From: Geodermatophilus obscurus | GTDB lineage: Bacteria; Actinomycetota; Actinomycetes; Mycobacteriales; Geodermatophilaceae | Length of the DNA: 64,000 nt | NCBI RefSeq assembly: GCF_900143215.1 | Contig: NZ_FRDM01000002.1 | Span: forward strand, 62,001-126,000 | Reading direction: 5' to 3' | Part shown: positions 1 through 64,000 of the stretch, piece by piece | Layout of the letters: every line of letters starts with the position of its first letter | How positions within the stretch are numbered: the first letter of the stretch is position 1 | The notes under the pieces: model-generated | The model's database searches: none | What the model was told of the DNA's origin: nothing | The model's input: only the letters and a program-made list of their open reading frames with translations | Program-made: the position numbers and the translations under genes

Positions 1-534
1 AGCTGGCTGGTCCGGGACGCGACGGTCGAGGACGCCGCGGCGTGCGCCCGCATCTACGAGCCCTACGTCCGCGACACGGCGGTCTCCTTCGAGCTCGAGC
101 CGCCGACGCCCGCGCAGCTGGCCGACCGCATCGAGGCCGCGCTCGCCCGGCACGCCTGGCTGGTGCTCGAGGACGGCGGACGGGTCGTCGGGTACGCCCA
201 CGGCTCGACCTTCAACCTCCGCGCCGCCTACGACTGGTCGACGTCGGTCAGCGTCTACCTCGAGCCCGGCCGCCGGCGCACCGGCGCCGGCCGCGCCCTC
301 TACACCGCGCTGCTCGACCGGCTGGCCGCCCGTGGCTACCTGACCGCCCTGGCCGGGGTCGCGCTGCCCAACGAGGCGAGCGTCGGGCTGCACACGGCGA
401 TGGGCTTCGAGCCGGTCGGCACCTACCGCAGGGTCGGCTGGAAGCTCGGCCGCTGGCACGACGTCGCCAGGTTCCAGCGCCCGCTCGGCGCCGGGCCGTC
501 GGACGACGGCACGCCGCCCGCCCCGCTGACCTGA
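1..534 (+). CDS. GNAT N-acetyltransferase, phosphinothricin-acetyltransferase-like (5' partial)
   Basis: The reading frame is open from base 1, so the start codon lies upstream of the window; 177 codons remain before TGA. GNAT enzymes move an acetyl group from acetyl-CoA to an amine. The acetyl-CoA loop appears as RRRTGAGRALY, followed by the C-terminal segment with LPNEASVGLHTAMGF and VGWKLGRWHDV, which is typical of the Pat/Bar (phosphinothricin or methionine sulfone/sulfoximine) subfamily. The aromatic DWSTSVSVYLEP segment upstream also fits that subfamily. The true substrate cannot be read from sequence; detoxification of methionine analogues is the usual role. The last ~15 residues are a Pro/Asp-rich tail. 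It is separated from icmF by 87 bases. Confidence 0.85.
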   Translation, partial: SWLVRDATVEDAAACARIYEPYVRDTAVSFELEPPTPAQLADRIEAALARHAWLVLEDGGRVVGYAHGSTFNLRAAYDWSTSVSVYLEPGRRRTGAGRALYTALLDRLAARGYLTALAGVALPNEASVGLHTAMGFEPVGTYRRVGWKLGRWHDVARFQRPLGAGPSDDGTPPAPLT

Positions 535-562
535 CCGTGGACACGACGGCCTCGCCGGGAGA

Positions 563-580
563 TACTAGGACGTCCAACTA
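563..580. promoter_or_regulatory. Inverted repeat in the icmF leader
   Basis: TACTAGGACGTCCAACTA is an imperfect 18-bp inverted repeat around a perfect GGACGTCC core, in an AT-richer patch 42 bases upstream of the icmF start. The location suggests a transcription factor site (acyl-CoA or branched-chain regulation would be plausible) overlapping the promoter. No regulator gene is adjacent, so the binder is unknown. Confidence 0.4.
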
Positions 581-621
581 AATCGGCGCGGGCCCGTCGC
601 GCGTCCGACGCTGGGAGCGAC

Positions 622-3600
622 ATGCCGTCCGACCTGCACGTCCCCACCCACCCGGTCCGCTTCGTCACCGCGGCGAGCCTGTTCGACGGGCACGACGCCG
701 CGATCAACGTGATGCGCCGGCTGCTGCAGAGCCAGGGCGCCGAGGTGGTGCACCTCGGTCACGACCGCAGCGTCGACAGCGTCGTCCGCGCGGCGCTGGA
801 GGAGGACGTGCAGGGGGTGGCGATCTCCTCCTACCAGGGCGGGCACGTCGAGTATTTCGGCTACCTGGTGGAGCGGCTGGCCGAGGCCGGCGCCGGGCAC
901 GTGAGGGTCTTCGGCGGCGGCGGGGGCGTGATCGTCCCGGAGGAGATCGCGCTGCTCCGCGAGCGCGGCGTCCGGATCTTCAGCCCCGAGGACGGTCAGC
1001 GCCTCGGCCTGCCCGGGATGATCAACGAACTGATCCGCGAGTGCGACGTCGACCTGACCGAGCACCGCCCGGACGTCGAGGCGCTGCTCACCGGGGACCC
1101 CGCGGCCCTGGCCCGGGCGATCACCGTGCTGGAGTCCGGCCGCGACCCCGGGCTCGCGAGCAGGGTCCGGCAGGCGGCCGAGGGCCGGACGGTGCCGGTC
1201 CTGGGCATCACCGGGACCGGCGGCTCGGGCAAGTCGTCGCTCACCGACGAGCTGCTGCGCCGGCTGCGCACCGACCAGGAGGACAAGCTGCGGGTCGCCG
1301 TCCTGGCGATCGACCCGACCCGGCGCCGCGGCGGCGGGGCACTGCTCGGCGACCGGATCCGGATGAACGCCCTCGAGACCGGCGAGGGCTCGCACACCTT
1401 CTTCCGCTCGATGGCCACCCGGTCGGCCGGCGCGGAGACCCCTGCGCACCTGGACGACGTGCTGTGCGCGGTCAAGGCCGCCGGCTTCGACCTGGTGGTC
1501 GTGGAGACGCCCGGCATCGGGCAGGGCGACGCCGGGATCGTGCCGTTCTCCGACGTCGCGCTGTACGTGATGACGCCGGAGTTCGGCGCCGCGTCGCAGC
1601 TGGAGAAGATCGACATGCTCGACTTCGCCGACGTCGTCGCGATCAACAAGTACGAGCGGCGCGGAGCCGAGGACGCCCGGCGGGACGTCGCCCGGCAGAT
1701 GGTGCGCAACCGCGAGGCGTTCGGGCAGCCGTGGGAGCAGATGCCGGTCTTCGGCACCAGTGCCGCCCGGTTCAACGACGACGGCGTGACCGCGCTGTAC
1801 CAGCACCTGCTCGGCCTGCTGGTCGACGAGGGCCTGCCCGCGGGCGCCGGCGTCCTGCCGCGGGTCGACGTCACCGCGTCGTCCGGCCTGACCAGCGTCG
1901 TCCCCGCGCAGCGCGCGCGGTACCTCGCCGAGATCACCGAGGCGGTGCGCGGGTACCACGCGGCCACCGAGGCGCAGGCGGCGGTCGTGCGGCGGCGGCA
2001 GCACCTGGCCACGGCCGCCGACGTCCTGGACGGGGACGCCGCCGAGGCCGCCCGCGCCGCGGTCGAGGCCGCCGACCGCGAGCTGCTGCCCGAGGTGCGC
2101 GAGCTGCTCGACGAGTGGCCGGCGCGGGTGGCGGCCTACTCCGGCGACGAGTACGTCTACTCCGTCCGCGGCAAGGAGATCCGCACCCCGCTGACCCGCG
2201 AGACGCTGTCCGGGTCGAAGGTGCGCCGGGTGGCGCTGCCGCGCACCCGGGACGACGCCGAGCTGCTGCGCTTCCTGCGCCGGGAGAACCTGCCCGGCGG
2301 CTACCCGTTCACCGCCGGCGTCTTCCCGTTCAAGCGCTCCGGCGAGGCGCCGGCGCGGATGTTCGCCGGCGAGGGCGACGCCTTCCGCACCAACCGCCGG
2401 TTCACGCTCCTGTCCGCCGGCAACGAGGCGACCCGGCTGTCGACGGCGTTCGACTCGGTCACCCTCTACGGCCGCGACCCCGACCCGCGCCCCGACGTCT
2501 ACGGCAAGGTCGGCACCTCCGGGGTCTCCATCGCGACGCTGGACGACATGGAGGTCCTCTACTCCGGGTTCGACCTCTGCGACCCGACCACCTCGGTGTC
2601 GATGACCATCAACGGCCCGGCCCCGGCGGTGCTGGCGATGTTCCTCAACACCGCGATCGACCAGCGCCTGGACCGGTTCCGCGAGGAGGAGGGCCGCGAG
2701 CCCGACGCCGCCGAGGCCGAGGAGATCCGGGCGTTCGTGCTCGCCACCGTCCGCGGCACGGTGCAGGCCGACATCCTCAAGGAGGACCAGGGCCAGAACA
2801 CCTGCATCTTCTCGACCGAGTTCGCGCTGCGCTGCATGGCCGACATCCAGCAGTGGTTCATCGAGCACCGGGTGCGCAACTTCTACTCGGTGTCGATCTC
2901 CGGCTACCACATCGCCGAGGCCGGGGCGAACCCGATCAGCCAGCTGGCGTTCACCCTCGCCAACGGGTTCACCTACGTCGAGGCGTACCTGGCGCGGGGC
3001 ATGGACATCGACGACTTTGCGCCCAACCTCTCCTTCTTCTTCTCCAACGGCATGGACGCCGAGTACTCGGTGATCGGCCGGGTCGCCCGCCGCATCTGGG
3101 CGGTCGCGATGAGGGAGCGCTACGGCGCCGGGCAGCGGTCGCAGCAGCTGAAGTACCACGTGCAGACCTCCGGGCGGTCGCTGCACGCCCAGGAGATGGA
3201 CTTCAACGACATCCGGACGACGCTGCAGGCCCTCTGCGCCATCTACGACAACGCCAACAGCCTGCACACCAACGCCTACGACGAGGCCGTCACCACTCCC
3301 AGCGAGCACTCCGTCCGCCGGGCGCTGGCCATCCAGATGATCATCGACCGGGAGTGGGGGCTGGCCGGCAACGAGAACCCGCTGCAGGGCTCGTTCGTCA
3401 TCGAGGAGCTCACCGACCTGGTCGAGGAGGCGGTGCTGGCCGAGTTCGACCGGATCGCCGAGCGCGGCGGCGTGCTCGGGGCCATGGAGACCGGCTACCA
3501 GCGCGGCAAGATCCAGGACGAGTCGATGCTCTACGAGCACCGCAAGCACGACGGCAGCCTGCCGATCGTCGGGGTCAACACCTTCCTCGACCCGCACCGC

Positions 3601-3855
3601 GACGAGACCCCGCCCAAGCCGCTGGAGCTGGCCCGGGCCACCGAGGCGGAGAAGCAGTCGCAGCTGCAGCGGCTCGCGGACTTCCACGCCCGGCACGCCG
3701 ACGAGGCGCCCGCCGCGCTGGCCGAGCTGCAGCGGGCGGCCACCGAGGGCGGCAACGTGTTCGCCGCGCTGATGGACGCCGTCCGGGTCTGCTCGCTCGG
3801 CCAGATCAGCGACGCGTTCTTCGAGGTCGGCGGCCAGTACCGCCGCAACGTGTGA
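622..3855 (+). CDS. icmF: Fused isobutyryl-CoA mutase (B12-domain / G-protein chaperone / mutase)
   Basis: This 1077-residue fusion interconverts isobutyryl-CoA and n-butyryl-CoA using adenosylcobalamin. Domains in order: cobalamin-binding domain (~10-140) with FDGHDAAIN, where His24 is the expected lower axial ligand; a MeaI-type P-loop GTPase (~190-420) with GTGGSGKSS at 198-206, which loads and protects the cofactor; and the mutase barrel (~520-1070). In IcmF the substrate pocket carries Phe and Gln where methylmalonyl-CoA mutase has Tyr and Arg. Here the aligned residues are Phe581 (ARMFAGEGDAF) and Gln725 (GQNTCIFSTEF), so isobutyryl-CoA rather than methylmalonyl-CoA is the likely substrate. 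The ATG has GGGAG 6 bases upstream. Its stop overlaps the start of the BtuF-like gene. Confidence 0.95.
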   Translation: MPSDLHVPTHPVRFVTAASLFDGHDAAINVMRRLLQSQGAEVVHLGHDRSVDSVVRAALEEDVQGVAISSYQGGHVEYFGYLVERLAEAGAGHVRVFGGGGGVIVPEEIALLRERGVRIFSPEDGQRLGLPGMINELIRECDVDLTEHRPDVEALLTGDPAALARAITVLESGRDPGLASRVRQAAEGRTVPVLGITGTGGSGKSSLTDELLRRLRTDQEDKLRVAVLAIDPTRRRGGGALLGDRIRMNALETGEGSHTFFRSMATRSAGAETPAHLDDVLCAVKAAGFDLVVVETPGIGQGDAGIVPFSDVALYVMTPEFGAASQLEKIDMLDFADVVAINKYERRGAEDARRDVARQMVRNREAFGQPWEQMPVFGTSAARFNDDGVTALYQHLLGLLVDEGLPAGAGVLPRVDVTASSGLTSVVPAQRARYLAEITEAVRGYHAATEAQAAVVRRRQHLATAADVLDGDAAEAARAAVEAADRELLPEVRELLDEWPARVAAYSGDEYVYSVRGKEIRTPLTRETLSGSKVRRVALPRTRDDAELLRFLRRENLPGGYPFTAGVFPFKRSGEAPARMFAGEGDAFRTNRRFTLLSAGNEATRLSTAFDSVTLYGRDPDPRPDVYGKVGTSGVSIATLDDMEVLYSGFDLCDPTTSVSMTINGPAPAVLAMFLNTAIDQRLDRFREEEGREPDAAEAEEIRAFVLATVRGTVQADILKEDQGQNTCIFSTEFALRCMADIQQWFIEHRVRNFYSVSISGYHIAEAGANPISQLAFTLANGFTYVEAYLARGMDIDDFAPNLSFFFSNGMDAEYSVIGRVARRIWAVAMRERYGAGQRSQQLKYHVQTSGRSLHAQEMDFNDIRTTLQALCAIYDNANSLHTNAYDEAVTTPSEHSVRRALAIQMIIDREWGLAGNENPLQGSFVIEELTDLVEEAVLAEFDRIAERGGVLGAMETGYQRGKIQDESMLYEHRKHDGSLPIVGVNTFLDPHRDETPPKPLELARATEAEKQSQLQRLADFHARHADEAPAALAELQRAATEGGNVFAALMDAVRVCSLGQISDAFFEVGGQYRRNV

Positions 3856-4682
3856 TGAAGGACCCCGCTGCCCCCCGCCACTCGCTCCGCTCGCGGCGGG
3901 ACCCTGCAGCGGGGCCGTTCCAGCACGTCACCTCCGACGACCTCGGCCACCCGGTCGAGCTGCCGCGGCCGCCGCGGCGGGTGGTGTCGCTGGTGCCCTC
4001 GCTCACCGAGGCGCTGGCGGTCACCGTCCCCGAGCGGCTGGTGGGCGCCACCGACTGGTGCACCCACCCGGCCGGCCTCGAGGTGTCCCGCGTGCGGGGC
4101 ACCAAGAACCCCGACCGCGCGGCGGTCGCGGCGCTCGCCCCCGACCTGGTGGTCGCCAACCGGGAGGAGAACCGGCGGCTGGACGTCGACCGGCTGCGGG
4201 CCGCCGGCGTCCCGGTGTGGGTGACGGTCATCGAGTCGGTCGACGAGGCGCTCGCCTCGATGCGCCGGCTGTTCGACGAGGTGCTCGACGTCGGGGAGCC
4301 CGGCTGGCTGGCGGACGCCGCGGAGGTGTGGGCGCAGCCCGCGGCCACGAGCGGGCTGCGGGTCGCCGTCCCGGTGTGGCGGGACCCGTGGATGGTCGTC
4401 GGCCCGCGCACCTTCACCGGCGACGTGCTCGCCCGGCTCGGGCTGGTCAACGTCTTCGGCGCGGGGGAGGACCGCTACCCGCACGTGTCGGTCGAGGCCG
4501 TGCGGGTAGCGGGACCGGACGTCGTCGTCCTGCCCGACGAGCCCTACGCGTTCAGCGCGGACGACGGACCCGAGGCGTTCCCCGGGCTGCGCACCGCGCT
4601 GGTGTCCGGCCGCGACCTCACCTGGTACGGCCCCTCCCTGGGCGCGGCCCGCGCCCGGCTGCTGGCGGCGATCACCCGGTGA
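3855..4682 (+). CDS. Cobalamin-binding BtuF-like protein (helical-backbone metal receptor)
   Basis: This 275-residue protein of the periplasmic-binding-protein class III fold shows RVVSLVPSLTEAL, GATDWCTHP and GTKNPD, as in BtuF-like cobalamin-binding proteins. The ATG overlaps the icmF TGA (ATGA), so the two are translationally coupled. A cobalamin-binding partner beside a B12 mutase suggests local supply of the cofactor. No signal peptide or lipobox is visible, which is unusual for an ABC receptor and suggests a cytoplasmic form. Residues ~3-21 (PRHSLRSRRDP and neighbours) are encoded by a 57-bp dispersed palindrome. Family-typical sequence begins only at VTSDDLGHPVEL, so the native start was probably near base 3929 before the element arrived. 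No btuC or btuD gene is nearby. Confidence 0.8.
   Translation: MKDPAAPRHSLRSRRDPAAGPFQHVTSDDLGHPVELPRPPRRVVSLVPSLTEALAVTVPERLVGATDWCTHPAGLEVSRVRGTKNPDRAAVAALAPDLVVANREENRRLDVDRLRAAGVPVWVTVIESVDEALASMRRLFDEVLDVGEPGWLADAAEVWAQPAATSGLRVAVPVWRDPWMVVGPRTFTGDVLARLGLVNVFGAGEDRYPHVSVEAVRVAGPDVVVLPDEPYAFSADDGPEAFPGLRTALVSGRDLTWYGPSLGAARARLLAAITR
3860..3916. repeat. Dispersed palindromic element, copy 1
   Basis: This 57-bp element begins GGACCCCGCTGC and ends GCAGCGGGGCC. It has an inner CCCGCC/GGCGGG stem and a loop rich in CTCGCT/GCTCGC. The same architecture recurs at 22366-22419, 38883-38935 and 48267-48322. This copy is read in frame as the first residues of the BtuF-like protein. Confidence 0.75.
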
Positions 4683-4818
4683 CGCCGTGCCTCCAGGGAT
4701 CGCGGGCGGTCGGGGTGGTCGCTACGGTCGTGCCGGGGCGACCGGACGTTCCGCCGGCCGCTGAGCACGGTCCGGAGCGTCGAGCCGACAGCGAACAGCA
4801 CGGGGGACGGAGGTGCTG

Positions 4819-5958
4819 GTGGACATCCCTGCCATGCGGGCGAGCTTCGCCAAGGCGGCGGCCGCCGGAGACGAGGCGCCGCTCTACTTCTACTCCCACC
4901 TGTTCCTGAGCCACCCCGAGACCCGGCAGCTCTTCCCGGTCTCGATGGCCCACCAGCGGGACCGGCTGTTCCAGGCCCTCGGCGACGTCGTGGCCTACGT
5001 CGACGACCTCGACCGGCTGGTGCCGATCCTGCAGGCCCTGGGTCGCGACCACCGCAAGTTCGGGACCGTCGCCGACCACTACCCGGCCGTCGGCGCCAGC
5101 CTGATCGCCACGCTCCGGCACTTCGACGACGAGTGGAACCCCGCGCTGGAGCAGAGTTGGACCGAGGCGTACGGGCTGGTGGCGCAGGTGATGGTCCAGG
5201 CGGCGGAGGAGGCCTCCGACCAGCCGCCGTGGTGGGACGCCGAGGTCGTCGCGCACGAGCGCCGCACGGTCGACACCGCGGTCATGTGGCTGCGGCCCGA
5301 GCCGGAGTTCCCCTATGCGGCGGGACAGTCGGTGTCACTGGAGACCGATCTCCGGCCCAAGCTGTGGCGCTACTACTCGCCGGCCAACGCGCCGCGTCCG
5401 GACGGGCTGATGGAGATCCACGTCCGGGCCTACGACGGCGGCCCGGTCAGCGCCGCCCTCGTCCGCCGGGTCGGCAAGGGGGACGTGCTGCACCTGGGTC
5501 CGCCGCTGGGTCACATCGACTTCGACGCGGAATCCGACCGCGACCTCCTGCTCGTCGCCGGGGGCACCGGGCTGGCCCCGCTCAAGGCGGTCGTCGACCA
5601 CGTCGCCCGGATCGGGCCGCCGCGGCGGGTCGACCTGTTCGTCGGCTCCCGTACCGAGGAGCGGATCTACGACCGGGCCGACCTCGAGCACCTGGCGCAG
5701 GAGCACGGCTGGCTGACCCTGAGCTTCGCCGTCTCGGACGACGACCTGTCGCCGCTCGAGCAGGGCGACGTGGGGAAGGTCGTGGTCCGGCACGGCCCGT
5801 GGGCGAGCCGGGACGTCTACGTCGCCGGGCCGGCCCGCATGGTCGAGGACACGACGACGCGGCTGGTCGAGGCAGGCATCCGCCCGGAACGGATTCGCAG
5901 CGAGGTGTTCGCTCCCAGCCGGCTGGGACCCAGCCTTGACGGAGAGGTGACCGAATGA
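4819..5958 (+). CDS. Flavohemoglobin-type globin/reductase (first of two)
   Basis: About 379 residues: an N-terminal globin (~1-135) with the proximal His in GRDHRKFG, then a ferredoxin-reductase FAD domain with LWRYYSPAN (the RxYS FAD motif, ~184-187) and a NAD(P)-binding domain starting GGTGLAPLKAVV. This is the architecture of NO dioxygenase, which oxidises nitric oxide to nitrate with O2 and NAD(P)H. GTG 4819 was chosen over in-frame GTG 4813 because GGAGG at 4809-4813 gives ideal spacing to 4819. The reductase is more divergent than that of the second copy (6822), so a sensor or other heme-redox role is possible. The stop overlaps the next gene by 4 bases. Confidence 0.87.
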   Translation: MDIPAMRASFAKAAAAGDEAPLYFYSHLFLSHPETRQLFPVSMAHQRDRLFQALGDVVAYVDDLDRLVPILQALGRDHRKFGTVADHYPAVGASLIATLRHFDDEWNPALEQSWTEAYGLVAQVMVQAAEEASDQPPWWDAEVVAHERRTVDTAVMWLRPEPEFPYAAGQSVSLETDLRPKLWRYYSPANAPRPDGLMEIHVRAYDGGPVSAALVRRVGKGDVLHLGPPLGHIDFDAESDRDLLLVAGGTGLAPLKAVVDHVARIGPPRRVDLFVGSRTEERIYDRADLEHLAQEHGWLTLSFAVSDDDLSPLEQGDVGKVVVRHGPWASRDVYVAGPARMVEDTTTRLVEAGIRPERIRSEVFAPSRLGPSLDGEVTE

Positions 5959-6728
5959 CCACCAACACCCACGAGCCGGAGCGCGGAGGGCGGCGGCTGA
6001 GCCCCGCTGACGTGCGCGGCGCGCAGCTGTCGCGCGCCACCATGCTGCGGCCCGGGTACAGCGACGTCGAGGTCGACCGCTTCCTCGACCGGGTCGCCGA
6101 GGAGCTGGCGCGACTGCACGCGGACAAGGCCGAGCTCCGCGACCAGGTGCGCGCGCTGCAGGAACAGGTGGCCGGGGCGGCCGCGCAGGAGGCGCCGAGC
6201 GACCAGGCGGTGCGCATCCTGGCCGTCGCGCAGCAGACCGCCGACAGCTACGTCGCCGAGGCCGAGGACTTCAGCCGGCAGATGACCGCCGACGCGCGGG
6301 CGCAGTACGAGGAGCAGGTGCGACGGGCGCGGGAGAACGCCGGCGCCATCATCCAGGCCGCGCAGGAGGCGGCAGCCCGGATGACCGCCGGGGAGCGTCC
6401 CGCGGCCGCCGACGCCCCTCCGCGCAGTGCCCAGGAGCTCGAGGACCAGGTGGCCTACCTCAAGGCCTTCGGACAGGCCTGCCGCACGCAGTTGCGTGCC
6501 TACCTCGAGGCGCTGCTGGTCGACGTCGAGGCCGAGTGGGGCCGCGCCGACCCGGGCGCGCTCCCGCCGGTGCCCCGCTCGTCACGGGTGCAGCCGGGGA
6601 CCCCGACCGGGACCCGCCCGCCACCGGAACCGAACGTGGCTCGGGAGGTGCCGCCCGCCGACAGCCGGGACGCCGACGAGGTCGCCGGGACCGACCAGGA
6701 CAGCGGGGCCACGCGCACGGCGCGGTGA
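5955..6728 (+). CDS. DivIVA/Wag31-domain coiled-coil protein
   Basis: This 257-residue protein has an N-terminal DivIVA domain (~15-73, LSRATMLRPGYSDVEVDRFL) followed by a long predicted coiled coil and a second helical block with YLKAFGQACRTQLRAYLE, a signature of actinobacterial Wag31-like proteins. A disordered acidic/Pro-rich tail begins at ~198. DivIVA proteins bind curved membrane at the poles and scaffold other factors. This one is not in the division/cell-wall cluster: its ATG overlaps the stop of a flavohemoglobin gene and a second flavohemoglobin follows 93 bases later. The context suggests a paralogue that positions or organises the globins, which is inference only. Confidence 0.85.
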   Translation: MTTNTHEPERGGRRLSPADVRGAQLSRATMLRPGYSDVEVDRFLDRVAEELARLHADKAELRDQVRALQEQVAGAAAQEAPSDQAVRILAVAQQTADSYVAEAEDFSRQMTADARAQYEEQVRRARENAGAIIQAAQEAAARMTAGERPAAADAPPRSAQELEDQVAYLKAFGQACRTQLRAYLEALLVDVEAEWGRADPGALPPVPRSSRVQPGTPTGTRPPPEPNVAREVPPADSRDADEVAGTDQDSGATRTAR

Positions 6729-6821
6729 CGGCCCGCACGGGTGCGTCACCGAGCATCCACCGATCGACGGCCGGGGCACGGACGCCTGCGGCCCAGGACG
6801 ACGACGAGGAGGGGAAGCTGC

Positions 6822-8054
6822 ATGCTGTCCGACCGCGCCCGCCCGGTGGTGGAGGCGACGCTGCCCGTGGTGGCCGAGAACATCGGCGAGATCGCGCAGC
6901 GGTTCTACCGGCACCTGTTCGACGCCCATCCGGAGCTGCTGGACGGGGTGTTCAACCGGGGCAACCAGGCCGAGGGCACCCAGCAGGTGGCGCTGGCCGG
7001 GTCGGTGGCCGCGTTCGCCAGCACCCTGGTGCAGAGCCCGGAGCAGCTGCCCGAGCAGTTGCTGAACCGGATCGCGCACAAGCACGCCTCGCTGGGCATC
7101 CGGCCCGAGCAGTACGAGGTGGTGCACGAGCACCTGTTCTGGGCGATCGTCGACGTGCTCGGCGACGCGGTCACCCCGGAGGTCGCCGCCGCCTGGGACG
7201 AGGTGTACTGGCTGATGGCCTATGCCCTGATCCACCAGGAGCGGGGTCTGTACAGCGCGCGCGGGGTGCGCCCGGAGCGGGTGTGGCGGGACTGGCGCGT
7301 CGCGGAGAAGGTCGCCGAGACCGACGACGTGGTCACCTTCCGGGTGCGCCGGGTCGACGACCGGCTGGTGAAGGGCTCCCTCCCGGGGCAGTACGTGTCG
7401 GTCAAGGTGCGCATGCCCGACGGGGTCCACCAGCCGCGGCAGTACAGCCTGACGCGCGCCGACGACGGCGAGCACCGCCAGTTCTCGGTCAAGCGGGTCC
7501 GCGGCGACGGGAAGCCCGACGGCGAGGTCTCCAACCACCTGTGCGACCGCGTGCAGGTCGGGGACACCCTGACCATGTCCCTGCCGTTCGGTGACGTGGT
7601 GCTCGACGACTGGCGGCCGGCGGTGTTCCTCAGCGCGGGCATCGGCGTCACCCCGATGGCCGGCATGATCTCCCACCTGCGGCACGCCGGCTCCGGGCTG
7701 CCGATCACGCTGCTGCACGCCGACAGCGACGAGGCGTCCTTCGCCCTGCGCGGTCAGGTGCTCGACGACGTCCGCGCGCTGCCGAACGCCACGGTGCACG
7801 TCTGGTACGAGTCCGGCGCCGACAGCGCGCTGCCGGTCGACGGCGTGCACGCCGGGACGATGGACCTCAGCGCGGTCGACCTCCCCGCCGGGGCGGCCTA
7901 CTACCTGTGCGGTCCGCTGCCGTTCATGCAGGCCGTGCGCAGCGCGCTGATCGGGCGCGGGATCCCGCCCCGGGACATCCAGTACGAGGTGTTCGGCCCG
8001 GACCTGTGGCAGGCCGACTTCCAGAGCGAGCCCGCGCCCGGCGCCGCAGGCTGA
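6822..8054 (+). CDS. hmp: Flavohemoprotein, nitric oxide dioxygenase
   Basis: This 410-residue protein has the full Hmp architecture. The globin has proximal His88 in AHKHASLGI. The FAD domain carries RQYSLTRADD (RxYS motif). The NAD(P) domain carries SAGIGVTPMAGM, and the C-terminal CGPLPFMQ region contacts nucleotide. It converts NO to nitrate and protects against nitrosative stress. ATG 6822 is chosen because GAGGAGGGG lies 8 bases upstream; an upstream in-frame start would add 27 non-conserved residues. It is third in a run with the first flavohemoglobin and the DivIVA-like gene and ends at a strong terminator (8072-8108). Confidence 0.93.
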   Translation: MLSDRARPVVEATLPVVAENIGEIAQRFYRHLFDAHPELLDGVFNRGNQAEGTQQVALAGSVAAFASTLVQSPEQLPEQLLNRIAHKHASLGIRPEQYEVVHEHLFWAIVDVLGDAVTPEVAAAWDEVYWLMAYALIHQERGLYSARGVRPERVWRDWRVAEKVAETDDVVTFRVRRVDDRLVKGSLPGQYVSVKVRMPDGVHQPRQYSLTRADDGEHRQFSVKRVRGDGKPDGEVSNHLCDRVQVGDTLTMSLPFGDVVLDDWRPAVFLSAGIGVTPMAGMISHLRHAGSGLPITLLHADSDEASFALRGQVLDDVRALPNATVHVWYESGADSALPVDGVHAGTMDLSAVDLPAGAAYYLCGPLPFMQAVRSALIGRGIPPRDIQYEVFGPDLWQADFQSEPAPGAAG

Positions 8055-8071
8055 ACCGCGCGCTGCGGCCA

Positions 8072-8108
8072 CGGGCCCGTCATCGGCGTAGCGCCGATGA
8101 CGGGCCCG
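8072..8108 (+). terminator. Strong hairpin terminator after hmp
   Basis: Perfect 17-bp arms (CGGGCCCGTCATCGGCG and its complement) flank a 3-base TAG loop, 18 bases after the hmp stop. No U-tract follows, as is usual in high-GC actinobacteria. Confidence 0.8.
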
Positions 8109-8451
8109 AACCCTCCGCTGCGTCCACCGCGGGCTGGGCGGACGTCGCGACCCACCGGGTGCAGCCCTCGCCCGGCCCGCCGGCGGCTCCCGACGGCGCT
8201 GGCTGCTCTGCCCACTGCCGGGAACCGGACGACTCCAGCCGGTAGGGATGACCGCGGGACCCGAACTGCAGACTGAAGGATCCGTCCGCCCCGAGCCGTC
8301 CGCAGGCCCGGGGCGGGGTCGCCGATGAGCCGGCGGCCGGCCGGGGTCTGCCGCCACGTGGGCCTCGCGCCGGTCCGGCGCCTCCTGCAGCGCCAGGTCG
8401 ACGAGGGCCGGCTGCCCGGCTTCGTCGCCGCGATCCGGCACCGGGCGTTGC
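8109..8451. other. Gene-poor gap upstream of the CoA-transferase
   Basis: About 340 bases without an intact gene. The first ~215 bases hold no family I recognise on either strand. Bases ~8358-8448 look like the beginning of a serine hydrolase (listed separately). The gap may be the scar of a deleted or replaced gene. Confidence 0.5.
8358..8448 (+). pseudogene. N-terminal remnant of a class C beta-lactamase-like serine hydrolase
   Basis: Translation from GTG 8358 gives VGLAPVRRLLQRQVDEG followed by RLPGFVAAIRHRA. This resembles the first helix and strand of beta-lactamase/transpeptidase-like hydrolases ('...G.LPG.VAA..R'). After base ~8448 the frame leaves the family, and the CoA-transferase promoter and start begin. 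The SxxK and YxN catalytic motifs are absent, so this is a fossil 5' end at most. Confidence 0.35.
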
Positions 8452-8457
8452 TAGGTT
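8452..8457 (+). promoter_or_regulatory. -10 hexamer for leaderless CoA-transferase start
   Basis: TAGGTT lies 7 bases upstream of GTG 8465, the spacing expected if transcription starts on the G of the start codon. No Shine-Dalgarno sequence precedes that GTG. Confidence 0.55.
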
Positions 8458-8464
8458 GGCGGTC

Positions 8465-9619
8465 GTGCTGCCGCCCTCCGGCCCCCTGGCGGGGATCCGC
8501 GTCGTCGAGCTGGCCGGGCTGGGGCCCGTGCCGTACGCCTGCCTGCTGCTGGCCGAGCTGGGCGCCGACGTCGTCCGCGTGGACCGTCCCGGCGGGGGCA
8601 CGCAGCTGGTCCCGCCGGAACAGGACGCGCTGCAGCGCAGCCGCCCGTCGGTCGCCGTGGACCTGAAGAGCCCGGCCGGCCGCGACGTCGTCCTGCGCCT
8701 GGTGGAGTCCGCCGACGTGCTGGTCGAGGGGCTGCGGCCCGGCGTCACCGAGCGGCTCGGCGTCGGCCCCGACGACTGCCGGGCCCGCAACCCGCGGCTG
8801 GTGTACGCGCGGATGACCGGCTGGGGCCAGGACGGCCCGCTCGCCGACCGCGCCGGGCACGACATCAACTACCTCGGCCTCACCGGCGCGCTGCACGCCA
8901 TCGGGACGGCGGAGGCGCCGGTCCCGCCGCTCAACGCCGTCGCGGACTTCGGGGGCGGCGCGCTGTTCCTCGTCGTCGGCGTGCTGGCCGCGCTGCTCGA
9001 GCGGCAGACGAGCGGGCGCGGCCAGGTGGTGGACGCGGCCATGGTGGACGGCGCCAGCTCGCTGGTCACGATGGTCTACGGCCTGCTCGGCGCCGGCCGG
9101 TGGCAGGACCGCCGGGCGGCCAACCTGCTCGACGGCGGCGCGCCGTTCTACGGCACCTACGCCTGCGCCGACGGCCGCCACGTCGCCGTCGGGTCCATCG
9201 AGCCGCAGTTCCACGCGCAGCTGCTCGCGGGCCTCGACATCGGCTCCGGCGAGCACGGCGGCCAGTTCGACGTCGCCCGCTGGCCGGAGCAGCGCGAGCG
9301 GATCGCCGCCGCCTTCGCCACCCGCGGTCGCGACGAGTGGGCCGAGGCCTTCGCCGGCACCGACGCCTGCGTGACGCCGGTCCTCGGGCTGACCGAGGCG
9401 CCGCAGCACCCGCACCTGGCCGCCCGCGGCACCTTCGCCGACCGCGGCGGGCACCCCGAGCCCGCGCCGGCGCCGCGCTTCTCGCGCACCCCGGGCGCGG
9501 TCCGCGGGGAGCCGCGCGCGCCCGGCCAGGACACCCGCACGGCGCTGGCCGGGTGGGGCTTCGGCGAGGACGAGGTGGCCGGCCTGCTGGAGGCCGGCGC
9601 CGTGGTCCAGGCGGACTGA
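8465..9619 (+). CDS. CaiB/BaiF (family III) CoA-transferase, alpha-methylacyl-CoA racemase-like
   Basis: This 384-residue protein is close to alpha-methylacyl-CoA racemase. It opens with LAGIRVVELAGLGPVPYACL and keeps the catalytic pair of that family: His132 in AGHDINYLGLTGAL and Asp161 in ADFGGGALF. The enzyme would epimerise 2-methylacyl-CoA esters so that branched chains can enter beta-oxidation. GTG 8465 is preferred to TTG 8456 because it sits 7 bases after TAGGTT with no ribosome-binding site. An enoyl-CoA hydratase starts 9 bases after its stop, so the two probably form one acyl-CoA operon. Confidence 0.88.
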   Translation: MLPPSGPLAGIRVVELAGLGPVPYACLLLAELGADVVRVDRPGGGTQLVPPEQDALQRSRPSVAVDLKSPAGRDVVLRLVESADVLVEGLRPGVTERLGVGPDDCRARNPRLVYARMTGWGQDGPLADRAGHDINYLGLTGALHAIGTAEAPVPPLNAVADFGGGALFLVVGVLAALLERQTSGRGQVVDAAMVDGASSLVTMVYGLLGAGRWQDRRAANLLDGGAPFYGTYACADGRHVAVGSIEPQFHAQLLAGLDIGSGEHGGQFDVARWPEQRERIAAAFATRGRDEWAEAFAGTDACVTPVLGLTEAPQHPHLAARGTFADRGGHPEPAPAPRFSRTPGAVRGEPRAPGQDTRTALAGWGFGEDEVAGLLEAGAVVQAD

Positions 9620-9628
9620 GGAGGTCTG

Positions 9629-9718
9629 GTGGACGAGGTGCCGGTGGACGAGGTGCCGGTGGACGAGGTGCCGGTGGACGAGGTGCCGGTGGACGAGGTG
9701 CCGGTGGACGAGGTGCTG
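9629..9718 (+). repeat. 15-bp tandem repeat encoding VDEVP at a gene start
   Basis: Six head-to-tail units of GTGGACGAGGTGCCG (the last ends CTG instead of CCG) form the first 30 codons of the enoyl-CoA hydratase gene. Each unit begins with GTG in the same frame, so every unit carries a possible start codon. Unit gain or loss keeps the frame. Confidence 0.95.
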
Positions 9719-10465
9719 GTGGAGCGGCGGAACGGCGTCCTGCTCGTCACGATCAACCGGCCGGGGACCAGGAACGCGCTGAACCGGACGGTCGCGGAGA
9801 CGGTGGCCGCGGCGGTCGACGAGCTGGACGCCGACGACGAGCTGCGGGTCGGCGTCCTCACCGGCGCCGGCGGCACCTTCTCCGCCGGCATGGACCTCAA
9901 GGCGTTCCTGCGCGGCGAGAGCCCGGCCATCGAGGGCCGGGGGCTGTGCGGCATCACCCAGACCCCGCCGCGCAAGCCGCTGGTCGCCGCGGTCGAGGGC
10001 TGGGCGCTCGCCGGCGGCTTCGAGCTGGTCCTCGCCTGCGACCTCGTGGTCGCCGCCGAGACCGCGCGCTTCGGCGTGCCGGAGGTCAAGCGGTCGCTCG
10101 TCGCCGCCGGCGGGGGCGCGCTGCTGCTGCCGACGCGGGTGCCGGCCAACGTGGCGATGGAGATGCTGCTCACCGGCGACCCGATCGACGCCCGGCGGGC
10201 CGCGGAGGTCGGCCTGGTCAACCGGCTCACCCCCGAGGGCGGCGCACTGGACGGCGCGCTGGCGCTGGCCGGGACGGTCGCGGCGAACGGCCCGCTCGCC
10301 CTGACCGCGACCAAGGCGGTGGTCCGCGGGAGCGCGGACTGGACGACCGCGGAGGGCTGGGCGCGCCAGGCCGACCTCGTCGCCCCGGTCTTCGCCAGCG
10401 AGGACGCCCGGGAGGGCGCCGCTGCCTTCGCCGAGAAGCGCCGCCCGGTCTGGCGCGGTCGCTGA
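9629..10465 (+). CDS. Enoyl-CoA hydratase/isomerase family protein
   Basis: This 278-residue crotonase-fold protein has the oxyanion loops GGTFSAGMDLKAF and WALAGGFELVLACD. Both catalytic glutamates of hydratases are present, Glu132 (AGGFE) and Glu152 (VPEV), so water addition to 2-enoyl-CoA is chemically plausible. The fold starts near residue 31 (VERRNGVLLVTINRPG). The first 30 residues are a VDEVP tandem repeat absent from the family. GTG 9629 has GAGGAGG just upstream. It lies 9 bases after the racemase-like CoA-transferase gene and probably works with it in fatty-acid or branched-acid degradation. Confidence 0.9.
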   Translation: MDEVPVDEVPVDEVPVDEVPVDEVPVDEVLVERRNGVLLVTINRPGTRNALNRTVAETVAAAVDELDADDELRVGVLTGAGGTFSAGMDLKAFLRGESPAIEGRGLCGITQTPPRKPLVAAVEGWALAGGFELVLACDLVVAAETARFGVPEVKRSLVAAGGGALLLPTRVPANVAMEMLLTGDPIDARRAAEVGLVNRLTPEGGALDGALALAGTVAANGPLALTATKAVVRGSADWTTAEGWARQADLVAPVFASEDAREGAAAFAEKRRPVWRGR

Positions 10466-10642
10466 GGGCCGTCGCCGAGGGCCGTCGCTGAGGGCCCCGC
10501 GCCGTCCGCGTGGACGGGCGTCCACGCTCGCAGGTCCGGGGCGCGGCCGGGACCTGCGCAACGGCCCGGTGCGGGACCCTGACGTGCCCTCCCTGGAGGG
10601 GATCAGCCAGGATGGAGTGCGTTCAGGGGGAGGAGGGCCACC

Positions 10643-11242
10643 GTGGGCAAGCACCGGGCACCTGACGCTGACCCCACCGACTTCGACGCCGCCACCAGCG
10701 CGCTCGTCGACGTCACCGGGGACTACGAGGTCGACGTCGCGCACACCCGGATCGGGATCCGTGCCCGGCACGCCATGGTGACCACCGTGCGCGGGTCGTT
10801 CGGCGACTTCAGCGGGACGGCACACCTCGACGTCGCCGATCCGGCGGCCAGTTCGGTGACGCTGCGCATCCGGACAGCCAGCATCGACACCGGCCAGGCC
10901 GACCGCGACGCGCACCTGCGCTCCGCGGACTTCCTCGACGTGGAGACGTATCCCGAGATCGTCTTCGTCTCCACCGACGTGGAGCAGGTCGACGAGGAGA
11001 CGTACACGGTCACCGGTGACCTCACCATCCGGGAGACCACCCGGCCGGTGTCGGTGGACTTCACGCTGACCGGCTCGGCGAAGGACCCGTTCGGCAACAC
11101 CCGGGTCGGCTTCGAGGGGGCGCTGGCGATCAAGCGCAGCGACTGGGGGCTGACCTGGAACACGCCCCTGGACACCGGCGGCGTGCTGGTCAGCGACCGC
11201 ATCCAGATCGAGTTCGACGTCTCCGCCGTCCGCACCTCCTGA
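10643..11242 (+). CDS. YceI-family lipid-binding protein
   Basis: This 199-residue protein has the YceI lipocalin-like beta barrel: GDYEVDVAHTRIGIRARH at the start, SFGDFSGT, then DAHLRSADFLDVETYPEI and GDLTIRETTRPV. YceI proteins bind long isoprenoid or amphipathic molecules. No signal peptide is present, so it is likely cytoplasmic, as in many actinobacteria. GTG 10643 is preceded by GGGGGAGGAGGG. It is transcribed alone and convergent with the CoA-transferase at 11246-12769; only 3 bases separate the stops. Confidence 0.92.
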   Translation: MGKHRAPDADPTDFDAATSALVDVTGDYEVDVAHTRIGIRARHAMVTTVRGSFGDFSGTAHLDVADPAASSVTLRIRTASIDTGQADRDAHLRSADFLDVETYPEIVFVSTDVEQVDEETYTVTGDLTIRETTRPVSVDFTLTGSAKDPFGNTRVGFEGALAIKRSDWGLTWNTPLDTGGVLVSDRIQIEFDVSAVRTS

Positions 11243-11245
11243 ACC

Positions 11246-12769
11246 TCAGCGCGGGGGCAGCATCGAGCCCTCGGCCAGGTAGCGGGTGTGCCAGCTCAGG
11301 GCCTCGGCCAGCAGGTGCGGGGTGTGCCGGCCGGGCGACTCGCGCAGTGCCCGCTCGTAGTAGTCGCGCAGCGGCGGGCGGTAGTCCGGGTGGGCGCAGC
11401 GCTCGATGACCAGCTCCGCCCGGCGCCGCGGCGGCAGGCCGCGCAGGTCGGCCAGACCCTGCTCGGTGACGAGGACCGAGACGTCGTGCTCGGTGTGGTC
11501 GACGTGGCTGACCATCGGCACGATCGCCGAGATCGCGCCGCCCTTGGCCGTCGACGGGGTGGTGAAGATGGAGGTGTAGGCGTTGCGGGCGAAGTCGCCC
11601 GAGCCGCCGATGCCGTTCTGGATGCGGCTGCCCATGACGTGGGTGGAGTTGACGTTGCCGTAGATGTCGGCCTCGATCAGCCCGTTCATCGCCAGCACGC
11701 CCAGCCGCCGGATGACCTCCGGGTGGTTGCTGATCTCCTGCGGCCGCAGCAGGATCTGCTCGCGCAGCGTCTGCGCCTCGGCGTCGAAGCGCGCCATGCC
11801 CTCCGCGCTCAGCGAGAACGCGGTCGCCGACGCGGACACCATCCGGCCGGTGCTCAGCAGGTCGAGCATGCCGTCCTGGATGACCTCGGTGTAGGCGGTC
11901 AGCCCCTCGAAGGACGACGCCCCGAGCCCGGCGAGGACGGCGTTGGCGACGTTGCCCACGCCGGACTGCAGCGGCAGCAGCTCGCGTGGGACCCGGCCCC
12001 GGGCCACCTCGTGCTCGAGGAACTCGACGATGTGCCCGGCGATGGCCCGCGAGGCGTCGTCGGGGGCGGCGAAGCCGCTGTTGCGGTCCGGGGCGTCGGT
12101 CTCGACGACGGCCACGATCTTGTCCTCGGGGCAGCGCAGGTACGGCACGCCGATCCGCTCGTCGGGGCGGGTCAGCTGGATCGGCCGCCGGTGCGGCGGC
12201 AGCGCGGTGCCGTAGTAGACGTCGTGCATCCCGTCGAGCGCGGGGCTCTGCCACGCGTTGACCTCGAGGACCACCCGGTCGGCCCGGTCCAGCCAGGTCT
12301 TGTTGTTGCCCACCGACGAGGACGGCACCAGGTCGCCGTCGGCGGTGATGCCGCTGACCTCGACGACGGCGACGTCCAGCGGGCCGAGGAACCCCATCCA
12401 CGCCATCTGGGCGACGTGCGACAGGTGGACGTCGATGTACTCCATGAGACCGCGGTTGATCTTGTCGCGGCTGACCGGGTCGGACTGGTAGGGCAGCCGC
12501 AGCTCGATGCCGTCGGCGGCGGCGAGCGCGCCGTCGAGCTCGGGAGCGGTGGAGGCGCCGGTCCAGACGTTGACCCGGAAGGGCTCGCCGGCGGCGTGGA
12601 CGTCGTGTATCCGCTGCGCGAGGGCCTGGGGTACGGCCTTCGGGTAGCCGGCGCCGGTGAAGCCGCTCATGCCGACGGTGTCGCCGTGCCGGATGTGCCC
12701 GGCGGCCTCGTCGGCCGGGACGACCTTCCGTGCCAGCCCGGGATGGTGGATCCGTCCTGCGCCCGCCAT
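11246..12769 (-). CDS. Acetyl-CoA hydrolase / succinyl-CoA:acetate CoA-transferase
   Basis: This 507-residue class I CoA-transferase shows GMSGFTGAGYPKAVP near the N-terminus and YTEVIQDGMLDL, whose Glu295 aligns with the catalytic glutamate that forms the enzyme-CoA thioester. Further motifs are GSRIQNGIGGSGDF and LVTEQGLADLRGL. The enzyme moves CoA between short acyl groups (acetate, succinate, propionate) or hydrolyses acetyl-CoA; sequence alone does not settle which. ATG 12769 lies 7 bases after a TAGCGT hexamer with no ribosome-binding site, so the mRNA is probably leaderless. That promoter overlaps the stop codon of the broken hydrolase upstream. Confidence 0.9.
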   Translation of the reverse strand: MAGAGRIHHPGLARKVVPADEAAGHIRHGDTVGMSGFTGAGYPKAVPQALAQRIHDVHAAGEPFRVNVWTGASTAPELDGALAAADGIELRLPYQSDPVSRDKINRGLMEYIDVHLSHVAQMAWMGFLGPLDVAVVEVSGITADGDLVPSSSVGNNKTWLDRADRVVLEVNAWQSPALDGMHDVYYGTALPPHRRPIQLTRPDERIGVPYLRCPEDKIVAVVETDAPDRNSGFAAPDDASRAIAGHIVEFLEHEVARGRVPRELLPLQSGVGNVANAVLAGLGASSFEGLTAYTEVIQDGMLDLLSTGRMVSASATAFSLSAEGMARFDAEAQTLREQILLRPQEISNHPEVIRRLGVLAMNGLIEADIYGNVNSTHVMGSRIQNGIGGSGDFARNAYTSIFTTPSTAKGGAISAIVPMVSHVDHTEHDVSVLVTEQGLADLRGLPPRRRAELVIERCAHPDYRPPLRDYYERALRESPGRHTPHLLAEALSWHTRYLAEGSMLPPR

Positions 12770-12776
12770 GCGGGTC

Positions 12777-12782
12777 ACGCTA
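12777..12782 (-). promoter_or_regulatory. -10 hexamer for leaderless CoA-transferase
   Basis: TAGCGT on the minus strand, 7 bases before ATG 12769. It overlaps the TAG stop of the upstream pseudogene. Confidence 0.6.
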
Positions 12783-13668
12783 CGCGGACCGCGCCGATCC
12801 GGGAGGCCAGACCGCCAGCAGCGTGCGGACGGCGGTGACCAGCGCCGGCGGCTGGTCGAGCACCGGGTGGTGGCCGGCCTCGGGCAGGTCCACCACGGGC
12901 AGCCCGCCGGGGACGAGGGCCACCATCTCGGCGGCCATGTCCGGGGTGACCAGGCCGTGCTCGCAGCGGAGGAGCGCGGCGGGCGCCACCAGCCGGGGCA
13001 GCAGCCGGCGCACCAGCGGCCGGCTGCCGGAGGACGTGGGGTCGAACACCCACGTCCACCCGCCCTCGACCGCCCGCAGCGAGCCGCGAGCCACGTGCTC
13101 GCGGACGTAGGGCAGCTGGACCTCCTGCGGCGGCAGGGTGCGGAACCGGGCCACCGCCGTCTCGATCGGCGTGCACCCGCTGCCCCAGCGGCTGCTCGCG
13201 CAGCCTCTGCTCCTCGGGCGGCTGCCGGTCCAGCGGCGAGTCGATGGCGGCGACGCCGGCGACGTCGTCCCCGTGCTCGACGCCGACGGTCAGCGCCACC
13301 CAGCCGCCCGTGCCGTGCCCGAGCACCACCGGGCGGGAGAGGGTCCTCGGCGGCCGTGACGGCGAGCACCTCGCGGGCCCACTGCTGCATGCCGTAGCCC
13401 TCGAGCCGGCCGCCGTCGCCGTGGCCGCTCGGGTCGAGGGCGACGACCCGGTGCGTGCCGAGCAGCGGGGCGACGTGGTCGCACCAGCCGGAGTGCGCCG
13501 CGCCGCCGTGCACCAGCACCAGCCCGGGCCGGCCCGGCTCCCCCACGCGCGGTCGTGGACCCGGGTGCCGTCGACGGCGACGTCCCGGTGCTCGGGGGCG
13601 CTGGCCAGCGCGCGGGCGAACCAGGCGGGGACGGCCTCGCGGGTCTCCGCAGCTCCGGGGCGGGACAT
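12780..13668 (-). pseudogene. Alpha/beta hydrolase with three frameshifts
   Basis: The hydrolase can only be followed by changing frame three times. ATG 13668 opens [16 protein letters not shown] and runs to DRAWG. Near 13540 the frame shifts inside a run of five C's (one more would restore it) to give [17 protein letters not shown] and LDPSGHGDG. Near 13340 it shifts back to VVLGHGTGGWVALTVG (the region of the nucleophile elbow, which here reads GHGTG with no Ser). Near 13180 it shifts again to RFRTLPPQEVQLPY through PDMAAEMVALVPGG and LPEAGHHPVLDQPPAL, which holds the catalytic His. The stop is TAG at 12782-12780. Genuine decay and assembly error in GC runs are both possible; three breaks in 900 bases favour decay. 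Confidence 0.7.
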
Positions 13669-13774
13669 CGCGGCAGCTCGTCGGGGTCCGGGGCCCCGCA
13701 CGTCGGGAGCCGCGACGGACGCCACGCAACGTCGTCCGGCGGCGGCCAGGGCCCCGCCGCGGGACGATGCCGAC

Positions 13775-15151
13775 GTGCAGCGGGATCCCCAGGGGCGCGG
13801 GCAGACAGTCGTGCCGTTCCGGACGGCGGTGCGGGCCTGGTTCGTCATCTCGCTGCAGACCTTCGGCGGCCCGGCCGGGCAGATCGCGGTCATGCAGCGC
13901 ACGCTCGTCGACGAGCACCGGTGGATCGGTCAGCGCCGGTTCCTGCACGCTCTGAACTACTGCATGCTGCTGCCCGGCCCGGAGGCCCAGCAGCTGGCCA
14001 CCTACGTCGGCTGGCTGCTGCACGGCACCCGCGGCGGGCTGGTCGCCGGTGGGCTGTTCGTGCTCCCCGGGGTCGTGGCGCTGCTGGGGCTGTCGGCGGT
14101 CTACGTCGCCTTCGGCGACACCACCGCCGTCCTCGCCGTGTTCGCCGGGCTGGCCCCCGCGGTGCTCGCGATCGTCGCCCAGGCCGTGCAGCGGGTCGCG
14201 AAGCGGGCGCTGAACGGCCGGGCGCTGGTCGCGATCGCCGTCGCGGCGTTCGTCGCCCTCGCCCTGTTCGGCGTCCCGTTCCCGGTGGTCGTCGCGCTGG
14301 CCGGCGTCGCCGGCTGGGCGCTCGGCCGGTGGCGCCCGTCCGCGCTGCCGCAGCAGGGGGCCGCCGCCGGGGACGACGGCCCGCCGCCGGTCATCAGCGA
14401 CGACGTCCTGCACACCGAGCCACCGTCCGCCCGCCGCACGCTGCGGGTGCTGCTGACCGGCCTGCTGGTGTGGGGCGTGCCGGTGGCCGCGGTCGCGCTG
14501 CTCACCGGTGCGGGCAGCGTGCTCACCCAGCAGGGCCTGTTCTTCTCCGGCGCGGCGGTGGTCACCTTCGGCGGGGCGTACGCGGTGCTGGCCTACGTGG
14601 CCCAGCAGGCGGTGGAGACCTACGGCTGGCTCGGGCCGCGGGAGATGGTGCGCGGCCTGGCGCTGGCCGAGACCACGCCCGGGCCGCTGATCATGGTGGT
14701 GCAGTTCGTCGCCTTCCTCGGCGCGCACCGCGACCCCGGCGCGCTGGACCCGTGGGTCGCCGCCGTCCTGGCCTCGCTGCTCGTCACCTGGGTGACCTTC
14801 GTGCCGAGCTTCCTGTTCGTGCTGCTGGGTGCGCCCTACATGGAGCGGCTGCGCGGCAACCGGTCGCTGTCGTCGGCGCTGACCGGGATCACCGCGGCGG
14901 TGGTCGGCGTGATCGCCAACCTGGGCGTGTACTTCGCCGTCCACACGCTGTTCTCGGGGACGGTCGGCGTCGACCGGGGGCCGCTGCACCTGGAGCTGCC
15001 CGACCTGGCCACGCTGCGCCCGGTTCCGCTGGCCATCGCCGTGGTCGCCGCGGTCCTGCTGTTCCGGGTCCGGTGGTCGGTGCTGCGGACCCTCGGCGGG
15101 TGCGCGCTGCTGGGGCTCGCCGCGGGGCTGGCCGGACTCCCCGTCGCGTGA
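13775..15151 (+). CDS. chrA: Chromate transporter, ChrA (CHR) family
   Basis: This polytopic membrane protein of ~458 residues has two homologous CHR halves. The first carries [25 protein letters not shown] and [17 protein letters not shown]. The second carries [32 protein letters not shown] and [14 protein letters not shown]. ChrA proteins export chromate by proton antiport, and some move sulfate-like anions. GTG 13775 is the most upstream plausible start after the divergent hydrolase; GTG 13811 is a real alternative and would remove 12 polar residues. The DUF1905 gene follows 5 bases after the stop. Confidence 0.9.
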
Positions 15152-15156
15152 CGCCG

Positions 15157-15507
15157 ATGAGTCCGGACGCCGCGCGCGGTCCGAAGCGCATGACTCCTCC
15201 GCCCCGCCCACCCGTCGGCCGGCCCCAGCGCAGCGGCCCGCTGGACACCGCGTTCACCGCGCCGCTGCAGCGCAGCCCGGCACCCGGCGGCTGGACCTAC
15301 GTGCAGATGCCCGGCTCCGCGGAGTTCTTCGGCACCCGCGGGCTGGTGCGGGTGCGCGGCACGATCGACGGGCACCCCTTCCGCAGCTCCTTCATGGCCC
15401 TCGGTGACGGCACGCACAAGCTGCCGGTGACCGCGGAGGTCCGGCGGGCAATCGGCAAGGAGGCCGGTGAGCCGGTGACGGTGCACCTCGAGGAGCGGCT
15501 GGGCTGA
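15157..15507 (+). CDS. DUF1905-domain small protein
   Basis: This protein of about 116 residues has a C-terminal DUF1905 domain, with [29 protein letters not shown] and [14 protein letters not shown] leading into [22 protein letters not shown]1905 is a small beta barrel often found alone or beside YdeI/OmpD-like proteins; its biochemical role is not established. ATG 15157 lies 5 bases after chrA. ATG 15190 would remove 11 non-conserved residues and is equally possible. It is likely co-transcribed with chrA. Confidence 0.8.
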
Positions 15508-15542
15508 CCCGTCCGGCTCCAGGAGCCGCCGGGGCGCTGGCG

Positions 15543-15548
15543 TAGATT
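15543..15548 (+). promoter_or_regulatory. Candidate -10 for the PP2C phosphatase gene
   Basis: TAGATT in an otherwise GC-rich leader, 46 bases before the GTG start and after the DUF1905 stop. Confidence 0.35.
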
Positions 15549-15594
15549 CCCCCCGTCAACGCCAGTTGCTGTCGACCGGAGGCGTGAGGACGAC

Positions 15595-17271
15595 GTGAGG
15601 GATGGCGCAGTGCCCGCGGCGCCCGTCCTGGAGGCGCCGGCCGCCGACCCGCAGCGGCCCGCCGTCGCGGTCTTCGACGGTGAGTGGACGCTGGTGTCGG
15701 TCGACCAGGCCGCCGCGGACCTGCTCGGCCGCCGGCGCGAGGAGCTGGCCGGCCGCAACATCTGGATCGCGCTGCCCGAGCTGGCCGGCACGATCTTCCA
15801 CAGCTTCCTGCTGCACGCCCGCAGCGTCGGCGGCCGGGTGACCTGGCGCGGCTTCTACCCGCCGGCGGGCTGCTGGCTGGACGCCACCGCGCACCGGGCC
15901 GGTGACCGCCTGCACGTCTCGCTGCGGCGCAGTTCCGGCCCGGCACCCGAGGGCGGGTCCGACCTCCCGGCCGGCGCGGCCGAGGACGACCGGCTGCGCT
16001 TCCTCGCCGAGGTCACCGAGTCGATGGTCAGCACCCTGGACCCGGGCGAGTCGGTGGCCACGCTGGTCGACCTCGTCGTCCCGCGGCTGTGCGACTGGGC
16101 CATCGTGACCGTGCTGGGGGACGACGGCGCCCCGGCCGACGAGGGCTGGGCGCACCGCGACCCGGCCCGGGCGGCCGACCTCGACCTGTACCTGAGCCGG
16201 AGGGTCCGCACCGCGGTGGACGACAACCCGATGGTGACCGCGCTGCTCACCGGCGAGCCGATCCACCTGCCGGTGCTCGACCCGGCGATGGTCGAGCCGG
16301 CGTTCGACGGCGACGAGGAGGTCCGCGCGGCCTGGGAGCGGCTGGACGCGGGCTCGATCACCGTCGTCCCGCTGCGGGCCCGGGCGGAGACCTTCGGCGT
16401 CCTCGGGCTGGTCAACGGCTCGGCGCGCCCCCCGCACAGCGAGATGGAGATCGCCACGGCGGTGGAGGTGGCCCGCCGCGCCTCGCTGGCCATCGACAAC
16501 GCCCGGCTCTACGGCCGCCAGCTCGCCGTCGCCGAGACCCTCCAGCGCAGCCTGCTCACCCCGCCGCCGCAGCCCGACGACCTGGAGATCGCCGTCCGCT
16601 ACCTGCCGGCGTCGAGCACGCTGCACGTCGGCGGCGACTGGTACGACGCCTTCCAGCAGCCCGACGGCGCGACGCTGCTGGTGATCGGCGACGTCGTCGG
16701 CCACAACGTCGACGCGGCCGCGGCGATGGGGCAGGTGCGCAGCATCCTGCGCGGCATCGCCTACGACCGGCAGGAGGAGCCGGCGCGGGTGCTCACCCGG
16801 GTCGACGCCGCGCTCACCGGCCTGCGGATCGGCACCCTGGCGACCGCGCTGATCGCCCGCATCGAGCAGCCGGGCGAGCTCGCCGGCAGCGGGCGCCGGG
16901 TGCTGCGCTGGTCCTCGGCCGGGCACCTGCCACCGCTGCTGCTGCGCGGGAACGGCCGGGTGGAGCTGCTGGCGAGCGAGCCGCAGACGCTGCTGGGCGC
17001 GGAGTCGACCCGCCCCCGGACCGACGCGGTGGCCGAGGTCGGCGCCGGCGACACGCTGCTCTTCTACACCGACGGGCTGGTCGAGCAGGGCCGCACCGGC
17101 ATCGACGAGGGCACCGACCGGCTGGTGGCCGCAGTCCGCGAGCTGGGTTCGGTCCCGGTGCACCGGCTGTGCGACGCGCTGATCGAGCGGATCGTCGGGC
17201 GCCGGCCGGAGGACGACGTCGCGATCGTCGCCGTCCGCTGCGCCGCGCAGGGCGGCGCCCCGGCCGGCTGA
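15595..17271 (+). CDS. PAS-GAF-PP2C (SpoIIE-type) serine phosphatase
   Basis: This 558-residue protein has a PAS domain (~25-115, with RRREELAGRNIWIALPEL), a GAF domain (~135-305) ending in SLAIDNARLYGRQLAVAETL, and a SpoIIE/PP2C phosphatase domain (~330-550) with GGDWYDAF, VIGDVVGHNVDAAA, SSAGHLPPLLL and FYTDGLVEQ. The metal-binding aspartates of GGDWYD, GDVVGH and YTDG are kept. Such proteins dephosphorylate STAS anti-anti-sigma factors in partner switching, releasing an alternative sigma factor on a PAS/GAF signal. A STAS gene (19009) lies 1.7 kb downstream and an HATPase-type regulator at 48681; either could be a partner, which is inferred. Confidence 0.9.
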   Translation: MRDGAVPAAPVLEAPAADPQRPAVAVFDGEWTLVSVDQAAADLLGRRREELAGRNIWIALPELAGTIFHSFLLHARSVGGRVTWRGFYPPAGCWLDATAHRAGDRLHVSLRRSSGPAPEGGSDLPAGAAEDDRLRFLAEVTESMVSTLDPGESVATLVDLVVPRLCDWAIVTVLGDDGAPADEGWAHRDPARAADLDLYLSRRVRTAVDDNPMVTALLTGEPIHLPVLDPAMVEPAFDGDEEVRAAWERLDAGSITVVPLRARAETFGVLGLVNGSARPPHSEMEIATAVEVARRASLAIDNARLYGRQLAVAETLQRSLLTPPPQPDDLEIAVRYLPASSTLHVGGDWYDAFQQPDGATLLVIGDVVGHNVDAAAAMGQVRSILRGIAYDRQEEPARVLTRVDAALTGLRIGTLATALIARIEQPGELAGSGRRVLRWSSAGHLPPLLLRGNGRVELLASEPQTLLGAESTRPRTDAVAEVGAGDTLLFYTDGLVEQGRTGIDEGTDRLVAAVRELGSVPVHRLCDALIERIVGRRPEDDVAIVAVRCAAQGGAPAG

Positions 17272-17385
17272 GGGAAGCTTCCGCGGAGGACTCTTGGCTG
17301 CTCAGGGTGCGGACGGCGTGGCAGCGCGTCACGATGAGTGGCGGCACCGGGGCGTCCGGGCCGAGTCCCCGCCGAGGAGGCAGCC

Positions 17386-18717
17386 GTGATCGGACGACCG
17401 ACGACCCGGAGGGGTCCGGGCGGAGGTCGTCCCGGTGCCCCCTCGCCGGCGACGACCGGGCGGTCCGTGGTGGTCTTCGCCGACCCGGACGAGGACGGCG
17501 CGGCGACGCTGCGCCGGCTGGCCGGGCTCTCGGACGTCGTCGACTCCCGCGACGCCGAGCCGGGGGACGTCGACGCGCAGGCGCTGCGGCGGGCCGACGC
17601 GGTCGTCTTCCCCGGGCTCGGGCTGGCCGTGGCCGCCGTCGACCCGCAGCGGCTGGCCGGCGACGGGTCGGTGCTCGCCGTGACGCCCGAGCTGGTCCAC
17701 TCCGTGCTGCCGGAGGTCCCCGAGGGCTACCTCGCCGGGTACCGGGACGCCGTCACCGACCTCGCCGGGCGGCTGCTCGACCTGCCCGGGGACGCCGCCG
17801 AGCCCACCACCCCGCCCTTCGCCGACACCCCGCAGTACACCTGGGGGTTGCAGGCCACCGGGGTGCCGGCCGCGCCGCGCACCGGCCGCGGCATCCGGGT
17901 GGCCGTGCTCGACACCGGCGTCGATCTCGCCCACCCCGACCTCGCCGGCCGCGCGGTCACCGCCACCTCCTTCGTCGCCGGCGAGTCGCCGCAGGACGGG
18001 CACGGTCACGGCACGCACTGCGTGGGCACCGCCTGCGGCCCGCGCACCGCGCAGGGGTCCCGCGGCTACGGCGTCGCCCCCGACGCGGAGGTCTTCGTCG
18101 GGAAGGTGCTCAGCGACGAGGGTTCGGGCACCGACGCCGAGATCCTCGCCGGCATCGCCTGGGCGGTGCGCAACGGGTGCCAGGTGATCTCGATGTCGCT
18201 GGGCGCCGACGTCGCCGCTCCCAGCCCGGCCTACACGGCGGCGGGCCGGCGGGCGCTGGACCAGGGGTCGCTGATCGTGGCGGCCGCGGGCAACAACGCC
18301 GACCGGGAGAACGGGGACGTCGGCTTCGTCGGCGTGCCGGCCAACAGCCCGGAGATCCTGGCCGTCGGCGCGCTGGACCCCACCCTGGCGGTCGCCGGGT
18401 TCTCCGCCCGCAGCAGCGCCGTCCCCGGTGGCCAGGTCGACCTGGCCGGACCGGGGGTGGACGTGTACTCGTCGTGGCCGCTGCCGGACTGCTACCGCAC
18501 GATCAGCGGTACCAGCATGGCGACGCCGCACGTCGCCGGGCTGGCCGCGCTGTGGGCCGAGGAGACCGGTCTGCGCGGGCGGGAGCTGTGGCAGACCCTG
18601 ACCCGGGCCGCGCGGCGGTTGACCGCCCCCTCGGTGGACGTGGGCTCGGGGCTGCCCCTCGCGCCGCGGGAAGAGCCCACCCCGGCGGGGCCGCCCGGGG
18701 CTACCGTTCCCCTGTGA
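17386..18717 (+). CDS. Subtilisin-family (S8) serine protease, no signal peptide
   Basis: This 443-residue protein has the complete S8 triad: Asp176 in VAVLDTGVDLAHPDL, His208 in GHGHGTHCVGT and Ser377 in ISGTSMATPHVAG. The oxyanion region AAAGNNADREN is present. There is no signal peptide or membrane anchor. The N-terminal ~145 residues (SVVVFADPDEDGAATLRRL...) are not catalytic and resemble a domain that could act as an internal propeptide. GTG 17386 has GAGGAGG 5 bases upstream. The next gene overlaps its stop by 4 bases (GTGA) and encodes a 77-residue protein that may be its cognate inhibitor or folding partner. Confidence 0.92.
   Translation: MIGRPTTRRGPGGGRPGAPSPATTGRSVVVFADPDEDGAATLRRLAGLSDVVDSRDAEPGDVDAQALRRADAVVFPGLGLAVAAVDPQRLAGDGSVLAVTPELVHSVLPEVPEGYLAGYRDAVTDLAGRLLDLPGDAAEPTTPPFADTPQYTWGLQATGVPAAPRTGRGIRVAVLDTGVDLAHPDLAGRAVTATSFVAGESPQDGHGHGTHCVGTACGPRTAQGSRGYGVAPDAEVFVGKVLSDEGSGTDAEILAGIAWAVRNGCQVISMSLGADVAAPSPAYTAAGRRALDQGSLIVAAAGNNADRENGDVGFVGVPANSPEILAVGALDPTLAVAGFSARSSAVPGGQVDLAGPGVDVYSSWPLPDCYRTISGTSMATPHVAGLAALWAEETGLRGRELWQTLTRAARRLTAPSVDVGSGLPLAPREEPTPAGPPGATVPL
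18702..18707 (+). promoter_or_regulatory. Internal -10 hexamer before the small protein
   Basis: TACCGT inside the end of the protease gene, 6 bases before GTG 18714. It would give the small gene its own leaderless transcript in addition to read-through. Confidence 0.5.
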
Positions 18718-18947
18718 CCGCTGTGATCGTCACCGTCGACGACGCGCACCGCGCCCAGCTGGACGCGGTCGCCGAGGCGCTGCGCGGGCGCGGTCTGCAG
18801 GTCGAGCAGGTGCTCTCCGAGGTGGGGCTGATCGCCGGGCAGTTGCCGGGCGGACAGGCGCTGGGGGAGCTGCGGATCGAGGGCGTGGCGGCGGTCGAGG
18901 AGGCGCGCACCGTCCGGTTGCCCCCGCCGGACGCGCCGGTCCAGTAG
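18714..18947 (+). CDS. 77-residue ferredoxin-like protein coupled to the subtilisin
   Basis: The protein starts VTAVIVTVDDAHRAQLDAVA and continues with a strand ending EVGLIAGQLP, a short helix, and a last segment GVAAVEEARTVRLPPPDAPV. The predicted order (strand, helix, strand, short helix, strand) matches the compact fold of I9 subtilisin propeptides/inhibitors, which end in an extended tail that enters the active site. Its GTG overlaps the protease stop (GTGA). I infer a propeptide-in-trans or inhibitor of the adjacent protease. Databases sometimes label such small proteins otherwise, so the family is not certain. Confidence 0.7.
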   Translation: MTAVIVTVDDAHRAQLDAVAEALRGRGLQVEQVLSEVGLIAGQLPGGQALGELRIEGVAAVEEARTVRLPPPDAPVQ

Positions 18948-19008
18948 CCGCTGGGCGGGCTCCGCAGCCCGGTTGTCGCGCCGGGTGCGCGCCGTCAGAG
19001 TGGAGGGC

Positions 19009-19350
19009 GTGCACCGCCTGAGCTCCGGGTCCGAGCCGCCGAGCGGCGCCTTCCGGGTGGTGCACGAGGACGCCGGCCCGGTGCTGCACCTGCACGGTGA
19101 CGTCGACGAGCCGCTGGTCCGGCAGATGCGCGCCGAGGGCCTGGACGAGCGCGAGCTGGTCGCGGTGCAGGTCGCCGCGGTCGGCTACATCGACTCGACC
19201 GGCCTGGCGCTGCTGGTGCGCTGGGCGCAGTCCGCTGCCCGCGACGGCCGGCCGGCGGTCCTGCGGTCCGCCTCGCCGTGGTTCCGCAAGGTGCTCGACC
19301 TCGCCGGCATCTCGGTGCTCTTCGTCCTCGAGGACGACGGCCGGGCCTGA
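19009..19350 (+). CDS. STAS-domain anti-anti-sigma factor-like protein
   Basis: A protein of about 113 residues whose core is a STAS domain. GYIDSTGLALLVRWAQSA contains the Ser that is phosphorylated in SpoIIAA/RsbV proteins, followed by LRSASPWFRKVLDLAGIS. When unphosphorylated, such proteins sequester anti-sigma kinases. GTG 19009 is preceded by GGAGGG at close spacing; GTG 19000 is an in-frame alternative. Candidate partners in the window are the PP2C phosphatase at 15595 and the HATPase protein at 48681. Confidence 0.82.
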   Translation: MHRLSSGSEPPSGAFRVVHEDAGPVLHLHGDVDEPLVRQMRAEGLDERELVAVQVAAVGYIDSTGLALLVRWAQSAARDGRPAVLRSASPWFRKVLDLAGISVLFVLEDDGRA

Positions 19351-19425
19351 CCGGCCCGCGGGTCCGCGGACCGCCCGCCTACAGTCCGCGGGGCGGCCCG
19401 CCGGGGCCGAGGAAGGGAGGCGACC

Positions 19426-20217
19426 GTGGACCGAGCACCGGTCATCGCGCTGCTGGGACTGGGGGAGGCCGGGTCGGAGATCGCCCGCGACCTGCTCGCC
19501 GCGGGTGCCGACGTCCGTGGGTACGACCCGCGGGTGGGCCCGCCCCCCGGGGTGCTGCCTCGGGCCGACGAGGCCGCCGCGGTGGCCGACGCCGACCTGG
19601 TGCTCAGCGTGAACAGCGCCGCCGACGCCCCCGTCGCGCTGCGCAACGCCCTGCCCGGCCTGCGCCCGGGCACGGTGTGGGCCGACCTGAACACCGCCGC
19701 GCCCGGCGTCAAGCGGGACCTGGCCGCGGCCGTCGCCGGCCGGGGCGTGCCGGTGGCCGACGTGGCGCTGCTGGCCACGGTCCCCGGGCGGGGGCTGCGC
19801 ACGCCGATGCTGGTCTCGGGGGACGGCGCCCGCTCCTACGCGCAGGTGCTGGCCGGCTTCGGTGTGACCGTCGAGCTGCTGGAGGGCCCGCCCGGCGCGG
19901 CCATCTCCCGCAAGCTGCTGCGCAGCGTCTTCTGGAAGGGCGTGGCCGCCGCCGTGGTCGAGGCGGTGGAGGGCGCGGAGGCGGCCGGGGTCGCCGACTG
20001 GCTGCGCGGCGACATCGGCGCCGAGCTGGACCGCTTCACCGCCGCCGACGTGGAGACCTTCGTGGCCGGGTCGCACCGGCACGCCCGCCGCCGGTCAGCG
20101 GAGATGGCCGCGGCCGCCGAGCAGCTGCGCGACCTCGGCGTGCCGTCGCGGGTCGCGGAGGCCGCCCGGGACCAGCTGGCCGCCCTCGTCGAGCGGGGGA
20201 CCGAGCCCGCCGGCTGA
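19426..20217 (+). CDS. 6-phosphogluconate/beta-hydroxyacid dehydrogenase-like oxidoreductase
   Basis: This 263-residue protein has an N-terminal Rossmann fold with IALLGLGEAGSEIARDL (GxGxxG), a substrate loop NTAAPGVKRDLAAAVA, and a C-terminal helical domain like DUF1932 (SRKLLRSVFWKGVAAAVVEA). The family oxidises beta-hydroxy acids with NAD(P). The Lys in ISRKLLRS is in the position of the catalytic lysine of the superfamily, one helix later. The substrate is not evident. GTG 19426 follows GGAAGGGAGG. It is convergent with the dehydroshikimate dehydratase gene, with a palindromic repeat in the gap. Confidence 0.8.
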   Translation: MDRAPVIALLGLGEAGSEIARDLLAAGADVRGYDPRVGPPPGVLPRADEAAAVADADLVLSVNSAADAPVALRNALPGLRPGTVWADLNTAAPGVKRDLAAAVAGRGVPVADVALLATVPGRGLRTPMLVSGDGARSYAQVLAGFGVTVELLEGPPGAAISRKLLRSVFWKGVAAAVVEAVEGAEAAGVADWLRGDIGAELDRFTAADVETFVAGSHRHARRRSAEMAAAAEQLRDLGVPSRVAEAARDQLAALVERGTEPAG

Positions 20218-20363
20218 GCGTCCGTCCCGGGACTCCTGCGTCCCGGAGCGGGTGGCCGGCCTCGGCCACCACCACCCTCGGCGGAGGACGCGCGGGACGC
20301 ATCCTGCGCTTCTTCGGGACCCAGCTGCGGGCGGCCCGAGCACGTGCGCACCTGCTCGCCCCG

Positions 20364-20432
20364 CCGAGTGCTGCGAACCGGTGGCCATCAGCCGCTGATC
20401 ACCACGACGTGGTAGCACTCGACGAGGGGAGG
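20364..20432. repeat. 69-bp palindromic repeat in a convergent gene gap, copy 1
   Basis: It begins CCGAGTGCTGCGAACC and folds on itself around ATCAGCCGCTGAT, returning through GGTAGCACTCG to GAGGGGAGG. The same layout, with many identical positions, is at 25725-25793. Both copies sit between convergent genes and just before the stop of a minus-strand gene, so a bidirectional terminator role is likely. Confidence 0.65.
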
Positions 20433-20463
20433 GCACGCAGTGCAGGCGGCCCGCCGGTCGGCT

Positions 20464-22431
20464 TCACCGGCCACGCGGGTCGGTCCAGCGCGGAACGGGA
20501 ACGGCGGCCGCCTGGCGCCGCCGGCGGTGGGCGGCCATGCGCACCGGGGCGTCGGCGGTGCCGTAGCCGTCGTAGCCGCCCAGGCGCTGCACCACCTCGA
20601 AGAAGACCCGGTCGCCGAGCACCTCGGTGGCCAGGTGCAGGTAGCCGCCGGCGCCGTCCTCCTCGTACATGAGGTCGTGCTCCCGGATCGCGGCCAGCAC
20701 CTCGGCGGGCAGGTCGAAGCGCGCCTCGAGGTCGTCGGCGTAGTTGTCCGGCAGCGGCAGCAGCGGCGCCCCGGCCGCGCGCAGCGCCGCGGCGGTGGCG
20801 ACCAGGTCGTCGGTGGCCAGGGCGACGTACTGCGGCTCGGGCACACCGGGCGCCCAGCCACCGCGGCGCAGCGTCGCGGCCGACAGCGCCAGCCGCACGG
20901 AGCGGTCCGGGTCGGTGACCGCGCGGGTGCGGACCAGCCCGAACGGCGCGGCCAGCTCGGTGACCTCCTGCGACTCCAGGCCGAGCACGGCGCGGTAGAA
21001 CAGCCCCGCCTCGTCGAAGGAGTCGAACGGCTGGGTCAGCCCCACGTGGTCGACGCCGGTGATCCCCGCACCCGGCCCCGCCTGCTGCCCGGTGGGCAGG
21101 AAGTCGGCGGGCCAGCCGTCGGGAACGGTGCGGGTGAAGAAGACCTGGGTACCGTCGGGCGCGGCCACAGCCGACAGCTCCGCCTCCGCGGCGCCGCGGG
21201 TGCGGGGCAGGACCGGGGCGCTCATCGCCTCGGCGCGCGCGGCCGAGCGGCCCGGGTCGGCGCTCTCCAGGCCGAGCGCGACGACCGAGGCGACCCCGGT
21301 GGCGGCCGGGCGGACGACGTCGGCCCGATTGTCGTAGGCGTTGAGCAGCACCCGGGCGTGGTTCTGCTCCCACAGCTGCACCGGCTTGGAGCGGTGCTGC
21401 CCGGTGTGGGTGAAGCCGAGCGCGGCGAGCACCTCGGCGGCCCGCAGCCCGGACACCCCGTCGACGCCGAGCTCGGTGAACGACCAGCCCGACAGCGCCG
21501 GCGCGGCCGGGGGCGGGATCAGGCCGGACGCCGGTTCGCGCAGCGCGAGCGCCTCCTCCAGCCACTGCAGCGAGCGCATCGCGTCGACCGCCGTGCGGGC
21601 CGGGTCGGCCTGCCGGTAGACGTCGTTGAAGACCTCCAGCGACAGCGGCCCGGCGTAGCCGGTGGCGAGCACGGCGGCGACGAAGCCGGGCAGGTCGAAG
21701 CTGCCCTGCCCGGGGAAGAGGCGGTGGTGGCGGCTCCACTGCAGGACGTCCATGGCCAGTCGCGGCGCGTCGGCCAGCTGCAGGAAGAACAGCTTCTCCC
21801 CGGGGACGTCGGCGAAGCCGGCCGGGTCCCCGCCGCGGGAGAGCACGTGGAAGCTGTCCAGGCACAGCCCGAGGGCGGGGGAGCCCGCGCGCCGGACGGC
21901 GTCCCACGACCGCTCCCAGGTCGAGACGTGCCGGCCCCAGGCCAGCGCCTCGTAGGCGATCCGCAGACCGCGGTCCCCGGCGCGGGCGGCGGCGGTGGCC
22001 AGTTGCCCGGCCAGCCGGTCGGCGTCGTCGACGGCGTCCGGCGCGACCGAGGAGCAGACCAGCACGGTGTCGACGCCGAGCTGTGCCATCACGTCGAACT
22101 TGTGCTCGGCCCGGCGCAGGTTGCGGGCGAAGCGGTCGTCGTCGGTGGAGTCCAGGTCGCGGAAGGGCTGGTAGAGGTCGATGGACAGATCCAGGTCCGC
22201 GCAGCGGGCGGCCAGCTCGGCCGGGGACCAGGGCGAGGCGACCAGGTCGGGCTCGAAGACCTCGATGCCGTCGAACCCGGCGGAGGCCGCCGCGGCGATC
22301 TTGTCCTCGAGCGTGCCGGAGAGGCAGACGGTCGCGATGGCCCGGCGGCAGTGCCCACGTCCCGTGGCCCCCTGCAGGGTCCCGCCACGAGCCTTCGAGT
22401 GGTGGGGGGGACGAGGTCCGCTACTGGACAC
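20464..22431 (-). CDS. quiC: 3-dehydroshikimate dehydratase (sugar-phosphate-isomerase-like / HPPD-like fusion)
   Basis: This protein of about 655 residues makes protocatechuate from 3-dehydroshikimate. The N-terminal xylose-isomerase-like TIM barrel keeps the metal-binding set: AYEALAWG, CLDSFHVL, FLQLADAP and LSLEVFND. The C-terminal half is a vicinal-oxygen-chelate domain like 4-hydroxyphenylpyruvate dioxygenase, with VDHVGLTQP and FFEVVQRLGGYDGYG. At the second HPPD metal position Tyr535 (PQYVALATDD) replaces His, so dioxygenase activity is unlikely. Family-like sequence begins at RRAIATVCLSGTLEDK (~22345), but no ATG/GTG/TTG is in frame there. The nearest is GTG 22431, overlapping the aroE-like stop, and the stretch between is a dispersed palindrome. 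Confidence 0.87.
   Translation of the reverse strand: MSSSGPRPPHHSKARGGTLQGATGRGHCRRAIATVCLSGTLEDKIAAAASAGFDGIEVFEPDLVASPWSPAELAARCADLDLSIDLYQPFRDLDSTDDDRFARNLRRAEHKFDVMAQLGVDTVLVCSSVAPDAVDDADRLAGQLATAAARAGDRGLRIAYEALAWGRHVSTWERSWDAVRRAGSPALGLCLDSFHVLSRGGDPAGFADVPGEKLFFLQLADAPRLAMDVLQWSRHHRLFPGQGSFDLPGFVAAVLATGYAGPLSLEVFNDVYRQADPARTAVDAMRSLQWLEEALALREPASGLIPPPAAPALSGWSFTELGVDGVSGLRAAEVLAALGFTHTGQHRSKPVQLWEQNHARVLLNAYDNRADVVRPAATGVASVVALGLESADPGRSAARAEAMSAPVLPRTRGAAEAELSAVAAPDGTQVFFTRTVPDGWPADFLPTGQQAGPGAGITGVDHVGLTQPFDSFDEAGLFYRAVLGLESQEVTELAAPFGLVRTRAVTDPDRSVRLALSAATLRRGGWAPGVPEPQYVALATDDLVATAAALRAAGAPLLPLPDNYADDLEARFDLPAEVLAAIREHDLMYEEDGAGGYLHLATEVLGDRVFFEVVQRLGGYDGYGTADAPVRMAAHRRRRQAAAVPVPRWTDPRGR
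22366..22419. repeat. Dispersed palindromic element, copy 2
   Basis: This 54-bp element, on the minus strand from GGACCTCG to ACCCTGCAGGGGGCC, shares the CCTGCAGGG outer arm and the ACTCG...GCTCG loop of the copy at 3860. It lies between the shikimate dehydrogenase stop and the conserved beginning of the dehydratase, exactly where the original start codon would be expected. Confidence 0.7.
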
Positions 22432-23299
22432 GGACGTCGGAGACCAGCGTGGTGAAGTGGGCCAGCATCCGTTCGGCGTCGGGCTCGACGCCGGTGAACA
22501 GCCGGAAGGCGTCGACGGCCTGGAACACCGCCATGCCGCCACCGTCGAGCACCCGGCAGCCCAGCTCCCGGGCGGTGCGCACCAGCGCGGTCTCCAGCGG
22601 CCGGTAGACGATGTCGGCCACCCACAGCCCGGGGCGCAGCAGGTCGGCGTCCAGTGGCAGCCCGGGGTGGGCGGCCATGCCGGTGGGGGTGGCGTGCACC
22701 AGCCCGTCGGCGCGTTCCAGCGCCGCCGGTAGCGCGCCGAGGTCGCCGCCCTCGGCGCGGTCGGCGCCGAAGCGCCCGCCCAGCGAGTCGGCGAGCTCAC
22801 CGGCCCGCCGGCCGTCCACGTCGAGAACGGTCAGCCGGCGGGTGCCGAGGGTGAGCAGCGCGTGCGCGACCGCTGCCCCGGCGCCGCCGGCGCCGAGCAG
22901 CACCACCCGGTCCAGCGGGGCCTCGGGCAGGCCCCGGTCGAAGGCCCGGGCGAAGCCGGACCAGTCGGTGTTGTGCCCGACCGCCCGGCCGTCGCGGAGG
23001 ACGACGGTGTTCACCGCGCCGAGGGCGGCGGCGTCGGGGGAGAGCTCGTCGAGGTGCGGGATGACGAGCTGCTTGCAGGGGTGGGTGACGTTGAGCCCGT
23101 CGTAGCCGGCCAGCCGCGCGGCGGCGAGGATCTCGCCGATCGCCGATGCCGGCCTCTGCAGCCGGTCGAGGTCCAGGCGCCGGTAGAGGTAGCGCAGGCC
23201 CAGCTGGTCGGCCTCGCGCTCGTGCAGCGGTGGGGTCAGCGATGGGCCGATGCCGCTGCCGACCAGACCGACCAGGAATTCCTGCGCGCCGTCCGTCAC
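22421..23299 (-). CDS. Shikimate/quinate dehydrogenase (AroE/QsuD type)
   Basis: This 292-residue protein has the N-terminal substrate domain LVGSGIGPSLTPPLHEREA, the catalytic Lys/Asp surroundings GLNVTHPCKQLVIP and GHNTDWSGF, and a Rossmann motif LLGAGGAGAAVAHAL. The variant GIGPSLTP...HE resembles Corynebacterium QsuD, a catabolic quinate/shikimate dehydrogenase, rather than biosynthetic AroE. It sits with 3-dehydroshikimate dehydratase, a ShiA-like transporter and a TetR regulator, so it probably feeds quinate or shikimate into the protocatechuate route. The GTG start follows AGGGGG on the minus strand. Its promoter region is shared with the divergent transporter and carries two operators. 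Confidence 0.9.
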   Translation of the reverse strand: MTDGAQEFLVGLVGSGIGPSLTPPLHEREADQLGLRYLYRRLDLDRLQRPASAIGEILAAARLAGYDGLNVTHPCKQLVIPHLDELSPDAAALGAVNTVVLRDGRAVGHNTDWSGFARAFDRGLPEAPLDRVVLLGAGGAGAAVAHALLTLGTRRLTVLDVDGRRAGELADSLGGRFGADRAEGGDLGALPAALERADGLVHATPTGMAAHPGLPLDADLLRPGLWVADIVYRPLETALVRTARELGCRVLDGGGMAVFQAVDAFRLFTGVEPDAERMLAHFTTLVSDVRVQ

Positions 23300-23316
23300 G
23301 GGACCGCCCCCTCTTA

Positions 23317-23332
23317 TGTACCAACTGGTGAG
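23317..23332. promoter_or_regulatory. Operator-like site 1 (quinate/shikimate intergenic region)
   Basis: TGTACCAACTGGTGAG matches the second site at 23431 in the TGTACCAA half and closely in the other half. It is a conspicuous AT-rich island 17 bases upstream of the dehydrogenase start. Confidence 0.65.
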
Positions 23333-23430
23333 TTGTTGTGCAGCAGACCACATCCGGCCGCCGAGCGCCAGCCGTTGCCGGTGGATCACGGCTGTCCGCG
23401 AGCCGGGGGTTGTGCTCTCCGCCACGCTAA

Positions 23431-23446
23431 TGTACCAATTAGTTCA
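23431..23446. promoter_or_regulatory. Operator-like site 2 (quinate/shikimate intergenic region)
   Basis: TGTACCAATTAGTTCA fits a near-palindrome TGWACYAATTRGTWCA, a typical TetR-size operator. It lies 95 bases before the transporter ATG. The TetR gene at 25020 is the obvious candidate binder. Confidence 0.7.
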
Positions 23447-23541
23447 TTGCGGACGTGGTGCCGGTCACCGCGCTCGCTCTCCGCACCGAGCACCGCCGTC
23501 CCGCGCCCACCGGCGCACCCCCTTCCCTCTCAGGAGGACCG

Positions 23542-24930
23542 ATGCGCGACGCAGTGGCCGAGCCCGGCTCGCACGAGCCCAGCGAGTTCAAGAAGACGCC
23601 CAAGAAGGCCGCGGCCAGCGGCTGGATGGGCAGCGCGCTGGAGTACTACGACTTCTTCATCTACGCCCAGGCCGCCGCCCTGGTGTTCCCGACGCTCTTC
23701 TTCCCGGAGTCCGACCCGCAGATCGGCATCATCATCTCGCTGGCCACCTTCGGGGTGGGCTACGTCGCCCGGCCGATCGGCGCGTTCGTCCTGGGCCACT
23801 GGGGTGACACCCGCGGCCGCAAGAACGTGCTGGTGCTCTGCATGCTGCTGATGGGCGTGTCCACGTTCCTCGTCGCGCTGCTGCCCACGTACCAGCAGGT
23901 CGGCCTGCTGGCCCCGGCGCTGCTGGTGGTGCTGCGGCTGGTGCAGGGCTTCGCCGTGGGCGGGGAGATCTCCGGCGCCAGCGCGATGATCGTCGAGCAC
24001 GCCCCCTTCGGCCGGCGCGGCTACTACGCCAGCTACACCCTGCAGGGCGTGCAGGCCGGGCAGATCCTCGCCGCCGCGGTGTTCCTGCCGCTGGCGGCGA
24101 TCCTGCCCGAGGAGGCGTTCCAGTCCTGGGGCTGGCGGATCCCGTTCCTGCTGTCCGCCCTCGTGGTGGTCGCCGGCGTCATCATCCGGCGCCGGGTCGA
24201 CGAGACGCCGGTCTTCCAGGAGGAGGCCGTGCACGGCGAGGTGCCCAAGGCGCCGATCGTCCAGGCGGTCCGGGAGAGCGGTACGGACATGCTCCGGGTG
24301 GTCTGCATGGCGCTGATGAACGCCGTCCCGGTGGCGACCACCGTGTTCGGCGCCACCTACGCCACGCAGGAGGCGTACGGCATCGAGTTCAGCGCCGCGA
24401 CCTACCTGTGGATCTCCGTGGTGGGCAACGCGGTCGCCGTGCTGCTGATCCCCTACGTCGGCAACCTGTCCGACCGCATCGGCCGGCGGCCCTGCATCAT
24501 CGTCGGCGCGCTGGGGTCGACGGCGCTGTCCTTCGCCTACCTCTACGCGATCAGCCAGGGCTCCGTGGTCTGGGCCTTCGTCTTCGCGATCCTGATGTGG
24601 GGCATCGTCTACCAGGGCTACAACGCGGTCTTCCCGGCCTTCTACCAGGAGCTCTTCCCGACCCGGACCCGCGTCACCGCCTTCGCGGTCTCGCAGAACC
24701 TGGGCACGATGATCACGGCGTTCCTGCCCACCCTGTACGCGATCATCGCCCCTGGCGACGCCAACGTGCCGCTGATCGTCGGCGGCATCACCTTCGGCAT
24801 CGGGATCATCGCGGCGACGGCCGCCTGGTCGGCCCGGGAGACCCACCGGGTGCACATGGACGACCTGGGCCGCGACGACGCCCCGGTGGTGCCGCGCGAG
24901 GAGTACGAGCGCATCCGCGCCTCGCGCTGA
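23542..24930 (+). CDS. MFS metabolite:H+ symporter, ShiA-like
   Basis: This 462-residue protein of the metabolite:proton symporter family has ~12 membrane segments. It shows GSALEYYDFFIYAQAAAL at the start, the loop 2-3 motif GHWGDTRGRKNVL, GFAVGGEISGASAMIVEHAP and GNLSDRIGRRPCI. ShiA-like members import shikimate and related hydroxy-acids, consistent with the flanking dehydrogenase, dehydratase and TetR genes. ATG 23542 has CAGGAGG 5 bases upstream. A strong hairpin (24944-24977) follows, so the TetR gene is probably a separate unit. Confidence 0.9.
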   Translation: MRDAVAEPGSHEPSEFKKTPKKAAASGWMGSALEYYDFFIYAQAAALVFPTLFFPESDPQIGIIISLATFGVGYVARPIGAFVLGHWGDTRGRKNVLVLCMLLMGVSTFLVALLPTYQQVGLLAPALLVVLRLVQGFAVGGEISGASAMIVEHAPFGRRGYYASYTLQGVQAGQILAAAVFLPLAAILPEEAFQSWGWRIPFLLSALVVVAGVIIRRRVDETPVFQEEAVHGEVPKAPIVQAVRESGTDMLRVVCMALMNAVPVATTVFGATYATQEAYGIEFSAATYLWISVVGNAVAVLLIPYVGNLSDRIGRRPCIIVGALGSTALSFAYLYAISQGSVVWAFVFAILMWGIVYQGYNAVFPAFYQELFPTRTRVTAFAVSQNLGTMITAFLPTLYAIIAPGDANVPLIVGGITFGIGIIAATAAWSARETHRVHMDDLGRDDAPVVPREEYERIRASR

Positions 24931-24943
24931 AACACCTCTACCC

Positions 24944-24977
24944 GGTGGCCGGGCCGACCTCGGTCGGCCCGGCCACC
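24944..24977 (+). terminator. Hairpin terminator after the MFS gene
   Basis: Perfect 16-bp arms (GGTGGCCGGGCCGACC) with a 2-base TC loop, 13 bases after the transporter stop. Confidence 0.8.
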
Positions 24978-25019
24978 TAGGCTCGAGGTCCAGCCCACTG
25001 CCCGGGAGGAACCGCCGTC

Positions 25020-25709
25020 GTGCCGCCGTCCGCCGCCCAGCCGCTGCCCGACGAGGCCGTCCGCTCGGTCGCTGCCGTGCCTGGTCCGCCGCGGCAGCGG
25101 GACGCCGAGCGCACCCGTGCCGAGATCCTCGACGTGGCCACCAGCGAGTTCGCCGACCGGGGCTACGCCGGGGCGCGGGTCGACGAGATCGCCGCCAAGA
25201 CCAGCACGACCAAGCGGATGATCTACTACTACTTCGGCGGCAAGGAACAGCTCTACATCGCCGTCCTGGAGCGGGCCTACAAGCGGATCCGCAGCCTCGA
25301 GCAGGGGCTCGACGTCGAGCACCTGGACCCGGTGCAGGCGGTGCGGGAGCTCGCCGGCCTCACCTTCGACCACCACGAGGCGCACCCGGACTTCATCCGG
25401 TTGGTGAGCATCGAGAACATCCACCGCGCCGAGCACATCTCCCGTTCCGAGGCGCTGTCCGGGCTGGCCAACCCCGTCCTGGACGTCCTCGGCCGGATCC
25501 TCGAGCGGGGCTGGGACGCCGGGCTGTTCCGGGACGACGTCGACGCCCTGGACGTGCACCAGGTGATCAGCTCCTTCTGCGTCTTCCGGACGGCGAACCG
25601 GCACACCTGGCGTGCCCTGTTCGGCCGGGACATGCTCGACCCGGAGCGGCGCGACCAGCAGCGCCGGGTGCTCGGCGACCTCCTCGTCGCCTACCTCACC
25701 GCCCGCTGA
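25020..25709 (+). CDS. TetR-family regulator of the quinate/shikimate genes
   Basis: This 229-residue protein has an N-terminal TetR helix-turn-helix (~25-75): RTRAEILDVATSEFADRGY, RVDEIAAKTSTTKRMIYYYF and GGKEQLY. The C-terminal ligand domain is like PcaR/AcrR-type regulators of aromatic catabolism (FDHHEAHPDFIRLVSIENIH). GTG 25020 has GGGAGGAA upstream. It probably represses the divergent dehydrogenase and transporter promoters through the twin sites at 23317 and 23431, with an intermediate such as protocatechuate or shikimate as inducer. That assignment is inferred from position. Confidence 0.9.
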   Translation: MPPSAAQPLPDEAVRSVAAVPGPPRQRDAERTRAEILDVATSEFADRGYAGARVDEIAAKTSTTKRMIYYYFGGKEQLYIAVLERAYKRIRSLEQGLDVEHLDPVQAVRELAGLTFDHHEAHPDFIRLVSIENIHRAEHISRSEALSGLANPVLDVLGRILERGWDAGLFRDDVDALDVHQVISSFCVFRTANRHTWRALFGRDMLDPERRDQQRRVLGDLLVAYLTAR

Positions 25710-25724
25710 GCACGCGCCGCCGCC

Positions 25725-25793
25725 CCGAGTGCGACGAACTCCTGGCCGTCGACCGCTGATCGCCCCGGGTTCGCAGGACTCGGCGACGGGAGG
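25725..25793. repeat. 69-bp palindromic repeat in a convergent gene gap, copy 2
   Basis: It begins CCGAGTGCGACGAACTCC, turns at CCGCTGATCG and returns through TTCGCAGGACTCGGCG to GACGGGAGG. Its length and layout match 20364-20432. It separates the TetR gene from the convergent zinc-finger gene. Confidence 0.6.
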
Positions 25794-25803
25794 GGACGCG
25801 GTC

Positions 25804-26151
25804 TCAGTGCAGGCGGGACTGCCAGTCGGCCGGCACCCGGCCGCGCGGGCCCGGTGCCGGCTGGTCCAGCGGGTGGTGGGCGGGCGGCGCGAGCTCGGGG
25901 CCGGGGACGACGTCCCCGCGGGCGAAGTCCCAGAACCAGCTCTCCCCGGGCTCGTAGCTGCGGATCACCGGGTGCCCGGTCTCGGCGGCGTGCCGGCGGG
26001 CGTGCTGTGAGGGGGAGGAGTCGCAGCAGCCGACGTGGCCGCAGGCGGCACACCGGCGCAGGTGGAACCACCACCCGCCCGTGGCCTCGCACTCCAGGCA
26101 GCCCGCGCCGCTCGGCGGCACGGACGGGTCGATCGCAGCGGCAGCGTCCAC
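25804..26151 (-). CDS. UBP-type zinc finger protein
   Basis: This protein of 115 residues is mostly one ZnF-UBP domain: CLECEATGGWWFHLRRC, AACGHVGCCDSSPSQHA, RRHAAETGHPVIRSYEPG and ESWFWDF. The paired CxxC motifs and three histidines that bind zinc are present. In eukaryotes this fold binds the free C-terminus of ubiquitin; in bacteria its ligand is unknown. GTG 26151 is preferred to GTG 26160 because it is 7 bases after TACCGT, giving a leaderless start. It is divergent from the thioredoxin-like gene and lies near the redox fusion and histidine kinase. Confidence 0.88.
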   Translation of the reverse strand: MDAAAAIDPSVPPSGAGCLECEATGGWWFHLRRCAACGHVGCCDSSPSQHARRHAAETGHPVIRSYEPGESWFWDFARGDVVPGPELAPPAHHPLDQPAPGPRGRVPADWQSRLH

Positions 26152-26158
26152 GGCCGTC

Positions 26159-26164
26159 ACGGTA
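26159..26164 (-). promoter_or_regulatory. -10 hexamer for the UBP zinc finger gene
   Basis: TACCGT on the minus strand, 7 bases before GTG 26151. Confidence 0.5.
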
Positions 26165-26238
26165 GGGACGGCGCCCGCTCCCCGGAAGCCGGTGCGCGGC
26201 CGGCGGGGCACACTCGGTCCGGGGGGACGGAGGTCAGC

Positions 26239-26607
26239 ATGGGGACGGTCAGCCTCTCGGGGGAGGACTTCGCAGCGGCGACGCAGGCCGCGGGCATCGT
26301 GCTGGTCGACTTCCGGGACGCGGGGTCCGGCTCGAGCCGGGCCTTCGCGCAGGTCTTCGACGCCGCCGCGCACCGCCACCCGGACCTGCGCTTCACGACC
26401 GTCGACCTCCGCGCCGAGCCGGGGCTGGCCGCGGCGGTCGGGGTGCAGCGGGCGCCGAGCCTCATGGTCTTCCGCGACGGCGTGCCGGTGTTCGCCGAGC
26501 CGGGCTGGCTGCCCGAGGACTCCGTCGAGCTGCTCATCGCCACCGTCCGCGGGCTCGACATGGTGGCGGTGCGCGAGACCTTCCCGGAGCCGGTCCACCG
26601 CGGCTGA
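26239..26607 (+). CDS. Thioredoxin-fold protein lacking the CxxC motif
   Basis: This 122-residue protein has the thioredoxin order: IVLVDFRDAGSGSSRAFAQ, then LRFTTVDLRAEPGLAAAVGV, then RAPSLMVFRDGVPVF with the cis-proline Pro in RAPS. Where thioredoxin has WCGPC this protein reads GSGSS, so both redox cysteines are serine and disulfide exchange is impossible. It may bind or sense instead. ATG 26239 has GGAGGT 4 bases upstream. It lies between the UBP zinc finger and a response-regulator/thioredoxin-reductase fusion that also lacks its CxxC, which suggests a shared signalling role. Confidence 0.85.
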   Translation: MGTVSLSGEDFAAATQAAGIVLVDFRDAGSGSSRAFAQVFDAAAHRHPDLRFTTVDLRAEPGLAAAVGVQRAPSLMVFRDGVPVFAEPGWLPEDSVELLIATVRGLDMVAVRETFPEPVHRG

Positions 26608-26644
26608 GCCGCCGCGAGGCTGTCGCGCCGCAGCTACACCGGGC

Positions 26645-26650
26645 TAGCGT
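26645..26650 (+). promoter_or_regulatory. Candidate -10 for the response-regulator/reductase gene
   Basis: TAGCGT, 70 bases upstream of ATG 26720, in the gap after the thioredoxin-like gene. Confidence 0.35.
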
Positions 26651-26719
26651 GGCCGGCACCCGGCAACGACGCCGTCCTCCACACCTCATCGGTCCGGCAG
26701 GGCCGGACAGGAGGCCGCC

Positions 26720-28378
26720 ATGGGCCGACCCGTGCTGCTCACCGTCGACGACGACCCGCAGGTCTCCCGCGCCGTCGCCCGTGACCTGCGCCGGCACTAC
26801 GGCGAGCACTACCGGGTGCTGCGCGCCGGCTCCGGCGCCGAGGCCCTCGAGGCGCTCCGGGAGCTCAAGCTGCGCGGCGACCCGGTGGCGGTGCTGCTGG
26901 CCGACCACCGGATGCCGGAGATGAACGGCATCCAGTTCCTCGAGCGGGCCATGGACCTGGTCCCGCGGGCCCGCCGCGCGCTGCTCACCGCCTACGCCGA
27001 CACCGACGCCGCCATCGCGGCGATCAACGACGTCGACGTCGACGCCTACCTGCTCAAGCCCTGGGATCCGCCCGACGAGAAGCTCTACCCCACGGTCGAC
27101 GCCATGCTGACCGCCTGGCACGAGACCCCCGACCCGGAGGTGCACGGCGTCAAGCTGGTCGGTCACCGCTGGTCGGCGCCGTCCTTCCGCGCCCGTGACC
27201 TGCTGGCCCGCAACGCCGTCCCGTACCGCTGGTTCAGCGCCGACGAGCCGGACGGCCGGCGGATCCTCGCCGCGGCCGGGGCCGGCCCGGACGACGTCCC
27301 GGTCGTCGTCACCGCCGACGCGCAGGTGCTCAAGCACCCGGGCGAGGCCGAGCTGGCCGCCGTGGTCGGGCTGGCCGTCGACCCGCGGGAGGAGTTCTAC
27401 GACCTGGTGGTCGTCGGCGGCGGGCCGGCCGGGCTCGGCGCCGCCGTGTACGGCGCGTCCGAGGGGCTGCGCACCGTCCTGGTCGAGCGGGAGGCCACCG
27501 GCGGGCAGGCCGGGCAGAGCAGCCGGATCGAGAACTACCTCGGCTTCCCCGACGGGGTCTCCGGTGGGCAGCTGGCCGACCGCGCCCGCCGCCAGGCCGT
27601 GAAGTTCGGCACCGAGCTGCTGCTGGCCCGCGACGTGGTGGCGCTCGAGGCGCACGGACCCAAACGGGTGCTCCGCCTCGACGACGGCCGCGGCATCGCC
27701 GCGCACGCCGTCGTCCTGGCCACCGGCGTCTCCTACCGCAGCCTCGGCGTGGACGGCGTCGACGACCTCACCGGCCGCGGCGTCTACTACGGCTCGGCGA
27801 TGACCGAGGCGGCGGAGTGCGCCGACAGCGACGTCTACGTCGTGGGCGGGGCCAACTCGGCGGGCCAGGCGGCGGTGTTCTTCTCCCGCTACGCCCGCTC
27901 GGTGTGCCTGCTGGTCCGGGGGGCGTCGCTGGAGGCGTCGATGTCGGCCTACCTGGTCGAGCAGATCGCCGGCATCGGGTCGATCTCCGTGCGCACCTGC
28001 ACCACCGTGGCCGGCGCACAGGGCGACGGGCACCTCGAGGCGGTCACCGTCGAGGACGCGCGGACCCGCGAGCGGGAGACGCTGCCGGCCAGCCACCTGT
28101 TCGTCTTCATCGGCGGCGCGCCGCGCACCGGCTGGCTCGACGGCGCGGTCGTCCGCGACGAGCGCGGGTTCATCCCCACCGGCCCGGCGCTGCTCCGCGA
28201 GGGGCGCCGTCCCGCCGGCTGGGACCTGGACCGCGACCCGTACCTGCTGGAGACCAGCCTGCCCGGCGTGTTCGTCGCCGGGGACGTGCGGGCGGACTCG
28301 GTGAAGCGGGTCGCCTCGGCCGTCGGCGAGGGCGCGATGGCGGTCACCCTCGTGCACCGCTACCTGGGGGAACGGTGA
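26720..28378 (+). CDS. Response regulator fused to a thioredoxin-reductase-like flavoprotein
   Basis: A 552-residue fusion. The receiver domain (~1-125) has the acidic pair VDDDP, the phospho-acceptor Asp62 in LLADHRMPEMNG and a conserved Lys in LLKPWDPP. A thioredoxin-like linker (~145-215) follows. The reductase part has GGGPAG at 233-238, GGQAGQSSRIENYLGFP for FAD, VVGGANSAGQAA for NADPH and VFVAGDVRADSVKRVASAVG at the end. At the usual CATC site it reads YGSAM (357-361), so the redox disulfide is missing. It may be a phosphorylation-controlled flavin sensor or NADPH oxidase. ATG 26720 has AGGAGG. The kinase gene overlaps its stop (GTGA). Confidence 0.9.
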   Translation: MGRPVLLTVDDDPQVSRAVARDLRRHYGEHYRVLRAGSGAEALEALRELKLRGDPVAVLLADHRMPEMNGIQFLERAMDLVPRARRALLTAYADTDAAIAAINDVDVDAYLLKPWDPPDEKLYPTVDAMLTAWHETPDPEVHGVKLVGHRWSAPSFRARDLLARNAVPYRWFSADEPDGRRILAAAGAGPDDVPVVVTADAQVLKHPGEAELAAVVGLAVDPREEFYDLVVVGGGPAGLGAAVYGASEGLRTVLVEREATGGQAGQSSRIENYLGFPDGVSGGQLADRARRQAVKFGTELLLARDVVALEAHGPKRVLRLDDGRGIAAHAVVLATGVSYRSLGVDGVDDLTGRGVYYGSAMTEAAECADSDVYVVGGANSAGQAAVFFSRYARSVCLLVRGASLEASMSAYLVEQIAGIGSISVRTCTTVAGAQGDGHLEAVTVEDARTRERETLPASHLFVFIGGAPRTGWLDGAVVRDERGFIPTGPALLREGRRPAGWDLDRDPYLLETSLPGVFVAGDVRADSVKRVASAVGEGAMAVTLVHRYLGER

Positions 28379-29829
28379 CGACGGCGGCCGAGCGGCTCGC
28401 GCCGGCCGAGCTGCGCGGGCTGTTCCTCTTCGCCGACCTGGACGACGGGCAGCTGGCCTGGGTCGCCGACCACGCCGTCGTCGTCGGGTACCCCGCCGGC
28501 ACGGAGGTGTCGGTCGAGGGGGAGCCGGCCCGGTGCTTCTCGGTGCTCCTCGAGGGGACGCTCGCCATGTCCCGCCGGGTCGGCGGCAGCGAGGTCGAGA
28601 CCGTGCGGACGTCGCACCGCGGCGTGTACTCCGGTGCGGTGCAGTTCTACGTCGGCGAGCGGGTCGACCAGCGCTACCCGGCGACGGTCCGTGCGGTGAC
28701 CGACTGCCGCTTCCTCGAGCTGCCCGCAGCCGAGTTCGCCGCACAGTTCCGGCGCTGGTACCCGATGGCGGTGCACCTGCTGGAGGGCATGTTCATCGGC
28801 CAGCGGAACGCCGCGGAGCTGGTGGGGCAGCGCGAGCGGCTGCTCGCCCTCGGCAAGCTGACCGCCGGGCTCACCCACGAGCTGAACAACCCGGCCGCGG
28901 CCGCGTCGCGGGCGGCCGCCGCGCTGCGGGAGCGCTTCGCCGGGATGCGGCACAAGCTGGCCCTGCTCTCGGAGGGCCGGCTCGACGGCGCGGTGCTGCG
29001 CGCGCTCACCGGGCTGCAGGAGGAGCTCGTCGCCCGCGTGGGCACCGCCCCGGAGCTCCCCGCGCTGGAGCGGTCCGACCGCGAGGACGAGCTCGGCGAC
29101 TGGCTGGACGACCGCGCCGTGGGCGGCGCGTACGAGCTGGCCGGGATCTTCGTCGGCGCGGGCCTGGGCCCGGCGGACCTGCAGCGGGTCGCCGACGCCG
29201 TGGCGCCGGACGACCTGGAGCCCGCGCTGCGCTGGCTGGCCTACGCGGTGGAGACCGAGTCGCTGCTGAGCGAGATCGCCGACAGCACGGGCCGCATCTC
29301 CGGCCTGGTCGAGGCCGCCCGCCAGTACTCCCAGCTCGACCGGGCCCCGCACCAGCCCACCGACCTGCACGCCGGGCTGGACGCCACTCTGGTCATGCTC
29401 AGCGCCAAGACGCCACCGGGCGTCCGGGTGGTCAGGGACTACGACCGGTCGCTGCCGCCGGTGCCCGGCTTCCCCGGGGAGCTCAACCAGGTGTGGACCA
29501 ACCTGGTCGTCAACGCGCTGGACGCGATGACCGGAGAGGGCAGGGCGGGGGAGGGGACGCTCACCCTGCGCACCGCCCGGGACGGCGACTGCGCGCTGGT
29601 GGAGGTCGCCGACACCGGCCCGGGCATCCCCGAGGAGCTGCGGCAGCGGGTGTTCGAGCCGTTCTTCACGACCAAGCCGGTCGGCCAGGGCACCGGTCTG
29701 GGCCTGGACGTCTCCTACCGCGTCGTCGTCACCCGGCACGGCGGGGACCTGCGGGTGAGTTCCCGCCCGGGGGACACCCGGTTCCAGGTGCGCCTCCCGC
29801 TGACCGAGGCAGCCGCCGTCCCCGGTTAG
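28375..29829 (+). CDS. Cyclic-nucleotide-binding-domain histidine kinase
   Basis: This 484-residue soluble protein has a cNMP/CRP-like sensor domain (~10-135, with [20 protein letters not shown]), then a dimerisation helix with phospho-acceptor His168 in [16 protein letters not shown], and an HATPase domain (~370-480) with [31 protein letters not shown] and [10 protein letters not shown]. The GTG start overlaps the stop of the receiver/reductase fusion, so that receiver is the likely phosphorylation target. A CRP-like cavity together with a reductase partner suggests the signal is a small ligand or the redox state; the ligand is not known. Confidence 0.9.
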
Positions 29830-29844
29830 GCGGGACCGGCCGGC

Positions 29845-30309
29845 TCAGTCCGCCGTCAGCGCCAGCAGGACCCCGGTGGTCAGCCCGACGGTGGCGTGGC
29901 CGACCAGGCCGCGGGCGTGGCTGACCAGCGGGTACTGCCGGGCCGTGGGCAGCGCGGTGCCCTCGTCGACCACCAGCCAGGCGGCCGCACCGACGGCCAG
30001 CCCGGCGGTGACCGGGTGCTTCCCGCGCCGGGCGAGCAGGGCCGCCAGGACGCCGTAGGTGGTGCCGAGCGTCCGGTGCACGGCCAGCCCCACCCGGCCG
30101 GCGGCCGCGTCGTCGAGCTCCCGCCCACGGGCCGCGCCCAGCTGGCGGCCGAGCTGCACCAGCATGCCGCCGGGCGTGATCTCCTCCTCGCGCCGCCGCG
30201 AGGCCTCGCTCTGGCGGGCGTGGAAGGCACCGGTGACGGCGTCCATCGTGCGGCTGGCGACGTAGCCGGCCAGCGCACCGGTTCCGAGCGTGCGGCGGAG
30301 TCCCGACAT
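29845..30309 (-). CDS. Small membrane protein of unknown function
   Basis: This 154-residue protein has hydrophobic segments near residues 8-25, 78-92, 100-115 and 135-152, and an amphipathic charged stretch HARQSEASRRREEEI between the first two. The composition resembles DUF1440/YagU-like inner-membrane proteins, but I do not recognise a diagnostic motif. It is convergent with the histidine kinase and divergent from the DHA2 exporter. Confidence 0.65.
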   Translation of the reverse strand: MSGLRRTLGTGALAGYVASRTMDAVTGAFHARQSEASRRREEEITPGGMLVQLGRQLGAARGRELDDAAAGRVGLAVHRTLGTTYGVLAALLARRGKHPVTAGLAVGAAAWLVVDEGTALPTARQYPLVSHARGLVGHATVGLTTGVLLALTAD

Positions 30310-30457
30310 GGCCTCTCCCAGGGAGCGCAGGTCCTGGCAGTGTCCGGCCGGGGTTCCCGGGCCGGGAAGTGCCGGAGGTCATCCGCTCCCGCGTGCCGGA
30401 CGGGCGGCACGGGTAGCCCCCGGTGCGTCCCTCCCGCACCACCCTGGAGACCGCCCC

Positions 30458-31990
30458 GTGACGGCTCGGCCGATCGTCCACGACACACCTCCCGAGGCCG
30501 ACGCCGACCGGTACGAGCCCGATCCCCGCCGCTGGCGGGCGCTGTCGGTCACCCTCGTCGCCGGCTTCATGAGCCTGCTCGACGTCAGCATCGTGTCGGT
30601 GGCGCTGCCGACGCTGCAGCGCGACCTCGGGGCTTCCGCGGCGGCGGTCCAGTGGGTGGTCTCCGGCTACGCGCTCACCTTCGCGCTGATGCTCGTCCCG
30701 GCCGGCCGGCTGGGTGACGCCCTCGGCCGGCGGCGGATGTTCCTGGTCGGGCTGGCCGGCTTCGTGCTGTGCAGCGCGGCAGCAGGGGCGGCGCCGTCCG
30801 TGGGTCTGCTCATCGCCGCGCGGCTGGCGCAGGGGCTGGCCGCCGGGGTCCTCGCGCCGCAGAATTCCGGGCTCATCCAGCAGCTGTTCCGCGGCGGTGA
30901 GCGCGGCCGGGCGTTCGGTCTGTTCGGCGCGGTCGTCGGGGTGTCCACCGCGGTGGGCCCGATCGTCGGCGGGCTGCTGCTGCAGGTGGCCGACTGGCGG
31001 TGGATCTTCTACGTCAACGTGCCGATCGGCGTCGTCGCGTTCGTCCTCGCCTGGCGGCTGCTGCCCCGGAGCGGAGCGGGCGGGCGCGGGCACATCGACG
31101 TCGGCGGGGTGCTGCTGCTCGGCGGCGGGGCGCTGGCCCTGCTGCTCCCGCTGGTGCAGGCGGAGGCCGGCGGCCTGTCCCGGCTGTGGTGGCTCTTCCC
31201 GGTCGGCGCGCTCGTGATGGGCGGGTTCGTCGGCTGGGAGCGGCGGGTGGTCCGGCGCGGCGGGGAGCCGGTGTTCGACCCGCGGCTGGTCACCGAGACC
31301 CGCGGCTACGGCCTCGGGGCGGCGCTGGGCACCGTCTACTTCGTCGGCTTCAGCGGCATCTGGCTGGTCTTCGCGCTGTTCTTCCAGACCGGCCTGGGGC
31401 TCACGCCGCTGCAGTCCGGGCTGGCGGTCACCCCGTTCGCGCTGGGCTCCGCGACCGCGGCCGTGGTGGCCGGGCGGCTGGTCGAGCGCGTCGGGCGGCT
31501 GCTCACCGTCGTCGGCCTGGTCGGGGTGCTGATCGGTCTGGGGGCGACGGTCGCCGTCCTGCTGCTCGTGCCGGCCGACGCCGTCCCCTGGGCGGTGGCC
31601 CCCGCGTTGCTGGTGGGCGGGCTCGGCGGCGGTTTCGTCATCTCGCCGAACATCACCATGACGCTGCGCGACGTGCCGGTGCGGATGGCCGGCGCGGCCG
31701 GGGGCGGGCTGCAGACCGCGCAGCGCTTCGGCGCGGTCATCGGGACGGCGGCGCTGCCCGGTCTGTTCTACGTCGTCCTCGGCGCCACCGCCCAGGACTA
31801 CCCGGCCGCAGCGGCCGCGGGCCTGGTCGTCGCCCTGGCCGGGATCGCCGCGGCCCTCGTGCTCGCCGTCGTCGACCTGCGCCGCACCCGGCGGGAGGAG
31901 GCCGCCGACCGCGAGGACCGCGACCGCGAGGACCACCACCACGAGGACCGCGACGCCGGCCACGGCCACGGGCACGCCGCCCACTCCTGA
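30458..31990 (+). CDS. DHA2-family MFS multidrug exporter with metal-binding-like tail
   Basis: This 510-residue exporter of the EmrB/QacA group is predicted to have 14 membrane segments. It has the motifs LDVSIVSVALPTLQRDL (motif D1), GRLGDALGRRRMF (motif A) and FGAVVGVSTAVGPIVGG (motif C, antiporter). The last ~25 residues are cytoplasmic and unusually rich in His, Asp and Glu (REDHHHEDRDAGHGHGHAAH), which could bind a divalent metal. GTG 30458 has GGAG upstream. A perfect hairpin follows and separates it from the convergent dctA. Confidence 0.88.
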   Translation: MTARPIVHDTPPEADADRYEPDPRRWRALSVTLVAGFMSLLDVSIVSVALPTLQRDLGASAAAVQWVVSGYALTFALMLVPAGRLGDALGRRRMFLVGLAGFVLCSAAAGAAPSVGLLIAARLAQGLAAGVLAPQNSGLIQQLFRGGERGRAFGLFGAVVGVSTAVGPIVGGLLLQVADWRWIFYVNVPIGVVAFVLAWRLLPRSGAGGRGHIDVGGVLLLGGGALALLLPLVQAEAGGLSRLWWLFPVGALVMGGFVGWERRVVRRGGEPVFDPRLVTETRGYGLGAALGTVYFVGFSGIWLVFALFFQTGLGLTPLQSGLAVTPFALGSATAAVVAGRLVERVGRLLTVVGLVGVLIGLGATVAVLLLVPADAVPWAVAPALLVGGLGGGFVISPNITMTLRDVPVRMAGAAGGGLQTAQRFGAVIGTAALPGLFYVVLGATAQDYPAAAAAGLVVALAGIAAALVLAVVDLRRTRREEAADREDRDREDHHHEDRDAGHGHGHAAHS

Positions 31991-31998
31991 CCCGACGA

Positions 31999-32030
31999 GG
32001 GCGCCCGGTCCTGGACAGGACCGGGCGCCC
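31999..32030. terminator. Bidirectional terminator between the DHA2 exporter and dctA
   Basis: Perfect 14-bp arms GGGCGCCCGGTCCT with loop GGAC, positioned between the two convergent stops. Confidence 0.82.
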
Positions 32031-32049
32031 CCGGGGAACGCAGTGCGGG

Positions 32050-33492
32050 TCAGCGCACCGAGGACTGCGCCAGCCCGGCCTGCGCGTCCCCGGCGTCGCG
32101 CTGGCCCGGGCCGGCGTTGGTCGCGTCGGCGGGGAGGTTGTCGTCGCTGGAGCCCCCGCCGTGGCCGTCGTCGTCGAGCATGGTCTCCTCGTCGAAGGGC
32201 CGGTTCCCGGCGAGGACGGCGTCGAGCTGCTCGCGGTCGAGCTCCTTGGTCCAGGTGGCGATCAGGACGGTGGCGATCGCGTTGCCCGCGAAGTTGGTCA
32301 CCGCCCGCGCCTCGGACATGAACCGGTCGATGCCGACGATCAGGCCGACGCCGTCCAGCAGGTCCGGACGGTGGGCCGAGAGCCCGCCGGCCAGCGTGGC
32401 CAGGCCGGCGCCGGTCACACCGGCGGCCCCCTTCGAGGCGATGATCATGAAGGCCAGCAGCCCGATCTGCTCACCGATCGACAGCGGGTCGCCCAGCGCC
32501 TCGGCGATGAACAGCGAGGCCATCGTGAGGTAGATGGCGGTGCCGTCGAGGTTGAAGGAGTACCCGGTCGGGACGACGATGCCGGCGACCGGCTGGCTCA
32601 CCCCGGCGTGCTCCATCTTCGCGATCAGCCGCGGCAGCGCGGTCTCCGACGACGACGTCGAGACGATCAGCAGGAACTCGCGGCCCAGGTACTTGAGCAG
32701 CGAGAAGACGTTGATCTTCGCGACCACCCGCAGGATCAGGCCCAGGATGACGAACACGAACACCGCGCAGGTCGCGTAGAAGCCCAGCATGATGATCGCG
32801 AGGCTCTTCAGCGCGTCGATCCCGGTCTCGCCGACGACGGCGGCGATGGCGCCGAAGGCACCGATCGGCGCGACCCACATGACCATCGCGAGGATGCGGA
32901 ACACGAGCTTCTGGAAGTGGCCGATGCCGCGCAGGAGCGGCTCGCCGGCGCGGCCCATGGCCTGGATGGCGAAACCGGTGAGCAGGGCCACCAGCAGCGC
33001 CTGCAGCACCGAGCCCTCGGTCAGCGCCGACACCAGCGTGGTCGGGATCAGGCCGAGGATGAAGTCGGTGGTGCCGCCGGACTCCTCGGCCGTGCCCGCC
33101 AGCTCGGCGCCCTCGCCGCGCAGCTCCTCGGAGAGCTGCAGACCCTCGCCGGGGCTCAGGATGTTGCCGACGACCAGACCGATCGCCAGGGCGACGGTCG
33201 ACATGAGGATGAAGTAGCCCAGCGCCAGGCCACCGATCCGGCCGACCTTGGCCGCCTGCCGGATGGCGCCGATGCCCAGCACGATGGTGCAGAAGATGAC
33301 CGGCCCGATCAGCATCTTGATCAGCCCGACGAACGCGGTGCCGAGCCACTTCAGCGAGACGGCGAACTCGGGGAAGGCGAAGCCGACCGCGATGCCGGCG
33401 AGCACCGCGCCGATGACCGCGAGGTAGAGCCAGTGCGTCCGGTCGCGCCGCTTCGCGGGCGGTGGCGCGGTGGCAGCGGTGCCTGAGGCCAT
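32050..33492 (-). CDS. dctA: C4-dicarboxylate transporter DctA (DAACS family)
   Basis: This 480-residue sodium/proton symporter of the dicarboxylate/amino-acid:cation family shows FVGLIKMLIGPVIFCTIVLG, STSSSETALPRLIAKME (serine-rich reentrant loop), PTGYSFNLDGTAIYLTMA and VGIDRFMSEARAVTNFAGN. It imports succinate, fumarate and malate. The last ~45 residues are a disordered acidic tail. ATG 33492 is preceded by GGAG on the minus strand. A DcuS/DcuR-like two-component system is divergent from it across a 148-base promoter region and probably controls it. Confidence 0.93.
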   Translation of the reverse strand: MASGTAATAPPPAKRRDRTHWLYLAVIGAVLAGIAVGFAFPEFAVSLKWLGTAFVGLIKMLIGPVIFCTIVLGIGAIRQAAKVGRIGGLALGYFILMSTVALAIGLVVGNILSPGEGLQLSEELRGEGAELAGTAEESGGTTDFILGLIPTTLVSALTEGSVLQALLVALLTGFAIQAMGRAGEPLLRGIGHFQKLVFRILAMVMWVAPIGAFGAIAAVVGETGIDALKSLAIIMLGFYATCAVFVFVILGLILRVVAKINVFSLLKYLGREFLLIVSTSSSETALPRLIAKMEHAGVSQPVAGIVVPTGYSFNLDGTAIYLTMASLFIAEALGDPLSIGEQIGLLAFMIIASKGAAGVTGAGLATLAGGLSAHRPDLLDGVGLIVGIDRFMSEARAVTNFAGNAIATVLIATWTKELDREQLDAVLAGNRPFDEETMLDDDGHGGGSSDDNLPADATNAGPGQRDAGDAQAGLAQSSVR

Positions 33493-33574
33493 GACTGCTC
33501 CTGGGGTGTGGGGGTGGGGGCGGCCCGGGAGGTGGGCCACAGCACAGACGGTCCGGGCCGCGGTGACCGCCGTC

Positions 33575-33593
33575 ACGCATTCGTTCATTGCGT
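33575..33593. promoter_or_regulatory. Inverted repeat between dctA and its two-component system
   Basis: ACGCA-N9-TGCGT around the AT-rich TTCGTTCAT in the divergent promoter region. It is the only obvious dyad there and a plausible binding site for the response regulator at 35266. Confidence 0.45.
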
Positions 33594-33640
33594 ACACGCC
33601 GGTCGCGGCGCGGGGCCCCGCACGCGGGACACTCGCGGGC

Positions 33641-35269
33641 GTGCGCGTCCCCGCCTTCCTCTCGCACCGCGGCCGGGGTGACGCGAGCCTGGCGAGGCGG
33701 CTGCTGCTCCTGCAGGCGCTCGTGGTGGCCGTCGTCGTCCTGACCATGACCGCGGTCGCCTACCGCCAGGCGCAGCAGGCGGTGCGGCAGGCGGCCGAGG
33801 AGGAGACCACCGCGATCGTCGCCGGCCTCGCCGACTCCCCGCTGGTGCGCTCGGCGGTGACCGGGCCGGACCCGACCGCGGTGCTGCAGCCCTACGTCGA
33901 GGAGGTCCGGGCCGACACCGGGACGTCGTTCATCACCGTCCTGTCGCCCGACCGCACCCGGTTCACCCACCCCGACCCGCGGCAGATCGGCAGGCCGTTC
34001 ATCGGCACGATCGACCGCGCGCTGGCGGGGGAGGTCTTCACCGAGACCTACACCGGCACGCTGGGCCCGTCGGTGCGCGCCACCGGCCCGGTGCTGGACG
34101 ACGACGGCGCCGTGGTGGCCGTGGTGTCGGCCGGGGTCACCGTGGAGGCGATCGGGGATGACCTCGCCGCCGCCGTCCCCGGCATCCTCGGGACGGCGGC
34201 CGCGACGCTGGCCGTCGGCGCGCTGGGCAGTGCGGCGCTGTCCCGGCGGCTGCGGCGGCAGACCCACGGGCTGTCCCCGGCGCAGCTGGCGCGGATGGTC
34301 GACTACCACCACGCCGTGCTGCACGCCGTCCGCGAGGGCCTGCTCCTGGTGGACGACGAGCAGCGGGTGCAGCTGGTCAACGACGAGGCGCGGCGGCTGC
34401 TCGGGCTGACCGACGACCCCACCGGCCGGCACGTCGGCGAGCTCGGCCTACCGCCGGAGCTGACCGCGGCGCTCAGCCAGCAGCGCACCGCCGTCGACGA
34501 GGTGCACGTGACCGGCACCCGGGTGCTGGTGGTCAACCAGGCCCCACCGCGGCCGGAGGGCCGCTCGGCCGGGGCGGTGGTGACCCTGCGCGACCACACC
34601 GAGCTGCAGGCGCTGACCGGCGAGCTGGACAGCGTGCGCTCCTTCGCCGAGTCGCTGCGCGCCCAGGCGCACGAGGCGGCCAACCGGCTGCACACCACCG
34701 TGTCGCTGGTCGAGCTCGGCCGCACCCAAGAGGCGATCGACTTCGCGACCGCCCAACTGGCCTCGGCCCAGCAGCTCACCGACCGCGTGGTCGACGCCGT
34801 CGGCGACCCGGTGCTGACGGCGCTGCTGCTGGGCAAGGCCGCGACGGCGCACGAGCGCGGCGTGCTGCTGGAGGTGGACCCGGCGACGGCGGTGGGGGTG
34901 ACCGGCATCCCCGCCGGCGACCTGGTCACGATCGTCGGCAACCTGCTCGACAACGCGATCGACGCCGCGCTGGCCGGGGAGCCGCCGCGGGAGGTGCAGT
35001 TCGCCGCGGAGGTCGACGGCGGGCGACTGGAGATCCGGGTCGAGGACACCGGCCCGGGCGTGCGGGAGGAGGACCTGCCGCGGCTGTTCGAGCGCGGCTG
35101 GAGCACCAAGGAGACGACCGCGGCGCCCGCCGGGCTCGGCCGCGGGCTGGGGCTGGCGCTGGTCGCCCAGGCCGTCGCCCGGCACGGCGGCACGCTCACC
35201 GTGCGGCCGGGCCCGGGCGCGCTGTTCACCGTCACGCTGCCCGTCGGGGTGCCGGCGGTGTCCCGGTGA
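33641..35269 (+). CDS. DcuS/CitA-type sensor histidine kinase
   Basis: This 542-residue protein has a first membrane segment (~20-40, LLLLQALVVAVVVLTMTAVA), an extracytoplasmic PDC sensor (~40-180) with TGTSFITVLSPDRTRFTHPD, a second segment (~183-202), a cytoplasmic PAS (~220-330), a dimerisation helix with His344 in LRAQAHEAANRLHT, and HATPase motifs NLLDNAIDAAL, DTGPGV and GRGLGLALVAQA. The family senses C4-dicarboxylates or citrate outside the membrane. It is divergent from dctA, and its stop overlaps the response regulator start (GTGA). Confidence 0.92.
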   Translation: MRVPAFLSHRGRGDASLARRLLLLQALVVAVVVLTMTAVAYRQAQQAVRQAAEEETTAIVAGLADSPLVRSAVTGPDPTAVLQPYVEEVRADTGTSFITVLSPDRTRFTHPDPRQIGRPFIGTIDRALAGEVFTETYTGTLGPSVRATGPVLDDDGAVVAVVSAGVTVEAIGDDLAAAVPGILGTAAATLAVGALGSAALSRRLRRQTHGLSPAQLARMVDYHHAVLHAVREGLLLVDDEQRVQLVNDEARRLLGLTDDPTGRHVGELGLPPELTAALSQQRTAVDEVHVTGTRVLVVNQAPPRPEGRSAGAVVTLRDHTELQALTGELDSVRSFAESLRAQAHEAANRLHTTVSLVELGRTQEAIDFATAQLASAQQLTDRVVDAVGDPVLTALLLGKAATAHERGVLLEVDPATAVGVTGIPAGDLVTIVGNLLDNAIDAALAGEPPREVQFAAEVDGGRLEIRVEDTGPGVREEDLPRLFERGWSTKETTAAPAGLGRGLGLALVAQAVARHGGTLTVRPGPGALFTVTLPVGVPAVSR

Positions 35270-35937
35270 TCCGCGTGCTGGTGGTGGAGGACGAGCCGGT
35301 CGCCGCGGAGGCCCACCGCGCCTACGTCGACCGGACGCCGGGCTTCACCACCTCGGCGGTCGCCGGCACCGGCGCCGCGGCCCTCGACGCGCTGGCCCGC
35401 CAGCCGGTCGACCTGGTGCTGCTGGACATGAACCTGCCCGACGGGCACGGCATCGACCTGTGCCGGCGGATCCGCGGCGCCGGCGCGCAGGTCGACGTCC
35501 TCGCCGTCACGTCCGCTCGCGAGCTGGCCACGGTGCGGGCCGCCGCCGCGCACGGCGTCGTCGGCTACCTGCTCAAGCCGTTCACCTACCCGGCGCTGCG
35601 CGACCGGCTGACCGCCTACGCCGAGTACCGCCGGCGGCTGCGCGCCGGCGGGGACGCCGCCGGGCAGGACGACGTCGACCGCGTGCTCGGCGGCGTGCGC
35701 CCCTCCCGCTCCGCGCCGCTGCCCAAGGGGATGGGCCGGGAGACCCTCGACGCCGTCGTCGCCGCCGTCCGTGCCGCCGGTGAGGGGCTGTCGGCCGCGG
35801 AGACCGCCGAGCTGATCGGCGCCTCGCGCATCACCGCCCGCCGCTACCTCGAGTACCTCGCCGACACCGGGCTGGTCGACCGGGCCCCCCGCTACGGCGG
35901 CGCGGGCCGCCCGGAGCTGGAGTACCGCTGGCGCTGA
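35266..35937 (+). CDS. DcuR/CitB-type response regulator
   Basis: This 223-residue protein has a receiver domain with EDEP near the N-terminus, phospho-acceptor Asp54 in LVLLDMNLPDGHG and the Lys in YLLKPFTYPAL. The C-terminal winged helix (~160-220) has LSAAETAELIGASRITARRYLEYL and YGGAGRPELEYRW, as in CitB/DcuR regulators. It overlaps the kinase gene by 4 bases, so both are made together. The probable target is the dctA promoter. Confidence 0.92.
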   Translation: MIRVLVVEDEPVAAEAHRAYVDRTPGFTTSAVAGTGAAALDALARQPVDLVLLDMNLPDGHGIDLCRRIRGAGAQVDVLAVTSARELATVRAAAAHGVVGYLLKPFTYPALRDRLTAYAEYRRRLRAGGDAAGQDDVDRVLGGVRPSRSAPLPKGMGRETLDAVVAAVRAAGEGLSAAETAELIGASRITARRYLEYLADTGLVDRAPRYGGAGRPELEYRWR

Positions 35938-36179
35938 GCCGCGTCAGCCCCGGCTGATCGGTCGACCGGATCGGCCGCTGGGAGCCGACCGGTTGCCGGT
36001 CACGGAGCGTTCCGCCGTGCAGGGGGAGGGCCCTGCGACCCTGGCGTGCCTCCGAGACCCGAGAAGCGTGGCCTGCGCCCCGGAAGCGCCGACTGTGCCG
36101 GAGGCGCTGGTACGGGGCTCCTGCGTCCCTCCCGGTCTGGAACTTCCACGAAGATCCGGACGACGAGGTGGATCCGACC

Positions 36180-37409
36180 ATGAGCGCTGTTGCACACGAG
36201 ACCGGTAGTGCAGTTCACCCGTTCCGCGTGGACGTCCCGGACGAGGAGCTCACCGAGTTGCGCCGGCGCATCGCCGCGACGCGCTGGCCCTCCCCGGAGC
36301 TGGTCCCGGATCGCTCGCAGGGCGTGCAGTCGGCGACGATGCGGGAGCTGGCCCGCTACTGGGCGGGCGAGTACGACTGGCGCCGGTGCGAGGCGCGGCT
36401 GAACGCACTACCGCAGTTCACGACGGAGATCGACGGGGTGCAGGTCCACTTCGTCCACGTGCGCTCGCCGCACGCGGACGCGCTGCCGCTGATCATGACG
36501 CACGGCTGGCCGGGCTCCGTCATCGAACTGCTCGACTCCATCGGCCCGCTGACGGACCCGACCGCGCACGGCGGACGCGCCGAGGACGCCTTCCACCTGG
36601 TGCTGCCGTCCCTGCCCGGCTACGGCTTCTCCGGTGAGCCGACCGAGCTCGGCTGGGACGTCGGTCGCGTCGCGCAGGCCTGGGCGGAGCTGATGCGCCG
36701 CCTCGGCTACACCCGCTACGTCGCCCAGGGCGGTGACGTCGGCGCCGGCGTGACCGACGTGATGGGCCGCCAGGCACCCGAGGGCCTGCTCGGCATCCAC
36801 ATGAACCTGCTCGTGACGGCGCTGGGCGGCCCGCAGTTCCCGACGGACACCGAGGGGGAACGCGCTGCGGCCGCCGCGATCGCGACGTTCCAGGCCAGCG
36901 GCTTCGCCTACTTCCTGGAGATGGCCACGCGGCCGCAGACGATCGGCTACGCCCAGCTGGACTCGCCCGTCGCCCTGGCGGCCTGGCTGCTCGACCACGA
37001 CACCGACAGCTACGACAAGATCGCCCGCGCCTTCGTCGACGGGCGGCCCACGGGCAACCTCACCCGGGACCGGATCGTCGACAACATCACGCTGTACTGG
37101 CTGACCGGCACCGGAGCGTCGGCGGCCCGGTCGTACTGGGACAACTACGGAGTCGCCGCGGTCCAGGCCCGGGCGGCCCAGCCTCTTCCGGAGGTCGCGG
37201 TCCCGGTCGGCTTCACCACGTTCCCGGGCGAGATCTGGCGCACCCCGCGGAGCTGGGCCGACCAGTCCTACCCGACCCTCAGCTACTTCAACGAGGTCGA
37301 CCGGGGCGGCCACTTCGCCGCCTGGGAGGAACCCGAGCTGTTCGCGACCGAGGTCCGGGCGGCGTTCCGCCCGCTGCGCACACCGCAGGTCCCCGAACCG
37401 CGACGTTGA
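36180..37409 (+). CDS. Epoxide hydrolase, alpha/beta-hydrolase fold
   Basis: This 409-residue protein has the N-terminal EHN segment (VDVPDEELTELRRRIAATRWP) typical of microsomal-type epoxide hydrolases, the oxyanion motif HGWPGSVIELLDSI, the nucleophile elbow GGDVGAGVTDVMG with Asp as nucleophile, and the charge-relay His in DRGGHFAAWEEPELF. It opens epoxides to diols. ATG 36180 has GAGGTGG 8 bases upstream; GTG 36168 is possible but has a poorer site. It is a single gene with 240 bases upstream in which I see no other feature. Confidence 0.92.
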   Translation: MSAVAHETGSAVHPFRVDVPDEELTELRRRIAATRWPSPELVPDRSQGVQSATMRELARYWAGEYDWRRCEARLNALPQFTTEIDGVQVHFVHVRSPHADALPLIMTHGWPGSVIELLDSIGPLTDPTAHGGRAEDAFHLVLPSLPGYGFSGEPTELGWDVGRVAQAWAELMRRLGYTRYVAQGGDVGAGVTDVMGRQAPEGLLGIHMNLLVTALGGPQFPTDTEGERAAAAAIATFQASGFAYFLEMATRPQTIGYAQLDSPVALAAWLLDHDTDSYDKIARAFVDGRPTGNLTRDRIVDNITLYWLTGTGASAARSYWDNYGVAAVQARAAQPLPEVAVPVGFTTFPGEIWRTPRSWADQSYPTLSYFNEVDRGGHFAAWEEPELFATEVRAAFRPLRTPQVPEPRR

Positions 37410-37695
37410 CCGCCGGCCCCGCGGCTCCAGGACGAGCGTTCCTCGCGCTGCACCAGCCGGACGTCATCACCCTCGTCGGCCGGGTTCACCCCCTGCAGAG
37501 CCCGGCCACCCGCCGCTGACGCGGCCGGCCGGTGGCGAGGGCGACCACCAGCCCGGCCGCCACCGCACCGGTGGCGTTGAGCGCCGCGTCGACCGGGGAG
37601 ACCACCCGGCCCAGCGGAAGCGCCAGAACGTGTCGGCTCGGCCACACCTGTCGGGACGCCGATGAGCCGGCGCACCGACCGCGGTCGGTACCGGT
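37410..37695. other. Gap between the epoxide hydrolase and the NTF2-like gene
   Basis: No intact gene. On the minus strand near 37486-37630 a frame reads HVLALPLGRVVSPVDAALNA followed by GAVAAGLVVALATGR, which has the look of the C-terminal membrane segment of a lost protein. I do not recognise the family. Confidence 0.3.
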
Positions 37696-38091
37696 ATGAG
37701 CGACGACGAGTCCACCATCCGCGACCTGGTGCTGCGGTGGGCGGCGGCCGTGCACGCCGGCGACCTGGACGGCGTGCTCGCCGACCACACCGAGGACCTC
37801 GTGGCGTTCGACGTCCCGCCACCGGACGACGGCGTCCGCGGCCTCGACGCCTACCGCGGAATCTGGCCGCCGTTCTTCCAGTGGCAGCGCTCCGGTGCGG
37901 TGTTCGAGGTCGTCGAGCTGTCCGTGACCGCCGGCGTGGATGTCGCCTGGGCGTACGCCCTGCTGCGCTGCGGCACGGCGGCCGACCTGGCCGCGCACCC
38001 GTCGAACCGGCTCCGGCTCACCCTCGGCCTGTGCCGCGAGGGAGGCGGGTGGCGCGTCGCGCACGAGCACCACTCGTTCCCGCTGCGCTGA
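37696..38091 (+). CDS. NTF2-like (SnoaL/DUF4440-type) protein
   Basis: This 131-residue cone-shaped NTF2 fold shows IRDLVLRWAAAVHAGDLDGV, LADHTEDLVAFDVPPP, GLDAYRGIWPPFFQW and EGGGWRVAHEHHSFPL. The family includes ketosteroid isomerases, polyketide cyclases and binding proteins; the pocket ends in a His pair (HEHHS). No substrate can be assigned. It is monocistronic and lies directly upstream of the leaderless gamma-carbonic anhydrase gene. Confidence 0.85.
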   Translation: MSDDESTIRDLVLRWAAAVHAGDLDGVLADHTEDLVAFDVPPPDDGVRGLDAYRGIWPPFFQWQRSGAVFEVVELSVTAGVDVAWAYALLRCGTAADLAAHPSNRLRLTLGLCREGGGWRVAHEHHSFPLR

Positions 38092-38128
38092 CGGTTCCAC
38101 CCGGTGGGGGAGCGGCCGGACCGGCCCC

Positions 38129-38134
38129 TACGCT
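38129..38134 (+). promoter_or_regulatory. -10 hexamer for leaderless gamma-carbonic anhydrase
   Basis: TACGCT lies 6 bases before GTG 38141, with no Shine-Dalgarno sequence between. Confidence 0.55.
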
Positions 38135-38140
38135 CCGCCC

Positions 38141-38665
38141 GTGCCGCTGTTCTCCTTCGAAGGCCGTGCCCCCTCCGTCTCCCCGGCGGCCTGGATCGCG
38201 CCCACCGCCACGCTCGTGGGGGACGTCGTCGTCGAGGCCGGGGCCTCGGTCTGGTACGGCGCGGTGCTGCGCGCGGACTTCGGCCGCATCGTCGTGCGGG
38301 CCGGCGCCAACGTGCAGGACAACTCGGTGCTGCACGGTGGCGCGGACCCGGAGACCGAGATCGGGCCGGGCGCCACCATCGGCCACCAGTGCGTCGTCCA
38401 CGGCGCGGTGGTGGGCGCCGAGGCGCTGATCGGCAACGGCAGCACCGTGCAGGACGGGGCCCGCATCGGCGCCCGGGCGCTCATCGGCGCGCACAGCCTG
38501 GTGCCGCCGCGGGCGGTGGTCCCCGACGGGGTGCTGGCGCTCGGCGCCCCCGCGACGGTGCGGGGCCCGCTCAGCGCGGGGGCCGCGGTCTGGGTCGACG
38601 GCAACCCGGCGATCTACCGGGAGCTGGCCCGGCGGCACGCGGGCGGCGTCGAGCAGATCGGCTGA
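38141..38665 (+). CDS. Gamma-class carbonic anhydrase-like hexapeptide protein
   Basis: This 174-residue left-handed beta-helix protein of the gamma-CA/PaaY family keeps the three zinc histidines: His65 in [10 protein letters not shown], and His82 and His87 in [13 protein letters not shown]. Arg44 and Asp46 in AVLRADFG are also conserved. It would hydrate CO2 or act as a CoA-binding PaaY-like thioesterase. No Glu proton-shuttle loop of the archaeal Cam type is evident. Seven bases separate its stop from the RNase Z remnant. Confidence 0.9.
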
Positions 38666-38672
38666 GCCGGCG

Positions 38673-39574
38673 GTGAGCGCCCGCGAGCTGGTCGTCCTGG
38701 GCACCGCCAGCCAGGCGCCCACCCGCACCCGCAACCACAACGGCCACCTGCTGCGCTGGGACGGCGCGGGGTTCCTGTTCGACCCCGGCGAGGGCACCCA
38801 GCGGCAGCTGCTGCTCGCCGGGGTGCCGAGCAGTGCGGTCACCCGCCTGTGCGTCTCCCACTTCCACGGCGACCACTGCCCCGGCCCCCTGCAGGGGCCC
38901 GTCGCGAGCTTGCGAGGGACGGGGGCAGGGGGTCCTTTCGCCGGCGTCCGGGCGGGAGTACTTCGGCCGGCTGCGGGCCGCGTCGGTGTTCCACGACGTC
39001 CTCGACCTGCGCGAGGAGCCGCTGACCGCCGACGGGCCGGTGGCCTCCGGACCGTCGTGGACGCTGGAGGCCCGCCGGCTGGACCACCTCGTCGAGACGT
39101 TCGGCTACCGGCTGGTCGAGCCCGACGGCCGCCGGATGCTGCCCGAGGCGCTCGCCCGCGCGGGGGTGGCCGGGCCGGACGTCGGGCGGCTCCAGCGGGC
39201 GGGGCCGCTGGACGTCGGCGGGCGGACCGTGCGGCTGGAGGAGGTGAGCGCGCCGCGAGCGGGGCAGCGGGTGGCCTTCGTGATGGACACCCGGCTGTGC
39301 GACGCGGTCCCCGCGCTGGCCGACGGGGCCGACCTGCTGGTCATCGAGTCGACGTTCCTCGGCGAGGACGCCTCGCTGGCCCGCGAGTACGGACACCTGA
39401 CCGCGCGCCAGGCGGCGACGGTCGCGGCCGAGTGCGGGGTGCGCCGGCTGGTGCTCACCCACTTCTCCCGGCGCTACCCCGACCCGGAGCGCTACCGGGA
39501 CGAGGCGGCCGCGGTGTTCGCCGGCGACCTGGTGGTGGCGGCGGACCTGATGACCGTGCCGGTGCCGCGCCTAG
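38673..39574 (+). pseudogene. rnz: Ribonuclease Z, frame broken at a palindromic element
   Basis: The N-terminus is clear RNase [21 protein letters not shown], then [10 protein letters not shown] and the metal motif SHFHGDHC (HxHxDH). Right after GDHC the sequence becomes a dispersed palindrome (38883-38935). RNase Z homology resumes one frame later at 38941 as [11 protein letters not shown] and runs through VFVMDTRLC-like [14 protein letters not shown] and [18 protein letters not shown]. The resumed frame has no stop of its own; TAG at 39572-39574 sits in another frame. The 62 bases between GDHC and PASGREYF roughly equal the normal length, so the element replaced native sequence. tRNA 3'-end processing would then need another nuclease or a second copy. 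Confidence 0.8.
38883..38935. repeat. Dispersed palindromic element, copy 3 (inside rnz)
   Basis: This 53-bp element runs from GGCCCCCTGCAGGGGCCCG to GGGGGCAGGGGGTCC with the loop GTCGCGAGCTTGCGAGG. Its outer arms and CGAGC loop match copies 1, 2 and 4. Confidence 0.75.
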
Positions 39575-41181
39575 CGCACCTCGCCGGAGCCGTAGTCGCC
39601 GAACGGCTCGGTGGCGAGGGCGCTGATCGGCACCTCCGCGAGCGCCCGGCCGGTGGCGTCGAGGGTGCGCACGTCCCGCGCCCCGGTCGGGAGGAGGGCG
39701 ACACCGCCGCCGTCGGGCAGCGGGACGGTGGCGAGGACGCCGCCGTGCTCGTCGAGGACGGCGGCGGCCGCGGCCGGGGCCGGCGCGGTGACGACCAGCC
39801 AGCGGCCGGCGTCCGACGGCTCGCTCTCGGGGGAGGAGAGGTCGCAGACCCGCGCCACGACGAGCCCGGCGACGTCCGTCGTCCCCGGCGGGGTGTGCAC
39901 GCCGCAGGGCACGGTGCGCCCGGCGCCGGTGGCGCCGAGCTGGCCGGCCCACGTGGTGACGACCAGCCCGCCGCCGGGGCTGCGGCCGACGACGACGGCG
40001 GCGCTGCCCGGCACCTCGGGCATCGGCAGGGTGCCCGCCCAGAGCAGCTGCGGCTGCAGGTCGGCGGGCTCGGCGCCCAGCGGGACGGCGATGTCGGTGA
40101 GCGCCTCGGTGACCAGCCGCTCGGCGGGGTGGGCGGAGGCCGGGCGCAGCGGGTCCAGCGGCGGGATCTCCGCGGTGCCGGCCGGGGCGGTGGGGGCCGG
40201 GGCGGTGACGCCGGCGCGGTGCACCGGCTGCCCGTCGCGCAGCACGCGGACGCTGGTGCCGGCTCCGGCGGTCGTGGTGCGGACCTCGGTGACCGCGAGG
40301 CCGTCGTCGGCCGGGACCGGCTCGTAGCTGCGGCCGACCGTGCCGCGCGGGCCGACCTGCAGCCGCGGGGAGACCTCGACCTCGTCGCCGGGAGCGGTGA
40401 CGACGACGAGGGTCGCGGGGCCGGGGCCACCGACCAGCAGCGACACCGGCCGGTACGGGCCGAGCTCCTGCGGGACGGAGCGGGTCAGCTGCTCGGGCGG
40501 TGCACCCACCGGGCCGGTGAGCCAGACGCCGCGGACGTCGTCGTCGACCGCGCCGGCCAGCAGCACGACCCGGCCGTCGGGGGTGTCGGTGGCGAGGACG
40601 ACGCGGCGCTCCTCGACCGGCGGCGGGGTCAGCGGGCCCCAGTCGGCGCGGCGGGCGGCCTCGACGAACGCGGTGTCCCCGGCGAGCGAGCCGCGGGTGG
40701 GCTCGGTGAGCACGAGGATGTCGGCGGCCTGCTGCCGGGCGCCCTGCGGGTCGGGCGGTTCCGGAGTCAGCTGCGGGACCACCAGGGCGGCCGCGGCAAC
40801 GGTGGCGGCGGCCGCGGCGGCGAGCCCGGCGGTGCGGACCCGGCGCTGCCGGCGGGCGCGGGCCAGGGCCTCGGTGGCGGCCGCGTCGGCGTCCGACCGC
40901 CACCGCGCGGGCGGGGGAGGCGCGGGCGGTCGTCGGTCGTCGAGCGACGCGAGGACCTGTCCGCCGTCCTGCCTCGTGGCCGCGTCGTGCAGCGCGTCGA
41001 CGGCGGTCGGCGCGGGGTCGGCGCCGCGTCGTCCCCAGTGCAGCCGGGTGCGGGCCAGCGCACGCTGGACGGCGTCCTCGGCGCGGTCGGGGTCGCCGGT
41101 CAGCCGGAGTGCCTCGGCGAGGAGGGCGTCGCGCTCGGCGGCGACGAAGCGGCGGAAGGCCGCGTCGGCGCCGTCGGTCAT
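39571..41181 (-). CDS. Sigma-70 region-2-like domain fused to a membrane-anchored extracytoplasmic domain
   Basis: This 536-residue protein starts with ~45 residues like the first helices of SigE-type ECF sigma factors ([20 protein letters not shown], then [21 protein letters not shown]). No region 4 follows. A Pro-rich linker leads to one membrane segment (~118-138, [19 protein letters not shown]) and a ~390-residue outer domain rich in beta strands with no family I recognise. It may be a membrane-bound sigma or anti-sigma derivative in which the sigma part was cut down. The stop TAG overlaps the broken rnz end, and mug is divergent with 39 bases between. Confidence 0.65.
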
Positions 41182-41207
41182 GCCGGCCAGTGTGCGCCGT
41201 TCCCGGC

Positions 41208-41213
41208 TAGCCT
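41208..41213 (+). promoter_or_regulatory. -10 hexamer for leaderless mug
   Basis: TAGCCT lies 7 bases before GTG 41221. Confidence 0.55.
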
Positions 41214-41220
41214 CGCCGTC

Positions 41221-41730
41221 GTGCCGGGCAAACCGCTGCGCGACGTCCTCGCCCCCGGTCTCGACGTCCTCTTCTGCGGGATCAACCCGTCGCTGACGTC
41301 GGCCGAGCGCGGGCACCACTTCGCCCGGCCGGGCAACCGCTTCTGGCCGGCGCTGCACCGGGCCGGCCTCACCCCGCGGCAGCTGCGGCCCGAGGAGGAC
41401 GCCGAGCTGCTGCAGTACGGCCTCGGGGTGACCAACGTGGTCGACCGGCCCACCCGGACCGCCGCGGAGCTCTCCCGCGGGGAGCTGCGGGCCGGAGCCG
41501 GAGCCCTGGGCGAGCTGGTCGCGCAGTACCGGCCGCGGGTGCTCGCCGTCCTGGGCATCACGGCCTACCGGCTCGGCTTCGACCGACCGCGCGCGGGCAC
41601 CGGGCTCCAACCCGAGCGGGTCGGTGGCGCGGTGACCTGGGTGGTGCCCAACCCGAGCGGGCTGAACGCCCACTCCCAGCTGCCGGACCTCGCCCGCCTC
41701 TACGGGCAGCTGCGGCCGCCGGGCGGCTGA
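41221..41730 (+). CDS. mug: G/U(T) mismatch-specific uracil/thymine DNA glycosylase
   Basis: This 169-residue Mug/TDG-family protein has the water-activating motif GINPSL (20-25, Asn22 equivalent to the catalytic Asn of E. coli Mug), [31 protein letters not shown] and the intercalation loop NPSGLN (144-149). It removes uracil, ethenocytosine or thymine mispaired with guanine, which is useful in a genome this GC-rich. It is a single gene, convergent with the small protein at 41740; the stops are 9 bases apart. Confidence 0.93.
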
Positions 41731-41739
41731 CCGCGGCGG

Positions 41740-41883
41740 TCAGCGGCGGGTCGAGATGGCACGCAGCTCGTGCGCGGACTCGACGGTCGGGGCCCGGGCG
41801 AGCAGCCGCTCGAAGGCGCGGTCCTCGCGCAGGCGGGCGCGGGTGCGGCGGCGTTCGGCGATGATCGTGCGCAGACGGGACAT
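41740..41883 (-). CDS. Small basic helical protein (47 residues)
   Basis: MSRLRTIIAERRRTRARLR opens a single predicted basic helix, ending HELRAISTRR. ATG 41883 has AGAGGA 6 bases upstream. It lies 16 bases after the GNAT stop on the same strand, so the two are likely co-transcribed. I do not know a function; similar short Arg-rich proteins are common in actinobacteria. Confidence 0.7.
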   Translation of the reverse strand: MSRLRTIIAERRRTRARLREDRAFERLLARAPTVESAHELRAISTRR

Positions 41884-41899
41884 GGTGGTTCCTCTCGGA

Positions 41900-42394
41900 T
41901 CAGGCGGCCGCGGCGGCTGCCGGGCCGGGCAGCGGACTCCGCACGGCGTAGACGCCGTGGGCGGGGGTGAGGGCGGCGCCGGGGAGCAGCCGGCGGACGA
42001 GGGCGACGACGCGGTCGTTGTCGGCCTGCACGTCCGCGGACAGGGTCCGGACGCCGCGCCGGCCGGCGAGGTCGGTGAGCTCGGCGAGCAGCTGCCGGCC
42101 GACGCCGACGCCCTGCCAGGCGTCCTCGACGACCACGGCGACGTCGGCGGTCGTGGGGTCGGCGGGGGAGCGGTCGTAGCGGGCCACCCCGACCACCTCC
42201 CCGCCGACGACGGCGACCAGCGCCTCACGCAGGACGTGGTCGACCTCCACGAGCCGGCGCGCGTCGGCCGGCGGGGAGCGCAGCGGCGCGTGGAAGCGCC
42301 GGTAGACCGTCTCGGGGGAGAGCCGGTCCCACAGCCGGCAGAACAGCGGGGCGTCGTCCGGCCGCACCGGCCTGGTCGTCACGGGCAGATCCAT
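41900..42394 (-). CDS. GNAT-family N-acetyltransferase
   Basis: This 164-residue protein opens VTTRPVRPDDAPLFCRLWDR and continues with LSPETVYRRFHAPLRSPP, as in the GNAT domains of acyltransferases that include Pat-like protein acetylases. The acetyl-CoA site is VVVEDAWQGVGVGRQLLAEL (Q/RxxGxG/A). The substrate is unknown. It is divergent from the HxlR regulator, and the 83-base gap holds two matching inverted repeats, so the pair is likely co-regulated. Confidence 0.87.
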   Translation of the reverse strand: MDLPVTTRPVRPDDAPLFCRLWDRLSPETVYRRFHAPLRSPPADARRLVEVDHVLREALVAVVGGEVVGVARYDRSPADPTTADVAVVVEDAWQGVGVGRQLLAELTDLAGRRGVRTLSADVQADNDRVVALVRRLLPGAALTPAHGVYAVRSPLPGPAAAAAA

Positions 42395-42406
42395 CCCGGC
42401 CTCCCT

Positions 42407-42425
42407 GAGTTCGTGCGACGAACTC
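42407..42425. promoter_or_regulatory. Operator-like palindrome 1 (GNAT/HxlR)
   Basis: GAGTTCGTGCGACGAACTC is a perfect 8-bp inverted repeat with a 3-base centre, 12 bases upstream of the GNAT ATG. Confidence 0.75.
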
Positions 42426-42439
42426 TGCCCTTCGCATGC

Positions 42440-42458
42440 GAGTTCGTCAAGTGAACTC
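42440..42458. promoter_or_regulatory. Operator-like palindrome 2 (GNAT/HxlR)
   Basis: GAGTTCGTCAAGTGAACTC has the same 19-bp layout as the first site with two arm mismatches. The two sites are 33 bases apart, about three helical turns. It lies just upstream of the HxlR -10. Confidence 0.75.
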
Positions 42459-42465
42459 AGCCCGC

Positions 42466-42471
42466 TATGCT
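42466..42471 (+). promoter_or_regulatory. -10 hexamer for leaderless HxlR gene
   Basis: TATGCT lies 6 bases before GTG 42478 and directly downstream of operator-like site 2, so a bound regulator would block its own promoter. Confidence 0.6.
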
Positions 42472-42477
42472 GGTGCG

Positions 42478-42936
42478 GTGAGCGAAGCCCTCTGGGACCG
42501 GTCGCGCTGCTCGGTCGCGGGCACGCTGGCCGTCATCGGCGAGAAGTGGAGCCTGCTCGTGCTGCGGGAGGCGTTCCTCGGCGTGCGCCGGTTCGCCGAC
42601 TTCCAGCGGGTGCTGGGGGCGCCCCGGGCCGTGCTCACCGACCGGCTCGCCACGCTCGTCGACCAGGGCGTCCTGCGACGGGTCCCGTACCAGGCGCCGG
42701 GGGAGCGGCAGCGGCACGAGTACCGGCTGACGCAGAAGGGGATCGACCTGCACCCGGTCCTGGTCGCCCTCATGGCGTGGGGGGACAGGTACCTGGCCGA
42801 GGACGACGACGTCCCCCTCGAGCTGCGGCACCGCGACTGCGGGGAGCCGGTGCACCTGGCCCTGGTCTGCGACGCCGGCCACGAGCTCTCCGGAGCCCGT
42901 GAGGTCCGGCCGGTGCCGCGCGGGCCCGGGGCCTGA
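42478..42936 (+). CDS. HxlR-family transcriptional regulator
   Basis: This 152-residue protein has the HxlR winged helix: CSVAGTLAVIGEKWSLLVLR, FADFQRVLGAPRAVLTDRL and LRRVPYQAPGERQRHEYRLT. The N-terminal Cys in RSRCSVAG is the residue that senses thiol stress or aldehydes in several HxlR proteins. A C-terminal extension with a HRDCGEPVHLALVCDAG cysteine pair may bind metal. The start is leaderless. It most likely controls itself and the divergent GNAT gene through the paired palindromes. Confidence 0.92.
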   Translation: MSEALWDRSRCSVAGTLAVIGEKWSLLVLREAFLGVRRFADFQRVLGAPRAVLTDRLATLVDQGVLRRVPYQAPGERQRHEYRLTQKGIDLHPVLVALMAWGDRYLAEDDDVPLELRHRDCGEPVHLALVCDAGHELSGAREVRPVPRGPGA

Positions 42937-42951
42937 GCGGGGCCGCTCGGC

Positions 42952-43272
42952 TCAGCCCACGCCCAGGGCGCGCAGGCCGGCGGTGACCGCGGCGGCGCCC
43001 AGGACGACGACGAGCAGGTGCGCCCGCCGCCACAGCAGCACGCCGGCGGTCGCCGCGCCGGCGGTGTCGGCCCCGACGTGCAGCTCGGTGCCGTCCGCCA
43101 GCGCGGAGGTGACGACGAGCGCCGCCAGCAGCGCCGAGGACAGCAGGACGACGACCCGCACTGCGGGCGCGGGGAGCTCCCGCCCGCCGGTCGCGGCCGG
43201 GCCCGCCCCGCGGGTGACCGCGGTCGTCAGCACGCACAGGCCGATGAGCAGCCACCAGGTCGACGGGCTCAC
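42952..43272 (-). CDS. azlD: AzlD-like branched-chain amino acid exporter subunit
   Basis: This 106-residue protein with four hydrophobic segments has the AzlD hallmarks WLLIGLCVLTTAVTRGAGPA and LVVVLGAAAVTAGLRALG. AzlD is the small partner of AzlC in export of branched-chain amino acids or methionine. The GTG start overlaps the azlC stop by 4 bases. Confidence 0.85.
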   Translation of the reverse strand: MSPSTWWLLIGLCVLTTAVTRGAGPAATGGRELPAPAVRVVVLLSSALLAALVVTSALADGTELHVGADTAGAATAGVLLWRRAHLLVVVLGAAAVTAGLRALGVG

Positions 43273-44048
43273 CGCGGCCCCCGCAGCCCGACGAGTGCCA
43301 CGGCGCTCGCGGCCAGGACCGGCAGGCCCGGTGGGGCGACCGGCACGAGGGCGAGCGCGATGCCGCCGCCGGCCAGGGCCACGCCGAGTCGTAGCCGGTC
43401 GCGGACCTCCGCCGCGAGGAGCGCGAGGAAGAACGCCGGGAAGACGGCGTCGAGGCCGAGGGCGCGGGTGTCGAGCACCGGCACGAAGACCCCGACGACC
43501 GTGCCGGCCACCCACGGGACGTACTGCGCCGCGGAGTGTCCGAAGAGGTATTCGCGGTCGTACCGGCCGTCGCCGCGGGCCGCCATCGCCCAGGACGCGT
43601 CCACCGTCGCCTGGCCCTCCAGCGCCCGGCGCAGCCGGTTGCCGCGCAACGAGGGTCCGAGCGCGAAGCCCATCGGCAGGAACCGGGAACTGACCAGGGT
43701 GGCGGCCCCGACCGCGGCCCCGACGCCCCCGCCGGAGCCGGCGATGCCCAGCGCGGCGAACTGCCCCGAGCCCGAGTACACGAGCGCCGACATCACGATC
43801 GCAGCGAGCGCGGGCATCCCGGCGTCGGTGGCCACCACCCCGAAGGACACCGCCAGCACGAACGCCGCGGCGCCGTACGGGGCCCCGTCGCGCAGGCCCT
43901 CCCGCCAGCTCCTGCCCTGCCCCGCCGAACCGTCGCCGCCGCCCACCGTGCCCTCGCCCACCGTGCCCTCGCCCACCGTGCCCTCGCCCACCGTGCCGCC
44001 GCCCACCACGCCGCCGTCCTCCCCGTTCCCGGTCCGCCGGGCCCTCAC
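43269..44048 (-). CDS. azlC: AzlC-like branched-chain amino acid exporter subunit
   Basis: The AzlC core begins near residue 50 with LRDGAPYGAAAFVLAVSFGV and continues with VYSGSGQFAALG, FLPMGFALGPSLRGNRLRRA and DREYLFGHSAAQYVPW. The first ~45 residues are a GEGTV tandem repeat that is not part of the family. The furthest start is GTG 44048, but GTG codons recur in every repeat, and any of them could be used. It forms an operon with azlD. Confidence 0.87.
   Translation of the reverse strand: MRARRTGNGEDGGVVGGGTVGEGTVGEGTVGEGTVGGGDGSAGQGRSWREGLRDGAPYGAAAFVLAVSFGVVATDAGMPALAAIVMSALVYSGSGQFAALGIAGSGGGVGAAVGAATLVSSRFLPMGFALGPSLRGNRLRRALEGQATVDASWAMAARGDGRYDREYLFGHSAAQYVPWVAGTVVGVFVPVLDTRALGLDAVFPAFFLALLAAEVRDRLRLGVALAGGGIALALVPVAPPGLPVLAASAVALVGLRGPR
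43942..44016 (-). repeat. 15-bp tandem repeat encoding GEGTV at the azlC start
   Basis: Five units of CGAGGGCACGGTGGG (minus strand), three perfect and two degenerate. Each intact unit holds a GTG in the azlC frame. It resembles in design, but not in sequence, the repeat at 9629-9718. Confidence 0.9.
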
Positions 44049-44246
44049 GCGGACGACGGCGTCGGGACGACCTTGCAGGACCCCTCGCCCCGTGGCGGTG
44101 GCCGGGACGGAGGGACCGCCGTGCTCACCAGCGGGACGCAGGTCCCGGTCGCCGGAGCGGAACCGGTGACCTCGTCCGGCCCGCCCGCGTCAGGGCCGCC
44201 GACGGCGGGCGCGAGGCCGCCGACCAGCGAGGCCGCCGGCCGAGGC

Positions 44247-44318
44247 GTTGATCATGGGGTTGTGGTCGGCGACACGCGCGGACGCGCCGCGCCGGGCGAC
44301 GACACCCCCATGATCAAC
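44247..44318. repeat. 72-bp palindrome with GTTGATCATGGGG arms
   Basis: Left arm GTTGATCATGGGGTTGTGG; right arm CACCCCCATGATCAAC. Thirteen terminal bases pair perfectly and most of the next eleven also pair. The centre is a GC-rich loop. AT-containing TGATCA ends in a 74% GC genome suggest a dispersed element; only one copy is in this window. Confidence 0.65.
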
Positions 44319-44331
44319 AGCGCGGGGAGGA

Positions 44332-44481
44332 TCAGACCGGCTGGGGTCCGGACGGCGGCGGAGCTGAGGGGTCGGTGGGACCGGGCACGGGGAACGGGGC
44401 CGGCTCGGGCGGCGGCACCGGGTCCACGGGGGACGGCGCGGGCGAGGGCGGGTGTGGACCGGGGGGAGGAGGGACCGTCAT
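44332..44481 (-). pseudogene. Pro-rich N-terminal fragment, truncated next to a palindrome
   Basis: Forty-nine codons from ATG 44481 give MTVPPPPGPHPPSPAPSPVD, then a Pro/Ala-rich tail to PSGPQPV and TGA. A TAGCGT hexamer lies 6 bases upstream of the ATG (44488-44493), the leaderless pattern seen at intact genes here. One frame over, the downstream DNA reads LILPALLIMGV, like the start of a membrane segment. I read this as the 5' end of a Pro-rich membrane protein cut by the palindrome. Confidence 0.45.
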
Positions 44482-44591
44482 GGGCCGACGCTAGCCCCGC
44501 GACTCCCGCGCAGCAGCGGTCCGGGACGGCCGGCGCACCGAGCCCGCGGCGGCCACCCCGCCGTGGACCGGCGGACGCGCACCAGGTCCCC

Positions 44592-44597
44592 TAGCGT
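44592..44597 (+). promoter_or_regulatory. -10 hexamer for leaderless flavoenzyme gene
   Basis: TAGCGT lies 7 bases before GTG 44605. Confidence 0.6.
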
Positions 44598-44604
44598 CCG
44601 GGAC

Positions 44605-45981
44605 GTGGGCAGACGCGTGGTGGTGATCGGTGGGGACGCCGCGGGCGGCAGTGCGGCGTCGCAGGCGAGGAAGCGGCGTCCCGACCTGGACGTCGTCATG
44701 TTCGAGCGGGGCCGTTCGACGTCGTACTCGGCGTGCGGCATCCCGTTCTGGATCAGCGGCACCGTCGACTCGGAGGCCGACCTGGTCGCGCGGACCCCGG
44801 AGCAGCACCGCGCGATGGGCATCGACGTCCGGATGCGGACCGAGGTCGTCGGCATCGACCTGGACCGCCGCGTCGTCGACTGGCGCAGCCTGGAGGACGG
44901 CGGCAGCGGTGTCGAGCCGTTCGACGACCTGGTGTACGCCACCGGCAGCGTGCCCATGCGGCCGCCGGTGCCCGGCATCGACGCGACCGGCGTCCACGGC
45001 GTGCAGACGCTCGACGACGGGGCGGCGCTGCGGGCTGCGCTCGACGGCGGGGACGTGCGCCGGGTGGTCGTCGTCGGCGGCGGCTACATCGGACTGGAGA
45101 TCGCCGAGGCGTGCCGGATCCGCGGGCTCGACGTCACCGTCGTCGACCGCTCGGCCACCCCGGTGGGCACCTTCGACCCCGACGTCGGGGAGTTCATCGC
45201 CGAGGCGGTGCGCAAGGAGGGCGTGGAGCTGGTCCTCTCCGACGCCGTCGCCGCCATCGAGAGCGACGCGGCCGGCCGGGCCCGGGCGGTGGTCACCGCC
45301 AGCGGCCGGGAGCTGCCCGCCGACCTGGTGGTGCTCGGCCTCGGCGTCCGGCCGGCGGTCCGGCTGGCCGAGGAGGCCGGCATCCCGCTCGGCGTCTCCG
45401 GCGGCATCGCGGTCGACGCGGGGATGCGCACCGGGGTCGAGGGCGTCTGGGCGGCCGGCGACTGCGTCGAGTCGGTGCACCGGCTCTCCGGCCAGCGGCT
45501 GGTGGTCGCGCTGGGCACGCACGCGAACAAGCAGGGCCGGGTGGCGGGGATCAACATCGGCGGCGGCTACGCCACCTTCCCCGGCGTCATCGGCACCGCG
45601 ATCACCCGGATCTGCGACCTGGAGGCGGCCCGCACCGGGCTGTCCACCGCCGAGGCCGAGGCGGCCGGGTACCAGTTCGTCACCACCGTCGTCGACTCGA
45701 CCACCAAGGCCGGCTACTTCCCGGGCGCGCAGCCGATCCGAGTGAAGATGATCGCCGAGCGGCGCAGCGGCCGGCTGCTCGGCGCGCAGGTCGTCGGCCG
45801 GGAGGCGGCGGCCAAGCGCGTCGACGCGCTGGCGATCTGCATCTGGAACGAGATGGGCGTCGACGAGATCCTCTCGCTCGACCTCTCCTACGCCCCGCCG
45901 TTCTCGCCGGTCTGGGACCCGGTGCTCATCGCCGCGCGCAAGGCCTTCGACGCCGTGGAGGCCGACGTCCGGCAGCTCTGA
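44605..45981 (+). CDS. FAD-dependent pyridine nucleotide-disulfide oxidoreductase, CoA-disulfide-reductase-like
   Basis: This 458-residue protein has FAD motif VVVIGGDAAGGSAASQA, NAD(P)H motif VVVVGGGYIGLEIAEACRI and second FAD motif GVWAAGDCVESVH. Cys44 in SYSACGIPFWISG is the single active cysteine of CoA-disulfide reductase/NADH oxidase (Nox) enzymes, which cycles through Cys-S-S-CoA or Cys-SOH. The C-terminal dimer domain ends SYAPPFSPVWDPVLIAAR, as in CoADR. The substrate may be CoA disulfide, a persulfide or O2. It starts leaderless and ends at a 28-bp palindromic terminator. Confidence 0.88.
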   Translation: MGRRVVVIGGDAAGGSAASQARKRRPDLDVVMFERGRSTSYSACGIPFWISGTVDSEADLVARTPEQHRAMGIDVRMRTEVVGIDLDRRVVDWRSLEDGGSGVEPFDDLVYATGSVPMRPPVPGIDATGVHGVQTLDDGAALRAALDGGDVRRVVVVGGGYIGLEIAEACRIRGLDVTVVDRSATPVGTFDPDVGEFIAEAVRKEGVELVLSDAVAAIESDAAGRARAVVTASGRELPADLVVLGLGVRPAVRLAEEAGIPLGVSGGIAVDAGMRTGVEGVWAAGDCVESVHRLSGQRLVVALGTHANKQGRVAGINIGGGYATFPGVIGTAITRICDLEAARTGLSTAEAEAAGYQFVTTVVDSTTKAGYFPGAQPIRVKMIAERRSGRLLGAQVVGREAAAKRVDALAICIWNEMGVDEILSLDLSYAPPFSPVWDPVLIAARKAFDAVEADVRQL

Positions 45982-46066
45982 CCCCGGCCTCGGCGGCGCG
46001 CCCGCGCCGCCGGGTACCGGGCGTCCCTCCGCGCCCGGGGTCCCCGCGCCCGGGCAACCGCCCAGC

Positions 46067-46094
46067 GGCGCCGCACCTCGCGAGGTGCGGCGCC
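46067..46094. terminator. Perfect palindromic terminator
   Basis: Self-complementary arms of 14 bases, GGCGCCGCACCTCG, with no loop bases between, in the gap between the flavoenzyme and the convergent cold-shock gene. Confidence 0.75.
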
Positions 46095-46210
46095 GGGCGA
46101 GGCCCCGTCCGAGGCCCCGCCCCGAGCCTGGTGACCGACTGGACCGGCCACCTTCCAGGGACCCGGGACAGGGTCCTTCTCCGAGGCGTGGGGGGAAGGA
46201 CGGTCCGATC

Positions 46211-47125
46211 TCAGGCCGGGTCGACCCGGTCGGCCTGCCGGCCGCGCTGACCCTCGCTGGCCTCGAACTCGACCCGCTGGCCCTCGTCGAGGCTGCGGTA
46301 GCCGCCGCGGTCGGCGATCGCCGAGAAGTGCACGAACACGTCCGGCCCGCCGTCGTCGGGCTCGATGAACCCGAAGCCCTTCTCGGCGTTGAACCACTTC
46401 ACCGTTCCGTTGGCCCGACCACCGCCCGTGGGGCGGCGACCTCCGCCGGCGCTGCCGCGTCCGGCGTCCCGCCCGCCGTCGCGGTACCCGCCGGGGTCGC
46501 GGTCGCGGTAGCCGCCGGAGTCCCGGTCCCGGTGCCCGCCACCCCGCGGGCCGGCGTCCCGGGAGCCGCCTCCGCCGCGCTCGGCCGGCCGCACGTCCTC
46601 GGCCTGCGGCCCACGCTGGCCCTGGGTGACGTCGAACTCGACCCGCTGGCCCTCGTCGAGGCTGCGGTAGCCGCCGCGGTCGGCGATCGCCGAGAAGTGC
46701 ACGAACACGTCCGGACCGTCGTCGTCGGGCTGGATGAACCCGAAGCCCTTGTCGTTGTCGAACCAGGTCACCGTGCCGGTGCTGCGCCCGCCGCGCGACG
46801 ACGAGCGGCCGCCGTCGCGTCCCCGGTCGCGGTCGTCCCGGCCACGACCCCGGTCGCGGTCGTCGTCCCGGCCTCGACCCCGGTCGTACCCGGCGTCCTG
46901 GCGCCGCGGGGCGCCCCTGCCGAGCGGCCGCACCGAGTCCGCCTGCGGCCCGCGCTGTCCCTCGCTCGCCTCGAACTCCACCTGCTGGCCCTCGTCGAGG
47001 GTGCGGAACCCGCCCTCGTCGGCGATCGCGGAGAAGTGGACGAAGACGTCACGCCCTCCGTCGTCGGGTGCGATGAACCCGAACCCCTTCTCGGCGTCGA
47101 ACCACTTCACCGTGCCCTGCGGCAT
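46211..47125 (-). CDS. Triple cold-shock-domain RNA-binding protein
   Basis: This 304-residue protein carries three complete cold-shock domains at ~1-66, ~116-180 and ~239-302. Each has the RNP motifs KGFGFI and [11 protein letters not shown], and starts GTVKWF or GTVTWF. The linkers are disordered and rich in Arg, Gly and Asp ([17 protein letters not shown]). Ordinary bacterial Csp proteins are single domains of ~67 residues that melt RNA structure. Three linked domains with RG-rich spacers should bind long single-stranded RNA with high avidity and might phase-separate. ATG 47125 opens MPQGTVKWF, a normal Csp start. Domains 2 and 3 share an identical 83-bp stretch. Confidence 0.92.
46263..46345. 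repeat. 83-bp exact direct repeat inside the cold-shock gene (also 46633-46715)
   Basis: The 83 bases from TCGAACTCGACCCGCTGG to CACGAACACGTCCGG occur identically at 46263-46345 and 46633-46715, in domains 3 and 2. The flanking linkers differ. This indicates recent duplication or gene conversion between domains. Confidence 0.85.
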
Positions 47126-47269
47126 CCACGTGCTCCTGCACTGCTCGTCGCCGGCGAGCTCGTCCCACCGGCCGTCCACCGGCCCCGCTCTCCCCCCGGG
47201 AGGCGCGGCCGCAGCCCCCAGCCTCCCTCACCCGCCGCGCGCCCGTTCGGGCACCCGGCGGGACACCGG

Positions 47270-47485
47270 TCACGCCGCGGACGCGGCGGGCGGCCGGGAG
47301 GAGGCGGTCGTGCGGTCGAACCGGAGGTCGAGCAGCTCGTCGAGCCGCGCCTCGGCCGCCTGGCAGGCGGTGATGGCGGCACTGCTCGGGAACTGCGCGA
47401 ACGTCGACCGGGCCGCGCCGAGGTCGCGGTGCGCCTCGACGATGCCTCGGTCGATCTCGGACACGGGGACGACGGGGGGCGTCAT
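47270..47485 (-). CDS. Small helical protein of unknown function (71 residues)
   Basis: The protein has VSEIDRGIVEAHRDLGAAR, then SAAITACQAAEARLDELLDL and a disordered Ala/Pro tail. Two amphipathic helices, possibly a hairpin or coiled coil. ATG 47485 is supported by GCGGAG on the minus strand 7 bases upstream. It is upstream of the triple cold-shock gene on the same strand, with a 144-base gap. I do not recognise the family. Confidence 0.6.
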   Translation of the reverse strand: MTPPVVPVSEIDRGIVEAHRDLGAARSTFAQFPSSAAITACQAAEARLDELLDLRFDRTTASSRPPAASAA

Positions 47486-47674
47486 GGTGATCTCCGCGGG
47501 GCTCCGACCGGTCCGACCGTCCGAACTGCGGCCAGCCCGCCTCCTACCCCGCCGCAGTCGCTCCCACCCTCCCCGACGTGTTCTCCGGCGTGTCACGGCC
47601 TTCCCCGTTACCGGTCCGGAGACCCGGGTAGGGGCGGCGACTCCAGACGGAGACGCGATGCACCGGAGGAACCG

Positions 47675-48262
47675 ATGACCACCAACACCGACAACCACTT
47701 CGTGGCCCAGGCCGTGCACGACCTCGGCTCGGCCCTCTGGTTCGGCGGGGCGGTGATGGGCATCGCCGGCGTCAACAAGTCCGGCCAGGACCTCTCCCAG
47801 GGGCTCGACCGCGTCCGGGTGGCCGGGTCGGCGTGGAGCCGGTACCAGCCCGCGCAGTTCGGCGGCATCGCCGCCACGCTGCTGGCCGGGCTGCGGCTCA
47901 CCCAGGTCGGCGGACGGCGCATCGCGCTGCAGAAGGGCTTCGGCACGGTCGGCGCGCTCAAGGCCGGCCTCGCGGTGGCCGGTGCGGGCGCCACCGCTTA
48001 CGCCGCCTACAGCGGCGCCCGCATCGGCAAGGCCGCCGAGGAGGCTGCGCGCCAGGGGCAGCAGGTGGAGGTCAAGGACGCCACGCTGCCGACCGCGAAC
48101 ACCCCGCCGGAGATCGCGAAGTGGCAGAGCCGCCAGCGGGTGACGCAGTTCCTCGTCCCCGCGCTGGCCGGTGCGAACATCGTCTGCAACTCGTGGCTGG
48201 TGCAGTCCTACCGAGCCGGGGCGACGGTCAAGGGCGTGCTGGGCCGGCTGCTGCCCGACTGA
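47675..48262 (+). CDS. Conserved-looking membrane protein of unknown function (195 residues)
   Basis: The protein starts MTTNTDNHFVAQAVHDLGSA with hydrophobic segments near 20-35, 62-77, 92-110 and 160-175. AQAVHDLGSALWFGGAVMG and QPAQFGGIAATLLAGLRLT recall DUF4149-like or 4-TM membrane proteins, but the match is loose. ATG 47675 has GGAGGAA 5 bases upstream. It is divergent from the small gene at 47485 and ends at palindromic element copy 4. Confidence 0.7.
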   Translation: MTTNTDNHFVAQAVHDLGSALWFGGAVMGIAGVNKSGQDLSQGLDRVRVAGSAWSRYQPAQFGGIAATLLAGLRLTQVGGRRIALQKGFGTVGALKAGLAVAGAGATAYAAYSGARIGKAAEEAARQGQQVEVKDATLPTANTPPEIAKWQSRQRVTQFLVPALAGANIVCNSWLVQSYRAGATVKGVLGRLLPD

Positions 48263-48266
48263 GGCA

Positions 48267-48322
48267 GGACCCTGCAGGGTCCCGCCGGCTCGCCGGCTCG
48301 CGGCGGGACCCTGCAGGGGACC
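48267..48322. repeat. Dispersed palindromic element, copy 4 (intergenic)
   Basis: This 56-bp element from GGACCCTGCAGGGTCCCGCC to GCGGCGGGACCCTGC and AGGGGACC, with the CGGCTCGCCGGCTCG loop. It lies 5 bases after the membrane protein stop, between convergent genes, where it could terminate transcription. Confidence 0.75.
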
Positions 48323-48389
48323 GCCCGTCCTCCTGCCCTGCGCAGGCTCAGGACGTCTCGTCCGGCATCGGTGCGTGCCGGCAGCCGGG

Positions 48390-48659
48390 TCAGCCGATGA
48401 CGACGTCCCACTGCCGGATGGTCCAGCCGGTCACCAGCCCCTGGACGACGTAGGGGTCGGACGTGGCGAAGCGCTCCACCACCTCGCGGGGTGCGGTCCA
48501 CACCAGCAGCGCGCGGTCGTGGGGGTCGGGCAGCGCGCCGGCCAGGAGCAGCTCGCCGCGCTCGTGGGCGGCCCGGGCGAGCGCCAGGTGCTCCGCCCGC
48601 AGGGCCGCCCGGCGCTGCAGGTAGTCGTCGGCCAGCGTGTACTCCAGGACCAGGTGCAC
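48390..48659 (-). CDS. YciI-like (YCII domain) protein
   Basis: This 89-residue single-domain protein has HLVLEYTLADDYLQRRAALR, EHLALARAAHERGELLLAGA and SDPYVVQGLVTGWTIRQWDV. The conserved His and Asp of YciI (in RAEH and SDPY) line the pocket, as in muconolactone-isomerase-like folds. Its reaction is unknown. It is downstream of the MEDS-HATPase gene on the same strand, 21 bases away, so it may share that transcript. Confidence 0.85.
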   Translation of the reverse strand: MHLVLEYTLADDYLQRRAALRAEHLALARAAHERGELLLAGALPDPHDRALLVWTAPREVVERFATSDPYVVQGLVTGWTIRQWDVVIG

Positions 48660-48680
48660 GCGGCCAGACTCCCAGACGAC

Positions 48681-49652
48681 CTAGCGCAGCGCGGTCGTCA
48701 GCCGCACCGCGACGCCGTCCGGGCCGGAGCTGATGTCGACGTGGTCGCACAGCTGGCGGGCCAGCCACACGCCCATGCCGCCGCGGGAGAGGTCCTCGCC
48801 GTGGGCCGGGCCGTAGCCGGCGAACGGGTCGCCCAGGCCCGTGCCGTGGTCGATGACCGTGCACACGACCCGCTCGGCCGACGTCCACAGCCGCAGGCCC
48901 ACCGGTGGCGCGCCGTGCCGGACGGCGTTGGACGTCGTCTCGTCGACGGCCAGCAGGAAGTCCTCGACCACCTCGCGCGGACCGCCGACGGCGGCCAGCT
49001 CGGCGGCGACGGCGTGCCGCAGCGCGATCGGGTCGGCGACGGCGTCCACGGCCAGCCGCGGGGCGGCCGACTGCAGCGGTTCCACCGGCACCGGCAGCCC
49101 GCGCAGGTACTCGGCCGGGTCGACGAAGCGGGGGTTGGGGGTCCGGGACCGGGCGGTGACGACGGTCGGGTGGGTGCGGGCGGCGGACTCCAGCACCGGC
49201 TCGGGCAGCCGCGTGGTGTCGAAGAGGCACAGCCCCCACAGCGGCCAGCCGGCGAGGGCGTGGTTGGTCACCGCCTCGTAGCGCTGCCACTCCAGCTGCT
49301 CGCGCTCGGTCCGCCCGAAGTCGGTCTCGCCGAGCACCCGGACGCGGCGCGCGCCGGCGGCGGTGAGCTCGTCGGCCAGCCGTCGGAACGCGGTGACCGC
49401 CGCGGGCGTGCGCCGGGCGTAGGCCGACCCCCGATCGAGTACGCGGACCCGCTCGTCGTCCACGGCCGTCCGGACGACGTCGGCGGTGGCGGGGGCGGCG
49501 GTGACGACGACGGCGTCCCCGGCGGCCAGGCCCTCCTGCGCGAAGGGAACCGTGGCGGCGGCCAGCTCGTCGGGGGAGGAGAAGAACAGCGCGTCGTGCA
49601 CGTGGCGCGGGCCGGGGGCGGGGACGACCCCGTGCGGAAGCGCCGTGTCCAC
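48681..49652 (-). CDS. MEDS sensor domain fused to HATPase (anti-sigma kinase type)
   Basis: This 323-residue protein has an N-terminal MEDS/DcmR-like domain (~15-175, HDALFFSSPDELAAATVPFA and GETDFGRTEREQLEWQRYEA), then an HATPase domain (~195-320) with EDFLLAVDETTSNAVRHG, DHGTGLGDPFAG and RGGMGVWLARQLCDHVDI, like RsbW-type anti-sigma kinases. There is no DHp helix, so it is not a classical histidine kinase. In streptomycetes such proteins pair with STAS proteins and PP2C phosphatases (candidates at 19009 and 15595). GTG 49652 starts at VDTALPHGVVPAPG. Confidence 0.85.
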   Translation of the reverse strand: MDTALPHGVVPAPGPRHVHDALFFSSPDELAAATVPFAQEGLAAGDAVVVTAAPATADVVRTAVDDERVRVLDRGSAYARRTPAAVTAFRRLADELTAAGARRVRVLGETDFGRTEREQLEWQRYEAVTNHALAGWPLWGLCLFDTTRLPEPVLESAARTHPTVVTARSRTPNPRFVDPAEYLRGLPVPVEPLQSAAPRLAVDAVADPIALRHAVAAELAAVGGPREVVEDFLLAVDETTSNAVRHGAPPVGLRLWTSAERVVCTVIDHGTGLGDPFAGYGPAHGEDLSRGGMGVWLARQLCDHVDISSGPDGVAVRLTTALR

Positions 49653-49862
49653 CTGTCCGTCCCCTCGCCTGCGGCCGCCGATGCCCTCCCACGGTAGCCA
49701 GCGCAGCGGGGCGGCCGCCCGCCGACACGGGGCGATGCAGCCCACCCCGGGTATGCCCGTGGGCTCCCGGCTGGTGCCCCTCCCGGGCCCGGACGGGCCC
49801 CGTCGCGGGGACCACGCGCCGGGCGGGGCGCGGCTGACCGGCTCCTGGCGCACCATGGCGGG

Positions 49863-50582
49863 GTGACCGGCGCCGGAGGGTACGTCGCGCTCGGCGACTC
49901 GATCTCGATCGACGACTACTCCGGCGGCCCCGGGCGCGGCGGGGCCAGCCTGCTGTACGCCAACCGGGACGACGACTTCCCGGACTGGCGCGGGCGCGAC
50001 CTGCGCAGCACCGCGCCCGGGACGGCGTTCACGCTGCTGGCGACCGACGGCGCGACCACCGGCACGCTGCTGGACCGGCAGCTGCCCCGGCTGGCCGCGT
50101 CGCAGCAGCGGCCCGCGCTGGTCACGCTGACCATCGGCGGGAACGACCTCCTGGGCGCCTACGGGGACACCGCGGCCGCCCGTGCGGTGGTCGCCCGCGT
50201 CGCGGCCGCGCTCGACCGGGCGCTGGCCGCGATCGGCGAGTCCCTGGCCCCGGACGGCCGGGTCGTCGTGGGCACGGTGTACGACCCCAGCGACGGCACC
50301 GCCGACGCGGCGCGGCTCGGCCTGCCGCCCTGGCCGGACGCCGTCGCGCTGCTCGCCGAGCTCAACGACGCCCTGCGCCGGGGCGCGGCCCGGCACGGCG
50401 CCGCGGTGGCCGAGATCGCCGAGCGCTTCCGCGGCCACGGGCTGGCAGCCGGTGACCCTCGCCGCCGCGAGGCCCGGCCGGAGCAGCGGGACCTGTGGTT
50501 CTGCTCCCTCATCGAGCCCAACGCCTGGGGTGCCGACGGCGTCCGCGCGGCCTTCTGGGCGGCGCTGCACGACGGCGGCTGA
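49863..50582 (+). CDS. SGNH/GDSL hydrolase-like protein
   Basis: This 239-residue protein has block I YVALGDSISIDDY (nucleophile Ser13) and block III LVTLTIGGNDLLGAYGD. The usual block V DxxH is replaced by SLIEPNAWGADGVRAAFW, so the catalytic base is a Glu or the His role is taken elsewhere; related SGNH proteins with IEP-type ends exist. It is cytoplasmic, with no signal peptide. The next gene starts 1 base after its stop and is also an esterase-type hydrolase, so the two probably form an operon. Confidence 0.82.
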   Translation: MTGAGGYVALGDSISIDDYSGGPGRGGASLLYANRDDDFPDWRGRDLRSTAPGTAFTLLATDGATTGTLLDRQLPRLAASQQRPALVTLTIGGNDLLGAYGDTAAARAVVARVAAALDRALAAIGESLAPDGRVVVGTVYDPSDGTADAARLGLPPWPDAVALLAELNDALRRGAARHGAAVAEIAERFRGHGLAAGDPRRREARPEQRDLWFCSLIEPNAWGADGVRAAFWAALHDGG

Positions 50583-50583
50583 C

Positions 50584-51375
50584 GTGCAGCCCGCGGACCC
50601 CGGCTGGACCCGCCGGCGGCTGCTCGGCGCCGCCGCGGCGCTCGCCGGCGCGGGCGTGCTCGCCGGCTGCGGCGCGCGGCTGCCGGGGGCACCCGGGGGC
50701 ACGGACGCGGCCGCCCGGCTCACCGCCCGCCCGCAGCCGGAGCCGCCCGCCGCGCCGCCCGCGCCGGGGACGCAGCCGCTGGAGCTGGAGGTCGAGCGGC
50801 CGCCGCTGCTGCACGTGCCGCCCGGACTCGCAGCGGGGAGCGCGGTGGCGCTGGTGGTCTCCCTGCACGGCGCCGGCGGGGACGCCCGGGGCGGCATCGA
50901 CGTCTTCCGCGGACCGGCCGACGAGCGCGGCCTGCTCGTCCTCGCGCCGGCCTCCCGCGGGTCGACGTGGGACGCCGTCACCGGCGGCTACGGCGAGGAC
51001 GCCGCACTGGTGGACGAGGCCCTGGCCCGGGTGTTCTCGACCGTCCTGGTGGACCCGGGGCGCATCGCCGTGGCCGGGTTCTCCGACGGCGCCTCCTACG
51101 CCCTGGGCCTCGGCCTGGCCAACGGGGACCTGTTCGGGCGGGTGGCCGCCTTCTCCCCGGGCTTCGTGCCCGGGTCGTCGCGGGAGGGGCGGCCGGCGGT
51201 GTTCGTGTCGCACGGCGACGCCGACGACGTCCTGCCCGTCGGGCAGACCAGCCGGCGCATCGTGCCGGCCCTGCGCGACGACGGCTACGACGTCACCTAC
51301 CGGGAGTTCGCCGGCGGGCACACCGTTCCGCCGGAGGTGGCGGCGGAGGCCGCGGACTGGCTCGGCGCGCGATGA
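50584..51375 (+). CDS. Tat-type lipoprotein esterase (PHB-depolymerase/phospholipase-like alpha/beta hydrolase)
   Basis: This 263-residue precursor has a Tat-like N-terminus TRRRLLGAAAALAG and the lipobox LAGC with Cys29. A Pro-rich spacer precedes the alpha/beta hydrolase: VVSLHGAGGDARGGIDVF (oxyanion), AVAGFSDGASYALGLG (nucleophile Ser), HGDADDVLP (Asp) and GGHTVPPEV (His). The triad is complete. It should be anchored on the outer face of the membrane and hydrolyse esters such as polyhydroxyalkanoate or aryl esters. GTG 50584 is one base after the SGNH hydrolase stop. Confidence 0.87.
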   Translation: MQPADPGWTRRRLLGAAAALAGAGVLAGCGARLPGAPGGTDAAARLTARPQPEPPAAPPAPGTQPLELEVERPPLLHVPPGLAAGSAVALVVSLHGAGGDARGGIDVFRGPADERGLLVLAPASRGSTWDAVTGGYGEDAALVDEALARVFSTVLVDPGRIAVAGFSDGASYALGLGLANGDLFGRVAAFSPGFVPGSSREGRPAVFVSHGDADDVLPVGQTSRRIVPALRDDGYDVTYREFAGGHTVPPEVAAEAADWLGAR

Positions 51376-51460
51376 CGACGATCCGGGGCGCGGGCGGGCG
51401 GCGACGGGCGTAGCGTCCGCAGTCACTCACATTCCGGGGGACCGAGTTCCGGGGGAGCCG

Positions 51461-54400
51461 ATGGCCCTCAGACGCCGGATCGGCAGCGCGCTCGGCGCGG
51501 CCGCGGCGCTGGCCGGTGCCGGCGTGGTGGCCGGCGCCGGGGTCACCGCCGGGCTCGTGGGCGGCACCGCCGGCCTGGTGGAGGGCGCGGCCCGCGCCTC
51601 GCTGTCCCGGGCGCACGCGGCCGCGGTCACCGGTACCCGCGCCGTCGGCACCCTGGTCACCGGCGCCGACCCGCTGCCCGACGGGCGGCTGCACGACCTG
51701 CTGGACGCCGCGCGCGGGATGCTCGAGCCGCCGCCGGCGCGGCACACCCGGCGGGTCTGGGCCGACCGGGGCCGGGTCCAGGTCGAGCTCCTCGCCCCGG
51801 ACGCGGAGGAGTCCCCGGAGGTCCGCTCCGCGCTCCGCCGGCACCTCGAGCGGCTCGAGGGCGTGGAGTGGGCGACGGTGAACGACGTCGTCGGCCGGGT
51901 CCTGGTCGCCTTCGACGAGCGGCGGGTGACGCCTGCGGACCTCGTCGGCGCGGTGACCGCCATCGAGAAGGCCCGCGGCGGCCAGGGGCTGTTCCCGGCG
52001 CGGGAGGACCACCCGGCCGACCTGGAGCCGCTGCTGGCCGCGCTCGTCGCGGTCGGCATCGACCTCGCGGCCGTCGGCGTCGCCTACGCCGGGAAGGCGC
52101 TGCCGATCCCGGCGCTCACCCGCCACGCCACCCTCGCCGTCGCGCTGCTGGAGTCGCAGACGTGGCTCAAGCGGGAGCTGTACCGGCGCGTGGGCCCGAC
52201 CGGCACCGAACTGGTCTTCTCCGGCGTCAGTGCGCTGCTGCACGCGCTCACCCAGAGCCCCACGGTGCCCGCGCTCAACGCCGCCGCCGCGCTCCAGGAG
52301 GTCCTGGAGATGCGCGCCCACCGGCAGGTGTGGCGGCGCCGCGAGTGGGAGCTGTGCCGCCCGGAGCCGGACGACGGCGAGCGTCAGCCGCTGACACCGC
52401 CGGGGCCGCGCCCGCGCCCGCTGCCGCCCGGCCCGGTCGAGATCCACAGCGAGCGCCTGGCCCCCACCGAGCTGGCCGCCGCGCTCGGCCTGCTGGCGCT
52501 CACCGGCCGACCCGGCCGCTCGGCGGACCTGCTCAAGGCGCTGAACCCGAAGGCCGCCTTCTCCGGGCGGGCGGCGTTCGCCACGACGCTGGACCTGCTG
52601 CTGTGCCGCCGCGACGTGCTCCCGATGGACGGCTCGGCCTACCGGCGGCTGGACCGGGTGGACGCCGTCGTGGTCGACGGGGACGCGATGTGCACCGGCC
52701 CGCCGGCGGTGCTGGAGGCCACCGCGGAGGCCGACGGGTGGGACGACGCCAGGGTGTGGTCGGTGGCCGCCCGGCTGGTGGGCGCCCTGGAGGGCGACGA
52801 GCCGGACGACGGCGTGCGGCTCGGGCCGTCCCGGGCCGCCGAGGACGCGCCCGGGGCCGAGGTCCGGCCGCTGTACGAGGGCGGGCGTCGGGTGGGCACG
52901 GTGACCGTCGCCCGCGAGCTGGACCCGCACGCAGAGGCGCTGCTGACCACCGCTGCGGCGGCCGGCGCCCGGCTGGTGCTCACCGCGCACGCCGGCACGC
53001 GGGAGGTGGCCGCGGCGGCCGACGAGGTGGCACCTGCGGACGAGGCCCTGGTGGACACGGTGCGCCGGCTGCAGGACGCCGGGCGCGGTGTCCTCCTGGT
53101 CAGCGACACCGACGGCCCCGCCCTGCTGGCCGCCGACGTCGCCGTCGCCCCGGTCCGGCCCGGCTGCGCGCCGGCGTGGGGCGCCGACCTGGTCACCCGG
53201 CCGGGGCTGGCCGATGCCTGCCGGGTGGTCGCGGCGACGGCGGCGGCCCGCACCGTGAGCCGCCGCTCGGTGCAGGCGACGCTCACCGGCAACGTCCTCG
53301 GCGGGCTGCTCGCCGCCGTCGGCAGCGAGCGGTACGGGCAGCGCAGGTCCACCACGCCCGGGAAGACGGCCACGACCGTGGCGATGCTGGGCGGCACCTG
53401 GGCCGGGGTCCGGGCCGCCGGCCGTCCGGTCCCGCCTCCGACGGTGCACACGCCCTGGCACGCGCTGGACCCCGACGAGGTGCTGCGCCGCGTGGGCGAG
53501 CTGCCGGTCGCGGAGGGCGCGCGGCCGGTCCGCTTCCGCCGGGTCCGGGCGCACCCGCTGGTGCGGGGGCCGTCCCGGTTCGCGCGCACCGTCGCCGCCG
53601 AGCTGGCCGATCCGCTCACCCCCGTCCTCGCCACCGGCGCCGCGGCCACGGCGGTGCTCGGCGAGGCCACCGACGCCGTCCTCGTCGGCAGCGTCACCGT
53701 CGCCAACTCGCTGGTCAGCGGCCTGCAGCGGCTGCGCGCGGAGACGGCGCTGGAGTCGCTGCTGCTCGAGCAGGACGTCGTCGTCCACCGCGAGACCGAC
53801 GGCGGCCGCGAGGAGGTGCCCGGCAGCGCGCTGCGGGTCGGCGACGTCGTCGTCGTCGAGCCCGGGGACGTGCTGGCCTGCGACGCCCGCCTGCTGGAGG
53901 CCGTCGACCTGGAGGTCGACGAGTCGAACCTGACCGGGGAGTCGCTGTCGGTGGGCAAGTCGGTGCCGGCCACGCCGGGGGCCGAGGTCGCCGACCGCAC
54001 CTGCGTGCTGTTCGACGGCACGACCGTGGTCGCCGGGCGCGGCCGGGCGGTCGTCGTCGCGGTCGGTGAGGCCACCCAGGCCGGGCGCGCGGCCCGGGCG
54101 GCCGGCGGCGCGGCGCCCCCGGCCGGCGTGCAGGCGCGGCTGGGTGAGCTGACCCGCCAGGTGCTCCCCATGACGTTGGCCGGCGGCGCGGCGGTCACCG
54201 CACTCGGGGTGCTCTGGCGCCGCCCGCTGCGGGACGCCGTCCGGGACGGCGTGGCGGTCGCCGTCGCCGCGGTGCCCGAGGGGCTGCCGCTGGTCGCGAC
54301 CGTGGCGCAGCAGGCCGCGGCGCGGCGGCTGTCGCGGCGGGGCGCCGTCGTCCGCAGCGCGCGGGTGCTCGAGGCGCTCGGCCGGGTGGACACCGTCTGC

Positions 54401-55978
54401 TTCGACAAGACGGGCACGCTGACGGAGAACCGGCTGCGGGTCGCCCGCCTCCTCCCGCTGGACGGTGAGCTCGACGAGGGCGGGCTGCTGCGGCTGGTCG
54501 CGGCCGGTGTCGGCAACGGCGACGACCAGGCGCACGAGACCGACCGGGCGGTCGTGGAGGCGGCCGAGGAGCGCGGCGTGTGCCCCGACGGCGACGCGGG
54601 GGAGAGCCTGCCGTTCGCCGCCGGGCGGGGCTTCTCCGCGGCCGTGCGCGGCGGCCGGCTCGTGGTCAAGGGCGCGCCCGAGGTGGTCGCCGCCCGGTGC
54701 CGGGACGCCGGGGACCTGATCGGGCGGGTGCAGGAGCTCGCCGCCGAGGGGCTGCGGGTGCTGGCCGTCGCCGACCGCGCGCACGACGGCACCGACGACC
54801 TCGAGGAGGCGGCCTCCGACCTCACGCTCCGAGGACTGATCGGGCTGGCGGACACGGTGCGGGAGTCGTCCGTCGCGGCGGTGGAGCAGCTGCGGGCCGC
54901 CGGCGTCCGGGTGGTCGTGGCCACCGGCGACCACCCGGAGACCGCCCGGGCCATCGCGGACCAGGCCGGGGTCCCCGGGGCCGACCAGGTCGTGACCGGC
55001 GCAGAGTTCGCCCGCGCCTCGGATGCCGAGCGGACCCGGATGGTGCGCGAGACCGCGGTGTTCGCACGGCTGTCGCCGGAGCAGAAGGTGTCGCTGGTCG
55101 CCGCCTTGCGCCGGGCCGGGGCGACCCTGGCGATGACCGGCGACGGGGTGAACGACGCCGCGGCGATCCGGCTGGCCGACGTCGGGGTGGGGGTCTCCGG
55201 GGCCGAGTCGCCCGCCGCCCGGGCCGCTGCCGACCTGGTGCTCACCGACCTGGACCTGACCCGGCTGGTCGACGCGATCGGCGAGGGCCGCGCGATGTGG
55301 TCCCGGGTGCAGGACGCCGTCTCGATCCTGGTCGGCGGCAACGCCGGCGAGGTGGCGTTCACCGTGCTCGGCACCGCGTTCGGCGGGCGGGCACCGATCA
55401 ACACCCGGCAGCTGCTGCTGGTCAACCTGCTCACCGACATGTTCCCCGCGCTGGCCGTCGCCGTGGCCGCGCCCCGGAGCGCCGCGCCCGACGGGGACGA
55501 CGGCCCGCTGGCCGGGCACCCGCTGGCCGCGGTGCTCGAGGCCGGGCCGCGGCGCGGCTTCGCGCGGGAGGTGCGCCGGATGGTGCTGGTGCGCGGGGCG
55601 GCCACCACCGCCGGCGCGACCGCCGCCTGGGCCACCGGGCGGTTCACCGGCTTCCGCGGCCGGGCCGGGACGATGGGGCTGGCCGCGCTCATCACCACCC
55701 AGCTGGGGCAGACGGCGTGGGCCGGCCGGCGCAGCCCGCTGGTGCTGGTCACCGCCGCCGGCTCGCTCGCCGTCCTGGCCGCCGTCGTCCAGACCCCGGG
55801 GCTCAGCCGGTTCTTCGGCTGCACGCCGCTGGACCCGCTGGCCTGGCTGGTCGTGCTCGGCTGCGCGGCGGCGGGCACGGCCGGTGCCGAGGTCGTGCCG
55901 GCGCTGGTGGCGCGGCTCCGCGGGGAGCCGTCGGCGGTTTCGGCCGGGATGGCCGGTACAGGCGATCAGCCCGCGTAG
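51461..55978 (+). CDS. Giant CtpI-like cation-transporting P-type ATPase
   Basis: This 1505-residue protein belongs to the mycobacterial CtpH/CtpI type. The catalytic half has VDESNLTGESL (TGES 825-828), PEGLP (939-943) in the ion-binding membrane segment, phospho-acceptor Asp982 in CFDKTGTLTENRL, a nucleotide-domain KGAPEV and GDGVND (1227-1232). The N-terminal ~700 residues include a membrane region, a ferredoxin-like metal-binding-type domain (~100-165) and a degenerate second P/N-like module (LVLTAHAGTREVAAAADEVA to LAADVAVAPVRPG) without DKTG. PEGLP suggests Ca2+- or other divalent-type transport, but the ion is unknown. ATG 51461 follows GGGGGAG. Its 3' end overlaps the convergent AraC gene by 13 bases. 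Confidence 0.9.
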   Translation: MALRRRIGSALGAAAALAGAGVVAGAGVTAGLVGGTAGLVEGAARASLSRAHAAAVTGTRAVGTLVTGADPLPDGRLHDLLDAARGMLEPPPARHTRRVWADRGRVQVELLAPDAEESPEVRSALRRHLERLEGVEWATVNDVVGRVLVAFDERRVTPADLVGAVTAIEKARGGQGLFPAREDHPADLEPLLAALVAVGIDLAAVGVAYAGKALPIPALTRHATLAVALLESQTWLKRELYRRVGPTGTELVFSGVSALLHALTQSPTVPALNAAAALQEVLEMRAHRQVWRRREWELCRPEPDDGERQPLTPPGPRPRPLPPGPVEIHSERLAPTELAAALGLLALTGRPGRSADLLKALNPKAAFSGRAAFATTLDLLLCRRDVLPMDGSAYRRLDRVDAVVVDGDAMCTGPPAVLEATAEADGWDDARVWSVAARLVGALEGDEPDDGVRLGPSRAAEDAPGAEVRPLYEGGRRVGTVTVARELDPHAEALLTTAAAAGARLVLTAHAGTREVAAAADEVAPADEALVDTVRRLQDAGRGVLLVSDTDGPALLAADVAVAPVRPGCAPAWGADLVTRPGLADACRVVAATAAARTVSRRSVQATLTGNVLGGLLAAVGSERYGQRRSTTPGKTATTVAMLGGTWAGVRAAGRPVPPPTVHTPWHALDPDEVLRRVGELPVAEGARPVRFRRVRAHPLVRGPSRFARTVAAELADPLTPVLATGAAATAVLGEATDAVLVGSVTVANSLVSGLQRLRAETALESLLLEQDVVVHRETDGGREEVPGSALRVGDVVVVEPGDVLACDARLLEAVDLEVDESNLTGESLSVGKSVPATPGAEVADRTCVLFDGTTVVAGRGRAVVVAVGEATQAGRAARAAGGAAPPAGVQARLGELTRQVLPMTLAGGAAVTALGVLWRRPLRDAVRDGVAVAVAAVPEGLPLVATVAQQAAARRLSRRGAVVRSARVLEALGRVDTVCFDKTGTLTENRLRVARLLPLDGELDEGGLLRLVAAGVGNGDDQAHETDRAVVEAAEERGVCPDGDAGESLPFAAGRGFSAAVRGGRLVVKGAPEVVAARCRDAGDLIGRVQELAAEGLRVLAVADRAHDGTDDLEEAASDLTLRGLIGLADTVRESSVAAVEQLRAAGVRVVVATGDHPETARAIADQAGVPGADQVVTGAEFARASDAERTRMVRETAVFARLSPEQKVSLVAALRRAGATLAMTGDGVNDAAAIRLADVGVGVSGAESPAARAAADLVLTDLDLTRLVDAIGEGRAMWSRVQDAVSILVGGNAGEVAFTVLGTAFGGRAPINTRQLLLVNLLTDMFPALAVAVAAPRSAAPDGDDGPLAGHPLAAVLEAGPRRGFAREVRRMVLVRGAATTAGATAAWATGRFTGFRGRAGTMGLAALITTQLGQTAWAGRRSPLVLVTAAGSLAVLAAVVQTPGLSRFFGCTPLDPLAWLVVLGCAAAGTAGAEVVPALVARLRGEPSAVSAGMAGTGDQPA

Positions 55979-56802
55979 CGGGCCGCGAACGCGCCGGGCG
56001 TGATGCCGGTGACCCGGGAGAAGTCCCGGCTGAAGTGCGGCTGGTCGGCGTACCCGAGCAGCGCCGCGACCTCGGCGAGGGGCGTGCCGCGACCGCGGAG
56101 GCGCTCGGCGGCCTCCTGCAGCCTGCGGCGCTGGATGAGCCACTTCGGCGTCAGCCCGAGCCGGCGCTGCACGAGTCGCTGCAGCGCCCGCTCGGACAGG
56201 CCGAACTCCGCGCAGACCTGGGCCACCCGGACGACCTCGCGGTCGCCCTCCACGAAGGCCACCAGCCGGTTGACCAGCTCTCCCTCGGCGTCGACGGGCA
56301 GCAGCGGCCGCAGCGCGTCGCCGAAGGCCGCCATGGCGACCGCGTGCGCCGCGAGGGACGTCGGGTCGCCGGCCATCGCCTCGCGCACCCGCGCGGTCAG
56401 CCGCTCGCCGTCGGCGCCGAGCACCTCGGCCAGCGGGACGTGCCGGTCCGTGAAGGGCGCCACGGAGCCGCGGGCCACCAGCGCGCCGGCGGCCGGGGCG
56501 CACATGACCCCGACCGCCCAGCCGTCCCCGGTCAGCGTGGTCGTCGACAGGCCGGAGACGACGCCGTAGAAGCGGGCGTAGTCGCCGGAGACCACCAGCA
56601 GGGTGACCGGGTACTGCAGCACCTGCTGCGGTGCCTCGCGGCCGGGCGGCACCGACCAGACCGGGATCCAGAACCGCTCCAGCAGGCCGGCGAACTCCGG
56701 CGCGGCGTCGTAGCGGTACATGACGTGCGAGGCGTCACCGGGGGAGCGCAGGTGCGCGCGCTCGACGTGGTCCAGCGGTCGTGGGGCGGTGTCGGGTTCC
56801 AT
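55966..56802 (-). CDS. AraC-family transcriptional regulator
   Basis: This 278-residue protein has an N-terminal ~180-residue ligand domain of the DUF6597 type (QYPVTLLVVSGDYARFYGVV) and two C-terminal helix-turn-helix units: VVRVAQVCAEFGLSERALQR and TPLAEVAALLGYADQPHFSR, followed by DFSRVTGITPGAFAARY. This order is the usual AraC C-terminal domain. It is divergent from the DinB-type gene at 56841 and convergent with the P-type ATPase, so the DinB-type gene is the likelier target. Confidence 0.9.
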   Translation of the reverse strand: MEPDTAPRPLDHVERAHLRSPGDASHVMYRYDAAPEFAGLLERFWIPVWSVPPGREAPQQVLQYPVTLLVVSGDYARFYGVVSGLSTTTLTGDGWAVGVMCAPAAGALVARGSVAPFTDRHVPLAEVLGADGERLTARVREAMAGDPTSLAAHAVAMAAFGDALRPLLPVDAEGELVNRLVAFVEGDREVVRVAQVCAEFGLSERALQRLVQRRLGLTPKWLIQRRRLQEAAERLRGRGTPLAEVAALLGYADQPHFSRDFSRVTGITPGAFAARYAG

Positions 56803-56827
56803 CAAGACCCCACCCTGCCCGGCTCCC

Positions 56828-56833
56828 TACCGT
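56828..56833 (+). promoter_or_regulatory. -10 hexamer for leaderless DinB-type gene
   Basis: TACCGT lies 7 bases before ATG 56841. Confidence 0.55.
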
Positions 56834-56840
56834 CCCGGCC

Positions 56841-57407
56841 ATGACCTCACCGACGACCTTCCCCGACACGGCGATCGCCACCGCCTACGCCGCGGCCGAA
56901 CGCCCGCTGACCGCCGTCCTCGACGCCGTCCCGCCCGACGCGTGGGACCGGCCCTCGACCTGCGCGGAGTGGACCGTGCGCGACGTCGTCCGGCACCTCG
57001 TGCAGACCCAGCGGGAGTTCCTCACCGAGCGCGGCGTCGACCTGGGGGAGGAGCCGGACGTCGACGCCGACCCGGCGGCGTGGCGGGCCCACGCTGCGCG
57101 GGTCGCGGCGGCGATCGCCGATGAGGCCGTCGCGGAGCGGGCGTACGACGGGTTCTTCGGCCCGACGACGGTCGGCGCGACCCTCGAGCAGGTCTACGTG
57201 TGGGACATGGTCGTGCACCGCTGGGACGTCGCCCGGTCGGTCGGCGCCGACCCCGCGCTCACCGACGCCGAGCTGGACCGCGTGGAGGCCGGGGCGGACT
57301 CGTTCGGCGACGCGCTGTACATGGAGGGCATCTGCCGGCCCGGGACCGAGCCGCCCGCGGACGCCGACCGCACGACCCGGGTGCTCGCCCGGTTGGGCCG
57401 CGCCTGA
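56841..57407 (+). CDS. DinB/mycothiol-dependent maleylpyruvate-isomerase-like protein
   Basis: This 188-residue four-helix-bundle protein of the TIGR03086/MDMPI group shows STCAEWTVRDVVRHLVQTQ, with the metal His in VRHL, and LEQVYVWDMVVHRWDVARSV, with the two later metal residues (D and H in DMVVHRWD). Members use mycothiol as thiol cofactor in actinobacteria. The reaction here is unknown. It starts leaderless, 38 bases from the divergent AraC gene. Confidence 0.87.
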   Translation: MTSPTTFPDTAIATAYAAAERPLTAVLDAVPPDAWDRPSTCAEWTVRDVVRHLVQTQREFLTERGVDLGEEPDVDADPAAWRAHAARVAAAIADEAVAERAYDGFFGPTTVGATLEQVYVWDMVVHRWDVARSVGADPALTDAELDRVEAGADSFGDALYMEGICRPGTEPPADADRTTRVLARLGRA

Positions 57408-57435
57408 GCCGGGCGGTCGTCCGGTCCGGCGGCGG

Positions 57436-57906
57436 TCACCGACCCAGGTGTGCCCGGATCGCGGCGACCACCATCCGGTGGTCCTCGAGCTGCGGGAGGC
57501 CGGAGACGACGACGGCGCCCACCGGGCCCACCGATCGGACGATCACCGGGAAGGCGCCCCCGTGCGCGGCGTAGAGCTGGGGGTCCAGGCCGAACTGCTC
57601 CTCGAACGTCGTCCCCCGCTCGATCGAGGCCTGCCGCACGAAGAGGCTGCTGTGCCCGAATCGGTGGACGACGCGGGTCTTGCGCCGGACCCAGGAGTCG
57701 TTGTCCGGGCTGGTCCCGGGCAGCGCGGCGTGGAAGAGCTGGTGGCCGTGCCGGCTGACGTCGACCGCGACGGGGGCGCCGTCCCGCCGGGCGACCGCCA
57801 CGAGCGCCGAGCCGAGGTCCCAGGCGTCGTCGTTGGTGAAGCCGTCGAAGCGCAGCTCCTCCTCCTCGGCGGCGAGCTCGGCGAGGGACGGGAAGGGGTC
57901 GGCCAT
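57436..57906 (-). CDS. UPF0303 / heme-degrading-domain family protein
   Basis: This 156-residue protein is typical of UPF0303 (YBR137W-like, Pfam Haem_degrading): FTNDDAWDLGSALVAVARRD, VSRHGHQLFHAALPGTSPDN, DSWVRRKTRVVHRFGHSSL and FPVIVRSVGPVGAVVVSGL. Some family members bind heme or cofactors; the catalytic role is not established. ATG 57906 has AAGGGGG 3-4 bases upstream. Confidence 0.88.
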   Translation of the reverse strand: MADPFPSLAELAAEEEELRFDGFTNDDAWDLGSALVAVARRDGAPVAVDVSRHGHQLFHAALPGTSPDNDSWVRRKTRVVHRFGHSSLFVRQASIERGTTFEEQFGLDPQLYAAHGGAFPVIVRSVGPVGAVVVSGLPQLEDHRMVVAAIRAHLGR

Positions 57907-57985
57907 GCCCCCTTCCTACCGCCCGGCGCGGCAAGCTGGACCCGGGGTGCCGCGGCGGGCACCCCGGGGGCGATCGGGGTGGACC

Positions 57986-58969
57986 ATGAGGTGGACGGAG
58001 CGGGTCGACCGGTTCCAGCGGCGGCACCCGGCGGCCGGGTTCCCGATCGCGGTGGTCTACAAGTTCATGGACGACGACGCCCACTTCCTCGCCGCGCTGA
58101 TCACCTACTACGGCTTCCTGTCGCTGTTCCCGACCCTGCTCCTGCTGGCCACCGTGCTGGGCCTGGTGCTGGCCGGCGACCCGGCGCTGCAGCAGCGGCT
58201 GCTGGACTCCGCGCTGGCCGAGTTCCCGGTGATCGGGCCGCAGCTGGCCCGACCGGAGGGCCTCGGTGGCGGGGTCACCGGCATCGTGGTCGGCGGGCTG
58301 GTCGCCCTCTACGGGGCGCTGGGCATGGGGCAGGCCATCCAGCACGCGATGAACACGGTGTGGGCGGTGCCGCGGCACAGCCGGCCGGACCCGATCACCT
58401 CCCGGGGGCGCAGCCTGCTGCTGCTGTGCACCCTGGGGCTGCTGCTGCTGGCCAGCACCCTGCTGTCCGCGCTGGGCACGGGTGCGGCCGCCTACGGCGG
58501 CGGGTTCAGCGGCTGGCTGCACGTGCTGCTGACCGTCGCCTCGGTGCTGGCCAACGCGGCCGTCTTCGTGCTCGGGTTCCGGATCACCACGGCCCGCCGG
58601 CTCACCACCCGGCAGGTGCTGCCCGGCGCCGTGACCGCCGCGGTGGTGTGGCAGCTGCTGCAGTCCTTCGGCGGCGTGTACGTCGCGCGCGTGGTGGCCA
58701 ACGCCAGCGCCGTCGACGCGGTGTTCGCGCTCGTCCTCGGGCTGATCGCGTTCATCTACCTGGCCGCGGTCGCGCTCATGCTGTGCGTGGAGATCGACGT
58801 GGTCCGGGTCGACTCCCTGTACCCCCGGGCGCTGCTCACGCCCTTCGTCGACCACCAGGACCTGACCGAGGGCGACGAGCGGGTCTACTCGGATGCTGCG
58901 CGCGCCCAGCGAGCGGTGCGGCACCAAGAGGTCGACGTGCGCTTCGAGTCCGGGGACGACGGGGCCTGA
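57986..58969 (+). CDS. YihY/virulence factor BrkB family membrane protein
   Basis: This 327-residue protein has six membrane segments in the YihY pattern: AVVYKFMDDDAHFLAALITY, YGFLSLFPTLLLLATVLG, VTGIVVGGLVALYGALG, and later YVARVVANASAVDAVFALVL followed by GLIAFIYLAAVALMLCVEID. The family was misnamed RNase BN; its function is unknown, possibly transport. ATG 57986 follows GGGGTGG. A GC hairpin follows the stop near 58979. Confidence 0.9.
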   Translation: MRWTERVDRFQRRHPAAGFPIAVVYKFMDDDAHFLAALITYYGFLSLFPTLLLLATVLGLVLAGDPALQQRLLDSALAEFPVIGPQLARPEGLGGGVTGIVVGGLVALYGALGMGQAIQHAMNTVWAVPRHSRPDPITSRGRSLLLLCTLGLLLLASTLLSALGTGAAAYGGGFSGWLHVLLTVASVLANAAVFVLGFRITTARRLTTRQVLPGAVTAAVVWQLLQSFGGVYVARVVANASAVDAVFALVLGLIAFIYLAAVALMLCVEIDVVRVDSLYPRALLTPFVDHQDLTEGDERVYSDAARAQRAVRHQEVDVRFESGDDGA

Positions 58970-58978
58970 CCCGCGTCG

Positions 58979-59008
58979 GGGAGACCGGAGCCCCGGTCCT
59001 CCCCGGCG
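58979..59008 (+). terminator. GC hairpin after the YihY gene
   Basis: CGGGGAGACCGG pairs, with two unpaired bases, with CCGGTCCTCCCCG across an AGCC loop, 10 bases after the stop. Confidence 0.5.
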
Positions 59009-59054
59009 GGATCCCGCGATCTCGCCGGTGGTGGGCCCGTGGCGGGGCGAGCTC

Positions 59055-59076
59055 GACCTCGGGTGCAATCGAGGTC
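59055..59076. promoter_or_regulatory. Dyad upstream of the ABC exporter
   Basis: GACCTC-N10-GAGGTC, 107 bases upstream of the ATPase ATG. The length and sequence resemble MerR/BmrR-type promoter dyads. No MerR gene is in the window. Confidence 0.4.
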
Positions 59077-59182
59077 CGACGATCGCCGGCAGGAAATCCG
59101 GTGGCGGTCCGATGACTCCGGCGCGCACATTCCGTCGGAGGTGCAGAGGACGCTGCGACGCACCACCTGCCGAGGAGCCCGG

Positions 59183-60157
59183 ATGACAGCCCAGCCAGCA
59201 CTCGCCATCGAGGCGGTCGGCCTCGAGAAGTCCTTCGGGGACACCCGGGCGGTGGCCGGCGTCGACCTCGCCGTCCCCGCCGGCGCCATCTACGGGGTCC
59301 TCGGGCCCAACGGCGCCGGGAAGACCACCACGATCCGCATGCTCGCCACGCTGATCGCACCCGACGCCGGCAGCGCCCGGGTGCTGGGGCACGACGTGGT
59401 CACCGAGTCCGACGCCGTCCGCGGCCTGGTCAGCCTCACCGGTCAGCTCGCCTCGGTCGACGAGGAGCTCACCGGCCGCGAGAACCTGGTGCTCGTCGGC
59501 CGGCTGCTCGGCCACCGCCGGGCCGCGGCCCGGGCCCGGGCCGACGAGCTGCTGGAGGCCTTCGGCATCGCCGACGCCGCGGGCCGGCTGGTCAAGCACT
59601 ACTCCGGCGGCATGCGCCGCCGGCTGGACATCGCGGCCAGCCTCGTCGTCACGCCCCAGCTGGTGTTCCTCGACGAGCCGACCACGGGGCTGGATCCGCG
59701 GTCGCGCAACCAGGTCTGGGAGATCGCCCGGGCGCTGGCCGCCGCCGGGACGACGATCCTGCTCTGCACCCAGTACCTGGAGGAGGCCGACCAGCTGGCC
59801 GACGGCATCGCGGTCATCGACCGCGGCCGGGTCATCGCCGAGGGCACCCCCGGCCAGCTCAAGGCCTCCGTGGGCACCGGCTCGCTGCACGTGCGGCTGC
59901 TGGACCCCGGCCGCCGCGCGGAGGCCGCCCGCGTCCTCGGGGCCGCGGTCGGCACCGTGGTGCTGGAGCCGGACCCGGCCGCGCTCTCGGCGGCCTGCGC
60001 GGACGCCGAGCGCGCGGCCGTCGGCGTCGGTGAGCTGGGCCGTGCCGGCCTCGGCGTCGCCGGCTTCTCCCTCGACCAGCCCAGCCTGGACGAGGTCTTC
60101 CTCGCCCTCACCGGCCACGCGGCCGAGCAGCACCCCTCCGGGACCCTCGAGGCTTAG
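59183..60157 (+). CDS. ABC exporter ATPase, DrrA type
   Basis: This 324-residue ATPase has Walker [12 protein letters not shown]-loop [18 protein letters not shown], signature [12 protein letters not shown], Walker [21 protein letters not shown] and the switch His region [17 protein letters not shown], where the usual H-loop His is replaced by Gln (CTQYLEEAD), as in DrrA-like proteins. The C-terminal ~90 residues are the DrrA tail with [14 protein letters not shown]. With the permease 5 bases downstream it forms a drug or lipid exporter. ATG 59183 has GAGGAG 5 bases upstream. Confidence 0.93.
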
Positions 60158-60162
60158 GCGTC

Positions 60163-60999
60163 ATGACCGCCACCACCACCGCACCGGGCTCCGCCGACAC
60201 CGCCGCCGTCCGCCGGGCCATCGCCGACACCGCACGGCCGGCCCGCCCCGGCCGCTTGGCGACCGCGCTGACCTTCGGCTGGCGCGGCATGCTCAAGGTC
60301 AAGCACGTGCCCGAGCAGCTGCTCGACGTCACGGTCACGCCGGTGATGTTCCTGCTGCTGTTCACCTACCTGTTCGGCGGTGCCATCGCCGGCTCGACCA
60401 GCGCCTACCTCGACTACACGCTGCCCGGTCTGCTGGTCATGTCGGTGCTGTTCACCACTGTCTACTCCGGCGTCTCGCTGAACACCGACCTCACCAAGGG
60501 CGTGGTCGACCGGTTCCGGTCGCTGCCGATCTGGCGGCCGGCACCGCTGCTGGGGTCGCTCCTGGGTGACAGCGTCCGCTACGTCGTGGCCGGCACGGTG
60601 ATCATCGTGGTCGGCGTCGCCCTGGGGTACCGGCCGGACGGCGGGGTCGGCGGGGCGGTCGCGGCACTGGCGCTGGTCGTCGTCTTCTCGTTCGGGCTGT
60701 CGTGGGTGTTCTCGGTGCTCGGTCTGCTGCTGCGCTCGCCGAACGCGGTGATGAACGCCGGATTCATGGGCATCTTCCCGCTGACGTTCCTGTCCAACGT
60801 CTTCGTCGACCCGGCCACGCTGCCCGGTCCGCTGCAGGCGTTCGTCGACGTCAACCCGATCTCGGTGCTGGCCACCGCCTCCCGCTCGCTCATGGCCGGC
60901 ACGCCCGACGGGACCGCGATCGCCGTCTCGCTGGCCGTGGCCGCGGCGCTGGCCGCGGTGTTCCTGCCGGTCACGACCCGCCTCTACCGGAGCCGGTGA
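60163..60999 (+). CDS. ABC-2 permease, DrrB type
   Basis: This 278-residue membrane protein of the ABC-2 family has about six segments: VTPVMFLLLFTYLFGGAI, LPGLLVMSVLFTTVYSGVSL, RFRSLPIWRPAPLLGSLLGD and FPLTFLSNVFVDPATLPGPL, with the conserved ASRSLMAG near the end. It pairs with the upstream ATPase. DrrAB homologues export anthracyclines in producers, but no biosynthesis genes are nearby, so a general detoxification or lipid role is more likely. Confidence 0.92.
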   Translation: MTATTTAPGSADTAAVRRAIADTARPARPGRLATALTFGWRGMLKVKHVPEQLLDVTVTPVMFLLLFTYLFGGAIAGSTSAYLDYTLPGLLVMSVLFTTVYSGVSLNTDLTKGVVDRFRSLPIWRPAPLLGSLLGDSVRYVVAGTVIIVVGVALGYRPDGGVGGAVAALALVVVFSFGLSWVFSVLGLLLRSPNAVMNAGFMGIFPLTFLSNVFVDPATLPGPLQAFVDVNPISVLATASRSLMAGTPDGTAIAVSLAVAAALAAVFLPVTTRLYRSR

Positions 61000-61003
61000 G
61001 GGT

Positions 61004-61009
61004 TACGGT
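61004..61009 (+). promoter_or_regulatory. -10 hexamer for leaderless kynA
   Basis: TACGGT lies 7 bases before GTG 61017, 5 bases after the permease stop. Confidence 0.5.
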
Positions 61010-61016
61010 GACGGCC

Positions 61017-61952
61017 GTGGTGCCGTCGGACCCGGACCCGTCGGGAGCGGTGCGGCCGCTGGAGGCTTCCATCCGCACCGACCTCGGCGGCGCGATGACC
61101 TACGCCGCCTACCTCGACCTGGACCGCCTGCTGGCCGCGCAGCACCCGCGCAGCCGCCCGGAGCACCACGACGAGCTGCTGTTCATCGTCCAGCACCAGA
61201 CCAGCGAGCTGTGGCTGAAGCTCGTGCTGCACGAGCTGCGGGCCGCCTGCCGCCACCTGGCCGGCGACGAGCCCGCGCCGGCGCTCAAGTGCCTGGCCCG
61301 GGTGAAGAACGTGGAGCGGACGCTCATCGAGCAGTGGTCGGTCCTGGCCACGCTGACCCCGCGCGAGTACGCCCAGTTCCGCGGCGCCCTCGGCAACGCG
61401 TCGGGCTTCCAGTCGCACCAGTACCGCGCGGTCGAGTTCGTCCTCGGCAACAAGCACCCCGGCATGCTCGCGGTCTTCGACGGCGAGCCGGCCGCGCGGG
61501 AGCTGCTGGAGGAGCTGCTCGCGGCGCCGACGCTCTACGACGAGTTCCTCCGGCTGCTGGCCCGGCTCGGCCTCGCGGTGCCGGCGGCCGTCCTGCACCG
61601 CGACGTGCGCCAGCCGTGGACGTACCAGCCGGACCTGGTCCCGGTCTTCCGCGAGGTCTACGAGTCGACGGACACGCCGTGGGAGGTCTACGAGGCCTGC
61701 GAGAGCCTGGTCGACGTCGAGGACAACTGGCAGCTCTGGCGGTTCCGCCACCTGCGCACGGTGCAGCGGACCATCGGCGCGAAGACCGGCACCGGTGGCT
61801 CCTCCGGGGTCGGGTTCCTGCGCCGGGCCCTCGACCTCACCTTCTTCCCGGAGCTGTGCGCCGTCCGCACCGTCATCGGCTCCGCGGCGGAGAGCCTCCG
61901 CGGAGATTCCGACGCCGGCTCCGGACGCGGGGCCGACGGCCGCCGTATGTAG
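61017..61952 (+). CDS. kynA: Tryptophan 2,3-dioxygenase
   Basis: This 311-residue heme dioxygenase opens L-tryptophan to N-formylkynurenine. The distal His60 is in FIVQHQTSELWLKLVLHEL, the substrate-fixing Arg is in QYRAVEFVLGNK, and the proximal heme ligand His245 is in WRFRHLRTVQRTIGAKTGTG. The GTGGSSG loop closes over the carboxylate. GTG 61017 is preferred because it is 7 bases from TACGGT. No kynU or kynB is adjacent, so the rest of the kynurenine route must be elsewhere. The last ~20 residues are a non-conserved tail. Confidence 0.95.
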   Translation: MVPSDPDPSGAVRPLEASIRTDLGGAMTYAAYLDLDRLLAAQHPRSRPEHHDELLFIVQHQTSELWLKLVLHELRAACRHLAGDEPAPALKCLARVKNVERTLIEQWSVLATLTPREYAQFRGALGNASGFQSHQYRAVEFVLGNKHPGMLAVFDGEPAARELLEELLAAPTLYDEFLRLLARLGLAVPAAVLHRDVRQPWTYQPDLVPVFREVYESTDTPWEVYEACESLVDVEDNWQLWRFRHLRTVQRTIGAKTGTGGSSGVGFLRRALDLTFFPELCAVRTVIGSAAESLRGDSDAGSGRGADGRRM

Positions 61953-62142
61953 CAGTGGTGGCGGCGCCGCCCGGCGCGAGGACCGCTCGCACCGGTCGTC
62001 GGGAGCACGCCGCACTCCACCGCCCGCCCGTACGGAGGAAACCGGCATGACCGCACGACCGAGCAACTGGGGGGTCCTTGTGCCGCTCCCGTCCGGGGGC
62101 CGAGCATGGTCGACCTGGCGCACCCGAGGAGGAGGAGCCGAC

Positions 62143-62304
62143 ATGGAACCCGACCCGCCCGAACCGACCGGAGACCTGGGCTACGACTCGGCGCACGAGG
62201 TCACCGGCGACCGGCCCCGACCGGAGCCGGGGACGCCGCAGCCCCCGCCGGTGGACGACGGCGGGGACCACGGCTACGACGAGGCGCACGACTTCCGGCG
62301 CTGA
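62143..62304 (+). CDS. Small acidic repeat protein (53 residues)
   Basis: The protein contains two copies of an 11-residue motif, GDLGYDSAHEV and GDHGYDEAHDF, joined by a Pro-rich linker. It is acidic and probably disordered. ATG 62143 has GAGGAGGAG 6 bases upstream. In-frame ATG 62047 also has an excellent GGAGGAA site and would add 32 residues rich in Trp, Gly and Arg. I cannot tell which start is used; both might be. Function unknown. Confidence 0.6.
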   Translation: MEPDPPEPTGDLGYDSAHEVTGDRPRPEPGTPQPPPVDDGGDHGYDEAHDFRR

Positions 62305-62373
62305 CGGCGGACCCGGCGTGGGAGCGCCCGCCCGGGGTAGAGGGCGGGCACCACCCCTCCTCCAGGGAGCGTC

Positions 62374-63585
62374 GTGACCGACCGCACCGCACCCCGATCC
62401 TTCCTCGGCGCGCTGACCGGCGGCCTGGTCCGCGCGCCCGAGCTGCGCACCGACGACGACCGCTCGGCCTCCCGGCTGGAGCTCTTCTTCGACCTGGCCT
62501 TCGTCCTCGTCCTCGCGGAGCTGGCCATCGACTTCCGCGCCGACGTCACCTGGCGCGGGGAGCTGGTGTTCGCCGGGCTGTTCACCGTCGTCTGGTGGTC
62601 GTGGGTCAGCTCGACCCTCTACGCCAACCGGTTCGACCACGACGACGTCGTCTACCGGTTGCTCAAGCTCGGCAGCATGGCCGCCGTCGTCGGGATGGCC
62701 GCCACCGCCACCGAGGCGACCGGCACCTACTTCGGCATCTTCGTCGGCTGCAACCTGGTGCTGCGGGCCATGCTGCTGCTGCAGTACCTCCGCGCGTACC
62801 GGCACCTGTCCGGTGCCCGGCCGATCGCCCGGCTGTACCTGATCGGCACCACCCTCGGAGCGCTGCTGTGGGCGGTGTCCCTCGCGGTGCCGCGGCCGAT
62901 CGGGTTCGCCCTGTGGGCCGCCGCCGTCCTGGCCGAGGTGCTGGTGCCGCTGCTGGCCACCCGGTCGTCGGCCGACGTCCCGCTGCACGTCGAGCACCTG
63001 CCCGAGCGGTTCGGCCTCTTCGTGATCCTGGTGCTCGGCGAATCGGTGGCCGGCATCGCCCACGGGCTGCACGACGCCCACTGGACCGGTTCCGGGCTGC
63101 TGGTCGCGGCGCTCGGCTTCGTCCTGGCCGCGGCGCTGTGGTGGAGCTACTTCGACCTGGCCGGGGCCCGCGCCAAGCAGCTCCTCAGCGAGGTGGGCGG
63201 AGAGCGCAGCGACCACTCGCACGACGTCTACGTCTTCGGGCAGCTGCCGCTGACCCTGGCGCTGGCGACCGTCGGCGCGGGGCTGGAGCTGGCCGTCGTG
63301 CAGAGCGGCGAGGGCGAGGTGCCCACCGGCACCCGGCTGGTGCTGGCCGGCGGGGTGGTCGTCTACCTGCTGTCGGTGACCGTCACCGAGGTGGGGATGT
63401 CCAAGCAGGGTGCGCGGCGCGGGTGGTGGTGGCCGGCCGTGGCGGCCGCCGTCGCCGCCGTGGACGTCGTGCTCGAGCTGCCGGCCGCCGTCGTGGTCGG
63501 CGCGCTGGCCGCGGTCGTCGTCACCGTGGTGGTCGTGGGGCTGGCCGAGCGGGCCACCGGGCGGATGGGCGTCGAGGAGGTCTGA
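62374..63585 (+). CDS. ltrA: Low-temperature-requirement A (LtrA) family membrane protein
   Basis: This 403-residue protein has the LtrA hallmark SRLELFFDLAFVLVLAELAI near the start, WWSWVSSTLYANRFDHDDVV, and EHLPERFGLFVILVLGESV in the middle, with about ten membrane segments. LtrA was named for cold growth in Listeria; its biochemical role is unknown. GTG 62374 follows GGGAGC. It is convergent with the TMEM175-type gene. Confidence 0.9.
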   Translation: MTDRTAPRSFLGALTGGLVRAPELRTDDDRSASRLELFFDLAFVLVLAELAIDFRADVTWRGELVFAGLFTVVWWSWVSSTLYANRFDHDDVVYRLLKLGSMAAVVGMAATATEATGTYFGIFVGCNLVLRAMLLLQYLRAYRHLSGARPIARLYLIGTTLGALLWAVSLAVPRPIGFALWAAAVLAEVLVPLLATRSSADVPLHVEHLPERFGLFVILVLGESVAGIAHGLHDAHWTGSGLLVAALGFVLAAALWWSYFDLAGARAKQLLSEVGGERSDHSHDVYVFGQLPLTLALATVGAGLELAVVQSGEGEVPTGTRLVLAGGVVVYLLSVTVTEVGMSKQGARRGWWWPAVAAAVAAVDVVLELPAAVVVGALAAVVVTVVVVGLAERATGRMGVEEV

Positions 63586-63601
63586 CCGGCGCCCTCCGGG
63601 C

Positions 63602-64000
63602 TCAGCGCGCCCGGCGGGCGAGCAGCCGGCGCACCGGATCGGGGAGGAAGAGCAGCAACAGCGCGAGGTAGCCGACCGCGGGGACGGCGACGCCGACGAC
63701 GAGGGCCAGCACGAAGGTGCCCGTGGTCAGCAGCGCGCTCGGCAGGTCGTCCTCCGCCGGGTCGGCGCCGGAGCGGCGCAGGTACGGGCGGCGGACGAGG
63801 GAGAGGGTGAGCAGGGTCAGGCAGGTCGAGCTCAGCGTCATGGTCCCGATGTAGATGCCGATGGCGAGCCGGGAGCTGCCGTAGACCGCCGCGACCTCGG
63901 TGGCGAAGGGCAGCAGCACGATCGTCAGCGTCCAGACCAGGTTCGCCAGCACGAAGGGCATGTCGTAGGAGCCGACCCGCTCGACGATCCGGTGGTGGAC
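63602..64000 (-). CDS. TMEM175/DUF1211-type potassium channel, C-terminal part
   Basis: The reading frame is open to the window edge, so the N-terminus is missing; 132 codons are present. VHHRIVERVGSYDMPFVLAN, followed by LVWTLTIVLLPFATEVAAVY, matches the second half of a bacterial TMEM175 unit (His-x-His...LPF.T). Two further membrane segments follow (~63733-63850) and a basic tail LLARRAR ends it. Bacterial TMEM175 proteins form tetrameric K+ leak channels. Confidence 0.75.
   Translation of the reverse strand, partial: VHHRIVERVGSYDMPFVLANLVWTLTIVLLPFATEVAAVYGSSRLAIGIYIGTMTLSSTCLTLLTLSLVRRPYLRRSGADPAEDDLPSALLTTGTFVLALVVGVAVPAVGYLALLLLFLPDPVRRLLARRAR

Follow-up and report, generated by a model that had tools for sequence, protein, structure and literature searches.

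A CxxC-less thioredoxin reductase-like flavoprotein paired with a CRP-fold histidine kinase, often near a UBP-type zinc finger: a candidate bacterial signalling module

In this work, we analyzed a four-gene group of the soil bacterium Geodermatophilus obscurus (GCF_900143215.1, contig NZ_FRDM01000002.1) located at 25804-29829 of a 64,000-nt window, that is, the whole stretch of DNA under analysis (positions 62,001-126,000 of the contig). The core of the locus is a receiver/thioredoxin reductase (TrxR)-like flavoprotein gene that overlaps the gene of a CRP-fold histidine kinase. Judged from sequence, this pair, often with a UBP-type zinc finger gene nearby, has the appearance of signalling machinery and not of the redox enzyme named in some annotations. 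The architecture of the module is well supported. We judge it an even chance that the locus encodes a two-component system in which the output would be a TrxR-derived flavoprotein that has ceased to be a disulfide reductase and serves instead as a switch working via the UBP finger. A preliminary description of this DNA had read the group as redox machinery converted to sensing, an interpretation that our results support in part.

Gene layout and domain composition

Three genes lie on the plus strand and encode a thioredoxin-fold protein (122 aa; 26239..26607), a protein composed of a receiver, a glutaredoxin/mycoredoxin-like domain and a TrxR-like FAD protein (552 aa; 26720..28378), and the CRP-fold histidine kinase (484 aa; 28375..29829), the last two overlapping, as previously indicated, by four shared bases (GTGA). 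The UBP-type zinc finger protein (118 aa; 25804..26160) is encoded on the minus strand, divergently from the other three, and is not co-transcribed with them in the window; the four neighbours are present as described. Coordinates and family assignments agree with the preliminary description, and the domains exceeded their Pfam cut-offs: zf-UBP (PF02148) with 54.5 bits (cut-off 22.7), Thioredoxin with 32.0 (23.5), Response_reg with 51.5 (30.2), Pyr_redox_2 with 106.4 (26.1), cNMP_binding with 41.6 (27.5) and HATPase_c with 90.2 (26.4), the exception being HisKA (20.7 against 26.9). The four proteins gave 0 matches in PADLOC, and a reading as anti-phage defence was dropped on this ground. The proteins of the module are small and appear to be soluble, which makes them convenient for biochemistry.

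The window's kinase carries the histidine-kinase hallmarks, with H168 in the H-box HELNNP and the N, G1 and G2 ATP-binding boxes. Among 123 aligned kinases, the H-box reads HELNNP in 116, HEINNP in 6 and HELGNP in 1, and GTGLGL is found in 117. In CRP-type pockets, cyclic nucleotides are contacted by the Glu of GEL and the Arg of PRxAT. These usual contact residues are absent from the window's kinase, where GVYSGA and QRYPATVRA stand instead, and G-x-[YFW]-x-G-[AG] occurs in 117/123; the "CRP-like pocket" proposed earlier thus holds for the fold but not for its ligand residues. The receiver of the flavoprotein has the acidic pair, phospho-acceptor Asp, Thr/Ser and Lys of a response regulator; D10, D11, D62 and K113 are present, in line with the phosphorylatable Asp62 claimed before, and together with T90 they are invariant among 38 aligned sequences of the window's type. 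D62 was found in 79/80 named loci, the sequence of the remaining one being cut off.

In the zinc finger, the Cys/His ligands are conserved in the alignment and a CCDSS motif largely so; its C-terminal tail (PELAPP...PGPRGRVPADW) is common to UBPs of its kind and the nearest solved chain is 2ida. The finger gave no NCBIfam match, and none of the best 25 of 85 matches of the flavoprotein was a dedicated NCBIfam family.

Disulfide centres and redox motifs

Alignment confirmed both replacements reported before, GSGSS at the expected position of WCGPC in the thioredoxin and YGSAM for CATC in the flavoprotein, where SAMT (in YGSAMT) stands opposite the CATC of the canonical TrxB of the same genome. 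CxxC was found at the reductase site in 0/196 aligned flavoproteins, so that the loss is family-wide; this set omitted duplicates and partial copies of the window gene (where present, L001, L002, L112, L117 and L206) as well as frames matching less than the full span of model positions 240-500, and its 196 rows, drawn from two source collections, still hold some genes twice. A third cysteine-free centre, absent from the preliminary description, lies in the glutaredoxin-type domain at residues ~140-223. A 20-row profile of this domain found as its best match 2lqo, "putative glutaredoxin Rv3198.1" (E 4.5e-5), which we take to be mycoredoxin(-1). The two share the sequence profile and the Trp before the active site, but the family has WSxxS (WSAPS in the window) where 2lqo has WCGYC; CxxC occurred in 0/195 aligned middle domains and Ser152 in 169/195. 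Pfam Glutaredoxin matched 7/20 members and not the window's own sequence.

The loss in the thioredoxin has a different distribution. SGSS was present in 16/16 reading frames of the window's type (about 10 genomes), none with WCGPC, and a CxxC-less thioredoxin was observed only in the window's genus, whereas the thioredoxin of operons with cNMP-fused flavoproteins and UBP had WCGPC in 11/12 reading frames and WYGPC in the twelfth. With a family-wide loss in one protein and a local one in the other, a single joint loss of both disulfide centres, as had been proposed, is rejected; restored CxxC motifs were found in neither set of relatives. The SGSS thioredoxin showed a median dN/dS of 0.375 (range 0.118-0.610; 36 non-independent pairs from nine loci), somewhat relaxed relative to its neighbours (medians 0.218-0.268), and on this median pseudogene decay was rejected. 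The most likely role of this lineage-limited protein is that of a local accessory in binding. A second, partial loss was seen in a related ClpB operon (L179), whose thioredoxin has WYGPC. A Trx-TrxR redox relay was rejected, as 0 of three CxxC sites survive and a canonical TrxB/TrxA pair is encoded elsewhere in the genome.

"Redox-dead", as the group had been called, overstates the case, as Cys367, five residues after the lost reductase CxxC, is kept in 150/196 flavoproteins and 78/80 named loci, and is nearly invariant in the window's type. The position is Met or Leu in 18/21 rows of the degenerate-receiver clade, and the Cys is also lost in some kinase-linked members. The FAD-binding body is conserved, including the GGxNSAGQ-type pyrophosphate loop. 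The HRRxxxR 2'-phosphate motif is lost (VRGASLEAS in the window against HRREELRAS in the genome's own TrxB), one Arg of this region, R400, being kept in 196/196. Because of this loss, use of NADPH by the flavoprotein appears doubtful, in conflict with the NADPH oxidation suggested earlier.

The flavoprotein body shares fold, FAD-binding motifs and extent with TrxB (TIGR01292), but it lacks CxxC and HRRxxxR, carries the additional receiver and glutaredoxin-like domains and scores 210 bits, under the equivalog cut-off of 343.45. Its predicted structure is closer to a TrxR in the flavin-reducing form (5mh4; TM 0.93, rmsd 2.3) than to the same enzyme in the flavin-oxidising form (5mjk; TM 0.62, rmsd 8.0), and the model also superposes on the Thermoplasma acidophilum enzyme (3cty; TM 0.91, rmsd 2.4), reported to have been crystallised in the flavin-reducing form (PMC5627308, PMC9025218). 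The latter, DvTRi, FFTR and DDOR are described in these sources as NADPH-independent TrxR relatives with an altered or absent NADPH motif; however, CxxC is retained in both FFTR and DDOR, and DvTRi carries out disulfide exchange with a thioredoxin, unlike the present family with its missing disulfide centre. REC-thioredoxin reductase response regulators have been listed as a "Mycobacterium-like combination" (PMC5847659). This domain combination is identical to that of the window's flavoprotein, and the passage concerned names it without CxxC loss, Cys367, kinase pairing or a UBP link. A literature search at title and abstract level yielded no description of a UBP/TrxR link, a statement that we confine to that level.

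Genomic neighbourhood

The flavoprotein was found in 104/197 Actinomycetia genomes and in other phyla, and its pair with the kinase in Actinobacteria, Chloroflexi, cyanobacteria and Rhodothermia. The kinase adjoins the flavoprotein in 79/80 named loci, the exception running into a contig end, and, with the flavoprotein called at E <= 1e-90, the kinase family (E <= 1e-40) was encoded in 85 of the 104 genomes that have it, against 0 of the 93 that lack it. A zf-UBP gene was present in 101/104 Actinomycetia genomes with the flavoprotein versus 24/93 without it, a count which, like all our genome co-occurrence counts, ignores kinship. In the class-wide searches, most rows had no more than 7 candidates scored per genome for the flavoprotein, and 8 for the kinase, so some of the absences may be misses. 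The neighbourhood thus recurs across genomes, in agreement with the signalling use of a CxxC-less reductase put forward in the preliminary description.

The UBP gene lies near the flavoprotein in 33/80 named loci and in at least 31 of the 92 genomes that have the flavoprotein together with a listed UBP, and adjoins it in every architecture found (receiver with kinase, receiver without kinase, degenerate receiver, cNMP domain, or neither). In Streptomyces fungicidicus, flavoprotein, kinase and UBP genes follow each other with 4-base overlaps. Among 60 listed of 87 UBP plasmid records, 37 have a listed flavoprotein place at <=250 bp (hand count; for the most part rhizobia that are almost identical), and in another 11 the annotation shows a flavoprotein or FAD-oxidoreductase gene that abuts or neighbours UBP; the best flavoprotein place was far off in 2, and 10 could not be judged. 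Tree-based tests (103 rows at <85% identity, one being canonical TrxB) had too few events and none was significant, with 1 independent pair for kinase with intact receiver (supported branches), 1 for degenerate receiver with Cys loss and 5 for Cys367 with UBP. In a mirror-tree analysis of 31 loci, distances correlated with those of the flavoprotein at r 0.97 for the kinase and r 0.72 for UBP, the latter becoming -0.30 once the kinase was partialled out, which gives no mirror-tree support for UBP. Cys367 was rejected as a marker of UBP linkage, as UBP occurs without the Cys (L172-L174, L203), many loci that have the Cys show no UBP within range, and significance was not reached in the tree test.

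Some relatives, named "cyclic nucleotide-binding domain-containing thioredoxin-disulfide reductase", have the same CxxC-less body, a UBP neighbour (as in rhizobia) and, in the larger clade, Cys at 367. They differ in that the cNMP domain replaces the receiver, no dedicated kinase appears in the inspected stretches and they often stand beside ClpB and a TrxC-like thioredoxin. That name suggests an activity for which the sequences lack the motif; some flavoproteins of the family are likewise annotated as thioredoxin-disulfide reductase, though the disulfide centre is missing in 196/196. In the larger cNMP clade, which is ClpB-linked, ClpB adjoins the module in 11/18 distinct places, several of the other stretches being short, and UBP is also found within ClpB operons. 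Furthermore, UBP forms the tail of a Na+/H+ antiporter (Na_H_Exchanger fusion) beside the flavoprotein gene in L172-L174, L046 and L135, and an antiporter without UBP lies upstream in L055.

Possible mode of action and biological meaning

Altogether, we propose that the CRP-fold kinase would sense an intracellular ligand, probably not through the canonical cAMP contacts, and would phosphorylate the flavoprotein at Asp62 in its fused receiver, a step suggested by the near-obligate, overlapping gene pair and its intact residues. The TrxR body is expected to bind FAD, together with a dinucleotide that is probably NADH or some other than NADPH, and phosphorylation might then set its conformation or its flavin/dinucleotide state. 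Protein contact would convey this state, the UBP finger serving as partner or adaptor towards clients, and Cys367 may be a single-thiol switch. Since the cNMP-fused relatives carry a sensor on the flavoprotein itself, kinase plus receiver resemble the same circuit divided over two proteins. More tentatively, and with less confidence than for the locus itself, the CxxC-less flavoprotein and the UBP finger could form a portable redox-signalling module of bacteria. In it the finger, a flavoprotein reader and not a ubiquitin reader, would read a dinucleotide/flavin state set by phosphorylation, by a fused CRP-fold sensor or by neither, and relay it to clients, for instance Na+/H+ antiporters and ClpB disaggregase systems.

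The conserved FAD-binding body and its pyrophosphate loop, the widely kept Cys367 and the WCGPC thioredoxins of the cNMP/UBP operons would also suit a working enzyme under the control of phosphorylation. This could be an NAD(P)H oxidase, a diaphorase, or a reductase/peroxidase with a single cysteine, passing electrons from Cys367 or the bare flavin to some acceptor; the NADPH oxidation of the preliminary description is one case of it. We consider this rather unlikely, given the loss of HRRxxxR, a motif tied to NADPH use (PMC5627308), and the replacement of Cys367 in the degenerate-receiver clade and its loss in some kinase-linked members. The antiporter fusions and the ClpB neighbours would instead agree with a regulatory subunit of ion transport or proteostasis, where the UBP finger would attach the flavoprotein to an antiporter or a ClpB-linked target, whose gating would follow the dinucleotide/flavin state of the flavoprotein. 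KefF, an unrelated FMN protein, likewise has a genetic link to a monovalent cation/proton antiporter, KefC, but here the link runs through the UBP finger and in some relatives only. This explanation is unlikely, as antiporter neighbours are few (5 loci, plus L135) and neither an antiporter nor a ClpB gene was recognised near the window's cluster in the ORF list inspected by eye.

A role in protein tagging, with the finger reading the C-terminus of a ubiquitin-like protein such as Pup, seems highly improbable. It could appeal to the zf-UBP fold and ligands and to a remote similarity to the USP5 and USP49 fingers. Readers of the ubiquitin C-terminus use the Arg of CGR(Y/R) and an aromatic pocket; in the present fingers CCDSS is common opposite the CGRY of USP49 (in another register against USP5). 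Moreover, the finger is widespread in records of Rhizobium, Agrobacterium and Deinococcus, groups that to our knowledge lack Pup, and among the annotated loci inspected, neither a ligase nor a proteasome gene was noticed as a neighbour.

If the proposed two-component reading is true, the output of the system would be a flavoprotein, providing a direct switch from phosphorylation to redox state in bacteria. Its zinc-finger partner would be shared with antiporters and ClpB operons, and the bacterial UBP finger would have a role without ubiquitin.

Architecture of the module and its lost thiol centres

The four adjacent genes of the preliminary description were all found in the window: a zf-UBP finger gene (25804-26160), which lies on the minus strand and diverges from a thioredoxin gene (26239-26607), a receiver-flavoprotein gene (26720-28378) and a CRP-fold histidine kinase gene (28375-29829), the last two sharing GTGA at 28375-28378 and thus overlapping as described. 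As had also been proposed, CxxC is absent from the thioredoxin, with GSGSS in the place of the active site, and from the reductase, where alignment puts SAMT opposite the CATC of the genome's own canonical TrxB (G000:C96:15396, which scores 401 bits against TIGR01292). The count of two lost disulfide centres was nevertheless too low, because the middle domain of the flavoprotein has WSxxS facing WCGYC, and three thiol centres are therefore gone. This domain (residues about 140-223) matches no Pfam model in the window's protein; it is glutaredoxin-like in that a profile of 20 relatives matches 2lqo (Rv3198.1, a putative glutaredoxin; E 4.5e-5), the source of the WCGYC, and the Pfam Glutaredoxin model matches 7 of those 20 (best 1.4e-4).

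In alignments that include some genes twice, CxxC was found in none of 195 relatives in the middle domain, where Ser152 is kept in 169, and in none of 196 at the reductase site, where 103 have Ala, 92 Ser and 1 Gly at position 359. Cys367 is kept in 150 of the 196 and in 78 of the 80 loci named below.

The SGSS thioredoxin was found, within the stretches fetched, only in the window's genus, where each of its 16 reading frames, from about 10 genomes, carries SGSS. Purifying selection on it is slightly weaker than that on neighbour genes, and the best reading is that it serves as a local accessory. Elsewhere in the window, the shikimate dehydrogenase-like, dehydroshikimate dehydratase/dioxygenase-like and MFS transporter genes at 20464-24930 probably serve quinate/shikimate use, as read from the ORF list alone. 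A DHA2-like MFS transporter, read by eye, lies downstream of the cluster (30290-31990), and another directly follows the flavoprotein/kinase pair of Deinococcus aetherius (L198, 8956-10587 of the fetched stretch, as for all L-numbered loci).

Partnership with the kinase and the UBP finger

Of 142 relatives, 80 were retained as named loci in a scan of species genomes, with titles from Actinobacteria, Chloroflexales, Thermomicrobiales, Ktedonobacteria, Leptolyngbya and Rhodothermia. The kinase adjoins the flavoprotein in 79 of them, the sole exception (L104) lying at a contig end with a weak kinase match directly downstream; D62 is likewise kept in 79, the remaining one being cut off. The flavoprotein-kinase pair is old. 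Co-occurrence, a check suggested in the preliminary description, was tabulated for kinase and finger across 197 Actinomycetia genomes. Of the 104 that have the flavoprotein (E <= 1e-90), 85 also have the kinase family (E <= 1e-40), against 0 of the 93 that lack it. Because of the kinship among these genomes, and because most rows had no more than 7 or 8 candidates scored for each genome, the Fisher values are descriptive. The zf-UBP finger is present in 101 of the 104 and in 24 of the 93. The H-box His occurs in 123/123 aligned kinases, and the ATP boxes are conserved. The CRP-like pocket claimed for the kinase stands as a CRP fold, but the usual motifs for cyclic-nucleotide contact are absent from the aligned sensor domains. 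A Nostoc plasmid carries a related kinase with a receiver-like domain in front (L197 10287-11678; HELNNP type, read by eye), and in Caballeronia two such kinases flank the flavoprotein (L196 4484-9062).

A UBP finger lies within 4.5 kb of the flavoprotein in 33 of the 80 named loci: on the flavoprotein's strand it is downstream in 19 and upstream in 2, and in the other 12 it lies upstream on the opposite strand. Among 150 UBP places listed, at least 37 start less than 6 kb from a flavoprotein start, and at least 31 of the 92 genomes that have the flavoprotein and a UBP in the list contain such a close finger. Streptomyces fungicidicus has the genes in the order flavoprotein, kinase, UBP, and their ends overlap. 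Since the arrangement varies yet nearness persists, these gene orders argue for a functional tie. The link reaches into Proteobacteria, where UBP adjoins flavoproteins with a fused cNMP domain (cNMP-type) in Agrobacterium and Rhizobium. We considered 60 of 87 UBP plasmid records, many of them near-copies: at least 37 have a listed flavoprotein place no more than 250 bp away, 11 further show adjacency by annotation, the best place is far off in 2, and 10 are not judgeable. An Arthrobacter plasmid (L201) has a close UBP in an annotated stretch without a flavoprotein, its gene table being incomplete.

Architectures, neighbours and paralogues

We tabulated 191 flavoprotein reading frames and built a quick tree of 103 rows below 85% identity, with 41 weak branches among its 100 inner ones. 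Group 1, the window's type, combines receiver flavoprotein and kinase; group 2 is a single clade of 21 with degenerate receivers, no kinase nearby and, in 18 rows, Met or Leu at the Cys367 position; the others are two cNMP-fused groups, one larger than the other, and one pair with neither receiver nor cNMP domain. Parsimony requires at least 14 changes for UBP nearness, 5 for kinase nearness and 10 for Cys367. Independent-pair tests on this tree were uninformative, and a distance comparison found no separate support for UBP.

The larger cNMP clade has ClpB alongside in 11 of 18 distinct places and also adjoins a TrxC-like thioredoxin, which reads WCGPC in all but one of 12 reading frames. A Rhodococcus plasmid carries the run dnaK-grpE-J-cbpM-clpB-trxA-UBP-flavoprotein-DUF1931 (L194 1-7420). 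The remaining one of the 12 thioredoxin frames (L179 2906-3625), in a ClpB/cNMP-flavoprotein run, reads WYGPC, having lost one active-site Cys, and UBP was not found there. Na+/H+ exchangers (Na_H_Exchanger) ending in a UBP finger stand directly upstream of degenerate-receiver flavoproteins in L172 (2028-4019), L173 (2011-3966) and L174 (5809-7758), and also neighbour flavoproteins in L046 (3963-6071) and L135 (2601-4094).

The window's genome encodes three further flavoproteins. One, about 225 kb away on the same contig (L114 7818-10846), has its own kinase, an intact D62 and His at 367; no UBP was found near it in the fetched stretch. The other two (L115 7079-9865; L116 7529-9227, listed as spread across two reading frames) are without a nearby kinase, and their receivers have no phospho-acceptor Asp, Ala standing at the D62 position in one and His in place of the expected Asp in the other. 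These Asp-less receivers fit a loss of receiver function, within one clade, where the kinase is not adjacent.

Cofactor use and the proposed switch

The NADPH 2'-phosphate motif of the flavoproteins is down to one Arg, R400, present in 196/196. In PMC5627308, GGGxxAxE and VxxxHRRDxxRA are tied to NADPH use, and NADPH-independent relatives are described, one of them in the flavin-reducing form. NADPH oxidation, as the preliminary description proposed, is possible but less likely than use of NADH or no turnover. The predicted structure (mean pLDDT 85.9) superposes on flavin-reducing 5mh4 with TM 0.93 and rmsd 2.3, versus TM 0.62 and rmsd 8.0 on flavin-oxidising 5mjk of the same enzyme; this is weak evidence that the model favours the flavin-reducing form, because cofactors are absent from the prediction and the best matches by E-value superpose less well.

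The receiver-TrxR combination is already named in PMC5847659, and annotation names exist for the UBP finger and the cNMP-form flavoprotein. Our literature searches, whose coverage of prokaryotic UBP fingers was incomplete, found no paper linking finger and flavoprotein. Taken together, the case for the gene architecture and for the conserved partnership of the module is strong, and whether the flavoprotein would be a switch acting through the UBP finger appears evenly balanced.
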